In this document: one piece after another, positions 1 to 20,748 of the stretch
How positions within the stretch are numbered: position 1 is the stretch's first letter
How the letters are laid out: each line of letters starts with the position of its first letter
DNA from: a virus
Strand: one strand, 5' to 3'
DNA length: 20,748 nt
Virus record (IMG/VR): IMGVR_UViG_3300009604_001167
Span: 1-20,748 of that record
Notes under the pieces: model-generated
What the model saw: only the letters and a program-made list of their open reading frames with translations
Database searches by the model: none
Told to the model about the DNA's origin: nothing
Translations under genes and position numbers: made by a program

Positions 1-63
1 AATGACTTACACCTTGCACATACACGCACAGTCTTAGATGTACTTGTACAGAACGTAAGGTGA
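1..63 (+). CDS. possible C-terminal end of a gene entering from the left
   Basis: Reading frame 1 is open from the first base to a TGA at 61-63, giving 20 residues that end in LDVLVQNVR. With only this tail visible no family can be assigned. It is reported because the other two plus frames stop early or begin with a stop, and because the genes that follow all run in the same direction. A chance open stretch this short is quite possible. Confidence 0.25.
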   Translation, partial: NDLHLAHTRTVLDVLVQNVR

Positions 64-175
64 CTATGGCGTAAATCGCAAGAGTTTCCACCCGTTCCTG
101 GGTATACTTGTGCTGTATTATGGTAGATAGCGTGTGTGCCATTGATTGGGTTTCGTGGTACAAAGGAGATGTTCA

Positions 176-217
176 ATGAGTATAGAGTTTACTTTGGTCC
201 ACACTGCTGCTGAGTAA
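176..217 (+). CDS. possible 13-residue leader peptide
   Basis: An ATG at 176 sits 7 bases after AAAGGAG (162-168), one of the strongest ribosome binding sites in the window. It opens a 13-codon frame (MSIEFTLVHTAAE) closed by TAA at 215-217, followed 32 bases later by the first clear gene. No family is recognised. It may be a leader peptide, a coupling ORF, or a degraded remnant of a longer gene. The interval 64-175 upstream has a TATTAT (116-121) and a TATACT (103-108) that resemble -10 boxes, but neither has a convincing -35 at 16-18 bases. Confidence 0.35.
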   Translation: MSIEFTLVHTAAE

Positions 218-249
218 GTCGGAAGCACCTTAGATAAGGACACAAACTG

Positions 250-591
250 ATGAGTAGACACATAATATATAATGACAAGTTCGCGTACCAATTAGTAATT
301 GGATTTGACAGACCACTACAACAGATATTCGTACAAAAGCTTAAAGACGATGAAGAAACCGAATACAACTTCCCACTAACTGGGCATAATGCTATGCCAC
401 TTGTCACAGCTATATCAAGAGGCATAGACAAGATAAGGGAGTTGTTCCCAATAAGCGAAATAATTGAGGAGGGTATATACGGTTACATTCTTGACGAAGC
501 TAATACAAACAATAGAGACACAGCAAACAGAATAATTGACTGGACAAAAGATAAACCTATACCTGTATCGCCTCTTGTTACGTTGCTTTGA
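250..591 (+). CDS. hypothetical protein, 113 aa
   Basis: This is a soluble-looking 113-residue protein with no signal peptide or membrane segment. I do not recognise the family. The N-terminal half is a mix of short strands and loops (QLVIGFDRPLQQIFVQKL), and the middle is likely helical around AISRGIDKIRELFPISEII. The ATG at 250 is preceded by AAGGA at 236-240, nine bases upstream, which fixes the start. It is the first complete gene of a same-strand run of small genes, so an early phage accessory role is the most one can infer. Confidence 0.75.
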   Translation: MSRHIIYNDKFAYQLVIGFDRPLQQIFVQKLKDDEETEYNFPLTGHNAMPLVTAISRGIDKIRELFPISEIIEEGIYGYILDEANTNNRDTANRIIDWTKDKPIPVSPLVTLL

Positions 592-642
592 AGCATATAT
601 TCTGTGAGGTGAATGAAGGTGAAGTAAAGGAGTACATACATA

Positions 643-969
643 ATGTCTAATACAACTAAGCTACTATGCAAGAAGATCAATATCACATGCGAGACTGAAA
701 GGTTCAATCACCATACCCCTTACATGGAAGATTGGGAAGTCAGAGAATGGCTCAGAGACTACGACGATGAACCGTTCAAGAACTTACCAGAAGGATTGAA
801 GACCGAATTAAAAACACGAAACTTAGACTTTGGAAGGAGAGCACCAAGCATAAGCGAACAAAACGAAACAGTTGAAGATGCATACTATCATAGAGTAGCT
901 ACAGGTAACTTAACCCAAGATGATTTCATAGACTACTTAAAAGGTAAAAGGAGTATACAAGATGTCTGA
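643..969 (+). CDS. hypothetical protein, 108 aa
   Basis: This small, charged, cytoplasmic-looking protein belongs to no family I recognise. It has an acidic patch (WLRDYDDEPF) in the first half and ends in a short helix rich in Lys and Asp (DDFIDYLKGKRS). Three cysteines occur near the N-terminus without a metal-binding spacing. The start at 643 follows AAAGGAG at about 626-632. Its last eight bases overlap the start of the next gene, and the next gene's ribosome binding site lies inside its coding sequence, which suggests translational coupling. Confidence 0.7.
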   Translation: MSNTTKLLCKKINITCETERFNHHTPYMEDWEVREWLRDYDDEPFKNLPEGLKTELKTRNLDFGRRAPSISEQNETVEDAYYHRVATGNLTQDDFIDYLKGKRSIQDV

Positions 970-1468
970 ATTTGTAAAGCAGTTTGTAATGGAAATGGAT
1001 ATTGACCCAGCAACTGATGAAGACCTAAAGTTCTGCAAAGTACAATCAGAATGCGCCCAAGAGTGGTTAGAAGATGCATACTTAGCACGGGCATACTTCT
1101 GGGGAATTGCATCTGCTATGGAGAATCAGATCGAATATCTGGGCACCAATTATCTTCCAAACTTAGAGCGAAAGCTAAATGTAATTGAAGGTAATGGATA
1201 CTTATCTGAAAATGATGTGAGTGTGAGTTGGTATGCCAATGAAGATAAACCTCACGTCAATGATGAGATTGCACTTGATGATCAATCACATAACATCAAG
1301 CAACAGATTGATAGGATAAAGGAAAAGATGACAAAGGCTGGTATCTTATTCGTAACAGCATTAAAGAATCACGATGAGATATCAGGTATTTTAGATCAGT
1401 TATCTTTCTACGCTATCAAAGCTGCATCAAAAAAGAAAGTTGCAGCTCGTCAAGTAGCAAGAGCATAA
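962..1468 (+). CDS. hypothetical helical protein, 168 aa
   Basis: A mostly helical 168-residue protein. A long central amphipathic region (NIKQQIDRIKEKMTKAGILF) looks like a coiled-coil or helical hairpin, and the C-terminus is strongly basic (KAASKKKVAARQVARA), which could bind nucleic acid. No family is recognised. AAAGGAG about ten bases before the ATG supports the start, and the start overlaps the end of the preceding gene by eight bases. After the stop comes a 74-base gap with a small hairpin (CTACTT at 1517-1522 pairing with AAGTAG at 1529-1534). Confidence 0.75.
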   Translation: MSEFVKQFVMEMDIDPATDEDLKFCKVQSECAQEWLEDAYLARAYFWGIASAMENQIEYLGTNYLPNLERKLNVIEGNGYLSENDVSVSWYANEDKPHVNDEIALDDQSHNIKQQIDRIKEKMTKAGILFVTALKNHDEISGILDQLSFYAIKAASKKKVAARQVARA

Positions 1469-1542
1469 GTTACATCAGTATAGCAAGACTTCCTGAGCAT
1501 GAAGTAAAACTGCTCACTACTTAAACTCAAGTAGAGATAATA

Positions 1543-1800
1543 ATGAGCTTTGAAGTAGGTAAACAATACCTGACTGAAGGAAATATGAGACTACCAATGA
1601 AGGTGACACTACAAGGTGGCACAACTGTTTTAAGATACGAGAGGGGTAGACAAAATAACGGGTGGATGATATGGTTAAATGCTAATAAAGATTTTAGTGA
1701 AGGAACATATCTATGGCTAGGAGACGAGGGAAACGTAAGGAGGGAGATAATCCGTCCTGGTGGTCACGTAGACGTGTTAGATTTGGGGGACGGGAGATGA
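1543..1800 (+). CDS. hypothetical protein, 85 aa
   Basis: This short protein appears strand-rich (KVTLQGGTTVLRYERG, GWMIWLNANKD, EGTYLWLGDEGNV), like a small beta-barrel or SH3-like fold, but I cannot place it in a family. The Shine-Dalgarno match is weak (AGAG at 1533-1536) and lies beside a 6-bp hairpin at 1517-1534 that could partly mask it. The gene ends in an ATGA junction with the following zinc-ribbon gene. A second frame is open over its last 88 bases, so part of this stretch may be read twice. Confidence 0.65.
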   Translation: MSFEVGKQYLTEGNMRLPMKVTLQGGTTVLRYERGRQNNGWMIWLNANKDFSEGTYLWLGDEGNVRREIIRPGGHVDVLDLGDGR

Positions 1801-1943
1801 TAAATCGTATATTCTGTCCGACATGTATAGCATACACAGTTCCAGATGAAGTACATGGTAAGTTAACATGTCATGCATGTCATCAAGTAATACCATACGA
1901 CCTCGTAGGAGAGAACCAAGATAGGAGTATGAACAGTGCCTAA
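1797..1943 (+). CDS. small zinc-ribbon protein, 48 aa
   Basis: The 48-residue product has two CxxC knuckles (C7-P-T-C10 and C25-H-A-C28) fourteen residues apart, the spacing of a structural zinc ribbon. Small zinc ribbons of this type usually contact nucleic acid or a partner protein; which one cannot be told here. I chose the ATG at 1797 because it makes an ATGA overlap with the preceding gene and has GGGGA about eight bases upstream. An alternative ATG at 1713, behind GAAGGAA, would add a basic 28-residue arm (MARRRGKRK...), which is not excluded. Confidence 0.6.
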   Translation: MINRIFCPTCIAYTVPDEVHGKLTCHACHQVIPYDLVGENQDRSMNSA

Positions 1944-2196
1944 TCAGCAAGACGAAATCGAGGGCATGAAGCAAGCAAAACTAAATGATCCGAGCAGAGC
2001 CGAACTAGCTCAGATTTACCTAAATCGTGAAGGAATAACCCTGACTGATATCGTACATAGAATCTTGATGTATATTAGCGAACTACCTCATGTAGAGAGG
2101 ACAGGTCTCTATGAGCAAGATTGCAGAGAAATGAGAGAAGAATTGAGAGAGGCTTATATCAAGATCGACAGGGCGCTTAGACATGTTCGTGAGTGA
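1936..2196 (+). CDS. hypothetical helical protein, 86 aa, GTG start
   Basis: The gene begins with GTG at 1936, eight bases after TAGGAG (1922-1927), and overlaps the zinc-ribbon gene by eight bases. The product is predicted almost entirely helical, with a charged C-terminal helix (REMREELREAYIKIDRALRH) of coiled-coil character. I recognise no family. The following gene begins 14 bases before its stop, so the two are likely co-translated. Confidence 0.65.
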   Translation: MPNQQDEIEGMKQAKLNDPSRAELAQIYLNREGITLTDIVHRILMYISELPHVERTGLYEQDCREMREELREAYIKIDRALRHVRE

Positions 2197-2836
2197 TACC
2201 TACGGGTTCATATACTTACATGTCCCAAAAACAGCAGGACTATCATTAAGATTAGCACTAAGAGGACTAAATGGTCAGTGCTACGTAGACTACCCGCGGC
2301 TCCACCTTAACTCAACTGAGCTTCGCCTGACTGTAGGCGATAAAAGGTGGAACAATTACTATAAGTTCGCTTTTGTACGCAACCCTTGGGATTGGAACGT
2401 CTCACTATTCAGATTCCTGATGGAGAATCCAAGATGGTTACATCTAGACCAGTATTATAAAGAGCTACCAAGAGATCAGTTAAACGAGTTCGTTGAGAAC
2501 CTGAGAAGAGGTGGGCTAGACTTCTGGATAAGAAACAGTAAGTGGCAGTACTATACACCAACAAAGGATAAACCTATAACCCAAGTATCACCATATGACT
2601 GGATTAAGAAACCTGACAGGGCTGAAATAAACATATTCCAATTTGAGAAGATTGACGAGAGTATGAAGAAAGTTAGTAAAGAGATAGGCACTAATATAGA
2701 TATGCCTTTCTTTAACACTAGTATGCACGAAGACTACAGAGAATACTACAGGAAAGACTTGGTAGACTATGTGCACCAGTGTAATATAGAACTAATACAA
2801 GACTTTAAATACGAGTTCGGATATGGGACAGACTAA
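2183..2836 (+). CDS. sulfotransferase family protein
   Basis: Recognised as a PAPS-dependent sulfotransferase of the Sulfotransfer family. The 5'-phosphosulfate loop is HVPKTAG (residues 13-19, with Lys16 in the usual position), right after a hydrophobic strand (GFIYL). The 3'-phosphate motif is FAFVRNPWDW (62-71), matching the RNPWDR-like signature. The C-terminus (YRKDLVDYVHQCNIELIQDFKYEFGY) has the usual ending of this family. At 217 residues it is a compact version. Such enzymes move sulfate from PAPS to a hydroxyl or amine on a glycan, lipid or small molecule; the acceptor is unknown. In a phage it may alter host surface sugar or a virion component (inference). The start follows AGGG at 2170-2173, a weak site, and overlaps the gene before it. 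Confidence 0.82.
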   Translation: MFVSDTYGFIYLHVPKTAGLSLRLALRGLNGQCYVDYPRLHLNSTELRLTVGDKRWNNYYKFAFVRNPWDWNVSLFRFLMENPRWLHLDQYYKELPRDQLNEFVENLRRGGLDFWIRNSKWQYYTPTKDKPITQVSPYDWIKKPDRAEINIFQFEKIDESMKKVSKEIGTNIDMPFFNTSMHEDYREYYRKDLVDYVHQCNIELIQDFKYEFGYGTD

Positions 2837-3266
2837 CAAACCAGTAGATGTATTCAAGCGCGTTAACATGCATGACGGAGACAAAGATGTTTGTTGGGAA
2901 TGGAAGGGCAAGCTTAACAAGAAAGACGGAAGACCGTACTTCCGAGTGGACGGACTTGCAAAGGCGGCTTATGTGTACTCACTTGAACTCTTTTCGGGAG
3001 AACCCTCTGATGGACGTCACGCACTCCACTCCTGCGATAACGAAGTATGCTGTAATCCTCACCATCTTAGGTGGGGCAGTCATGATGATAACATGGCTGA
3101 CATGAAAGAACGCGATCGAGCTGGTGTGAACAAAGTAGTAAGGGCAGCTATACGAAAACTCCTGACTGAGGGCAAATCACATAGAGAGATCGCAAAGTTA
3201 TATGGACTATCAAAGGGGACAATTGGAAACATACAGGCTGAAGCACGGAAAGAAGATAATGACTAA
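2823..3266 (+). CDS. HNH endonuclease with C-terminal helix-turn-helix
   Basis: A free-standing HNH nuclease, probably of homing type. Residues 23-90 carry the HNH_3-like pattern: CWEWKG (24-29), a strand and helix, then LHSCDNEVCCNP (68-79) followed by HH and HxxN (H87, N90). His69 and the Asn/His residues downstream are in the positions that make the beta-beta-alpha metal site; C71, C76 and C77 may form a structural site. The C-terminal part (about 105-140; KLLTEGKSHREIAKLYGLSK) is a helix-turn-helix that would give sequence preference. It overlaps the sulfotransferase gene by 14 bases with no clear ribosome binding site, so it depends on coupling. No intron or split gene is visible next to it. 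Confidence 0.85.
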   Translation: MGQTNKPVDVFKRVNMHDGDKDVCWEWKGKLNKKDGRPYFRVDGLAKAAYVYSLELFSGEPSDGRHALHSCDNEVCCNPHHLRWGSHDDNMADMKERDRAGVNKVVRAAIRKLLTEGKSHREIAKLYGLSKGTIGNIQAEARKEDND

Positions 3267-3525
3267 AAGTGTGTGGGATATTAGAAAACATGCCGCAGGA
3301 AAAGCATTACTCCTGATGGTAGTACTGCTATTAGTTATGTGTGGCTGTACATTACCTATAGCAATCAGAACAATAACAATAACAGCCAATGGTACAAGCT
3401 ATATAACAACTAACAAGACACTAAGTGATCACGGACTGTCCTACATACTTGATAGCGACTGCTCAATGCTAAGGGTTATGTCAGAGAAACCAATATGCAA
3501 AGAACAAAAAGACTTGACAAACTAA
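3259..3525 (+). CDS. small membrane-anchored protein, probable lipoprotein, 88 aa
   Basis: The product starts with a short basic segment (MTKSVWDIRKHAAGK), then a hydrophobic stretch (ALLLMVVLLLVM) ending in CGC, which resembles a signal-peptidase II lipobox although Met and Cys are not the preferred residues at -3 and -2. The mature part is small and ends with two cysteines in a motif of the form D-C-x10-C (SDCSMLRVMSEKPIC). A similar ending occurs in small periplasmic proteins of phages and gammaproteobacteria, from memory and not checked. The start at 3259 overlaps the HNH stop by eight bases. A longer frame from 3202 lies wholly in the HNH gene and is less likely. It is the last gene before the terminator. 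Confidence 0.6.
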   Translation: MTKSVWDIRKHAAGKALLLMVVLLLVMCGCTLPIAIRTITITANGTSYITTNKTLSDHGLSYILDSDCSMLRVMSEKPICKEQKDLTN

Positions 3526-3544
3526 GATATGATTAAATAAATAG

Positions 3545-3699
3545 TGCTCCGAAATTAGTTTCCTCAAGTCCACATGACTTGAGGTAAATAGGCCACGGCC
3601 CCCTACTGTACTCCGGTGGGGTCTTGGTGCCTCCCTGAACTAAACTTGGCCCCGGTTACAAAAAGCAATTCTGCCCTGCTGTAGCCGGGGCTTTTTTTT
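3545..3699 (+). ncRNA. candidate structured small RNA or 3' UTR of three hairpins
   Basis: Three stem-loops follow one another with no ORF: a perfect 9-bp stem (CCTCAAGTC 3562-3570 with GACTTGAGG 3576-3584, 5-base loop); an imperfect longer hairpin at 3591-3631 (GGC with GCC outside, GGCCCC with GGGGTC inside); and the terminator stem at 3649-3691 with its T run. A TTGACA lies at 3514-3519 in the end of the preceding gene, with only a poor -10 (TAAATA, 3538-3543, spacer 18). It could therefore be an independent small RNA, a processed 3' end of the first operon, or simply a folded UTR. The 5' end given is approximate. Confidence 0.35.
3649..3699 (+). terminator. strong intrinsic terminator
   Basis: The arm GCCCCGGTTACA (3649-3660) pairs with TGTAGCCGGGGC (3680-3691) over 12 bp with one G-T wobble. 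The hairpin is followed directly by eight T (3692-3699). This ends the first operon and isolates it from the promoter just downstream. The 19-base loop is somewhat long but the GC-rich base of the stem is convincing. Confidence 0.88.
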
Positions 3700-3718
3700 A
3701 TGTCACTAACCTGTGCAT

Positions 3719-3747
3719 TTGACACAAAGTAGTTTGTGTGCTACACA
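3719..3747 (+). promoter_or_regulatory. sigma70-like promoter with dyad in the spacer
   Basis: TTGACA (3719-3724), a 17-base spacer, and TACACA (3742-3747) with an extended TG at 3739-3740. It precedes the DUF932 gene and the long operon behind it. The spacer holds a perfect inverted repeat, ACACAAA-gtag-TTTGTGT (3722-3739), well placed for a repressor or activator. The same TTGACAC and GTGTGCTA blocks recur at 10672-10697. Confidence 0.6.
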
Positions 3748-3776
3748 GGGTTAACACTCTAATAAAGGAGTATAAA

Positions 3777-4718
3777 ATGGCTGATGTCATCAATGTTGCA
3801 GATAGATTTGGTACACACACATTCCACGAAGATCATATCATTCCGAACGCAAAACCGTTTACACCACGCGAAGACGAAAGTGATCTATACTTCCCAGTAT
3901 ATGAAAGAGATATAAGCTTCGCAGGAAAGAATGACAACTACGAAGTAGATTCACACAAAGCAATTGTCCGTGTAATGCCTGATGGAGCGCCAAGAGCAAT
4001 TGGTATCGTCGGGAAGAAATATAAACTAGTGACGATGAAAGAACTTTGTCACTCTGCTGAAGGGGCTCTACTGGAGGCTATGTCGGATGAGCAACTCAGA
4101 GGATGTCAAGTTACTGAATCAATGGCGTATCACGGTGGAATGCTGTTCAAACAATATGTATTCCCGACTATATCGGACGATCTTGGAACTTCATCCAAGT
4201 CTTCTGTCGCCTTTAGAACAATCATTATTAATGGGTATGACGGTACATCGTCATTCAAGTTTTACAATGGAGCAATCGACTTCTTCTGTTTCAATGGAAT
4301 GGTCACAGGAGTATTCGATATGACAATACAACGTCATACATCTGGCTTCAAGATCCCTAACATGGTAGACAAGATCAAGTCTTCAATAGATATCTTCTAT
4401 AACCAAGCCGAAACGTATAAGCACTGGCACGGTAAAGAGATAAGTGATGAAGATGCTAAAGAATGCTTCGAAGCTATGCCAGGTGTATCAGAACGTAGAA
4501 CTGAACAACTACTACATCAGTTCCATATAGAGTGTATGCATCATGGAAGGACCGTATGGGCTTTATATTCAGCCGCTACATTCTACGCAACACACTCAAG
4601 CGGTTCATTCAAAGTAAGAGAGACCGCTAACGATCATATAGCTGCTACACTAAACAATAGAGAACGCCAAGTCCGATCTTGGGTAGAGACTGACCAGTTC
4701 CAACAGATCGCAGCATAA
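3777..4718 (+). CDS. DUF932 family phage protein
   Basis: A 313-residue protein of the DUF932 family, known from phages and plasmids but without an established biochemical role. Signs are the central block around AIGIVGKKYKLVTMKEL (roughly residues 75-90), the region GGMLFKQYVFPTI, and the later segment IIINGYDGTSSFKF followed by FFCFNGM, which corresponds to the family's ShDGs...vC.N pattern. The ATG at 3777 has AAAGGAG six bases upstream; a longer frame from GTG 3738 would begin within the promoter and is rejected. It leads the second operon just behind a strong promoter, so it is likely made early and in quantity. No signal peptide or membrane segment is seen. Confidence 0.75.
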   Translation: MADVINVADRFGTHTFHEDHIIPNAKPFTPREDESDLYFPVYERDISFAGKNDNYEVDSHKAIVRVMPDGAPRAIGIVGKKYKLVTMKELCHSAEGALLEAMSDEQLRGCQVTESMAYHGGMLFKQYVFPTISDDLGTSSKSSVAFRTIIINGYDGTSSFKFYNGAIDFFCFNGMVTGVFDMTIQRHTSGFKIPNMVDKIKSSIDIFYNQAETYKHWHGKEISDEDAKECFEAMPGVSERRTEQLLHQFHIECMHHGRTVWALYSAATFYATHSSGSFKVRETANDHIAATLNNRERQVRSWVETDQFQQIAA

Positions 4719-4730
4719 GGATAACATAAC

Positions 4731-5213
4731 ATGAAAGCTAGTATACTTGCAAGTCTATTTGGGAAGAGAAAGATAGAAATAGAACGACAGATTGACGAGC
4801 TTCGTTCCGATCTTTACGCCCAATTCATCCCTGATCCTGACAAATCAAACTCAAAAAATGTAGTGCTATACGAACTACACAAAGCCATGTGTAACTTCAT
4901 GGTTAGTAATGACTTAAACTCTGAATGGAAAAAGAAATACGACAATACAAAAGCCAACTTAGATATAAACTGCCGAGAAGCAGGAATTGAAACAGAAATA
5001 GATGCTGGAAGCACAAAAGTATTAATAGATAATAGAGTGTTTAAGTTCGAAAAGAAAAGGAATGAGGATGGTGTAATAGTATCATCCAAAGACATGAGTA
5101 TAGAACTGGCAAAGCTTGGTATAGATAAGGAAATCGTGAACAAAGCTATCAGTGCTGCAACAAAACCGAAGAAGGGCAATACCTACTACAAAGTGTATTG
5201 TTCAGATGAATGA
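4731..5213 (+). CDS. hypothetical protein, 160 aa
   Basis: A lysine-rich, largely helical protein of unknown family. The first third is helical (KIEIERQIDELRSDLYAQF), the middle contains a small strand pair (STKVLIDNRVFKFEKKR), and the end is short and basic (ATKPKKGNTYYKVY). No catalytic motif is visible. It starts ten bases after AAGG (4717-4720), 12 bases behind the DUF932 gene, and ends in an ATGA junction with the next gene. No signal sequence or membrane segment is seen. Confidence 0.65.
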   Translation: MKASILASLFGKRKIEIERQIDELRSDLYAQFIPDPDKSNSKNVVLYELHKAMCNFMVSNDLNSEWKKKYDNTKANLDINCREAGIETEIDAGSTKVLIDNRVFKFEKKRNEDGVIVSSKDMSIELAKLGIDKEIVNKAISAATKPKKGNTYYKVYCSDE

Positions 5214-6436
5214 CCTTTAATCCTAGAAATCCAAGAAAAACGGAACCAACACAAGTTTGCGTAGTGCAAGGGTTTAGAAAATACTGGCTGCTGATAACAA
5301 ACTATTTCAAACCTTCCTCCTGGGGGACAGCCTCTGTGGTTGCGCCAGCCAAGGTAATCTCTAAGGCTGCGCCAGCCACAAAAGAGGACGAGTACGGGGA
5401 ATTTTATTTTCGCCATACCATACTAGATCAACTCGGCAGGTATTTTGTCATCCTCAAGCGCATGAAGCATGGAGACAAAGAGGCATATGACTTATACTCA
5501 CGACTCGGCGCATATATATTACCGGAGAGGTCGAACGGATTCGGAGAGTATGAACGCGAGGTTTTAGAACCACGATGGCTTGAACTTCGCCCTTCCTTTG
5601 GAATGGTGTTGTACGGCAGTCGCTCCCAAGAGGTGAAGATAGATAAGGAAAAGAAATTCTACGTTCCTTTTGCGGTTTATTTTAATAAGTACCGCTTGGC
5701 TAGAGCGCCGACTATTGTGCAGCCTGTCAACAGCGGGGATGTCTATCGTTGCACCGTATACTGGGACACGTTTCACGGATCAAGGGACGGCGGCACTCCA
5801 ACTGAATTTGCCCTTAATGTTTCTCCTAGCGGAGAGGTCCATATACTAAAGGTTCTTGAAAATAAAAACATTAAAGTCCGGGCGAAAAAAGGTAAGGGTA
5901 GAGGATCTATATTTACTATTCCGCAAAGGAGTTGGGGCGTACCATCTTTTTTTGAAGACTGGGCTGAAGAGAACGGCAAAGACGTACAGTCATTTCTAGC
6001 GTCAATTTTTATCCAAACCGCGAATGCTCAAATAGCTGCCGCCGATTCAATGATAAAGGTCAGCGCATACAAGGGCCGGTTAGCCGCCATATTTAGCGTT
6101 AATGTCTTACGAACACCCTATTTTTTTAAAGACCGTGATTTATGTGTAGACCACAAAGGGAATAAGAAGAAAATATTCCACATAGTCAGAACACATGTCA
6201 GGAAAACAGGAAGTGTTGTTCGAACACATTTCCGGGGTATTCGGGAATTTAACTGGGAGGGCTACAAAATAAAAATAACGGTTCCTGGATGGCACCATGT
6301 AAACACACACAACTTAAATATCGGAGCAACAGACGGGGAGCATATAGAGAATAGCAAGGACTATATAGACACGTCTGCGTTAGGGAAAACCCTGAAAGGG
6401 CTTGAGGAAGACAGCGTGGGTGGTTTCAGACGATGA
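5210..6436 (+). CDS. unrecognised 408-aa protein with divergent codon use
   Basis: I do not recognise this protein. It has a basic N-terminus with an Ala/Pro-rich linker (around residues 40-57), a mixed alpha/beta middle, a lysine-rich patch (KVRAKKGKGRGS, near residue 220), and a His/Arg-rich end (HIVRTHVRKTGSVVRTHFRG, then VPGWHHVNTHNLNIG). RTHVRKTG and RTHFRG look like a short internal repeat. The gene differs from its neighbours: it uses CGG for arginine at least four times (none in the DUF932 gene) and has 7-T runs near 5947 and 6121. This suggests recent acquisition as a moron-like insert, though it starts in ATGA overlap with the preceding gene. The start has no good ribosome binding site, so coupling is likely. 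Confidence 0.7.
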   Translation: MTFNPRNPRKTEPTQVCVVQGFRKYWLLITNYFKPSSWGTASVVAPAKVISKAAPATKEDEYGEFYFRHTILDQLGRYFVILKRMKHGDKEAYDLYSRLGAYILPERSNGFGEYEREVLEPRWLELRPSFGMVLYGSRSQEVKIDKEKKFYVPFAVYFNKYRLARAPTIVQPVNSGDVYRCTVYWDTFHGSRDGGTPTEFALNVSPSGEVHILKVLENKNIKVRAKKGKGRGSIFTIPQRSWGVPSFFEDWAEENGKDVQSFLASIFIQTANAQIAAADSMIKVSAYKGRLAAIFSVNVLRTPYFFKDRDLCVDHKGNKKKIFHIVRTHVRKTGSVVRTHFRGIREFNWEGYKIKITVPGWHHVNTHNLNIGATDGEHIENSKDYIDTSALGKTLKGLEEDSVGGFRR

Positions 6437-6461
6437 TACCGTTTTGGGAGAGGAGGCAATG

Positions 6462-6743
6462 ATGACTGATTCACCAATCAGACTCACGTCTATCGAAGAA
6501 ATGTCAGACGATGAGATCAGCGCCCGACTTAAAACCATTCGTAAAGAAAGAATGAAACCTGTTCGACAGTTCGAAGAGGTTCAAGCTATAAGGAGACAAG
6601 CGAACAAAGATAAATCGTTGGAAAGATTGGATAAGAAACTGGAACTATTCGTTAAATGCGACGAACGTGTTATGAAAGCGTTAACCCAACTAGAAAAGTA
6701 CGCCCATGAAATCCGCGTATTAAGATTGGAGGTATTAGAATGA
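6462..6743 (+). CDS. hypothetical coiled-coil protein, 93 aa
   Basis: A highly charged helical protein without a recognised domain. Nearly all of it, from about residue 12 on, is predicted helix with heptad-like spacing (KLELFVKCDERVMKALTQLE). It may be a small structural or adaptor protein. Two adjacent ATGs exist at 6459 and 6462; AGGAGG at 6451-6456 is five bases before 6462 but only two before 6459, so I take 6462. A longer frame from 6402 lies inside the previous gene and is not needed. It ends in an ATGA overlap with the next gene. Confidence 0.65.
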   Translation: MTDSPIRLTSIEEMSDDEISARLKTIRKERMKPVRQFEEVQAIRRQANKDKSLERLDKKLELFVKCDERVMKALTQLEKYAHEIRVLRLEVLE

Positions 6744-6997
6744 GTGACATCCACGACTGTTCATTGCATATCATAATGGCAGGTACTATACTAACAGGGT
6801 TTAGATTTATAGGACCATTCCATACTTACGAAGGAGCAGATCGTCAGTCGAATGACATAGATGAGACCTCATGGATTTTAACATTACATCCACCAAGTAA
6901 TCTATCCGAGACCAGCAAAGACGACATTCTTACGAAGGAGCAGATCGTCAACTTTATTCGCGATAAATACGGAGAGATTCCAAATGAAAGCTCGTGA
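6740..6997 (+). CDS. hypothetical protein, 85 aa
   Basis: A small protein with no recognised family. The N-terminal half is strand-rich with a histidine/cysteine start (MSDIHDCSLH) and an aromatic turn (GFRFIGPFHTYEG). The C-terminus is a short helix (TKEQIVNFIRDKYGEI). It begins in ATGA overlap with the coiled-coil gene and its last 14 bases overlap the following one, so all three are probably translated as a unit. There is no signal peptide. Confidence 0.6.
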   Translation: MSDIHDCSLHIIMAGTILTGFRFIGPFHTYEGADRQSNDIDETSWILTLHPPSNLSETSKDDILTKEQIVNFIRDKYGEIPNESS

Positions 6998-7232
6998 AGT
7001 AAGAGAACTTATCGGGAAAGACACCGATCCTCGTGTGGTCAGAGTGTTGGAAGGACTAGCTGAAAGCCAGAATGTACTAGGACAACAGCTAGCAGCCCTG
7101 ACTGAAGTCGTAGATGGCATGATAGACGTGGTCGCCAGTACACAAACCGTTGCTGTGAATATGAAGAACTTATTGGAAAGGGTAGATAAGAGGGGAACCC
7201 AAGGAGATGGCCCAGAATCATCCACAATTTAA
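6984..7232 (+). CDS. hypothetical helical protein, 82 aa
   Basis: Predicted almost fully helical, with a regular pattern of small hydrophobic residues (LGQQLAALTEVVDGMIDVVA) that suggests a coiled-coil or helical bundle oligomer. The family is unknown. GGAGA eight bases before the ATG supports the start. Its 3' end overlaps the nuclease gene by 26 bases, so its translation may drive that gene. Confidence 0.65.
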   Translation: MKAREVRELIGKDTDPRVVRVLEGLAESQNVLGQQLAALTEVVDGMIDVVASTQTVAVNMKNLLERVDKRGTQGDGPESSTI

Positions 7233-8328
7233 CCTAGTCTCTATTACGACTAGAAAGACCAACGAGAAAGATAAAGCAGAACTGATTCCATACGATCACA
7301 CTAAATGCTCTAACATTAATACTTGCCCTACATGGGGAGTAATTAGATACTCTCTCCACAAGAAGATGGAAGGAGCAAGTCGTGCAATGGCTCTTGAAGC
7401 TGGAGCAGCAGCACATGAAGGGTTCGCAGCAGTTAAGTGGTATCAATTCCACTCTAAGCAAGCTGTAACTACTACATTGTCACGTATAGCAGAGAACCAG
7501 GGCGCTCGTATCTTTGGTGAAGATAGGTTCGAACGCATGAAGAACACACTATCAAAGACTGCAAACGAGAGAACTAATGTCATCAACTTCACCTTGGAAG
7601 CTCTGTATAGCAGCGACTTCTACGACGATCCAAATGACCGCAACAGAACCGTTTCAAATATCTCTGAATCACTCATCGCCTATATCGATAGATGGGACAT
7701 GGATAGATATCCGATCTGGATCAGAGACGAGGAAGACCCCTACTCTGATTTGGGTATCGAAATACCATACGATATACGAGTGGACGTTGTTTATTCCATC
7801 GGGAGTGGACGAACTGCCAAAGAACATCACAAGGCTATTCGATACACCGGCAAGATCGACGGTCTCGGATGGGATGCGCCAGGCGTGCTCATCTCTATGG
7901 AAAACAAGACCGGCGCTAGAATTGATGATGCTTGGCTTGCCCAGTGGATCTTATCCCACCAGATCACAGGTTACAACGTCGCAGCAACTACATTCACTGG
8001 AGTGGAATGTACTAGGGCATTCGTAGAAGGTATGAAGATACCATTAGGCAAAGTAGTCTCTGATGGTATCAGAAAAGAAGCAGTAAATAGATCACAGACA
8101 ATGTTCTCTAAATGGGTAGAGTGGCTTATACACACTGTTGAGATAGATGAACGCTATCGTGATCAACCACTAGATGCACCTATGTATACTCATTCTTGTA
8201 ACAGATACTTTAGACCATGCTCATTTGTTCCACTATGCGCCGAAGATGACAGAGAGCAGAAAGAGTTAATATTAGAGGAGATGACACACGATGAGTGGTC
8301 CCCGCTTGAAGACTCAGTACAAGGTTAG
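7207..8328 (+). CDS. Cas4/RecB-like PD-(D/E)XK nuclease with likely Fe-S cluster
   Basis: A 373-residue nuclease of the PD-(D/E)XK superfamily. Motif I is A-x-x-x-G-x-x-x-H-E (AGAAAHE, near 65-71); motif II is GKIDG with Asp218; motif III is ENK with Glu232 and Lys234; a following helix carries QITGYNVAA, the usual Q/Y motif. Cys34 and Cys40 near the N-terminus and C331, C338, C344 near the end match the split cysteine set that holds a 4Fe-4S cluster in Cas4, AddB and related phage nucleases. The likely role is 5'-3' or single-strand exonuclease work in replication and recombination, with the Sak4-like protein encoded just downstream. It starts about ten bases after AGGGGA. It is not part of a CRISPR locus: no cas1, cas2 or repeats are visible. 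Confidence 0.82.
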   Translation: MAQNHPQFNLVSITTRKTNEKDKAELIPYDHTKCSNINTCPTWGVIRYSLHKKMEGASRAMALEAGAAAHEGFAAVKWYQFHSKQAVTTTLSRIAENQGARIFGEDRFERMKNTLSKTANERTNVINFTLEALYSSDFYDDPNDRNRTVSNISESLIAYIDRWDMDRYPIWIRDEEDPYSDLGIEIPYDIRVDVVYSIGSGRTAKEHHKAIRYTGKIDGLGWDAPGVLISMENKTGARIDDAWLAQWILSHQITGYNVAATTFTGVECTRAFVEGMKIPLGKVVSDGIRKEAVNRSQTMFSKWVEWLIHTVEIDERYRDQPLDAPMYTHSCNRYFRPCSFVPLCAEDDREQKELILEEMTHDEWSPLEDSVQG

Positions 8329-8512
8329 GGTAAGAGGTAAACTAGGAAAGTCTTTCTACGACTCTTATCATCCCGCGGCTCAGAAGTTAATGAAACGTAT
8401 ACCCAAATGGTTAAAAGACCCTAACCACTGGGTAGATTACCGCGAACAAAATCTTGGTGGCAACGAAGTAGAAGCAACATTGGAGTTTTGGGAAGATGGA
8501 AGAGTTACCTGA
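8291..8512 (+). CDS. hypothetical protein, 73 aa
   Basis: A small basic protein between nuclease and recombinase genes, of no family I recognise. It begins with a basic strand (YKVRVRGKLGKSF) and contains a Trp-rich middle (PKWLKDPNHWVDYRE). Its position and charge make a nucleic-acid or partner-binding accessory role possible, which is inference only. GAGGAG lies about ten bases before the ATG. It overlaps the nuclease gene by 38 bases and the Sak4-like gene by 17 bases, an unusually compressed arrangement. Confidence 0.6.
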   Translation: MSGPRLKTQYKVRVRGKLGKSFYDSYHPAAQKLMKRIPKWLKDPNHWVDYREQNLGGNEVEATLEFWEDGRVT

Positions 8513-9323
8513 AATCAGCTTCGGAGGAGTTAAACTTGAAACGCCAAAAACAAAACAAAAACGTATATCAGCACTGCTCTGGGGTCCAGCCGGTCAAGGG
8601 AAGACTACTCTTGCTGGCACTGCGCCTGGAAGAAAACTATGGATCAACTTTGACGTTGACGGTACTAATGCTGTGTCTTATAGGGATGATGTTGCTGTAT
8701 TTGATTTAGCGCCTTCTCCCAATAACATAGTAATGAAGTTTAGAAAAGGTATACCAGCAGAGGTTAGTGAAGCCATCGAGCAATACGATCCAGATACTAT
8801 AGTAATCGATTCACTAACAAACTTTGGCGAGAAAGCACTTGCTCATGGTATCATCGAAGCACAGGGTACATCAAAAGGACGCAAGGCAACCATCGAAGAC
8901 CCAGGCTATGCAGGATATGGCAATAAGAATGTCTGGACAAGACTTATAGTTAAGAACTTCTTAGAAGAAACAGCAAAGTTAAATAAGCATGTTATCTTCA
9001 TCGCTCACGAAGACAAACCTTTAATGGACGATCAAGGCATCGTACTCTATATATCTATTATGTTAGGAAGCTCACTGAACGCACAGGTTCCGATCGACTT
9101 CTCGGAAGTGTGGCACGTTTCCGACACAGGTAAAGAACGACGCATTGCCATTAGACAGTCGAGAAGCCGTAGACCGATGAAGTCCCGAATGTTTATCTCG
9201 TCAGGAGACCCTGAGTTCGTCTGGAACTACGATGCAGACACCGATGAAGGTTCGGGAATATCTGACTGGTATGATCAATGGTCATCCAATGACGGGAAGA
9301 AAATAGAACTTCCCACTAAGTAA
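8496..9323 (+). CDS. Sak4-like RecA-fold ATPase (AAA_24 type)
   Basis: A 275-residue P-loop ATPase. Walker A is GPAGQGKT (30-37), Walker B is TIVIDS (about 102-107), and a conserved strand reads HVIFIAHED (about 167-175). Short length and the absence of RecA's N- and C-terminal extensions fit phage Sak4 single-strand annealing proteins. These pair homologous single strands with help from a cognate ssDNA-binding protein, and here a candidate for that partner follows directly. With the exonuclease upstream this makes a recombination cassette. The start has GGAG about nine bases upstream. The assignment to Sak4 rather than another small AAA ATPase rests on motifs and neighbours. Confidence 0.78.
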   Translation: MEELPEISFGGVKLETPKTKQKRISALLWGPAGQGKTTLAGTAPGRKLWINFDVDGTNAVSYRDDVAVFDLAPSPNNIVMKFRKGIPAEVSEAIEQYDPDTIVIDSLTNFGEKALAHGIIEAQGTSKGRKATIEDPGYAGYGNKNVWTRLIVKNFLEETAKLNKHVIFIAHEDKPLMDDQGIVLYISIMLGSSLNAQVPIDFSEVWHVSDTGKERRIAIRQSRSRRPMKSRMFISSGDPEFVWNYDADTDEGSGISDWYDQWSSNDGKKIELPTK

Positions 9324-9459
9324 ATAAGAAACTAACTACTACATATAGTGTGTAGTAGTAGGCGCTGCTACTAAGTCTTGGGGCTGGACTTTGTAGCGGA
9401 TTACCACTACTATGTTCAGTTCCAAAAACCTGAAACGTGTAACACAAAGGACACACAAA
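9324..9459 (+). promoter_or_regulatory. hairpin-rich intergenic leader
   Basis: This 136-base gap contains no gene but repeated CTACTA/TAGTAG elements. CTACTACA (9336-9343) pairs with TGTAGTAG (9351-9358); alternatively TAGTAG (9356-9361) can pair with CTACTA (9368-9373). The two stems share bases and so exclude one another, as in attenuators. A TATAGT at 9344-9349 resembles a -10 box but lacks a -35. It lies between the Sak4-like gene and the ssDNA-binding-like gene. Confidence 0.3.
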
Positions 9460-9882
9460 ATGGCAGACTTTCAAGACCTCGGTTCCATTATCGAGTACAG
9501 TGTAGACTTATCTAAACAAGACGCCCCCGAGCCTCTTCCCGCTGGTGAGTATACAGCGCAGGTTCGCTCCGCTATGCAGAAGACCTCCCAACGAGGCACA
9601 CGTTACGGAGAAGTAGCTTTCCATATCAGTTCGGATCAGTACCCGCCTGATTTCACGGAAGGCAACCCAGATGGTACAACCATTATGTATCGTAGGGTAT
9701 CCCTTGAGGACAACGCTCAAGCACGTTACGGTACTAAGCGTTTCATCGAAGCGTTAGGTGCACCACTGGGGAAAAAGATAGATGTCAACGATTGGGTCGG
9801 CTCAGAAGCTGCTGTCGAAGTTGGTAGCGAAACCTGGGAAGGTACGCCCCGCGCTGTCATCACTCGCGTTCGGGCAACTTAG
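9460..9882 (+). CDS. probable ssDNA-binding protein, DUF669-like
   Basis: A 140-residue acidic protein. The pattern of an early PLPAGEYTAQVRSA strand pair, a middle helix (RYGTKRFIEALGAP) and a closing WVGSEAAVEVGSETWEGTP strand set resembles DUF669-type phage proteins, which are thought to bind single-stranded DNA through an OB fold. The placement directly after a Sak4-like ATPase supports this, since Sak4 proteins act with such partners. The ATG at 9460 has AAAGGA eight bases upstream; an ATG at 9412 in frame has no ribosome binding site and lies in the structured leader. An intrinsic terminator follows 14 bases after the stop. Confidence 0.6.
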   Translation: MADFQDLGSIIEYSVDLSKQDAPEPLPAGEYTAQVRSAMQKTSQRGTRYGEVAFHISSDQYPPDFTEGNPDGTTIMYRRVSLEDNAQARYGTKRFIEALGAPLGKKIDVNDWVGSEAAVEVGSETWEGTPRAVITRVRAT

Positions 9883-9895
9883 CCTGGACTGGAAT

Positions 9896-9929
9896 AGAGG
9901 TAGTGTCTTGAGTTGACACTGCCTCTTTT
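9896..9929 (+). terminator. intrinsic terminator overlapping a promoter
   Basis: AGAGGTAGTGTC (9896-9907) pairs with GACACTGCCTCT (9915-9926) over 12 bp with one wobble and a 7-base loop, followed by a short T run (9926-9929). It ends the operon after the ssDNA-binding-like gene. The loop and right arm contain the TTGACA of the next promoter. Confidence 0.75.
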
Positions 9930-9941
9930 CTATAGTACATT
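9913..9941 (+). promoter_or_regulatory. sigma70-like promoter
   Basis: TTGACA (9913-9918), a 17-base spacer, and TACATT (9936-9941, four of six matches). It lies 39 bases before the 64-aa gene, and its -35 is embedded in the terminator stem. A closer TATAGT (9931-9936) has only 12 bases of spacing and is unlikely to be the -10. Confidence 0.45.
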
Positions 9942-9979
9942 GTCTCAATCATCAACCAGCCAATGAAGGGGTATACCTA

Positions 9980-10174
9980 ATGGCAGATGACGCACCAAAA
10001 CGTAAACCGCAAAAGGCTCGCAAGGTCATTATGGTGATCAAGTCGCGTGCTGGCGACCAAATCGACAAGCATGATATTGAAGTGCTTGGTGCCACACGGG
10101 ACGGAGCAACGGCTCTTGAACTTATGGAGTCTAATCCTGGCGCGACTTACATTACGGTAGATGCTGTCTCGTAA
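9980..10174 (+). CDS. hypothetical protein, 64 aa
   Basis: A short protein with a basic N-terminus (KRKPQKARK) and a compact alpha/beta rest: strand (VIMVIKSRAG), strand (DIEVLGATRDG), helix (ATALELMESNP), strand (TYITVDAVS). I recognise no family. GAAGGGG eight bases before the ATG is a good ribosome binding site. It is transcribed alone, between its own promoter and its own terminator, which suggests a need for separate dosage from the replication genes. Confidence 0.65.
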   Translation: MADDAPKRKPQKARKVIMVIKSRAGDQIDKHDIEVLGATRDGATALELMESNPGATYITVDAVS

Positions 10175-10203
10175 GACGGTACGCAGAGACAAAATCAGCA
10201 ATC

Positions 10204-10233
10204 GGGCGGCATTCGAAGGGGTGCCGCCCTTTT
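10204..10233 (+). terminator. intrinsic terminator
   Basis: GGGCGGCA (10204-10211) pairs perfectly with TGCCGCCC (10222-10229), with a 10-base loop, followed by TTTT (10230-10233). It isolates the monocistronic 64-aa gene. The T run leads straight into a candidate promoter for the next gene. Confidence 0.8.
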
Positions 10234-10261
10234 GCTATTCTACTGCGACACACAACATAAT
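10232..10261 (+). promoter_or_regulatory. candidate sigma70-like promoter
   Basis: TTGCTA (10232-10237), an 18-base spacer, and CATAAT (10256-10261, five of six matches). The predicted transcript start lies just before the ATG at 10277, leaving a leader of about ten bases or less. The -35 overlaps the terminator T run. Confidence 0.4.
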
Positions 10262-10276
10262 ACTCATAGGTACACA

Positions 10277-10675
10277 ATGCGAATTACAATCATTGGGTCT
10301 ACCTATTTCCACAAACAGTGGAGAGAAGTGGAACGGAGCTTAACGCTACAAGGACACAGAGTTGATGGATTGATAGAACAGTCTACGAAAGATATAGTTG
10401 AAAACGACCCCAAGGCTGTTGCGGGATCGATGATAAGAATGGCAGCAGTTCAACTATCAAAGATAGTATACTGCGACTGTGTTTATGTACTTAACGTAAA
10501 CGATCTTATAGGTGAGGGAACGGCACTTGCGATAGAGTTTGCTGCTTCATTAGATAAGGATATTGTATTTCATTCAGACGCAGATGGAGGTTATCCACAT
10601 GATATCCCTGTATTTGCTTATCAAATGAAGCTCAGTCCTGAAAGTGAAGAAGACTCCGAAAACAATAGTGCTTGA
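10277..10675 (+). CDS. nucleoside 2-deoxyribosyltransferase-like protein
   Basis: A 132-residue protein with the look of the nucleoside 2-deoxyribosyltransferase / DUF4406-type fold. The N-terminus is MRITIIGSTYFHKQW, the family's isGs..F pattern. The middle has CVYVLNVNDLIGEGTALAIEFAASLDKDIVF, with Asn, Gly-Glu-Gly and a Glu in the conserved helix where the family keeps its catalytic glutamate. Such enzymes exchange bases between deoxynucleosides or hydrolyse deoxynucleotides, and would act in nucleotide salvage. Substrate cannot be read from sequence. The start at 10277 follows AGG six bases upstream; a longer frame beginning at 10232 would start inside the terminator T run. The C-terminal tail is acidic and probably disordered. 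Confidence 0.65.
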   Translation: MRITIIGSTYFHKQWREVERSLTLQGHRVDGLIEQSTKDIVENDPKAVAGSMIRMAAVQLSKIVYCDCVYVLNVNDLIGEGTALAIEFAASLDKDIVFHSDADGGYPHDIPVFAYQMKLSPESEEDSENNSA

Positions 10676-10700
10676 CACACAAAAGAAAGTGTGCTATGAG
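10672..10700 (+). promoter_or_regulatory. sigma70-like promoter related to the one at 3719
   Basis: TTGACA (10672-10677), a 17-base spacer, and TATGAG (10695-10700) with TG at 10692-10693. It shares TTGACAC and GTGTGCTA, in the same register, with the promoter at 3719. Its spacer has a CACAC/GTGTG inverted repeat. It would drive the helicase-polymerase operon. Its -10 covers the ATG of the small zinc-ribbon ORF, so that ORF would have to be read from an upstream transcript. Confidence 0.45.
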
Positions 10701-10890
10701 ACACAACTTCGATTGGGTAACTGATTTCTGCAAGAAATGTGGAAAGTCTTTCAAACAGACAATCGATAAAGAAGTCGATGACTGCATTGAGGAGAACAAC
10801 ATATATGGCATCACACACAAAATTGCCAGAAAACAACTATTTTCACAGATACGAACCGCCGCTAAAAGTGACAATCCCACGCCCAACTGA
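10696..10890 (+). CDS. small zinc-ribbon-like protein, 64 aa
   Basis: The N-terminus reads MRHNFDWVTDFCKKCGKSF, with a CxxC knuckle (C12, C15) preceded by His3. This resembles small phage zinc-knuckle proteins of the form H..........CxxCG. A TTG start at 10672 would overlap the previous stop (TTGA) and add a further cysteine five residues before MRHN, completing a C-H-C-C set; neither start has a good ribosome binding site. The rest is helical and basic. Function is unknown; DNA or RNA contact is a reasonable guess. A candidate promoter overlaps its start, so its expression is uncertain. Confidence 0.5.
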   Translation: MRHNFDWVTDFCKKCGKSFKQTIDKEVDDCIEENNIYGITHKIARKQLFSQIRTAAKSDNPTPN

Positions 10891-10912
10891 GATACCACGC
10901 GCAAGAGGAATT

Positions 10913-11107
10913 ATGTCAACCGGAAAGTACGGTGGCAATCTCCGCATCCGTTGCACCAATGCCGAATATGATATGGCTAAAGAGATAGCTGACTCTCTAG
11001 GACTTACTTTAGCTGGATTTGGTAGGTGGTGTATAGTTCGTTGTGCAATGGCTTTGAAAGAGCATAGGGATAATGAATCAGATAATATCGAAGCAGATGG
11101 AGCTTGA
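10913..11107 (+). CDS. ribbon-helix-helix-like DNA-binding protein
   Basis: The segment GGNLRIRCTNAEYDMAKEIA followed by a second helix (TLAGFGRWCIVRCAMALKE) has the strand-helix-helix layout of Arc/MetJ-type regulators: a short strand with alternating polar residues (NLRIRCT) that would enter the DNA major groove as a dimer, then two helices. It may regulate the replication operon that starts just upstream. The start is uncertain. ATG 10913 follows GAGGA closely and avoids overlap with the zinc-ribbon ORF. ATG 10805 with GAGGAG about ten bases upstream would add 36 residues with a proline-rich arm but overlaps that ORF by 86 bases. Confidence 0.55.
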   Translation: MSTGKYGGNLRIRCTNAEYDMAKEIADSLGLTLAGFGRWCIVRCAMALKEHRDNESDNIEADGA

Positions 11108-12386
11108 TGCTACACAGAAAGAAGCAGTACGTGCTTGCACCTCACCCGATAACAGGATCGTAGCTGTAACTGGTCAAGCAGGAACAGGAAAGACTACGAT
11201 ACTAAAACAAGTCTATGAGTTCTGGAAGAGACAGAATAAGGAAGTTGTACTAGCAGCACCAACAGGAAAAGCTGCAAAACGTATTAAGGAGCTAACAGGT
11301 ATACCTGCTATGACGTTTCACCGTCTCCTTGAATACCCAATGCCTGGAGAAATAGATGAAAAGACAGGCAAGGCACTTGTTTCATCAGACCCTAAGTGCG
11401 ATAGAAACAAACCAATTCCTTATGATATTATACTTGGCGACGAGTATGCTATGGTCAATCATGAAGTACATCGTAACCTTCTTGATGCTATGCGTCCTGG
11501 GAGTCTTATACGCATGTTTGGAGATGCTAATCAATTGTCTCCGATCGAGAGTGCCAAGTCTCTTCAGAACAGGCCGTCGCCATTCATGAACATGTTAGAC
11601 AAGTTTAATGGTGTCTGGCTAACTAAGATACATAGACAGGAAGAAGGCAGCGACATTATATCAAACGGTGATCTGATCATACGTGGTGGAATGCCGAAGA
11701 GAAGTAACACATTCATTCTTGATATCACAGATGATCCTGTAGTCGTCATATGTAATAGAGTCCTGGCTGAATTAGATGACGTAGATGACTTTGGCAATAT
11801 AAAAGATGAAGCTGTAGACTTTACAAGTATTCATAATCAGATAATATCCTGCACTAAGAAGGGATGGGTTGGAACAGAATCTCTCAACGCCCAGATTCAA
11901 TCATTAGTACAACCATCAGGTAGAATGTACTGGGAACTCGAACGCCATCAATGGGATGAAAGATCCCATCTTCGTATCTTTGAAGGAGACAAGGTTGTTA
12001 TGATGAAGAACAACTATGGTCTTGAAGTGTTTAATGGAGAGACTGGTATTGTCTCGAAGATAGATGATCAAATGGGGATCGAGATAGACTTTGGAGATAA
12101 GGTCACTACTATACCAACAATTCAAGAGTACGAAGATAGACATGGTTCTAAGTACTTTAATCCTCAGAAAGATATAGACCTTGCATATGTAATCACAACA
12201 CACAAATGTCAGGGTAGTGAGTACGAACACGTCATGTACGTGATGAATAAGTCAAGGAACTTTCTACTGAATAGGAAGAACTTATACACTGGTATATCAA
12301 GAGCTCGTAAGTCTGTTAGATTGGTTACAGATCAACGAGCCTTGTCTCTATCACTCTATAAGAAGGATGATAAGATAGTCAGATGA
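11073..12386 (+). CDS. RecD/Dda-like SF1 DNA helicase
   Basis: A 437-residue superfamily 1 helicase. Walker A is GQAGTGKT (34-41). Walker B is ILGDEYAMV (about 118-126; DE box). Motif III is GDANQLSP (about 149-156), motif IV is KIHRQ, the C-terminal RecA fold has THKCQGSEYEHVMYV (motif V, about 374-388), and motif VI is YTGISRARKSV. This order and the short length fit SF1B 5'-3' helicases such as T4 Dda and the RecD C-terminal half. Its likely role is origin opening, fork restart or displacement of bound proteins in phage replication. It overlaps the RHH gene by 35 bases and ends in ATGA overlap with the kinase. An internal ATG at 11097 is possible but less well placed. Confidence 0.88.
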   Translation: MNQIISKQMELDATQKEAVRACTSPDNRIVAVTGQAGTGKTTILKQVYEFWKRQNKEVVLAAPTGKAAKRIKELTGIPAMTFHRLLEYPMPGEIDEKTGKALVSSDPKCDRNKPIPYDIILGDEYAMVNHEVHRNLLDAMRPGSLIRMFGDANQLSPIESAKSLQNRPSPFMNMLDKFNGVWLTKIHRQEEGSDIISNGDLIIRGGMPKRSNTFILDITDDPVVVICNRVLAELDDVDDFGNIKDEAVDFTSIHNQIISCTKKGWVGTESLNAQIQSLVQPSGRMYWELERHQWDERSHLRIFEGDKVVMMKNNYGLEVFNGETGIVSKIDDQMGIEIDFGDKVTTIPTIQEYEDRHGSKYFNPQKDIDLAYVITTHKCQGSEYEHVMYVMNKSRNFLLNRKNLYTGISRARKSVRLVTDQRALSLSLYKKDDKIVR

Positions 12387-13000
12387 CTGAAATCATAATA
12401 GTCAATGGCCCACCAGGCTGCGGTAAAGACATGGCAGTTACATACCTAAAGAAGGACATACCAAACTGTGAAGTATTTAGGTTTGCTGATCCACTCCGTA
12501 AGATATTCAGGGCCATGTTCAACTTCACAGATATACAAACATATAATCTATTGGAGAATCTAAAGGATGAACAGTCCGTCACCTTGGGATACGCAGACTG
12601 GCCTGCAAGTGATGCACCTGCAACAAGAAGCCCAAGAGAAGTTCTTATTGATATTAGCGAGAACTATATTAAGCCTATGTTTGGAGATGCTCACTTGGGT
12701 AAACTGGTGGTTAGAGAGATCAATCAAACACCGTGTAGATATGCACTCATTAACGGTGGAGGATTCGACGGAGAGGTTGAAGCTATTGTCAAAGCCTTCA
12801 GCCCAGGAAATGTCTTTATCTTACAAATCGAAAGACCGGGATGCGACTTTGATAATGACAGTAGAGACTGGATTGATTGGAAAAAATGGGGATGTAAAGG
12901 TAAGCGTATAAATAATGAGCATGAACTTGACTTATATCGCATTCAACTTTGGAGGGCTCTACGTTGGATACCAGCGTTAGAAACGAAACTGAACTCCTAA
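12383..13000 (+). CDS. deoxynucleoside monophosphate kinase (T4 gp1-like)
   Basis: A 205-residue P-loop kinase. The N-terminus has VNGPPGCGKD (7-16), the P-loop, followed by a strand leading to FRFADPLRK, where this family binds the deoxynucleotide. SPREVLIDISENYIKPMFG matches the acceptor helix pattern (R.vLq..g......fg) of T4 gene 1-type dNMP kinases. It would phosphorylate dNMPs, including those from degraded host DNA or modified ones, to dNDPs. The exact base range cannot be told. It sits between helicase and polymerase, starts in ATGA overlap with the helicase, and its last 37 bases overlap the polymerase start and carry the polymerase's ribosome binding site. Confidence 0.75.
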   Translation: MTEIIIVNGPPGCGKDMAVTYLKKDIPNCEVFRFADPLRKIFRAMFNFTDIQTYNLLENLKDEQSVTLGYADWPASDAPATRSPREVLIDISENYIKPMFGDAHLGKLVVREINQTPCRYALINGGGFDGEVEAIVKAFSPGNVFILQIERPGCDFDNDSRDWIDWKKWGCKGKRINNEHELDLYRIQLWRALRWIPALETKLNS

Positions 13001-15411
13001 GAGAAATAACAAAACTTACAACTCAAATAGGATTGACGCTGAGTTGCCCAGGATCAGGACCACTTGAATCAAAGATACTAGTTATAGGAGAAGCTCCTGG
13101 CGAGAAAGAAGAGCAGATGAAGATACCACTTGTGGGACCATCTGGGGCTTACTTCTGGGATAAGATGCAAGAGATTGGAATCACAAGATCACAATGTTAT
13201 GTTACAAATGTATGCAAGAGAGTTCTCAACTTTGGTAGGCAGATGTCTGATAAGTCTCCCATCAAGAAAGACGAAAGAGACCATTGGGAAGGACTACTAG
13301 ACTGGGAAATAGATCAGTTACCTAATATAGAGATAGTCATAATACTAGGCGGAATGGCTTTACACGCTCTTGTTAACGATAGCAAGATCACTAACTGGCG
13401 TGGTTCTGTATTTAACTGTATGGTCGGCAGATCTCAGAGAAAAGTCAGTGCAATAGCCATGTTCAATCCTGCTTATATACTATACGAATCCAGGTGGGAA
13501 GTCATATATAAGTTTGACGCAAACAAGATTAAACTAGTACGCGAAGGTAAATACAAGAAGCATGTAATAAAACACCGGATTAATCTGTCATTGGAAGAAG
13601 CGCATGATGAACTTGACAGTCTTATGGATACCGATAAACCCATCGCTTTCGACATTGAGACTATTGCGAACCAAACAGCATGTATTGGCTTTGCGAATCA
13701 AGCGCATGAAGGAGTCTGCATTAATTTCCGTGGAAACACTAGTGACACGTTCTCCCTTGAAGACGAGGTTGGACTACGTAAACATATTCAAAGACTATTC
13801 TCCAAACCCGGCAAACGATTTATAGCTCAGAACGGTAACTTTGATGCTTACTGGCTTTGGTACAAAGATCGCATCCGTGTTCAACCGATTTGGTTTGACA
13901 CTCTTTTGGCTCATCACACCCTCTACCCACGAATGCCACATAACTTGGGGTTCCTCACCGCACAGTATACGACTCATCCGTATTACAAAGACGAAGGAAA
14001 AGAATGGAGGGAAAATCCTGACCCTAATGCGATCAATCAGTTTTGGGATTACAACGTCAAAGATTGCGCCATCACTTACGCAGTACACGAAAAGCTCCAC
14101 GAAGAACTCAAAGAACAAAAGCTAGATAAGTTCTTCTTCGATCGAGTAATGAAACTACAACCACATCTTACAGCTATGACTGTCGGAGGAATAAAAGCAG
14201 ACAAAGAGTACAAAGATAAACTAGCTATTGAGTTTCAAGAAGAACTGGATAAGAAAATACAACAGTTCTATTCTATTGCCGAAAAGATAAATGGAGAACC
14301 ATTGTATCCTAATCTGCGCTCTAATCAGCAGATGGCAAAGTTCTGGTTCGATGACATGAAGTTAGTCGGTCACGGTAGAAGCACTAACAAAGCGAATAGA
14401 GATAGGATGTTAGTGCATCCAGGCACCACTGATACACATGCAGAACTCATACATCTATACAACGACTTCGCAACAGACACTAAGTTTCTATCGACATATC
14501 TAAATTCAAAAGTAGATCCTGATGGAAGGATACGTTGTGAGTATAGACAGTGGGGAGTTCAGAGTGCTCCAGGTAGATTGAGTTCAGCTCAGGTCATGTG
14601 GGGTTCAGGAATGAACTTACAGAACCAACCAGAAAAAGCATACCACATGTTTGTATCTGACCCTGGATACATGTTCACATACTTTGACCTATCACAAGCG
14701 GAGGCTAGAATTGTCGCATATCAATGGAAAGTCAATGGACTTATCGAGTCATTCGAAAGAGCTAAGACAGACAATAGCTTCGATGTGCACAGAGGGAATG
14801 CCGAGCGAATCTTTAGAATCCCATATGATGAGATTCCTTCCTACGATAGAGACGATAAAGGAAGACCTACTCTCCGCTTCCTTGGAAAGCGATGTGTACA
14901 CGGACTTAATTATCGTATGGGAGCCCCACTTCTCGCGGAAGTGTGTGGTATACCTATTAACCAAGCATTCGAAGCGCACGCCGCTTATCATCTCGCTTTC
15001 CCTGAAATCAGAAAAGCTTGGAAGGAAATTGCAGACGAAGTTAGAGCTAACAAAGTACTCTACTCACTCTTGGGACGCAGACTTATCATACTTGAGAGAA
15101 TTACCGAGAAACTACTTGAACCAATTGTCGCATTCGTTCCCCAAAGTACTATCGGTGACAAAGTTGCTGGTTGCATATACGAGTGTCACGAAGACCCCGA
15201 GTGGCCTATTGATGCTAGAATGCTTCTAAACATACATGACGCGCTCATTGCAATACACAAGCCAGAAGACAAAGAGATAGTTCAGAGAATAATGAAGAAA
15301 CATGCAGAGAGTCCGATAAAGATACGCGGACAGGACATTATCATTCCAGCAGAGATCAAGGAGAGCCATCCTGGTGAGGATGGTTTACACCGATGGAGTA
15401 CAATAAACTAA
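12964..15411 (+). CDS. DNA polymerase I with N-terminal UDG-like domain
   Basis: An 815-residue replicative polymerase of family A. Residues about 30-190 form a family-4 uracil-DNA-glycosylase-like domain: GEAPGEKEE (42-50), VGPSG, YVTNVCK and FNPAYIL (167-173). Known parallel: the SPO1 phage polymerase carries such a domain. The usual His of the HP(A/S) motif is Asn here, and the paired Fe-S cysteines are absent. The 3'-5' exonuclease follows: FDIET (229-233), NGNFD (290-294), YNVKD (363-367), all acidic residues kept. Polymerase motif A is FDLSQAEAR (about 574-582), motif B is KRCVHGLNYRMG (about 642-653, Tyr at the position of Taq Phe667), and motif C is IHDAL (757-761). No 5'-3' exonuclease domain. 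The TTG at 12964 is chosen because GGAGG lies eight bases upstream; the frame is also open from 12949. Confidence 0.92.
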   Translation: MDTSVRNETELLREITKLTTQIGLTLSCPGSGPLESKILVIGEAPGEKEEQMKIPLVGPSGAYFWDKMQEIGITRSQCYVTNVCKRVLNFGRQMSDKSPIKKDERDHWEGLLDWEIDQLPNIEIVIILGGMALHALVNDSKITNWRGSVFNCMVGRSQRKVSAIAMFNPAYILYESRWEVIYKFDANKIKLVREGKYKKHVIKHRINLSLEEAHDELDSLMDTDKPIAFDIETIANQTACIGFANQAHEGVCINFRGNTSDTFSLEDEVGLRKHIQRLFSKPGKRFIAQNGNFDAYWLWYKDRIRVQPIWFDTLLAHHTLYPRMPHNLGFLTAQYTTHPYYKDEGKEWRENPDPNAINQFWDYNVKDCAITYAVHEKLHEELKEQKLDKFFFDRVMKLQPHLTAMTVGGIKADKEYKDKLAIEFQEELDKKIQQFYSIAEKINGEPLYPNLRSNQQMAKFWFDDMKLVGHGRSTNKANRDRMLVHPGTTDTHAELIHLYNDFATDTKFLSTYLNSKVDPDGRIRCEYRQWGVQSAPGRLSSAQVMWGSGMNLQNQPEKAYHMFVSDPGYMFTYFDLSQAEARIVAYQWKVNGLIESFERAKTDNSFDVHRGNAERIFRIPYDEIPSYDRDDKGRPTLRFLGKRCVHGLNYRMGAPLLAEVCGIPINQAFEAHAAYHLAFPEIRKAWKEIADEVRANKVLYSLLGRRLIILERITEKLLEPIVAFVPQSTIGDKVAGCIYECHEDPEWPIDARMLLNIHDALIAIHKPEDKEIVQRIMKKHAESPIKIRGQDIIIPAEIKESHPGEDGLHRWSTIN

Positions 15412-15426
15412 TGATAGGAGAGTTCT

Positions 15427-16677
15427 TTGATTCCGTCTGTGCCTGAAGGATCATTCATTGATCTCTACATGAAGGCCCAACAAGATAAAGAGACTGCAAC
15501 TCTTTACGACTTTTGGGCTGCAATCTACTTGATAGGAGCTTGTTGTGGTCGAGATGTTATTGTGGATCGTCCTGCTAGTCCAGTTTATCTCAATTGGTAT
15601 ATTGTATTCGCATCGGAATCGGGCAAGACTAGAAAATCGACTGCGATTAGAGAGGTTCAAAGATGCCTTAATGGCCTTGGACACAACAATGACTACGGTC
15701 TTATCATTAGTGCTAAGACTCCACCTGAGACGCTTGAAAAGTCACTCGCTAAGCGAACAAGAGAAGTTGGTGATGCAAGGTGTAATATCATCTCTTCCGA
15801 AATGGTCACTATCCTCGGAAGAGAGGGATACATGGCGGGAATGCCTGGACTCCTTACAGACCTCTACGACTGTGCAGATAGGAGATTACCCAACAGAGAC
15901 AGAGAAGGAGAACTAACTCATGCCAACGTCTTTACCACGCTTCTCACAGCTTCCACCCCAAGCTGGCTCGTCACTGCAATCAATCCGCAAGTGGTTGAAG
16001 GGGGCTTCGCATCAAGAGTTATCTTTGTTTGCGCTAGCCAACGTAAACGAGCTATTGCTTGGGGAGGGGTTTCAACCGAAAAGGTGGGATCAGATCGAAT
16101 TATCGAATCTCTTGATATTGCGGGTAGAAATGCGAGAGAAGTTGGAAAAATCACCGCTAATGAGCGAGGACTTAGGCGCTTCACTCAGTGGTACAACACA
16201 CGACCTTCTAGCTTCGATCCTTTCGAATCCAGCTTTGAAAGTAGAGAAGACGACCACGTCCTACGACTCGCAGCGTGTCTTGCCATTAACGATGGTTCAT
16301 TCGAACTACAAGATGGGCACATTAGATCTTCGTGTCGCGCTATCACTGACATTAAGGCTAATGCCATCAAGCTCTTTGGAAGAGGAACCAGTAGCTCAAG
16401 TAGATTCGGAGACGGTATTGACGGAGTTAGAAGAAACCTAGTAAAAGCTGGGCACGATGGAATACAACACTCTAAACTCTATAACAATGTACGACGCAAC
16501 ATAGACACGAAAGAGTTTAAAGTCTTGATTGAAGTTATGAAAGAGTGCGGTTATATAGATGTATTCGAAGTTGGAAGCGGCACGAAGAAAAAGAAAATAT
16601 ATAGAGCCACACGAGCAATAGAGAGCTTGGATGTTACTTCTAACGTGTTGGGGAAAATATCCCCGCACCAATCATAG
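15427..16677 (+). CDS. DUF3987-like ATPase, possible replicative helicase
   Basis: A 416-residue protein of the DUF3987 type, found in phages and plasmids, often beside primase domains and thought to be a helicase-like ATPase. After a lead-in (LYDFWAAIYLIGACCGRDV) comes a P-loop at 62-72 (ASESGKTRKST), where the second glycine of the canonical GxxxxGK(S/T) is replaced by Arg. A Walker-B-like strand is NIISSEM (near 119-125). LLTASTPSW and GGFASRVIFV are further typical blocks. No primase domain is fused. The C-terminal 100 residues look like a winged helix. TTG start at 15427, with AGGAGAG five bases upstream. It is the last gene of the operon; its end overlaps the minus-strand gene by 38 bases. 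Confidence 0.72.
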   Translation: MIPSVPEGSFIDLYMKAQQDKETATLYDFWAAIYLIGACCGRDVIVDRPASPVYLNWYIVFASESGKTRKSTAIREVQRCLNGLGHNNDYGLIISAKTPPETLEKSLAKRTREVGDARCNIISSEMVTILGREGYMAGMPGLLTDLYDCADRRLPNRDREGELTHANVFTTLLTASTPSWLVTAINPQVVEGGFASRVIFVCASQRKRAIAWGGVSTEKVGSDRIIESLDIAGRNAREVGKITANERGLRRFTQWYNTRPSSFDPFESSFESREDDHVLRLAACLAINDGSFELQDGHIRSSCRAITDIKANAIKLFGRGTSSSSRFGDGIDGVRRNLVKAGHDGIQHSKLYNNVRRNIDTKEFKVLIEVMKECGYIDVFEVGSGTKKKKIYRATRAIESLDVTSNVLGKISPHQS

Positions 16678-19600
16678 GACGCCTTTGGAGCTTGGTTAGG
16701 TCCACATCCACATCTCTATTAAAGTATGTACTTAGCTGCTTACTAGCGAATACCTCATAATTCTTTAAGAAGTGTAGCTGTTCAGCTTTAACTGATGTGA
16801 TCATAGACTTGTAATAATCAGTTAGATCGGCTCTATCTTGAGCAGTTAAATGTGACTTAGTTACCTCATCATATGTAGCATTTCCGAGCTTTGCTATTGA
16901 CACCCTATGTGCCGAAACTTGTTCGTCGTACTGTCGCATAATAGGAGAAAGATATGATGTATGATTTGCTAAAGCCTGTATGATTGGGTCTTCTATAATA
17001 ATACGCTCACCTGCTAGTGGATAGCCAGCAGAAGTTACCATCCCTTGCGTTGTGATATTTCTAAGGTCTTTGGATAACGCTTGAATGTTCATTCTGCGTT
17101 TGATTATTTCTTCGTTGATCTCCTCACCAGGGTTAGCTGATAGAGCTTTACCAAAGAATGGAGTTGTTATTGGATTAAGGTATCTTGCTTGACGTCTGAC
17201 CTCTCTCCCCAATGTACCGAAGGCTTGTGAGGCACCTTCCATAATACTCTGATCAGACCCAGCGACAAATGCTTCGTGCATCCTTGTGTATGCTAATCCA
17301 GCACTACCGAACATTGCACTAATTGCCGCCTTTGTAGTAGCCTTAAGAGCCGAGTCAACATGTTTATCTATTCCACCAGTACCCGTAATGCGCTCAGGGG
17401 CAGCAAATGGTTGTAGTTTAAGTGTAGTAACTATCTCTTCACCTTGTTGATCTATACCTTCTACTAATCCAGCTCTTATGTTAGCTCCGCTCAAGGCTCC
17501 CACCATCTTTATGAAGGGAGGCAATGGTATATCTAATACACGTTCAAGTGCGCGTCTATAGTTCTTACCATTAACATCAGCTCTACCTGATTCCCCAACA
17601 TTAGAGAAGTTAAAGAAAGCATCTGCTGCCTCTATGACCGCAGAACGAAAAAGACCAAACTCAGGACTTATTGGAATTAGTACGGCTTCCCAAGGAGGTC
17701 TGCCAGGAATAAAAAAAATTGCGTTACTCGTCCTCTGATCATCAGAGAATCCATTCCAGTAGTAATCATTGTATGACCATGACTTGCCTCTTTCAACAGG
17801 ATCAGGCCAAAGTTTATCAGACGCTTCTGATAGCATACTATTATAAGCAAGCTCTGTCATCGTTGGGAAGCCGACAACACCCACCATCATCGGAAGTATC
17901 TTATCCCAGTGCTTCATCATGTGAGAGCCGATTGAGTTCCATGATTGTATCATAGCACCAGAGAACGGAACACTCGCATTAAAACCCTGTATAAAAGGCG
18001 ATGTTCCCATACGAGTTACATCACCAGCCACATCTTTGGCTTCGCGCACGATGTTTCTAAGTTCTTTTCCTACAGGCATCTCGTCGTATTCTCTTAATCG
18101 ACGCATAACTAGACCGTAGGCAGCGCCCTCATGTAATGCTGTATTGGCATTCTTCCAAGTTCGCCATATAAGGCCGGCTGCTTGAGTTCCCCACATCTGT
18201 TCGAAGTTAGGTAGATTTGCTTCAAACACACCTGTTAGGTCATTTGTGAATTGCTGTGATTGAACGGACGTTGCCAGTCTTCCTGTATGACGCTTTACAT
18301 GAGAAGAGTATGAACGAGCGTATGCTCTATCAAGCCTATCTCTAAGATTTGTCCAGAATTTAGGGTTAACATGCCCAGATAGACCTGTTCCAGTCTGTAA
18401 TCTAAATGTAAGATGATTAGATATATCTTTGCCAGCCGTTGCAGAGAACAGATCCCAAGCACCAATGAAGGCGTCTTTGTTTGTTCTAAGCAACTCCATT
18501 GTCATTTTACCAGGATTGTACGTACCTAATCTCATTGCACGGTTTATTGCAGTTTGCTGTACACCAAAGGCAGCAGAGACCGGAGAAAATAACGATAAGT
18601 CACCAGTAGTAAAACGCTGGAACATACGCTTATGTTTATTGGCCATAACCATTATGTTGCCCCAATCTTCTTTTACGTGTAGGGCCGTTCTTAGATGTGT
18701 ATCAGGAACATAGAAAGCGTACTTATCTCCTTTGTGTTGAACCCAAATAACATCGTCGGCAAAGAGACGTTGGGTATCGATAGTAGCAAACTTATTATTA
18801 AGATCAAACCGCTCGGCTAATACTTCCCAGTCATCACCTTTAGCAATATAACCACCATCAACTTTTTTACCTGCATCATCAATTGCCGTTGATGCAGTCC
18901 AATCATCTGAGCCTTTGTCAATAGTTATTCTCTGCCTAGCAACAAACCTTGGTGAGTCTATAGCCGATACGTTTTCGGGAACGCCTTCTCTATATAATCT
19001 ACCCTGTTTATCAATGGCTATACCCGTCATACGAGCTAGGTAATTCCATTGATATGTTGACTTATCTATATGTTCTATAAAGTGGTAAGCATAGTTTCTA
19101 AGTGCTCCTACCGGGTCGCCTGGCGTCATTACACCTTTTGCATGAGTACGACTGCGTTTAAGCAAGTTACTAAACTCAGCTAAGTTCTTGCCTGTTGTTG
19201 ATCCAGTACCAATGTACGCTCCCATCTTTTTGAATATTGAGGCACGTACTACTGCATTCTCTTTTGGAACATATACCCTTTGACCGTCAAGCACAAAGAG
19301 ATTCTTTAATGCTGTGGCTGTTTCCTCGTCGAAGACTTTTTGCTTTACGGCTCTTTCAAGTAGATTATCGAATACTGCGGTATACTCATTTGCAAGCAGC
19401 TTAACTTCTGGGAAATTAAGTTCTATATTCTTTACCGTCGACTCTAGCTCACTCCTTGGTATCGGACTTTTCTTACCATCAGCGCCAGCTTGAGCGTTTC
19501 TCCACATTCCAGGCGCTTCTTCTGGTCTATAGTTCTCCAGATTACGCCGGATAGCCATCATTGCAGCTCTGTGTTCATTCATCAACACGTTCATTTGGTC

Positions 19601-20748
19601 GAGATTACTTTCATCCACTGCAATACGAAGCGATGCTAATGGAAAGTCGTCAGCAAGCTCTGTACCTGGTGCATGTCTTAATAGCCAACTTGCATCCGCA
19701 TTAATCCTATTAGCAATCTCATCTCTGCTGTTCATATACTCAGTAAACATTCTACGTTTTTGAGGCCCGAGACGATTAAGCTTATCATCGAATGTATCTA
19801 TAAAATCGATATTAAACTGTTCATACCTTCCGAGATGGTCTGCTTCTTGAAGACCCTGTATTTCCTCTGACTCCCCGTACACAGCATTACGAAACTTCTC
19901 CTGAACTAACTTACCTTCATCAATATAACGACCTTTGACTTTAGAAGCGACACTACGAGCAGCCGAGGCAGCAGGCGTAAGAAGTGGGTCTGTCGTTTGT
20001 TTGAGTGTATTGGGTATACCAAACTTGTCGAGGAACTTAGATGCCCCTGTCTCTAATGCTGCGCGTGTCCTTGCTGATACCTTATCATTGGTTTCTGCGA
20101 CAGAATTGTCCTTAACATCATCCACAAAGTCCATGAACTTATTGGTTCTTGCTTGCTGACCAAGTATGTTACGTGTACCAGGCTGGGCTTTCTTAATCGT
20201 TCCTGCTCTAAACTTTCTTGCACCTGCGTAACCAAGGATACCAGCAGCAGCCATTGCTACAGCTATCTTAGCGTTGCGCCATTCCTCTGCCCTAGCAATC
20301 TCAATGTCTTGGTTAATCTGAGTCTGACGTAAGGATTCAGAGTCTATGTTTATTGTTTCGGGCTCTGGACTACCTGTGAGTATCTGAGCTTCTGCTTCTT
20401 CTAACTCTTCCCTTGAAATGTTTATTGTTGGTATCTTACCTGAAAGTGCGCGTTCACTAAATATAGTTGGCAATTCGGGATCATCCATAAGAGCGCGGAC
20501 AGTTTGATCAATACCTATCCCAAGTCCAGCCTGTGTACCAAGTCTTATCTTATCTCCCTTAGTAAGCCCGCCACGACCAAACTTACGTAGGTTTCCTTCT
20601 ATTCTAACTGCTGGTGTAGCTAGTGCGGCTGCTTTGCCGCCGACATTACCTAACTTGCCTAGCCAAGCTGCTGGAACAGGAACAGCAACCGATGAGATAA
20701 TACGAGAAGCCTGGTCTTCCAATGAGACTGGCTCTTTAATATTAAGGA
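16640..20748 (-). CDS. giant virion-type protein with LPD38-like region, truncated by window edge
   Basis: A minus-strand frame of at least 1,369 codons, probably an internal virion or ejected protein. Numbering from the TTG at 20722: a short hydrophobic stretch occurs at 151-166 (AKIAVAMAAAGILGYA). Around 710-735 lies LFSPVSAAFGVQQTAINRAM and around 904-930 VTRMGTSPFIQGFNASVPFS, the layout of large polyvalent protein-associated domain 38. The rest is long and helical with Ala/Gln-rich segments. The TTG at 20722 is not necessarily the start: the frame stays open upstream (LNIKEPVSLEDQ) to the window edge. Proteins of this kind occupy the capsid core and enter the host with the DNA (family knowledge; role here inferred). 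Opposite strand from the replication genes suggests a late structural block. Confidence 0.7.
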   Translation of the reverse strand, partial: LNIKEPVSLEDQASRIISSVAVPVPAAWLGKLGNVGGKAAALATPAVRIEGNLRKFGRGGLTKGDKIRLGTQAGLGIGIDQTVRALMDDPELPTIFSERALSGKIPTINISREELEEAEAQILTGSPEPETINIDSESLRQTQINQDIEIARAEEWRNAKIAVAMAAAGILGYAGARKFRAGTIKKAQPGTRNILGQQARTNKFMDFVDDVKDNSVAETNDKVSARTRAALETGASKFLDKFGIPNTLKQTTDPLLTPAASAARSVASKVKGRYIDEGKLVQEKFRNAVYGESEEIQGLQEADHLGRYEQFNIDFIDTFDDKLNRLGPQKRRMFTEYMNSRDEIANRINADASWLLRHAPGTELADDFPLASLRIAVDESNLDQMNVLMNEHRAAMMAIRRNLENYRPEEAPGMWRNAQAGADGKKSPIPRSELESTVKNIELNFPEVKLLANEYTAVFDNLLERAVKQKVFDEETATALKNLFVLDGQRVYVPKENAVVRASIFKKMGAYIGTGSTTGKNLAEFSNLLKRSRTHAKGVMTPGDPVGALRNYAYHFIEHIDKSTYQWNYLARMTGIAIDKQGRLYREGVPENVSAIDSPRFVARQRITIDKGSDDWTASTAIDDAGKKVDGGYIAKGDDWEVLAERFDLNNKFATIDTQRLFADDVIWVQHKGDKYAFYVPDTHLRTALHVKEDWGNIMVMANKHKRMFQRFTTGDLSLFSPVSAAFGVQQTAINRAMRLGTYNPGKMTMELLRTNKDAFIGAWDLFSATAGKDISNHLTFRLQTGTGLSGHVNPKFWTNLRDRLDRAYARSYSSHVKRHTGRLATSVQSQQFTNDLTGVFEANLPNFEQMWGTQAAGLIWRTWKNANTALHEGAAYGLVMRRLREYDEMPVGKELRNIVREAKDVAGDVTRMGTSPFIQGFNASVPFSGAMIQSWNSIGSHMMKHWDKILPMMVGVVGFPTMTELAYNSMLSEASDKLWPDPVERGKSWSYNDYYWNGFSDDQRTSNAIFFIPGRPPWEAVLIPISPEFGLFRSAVIEAADAFFNFSNVGESGRADVNGKNYRRALERVLDIPLPPFIKMVGALSGANIRAGLVEGIDQQGEEIVTTLKLQPFAAPERITGTGGIDKHVDSALKATTKAAISAMFGSAGLAYTRMHEAFVAGSDQSIMEGASQAFGTLGREVRRQARYLNPITTPFFGKALSANPGEEINEEIIKRRMNIQALSKDLRNITTQGMVTSAGYPLAGERIIIEDPIIQALANHTSYLSPIMRQYDEQVSAHRVSIAKLGNATYDEVTKSHLTAQDRADLTDYYKSMITSVKAEQLHFLKNYEVFASKQLSTYFNRDVDVDLTKLQRRPMIGAGIFSPTR

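Follow-up and report, generated by a model that had tools for sequence, protein, structure and literature searches.

Uracil recognition by glycosylases and polymerases

Fusions of a uracil-DNA glycosylase (UDG) domain to a family-A DNA polymerase (PolA) are already known from SPO1, PaBG and phiLo (9qhs). In the glycosylase-fold protein UdgX of Mycobacterium smegmatis, residues Asn91 and His178 touch the uracil and Phe65 stacks on it; the mutants H178A and N91A are folded yet inactive, and the mutants F65A and K94A unfold (PMC10776899). The motif that holds this histidine, motif B, reads HPA in family-4 UDGs and HPSxLLR in UdgX. Template uracil is also recognised by archaeal family-B polymerases, which sense it through an N-terminal pocket (PMC8596578), and a catalytically inactive UNG serves as a uracil-binding sensor (PMC7505663). 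What is new here is a clade of phage polymerases with a fixed His-to-Asn change in motif B and a rebuilt iron–sulphur cluster site.

The polymerase and its neighbours

The window, the whole 20,748-nucleotide stretch of viral DNA analysed (IMG/VR record IMGVR_UViG_3300009604_001167), encodes at 12964–15411 (+) a protein that sequence, Pfam, PHROG and AF2 analyses identify as a family-A DNA polymerase with an N-terminal UDG-like domain and a 3′–5′ exonuclease. The reading frame opens with TTG at 12964 and its stop lies at 15411. A Shine–Dalgarno-like GGAGGG at 12951–12956, 7 nt upstream, makes this TTG the probable start, as the first-pass annotation had it. Residue numbers follow the translation P0001, which is numbered from 12949, such that TTG 12964 is residue 6. 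The same virus is also found in a 37,944-base IMG/VR contig, with 100% protein identity.

The polymerase matches phrog_17 DNA polymerase (E=3e-88), and its full AF2 model has a pLDDT of 94.2 and a pTM of 0.91. Pfam domains follow one another in the order UDG (PF03167, residues 34–181, E=1.5e-19; 13048–13491, +), DNA_pol_A_exo1 (PF01612, residues 228–387; 13630–14109, +) and DNA_pol_A, comprising palm, fingers and thumb (PF00476, residues 428–787; 14230–15309, +). The UDG domain thus lies N-terminal to the exonuclease and PolA domains in one protein, an arrangement of the SPO1 and PaBG kind. The exonuclease and polymerase parts are intact and retain their catalytic residues: Asp235, Glu237, Asp299, Tyr368 and Asp372 of the exonuclease are invariant, and Asp580, Arg643, Lys647, Tyr655, His763 and Asp764 of the polymerase are conserved. 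Residue His651 (14899–14901) corresponds to Phe762 of E. coli Pol I. Every clade member covering the position has histidine there, and so do 10 relatives of the His type that lie outside the Fe-S/SPO1 group. For this position PMC6302109 describes variants with Phe, Tyr or Leu and does not mention histidine.

A deoxynucleoside monophosphate (dNMP) kinase-like gene (12383–13000, +; phrog_139, E=5.5e-31) directly precedes the polymerase and overlaps its start, and a primase/helicase-like gene, DUF3987-like in relatives, follows at 15427–16677 (+; phrog_14296, E=5e-20; synteny). On the opposite strand, positions 16640–20746 (−) hold an ORF of 1368 amino acids that matched no PHROG; related phages likewise have a very large gene on the opposite strand after the polymerase and primase. 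The window phage also has a PF03567 sulfotransferase-family gene at 2183–2836 (+; E=5e-11).

A glycosylase fold with an altered active site

The AF2 model of the UDG domain (pLDDT 94.0) found family-4 UDGs and UdgX as its best fold matches in the PDB (1l9g, E=3.8e-13), and family-4 UDGs were also the best solved relatives in a profile search (1vk2, E=9e-34). Given these matches of the modelled domain, and a PF03167 match in 60 of 60 scanned members, the resemblance to UDGs is not a matter of chance. The UDG-like assignment made in the first-pass annotation therefore holds.

Motif A is of the family-4 type GE(A/G)PG (Gly47-Glu48-Ala49-Pro50-Gly51; 13087–13101, +), and the VGPSG block occupies residues 62–66. 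Motif 3 (Thr86-Asn87-Val88-Cys89-Lys90; 13204–13218, +) supplies Asn87 and Lys90, the equivalents of UdgX Asn91 and Lys94. Motif B reads NPAYILY (residues 173–179; 13465–13485, +) and lacks the histidine of the family-4 HPA motif: Asn173 (codon 13465–13467, in FNPAYIL) takes the place of the catalytic His178 of UdgX, and lies immediately N-terminal of a predicted helix at residues 174–179. GEAPG, VGPSG and FNPAYIL, with its asparagine, are as first annotated. Two further substitutions had not been recognised: alignment puts Leu61 (13129–13131, +) where the uracil-stacking Phe65 of UdgX is expected, and Tyr179 replaces the motif-B arginine, Arg184 in UdgX.

Conservation of Asn173 across a phage clade

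A survey of viral contigs and phage records recovered 112 different UDG domains, and in 97 cases 350 or more polymerase residues come after the domain. At the motif-B position these 112 domains carry Asn (86), His (19), Ser (3), Glu (2) or a gap (2), counts that are not population frequencies, as the survey query was itself of the Asn type. In a tree built by a quick method from the exonuclease and polymerase columns only, with no outgroup root and with unsure long branches outside the clade, 81 rows out of about 100 domain-bearing polymerases form a single clade (SH-aLRT 100, branch 1.8). Within it the catalytic-His position is Asn in 77 members, Ser in two, Glu in two and His in none, so that the alignment check proposed with the first annotation finds the asparagine conserved.

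Other pocket residues are conserved to a similar degree. In 71 clade sequences, Asn173 is kept in 67, Glu48 in 70, Asn87 in 68 and Lys90 in all 71; over the full 81 rows, Asn87 is kept in 78 and Lys90 in every one. Asn173 ranks 22nd in conservation among the scored UDG positions, with Glu48 and Asn87 similar and Lys90 invariant. The stacking position is more variable (Leu 59, Phe 16, Met 6). Between close pairs, dN/dS for the UDG domain lies mostly at 0.04–0.2, approximately as in the rest of the protein, although synonymous sites are saturated in many pairs.

The few exceptions tend to fall together. Asn87 is lost in three clade members and Asn173 in four, and both are lost in two members of separate lineages (L011 and L070); the association (2/3 versus 2/78; Fisher p=0.005) ignores relatedness. 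In the two sister sequences with Glu173, motif A is also broken (EAVN). Small as the numbers are, the joint losses favour a functioning pocket in the remaining members. Outside the clade, the asparagine occurs in a Desulfofustis phage, which looks like a separate inactivation, as its motif A is broken and a tyrosine stands at the Asn87 position. A genome scan for cellular or proviral copies returned only distant PolA relatives at 23–27% identity, with nearly all of the matching outside the UDG domain.

Alignment and phylogeny thus describe a large group of uncultured phages in which the replicase carries a UDG domain with the His-to-Asn change and a rebuilt Fe-S site. As judged from sequence, this putatively inactivated domain is real, deeply conserved and specific to the clade, and since the altered state has been retained over long evolution, the domain is probably still in use. 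Two records elsewhere in the survey depart from the single-chain arrangement: the fusion is split in Caulobacter phage Kuura (L016, 3977–7381), with the UDG domain on an ORF separate from the polymerase, and the polymerase of Vibrio phage VS-ABTNL-3 (L022, 3956–7090) is broken into two ORFs.

Replacement of the iron–sulphur ligands

The four cysteines that hold the 4Fe-4S cluster of family-4 UDGs are missing from the window domain, in agreement with the first-pass annotation: neither the CxxC nor the second cysteine pair is present, and only isolated cysteines occur (Cys33, Cys83, Cys89 and Cys157). The third and fourth ligand positions are occupied by Arg91 (13219–13221, +) and Trp113 (13285–13287, +). 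Among the 91 domains whose motif B lacks histidine (Asn, Ser or Glu types), the third position is Arg or Lys in 87, and the fourth is Trp in 85 and Tyr in the other 6. These replacements are confined to such domains; where the histidine is kept but the cluster is gone, the same positions are mostly Gly or variable. This contrast indicates that the site has been rebuilt, as opposed to randomly lost.

Complete sets of Fe-S cysteines were found in four polymerases, all of the His type (L017–L020), and 14 further His-type domains have no Fe-S ligand at all. The cluster therefore appears to have been lost earlier than the histidine, an order that is tentative because the tree has no outgroup root. 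The four complete cases belong to Brevundimonas phage MaInes, Pseudomonas phage PMBT14, MW202455 and vir526, and their fused UDG domains, with histidine and four cysteines, are possibly active glycosylases on replicases. The MaInes polymerase adjoins 7-deazaguanine genes, and that of MW202455 adjoins a gene annotated 'pyrimidine hmase synthase'.

Uracil and modified pyrimidines in the phage genomes

The first-pass annotation had allowed that the domain might bind either uracil or a modified pyrimidine. The clade genomes give no sign of hydroxymethyluracil or of any other modified pyrimidine: dUTPase and thymidylate synthase were unmatched in 35 viral contigs, many of which may be incomplete, and dCMP deaminase was unmatched in the 31 viral contigs examined. 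The matches that these searches did give lay in MW202455 and phi18, both phages of the His type. A Tet/JBP search was silent in every control genome as well and carries no information. The modified-pyrimidine version is accordingly without support and was set aside.

The lack of a dUTPase match in all 28 clade contigs makes uracil in the template plausible. No second UDG was found: each of 41 records has a single PF03167 match, on the polymerase. The phrog_139 dNMP-kinase-like gene (E below 1e-10) is present in 11 of 28 clade contigs and in none of 13 other records.

Possible functions of the altered domain

The role that best fits the sequence evidence is the one first proposed, a reader or clamp that does not excise. 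Its likeliest activity is to bind the template, probably at uracil, and to leave the base in place. That a UDG was inherited with the polymerase, lost excision and was retained as a part of the replicase that reads DNA has, in our estimate, about an even chance of being correct. A more specific form is put forward tentatively, as plausible but short of probable: the replicases of this clade would carry their own sensor for deaminated bases, uracil or others, which does not excise and derives from an inactivated UDG with a rebuilt Fe-S site, as a counterpart in an unrelated fold to the read-ahead pocket of archaeal PolB. In this mechanism, the template strand would run past the UDG domain, and a flipped-out uracil, arising from cytosine deamination or dUTP incorporation, would enter the old pocket, to be recognised by the motif-A loop (GEAPG) and Asn87. 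As the motif-B histidine is missing, the glycosidic bond would stay uncut, so that the polymerase would pause or stay held to the template and avoid making an abasic site in it.

Each part of this scheme has its own basis. Loss of excision is suggested by the UdgX mutants, uracil binding by the kept motif A and Asn87 together with the likeness to inactive UNG sensors, and pausing at uracil by analogy with archaeal PolB. The inactive UNG sensor of Rona (2016) reportedly has a His-to-Asn change at motif B. Against a reader stand the stacking aromatic, which is Leu or Met in 65 of 81 members and whose loss is expected to weaken uracil binding, and the motif-B arginine, which is also missing in the window protein.

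The main rival is a purely structural or processivity role, in which the domain packs against the exonuclease and grips DNA without recognising any base, its pocket residues being retained for folding; we regard it as a serious possibility, though a less likely one than a reader. The poxvirus UDG D4 acts in processivity, and high processivity is a property of T5 polymerase. Half-domains likewise count for this role and against a reader. In the polymerases of Serratia phage Slocum (T5-like; L189, 2324–4855; hhalign E=2e-7, prob 93.5) and Gordonia phage MAnor (L190, 2321–4699; E=2e-12, prob 97.7), the match to the UDG profile is confined to its C-terminal part, and motif A is missing from their N-termini, which implies that the fold can serve without a pocket; T5-type polymerases may thus carry half of such a domain. 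Among viral polymerases, full-length structural matches have TM scores of up to 0.78. The loss of the stacking aromatic in most members also speaks for a structural role. Yet motif A, Asn87 and Asn173 rank with the best-conserved positions of an otherwise variable domain, and Asn87 and Asn173 tend to be lost jointly. Since Asn173 stands directly before a predicted helix, Asn or Ser at this position could be retained as a helix cap; Asp or Thr would also serve, yet neither is ever seen at residue 173.

It is unlikely that the domain is still an active glycosylase, with Asn173 or another residue replacing the histidine, on uracil or another base. A motif B without histidine does exist, as in family 2 (MPSSSAR; PMC10359453), and motif A and Asn87 are intact; however, UdgX H178A is inactive (PMC10776899), the stacking Phe is missing in most members, and an enzyme fixed to the replicase would create abasic sites in its own template. 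Simple decay to a functionless remnant, which the first-pass annotation had thought equally reasonable, is rejected as very improbable: the catalytic histidine and all Fe-S ligands are gone, and further pocket residues are lost at a few tips (L011, L070, L036/L037), but the asparagine is fixed in the 81-row clade, dN/dS is low, Lys90 is invariant and the Trp/Arg replacements are clade-specific.

Comparison with known systems

In an entire clade, a substitution that should abolish excision has become fixed while other pocket residues are kept, and whether a replicative family-A polymerase can sense template uracil has become a testable question. If it can, template read-ahead would extend past archaeal family B, and the clade would supply natural uracil-binding domains. 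If it cannot, the domain would define a structural or processivity element that may connect to T5-type polymerases.

The family-4 UDGs (Thermotoga TM0511, 1vk2/1l9g; Thermus UDGa, 1ui0), which are the top PDB matches of the window domain in both sequence and fold, share its motif A, GE(A/G)PG, and a TNVxK-like motif 3. The window domain differs from them in its motif-B asparagine, its lack of the four Fe-S cysteines, its leucine for the stacking Phe and its fusion to a polymerase. UdgX is the best single-sequence PDB match and has in common the motif-A Glu and the Asn and Lys of motif 3, but its motif A is GEQPG, and its KRRIH loop with the cross-linking His109, absent after motif 3 in the window domain, its His178 and its Fe-S cluster have no counterpart there.

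Among polymerases, the SPO1 type (phi18, SPO1L1; PF03167 E=8.5e-22) has the same UDG–exonuclease–PolA order and has also lost the Fe-S cysteines. To this extent the parallel with SPO1 drawn in the first-pass annotation stands; it fails at the active site, where the SPO1 type keeps the HP of motif B, has QENPF as motif A and carries Ser for the uracil-contacting Asn87. For Pseudomonas phage PaBG, its authors noted a DNA polymerase I of the PolA type with a UDG domain (PMC7412058). The phiLo family-A polymerase, solved with a modified template (9qhs), is longer at 1142 amino acids; its N-terminus matches the UDG profile at residues 11–154 (E=1.6e-10), and its fold matches that of the window domain (E=2e-6). 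Archaeal family-B polymerases such as KOD resemble the clade in the proposed function, with their N-terminal sensing of template uracil (PMC8596578), and are unrelated in both fold and polymerase family.
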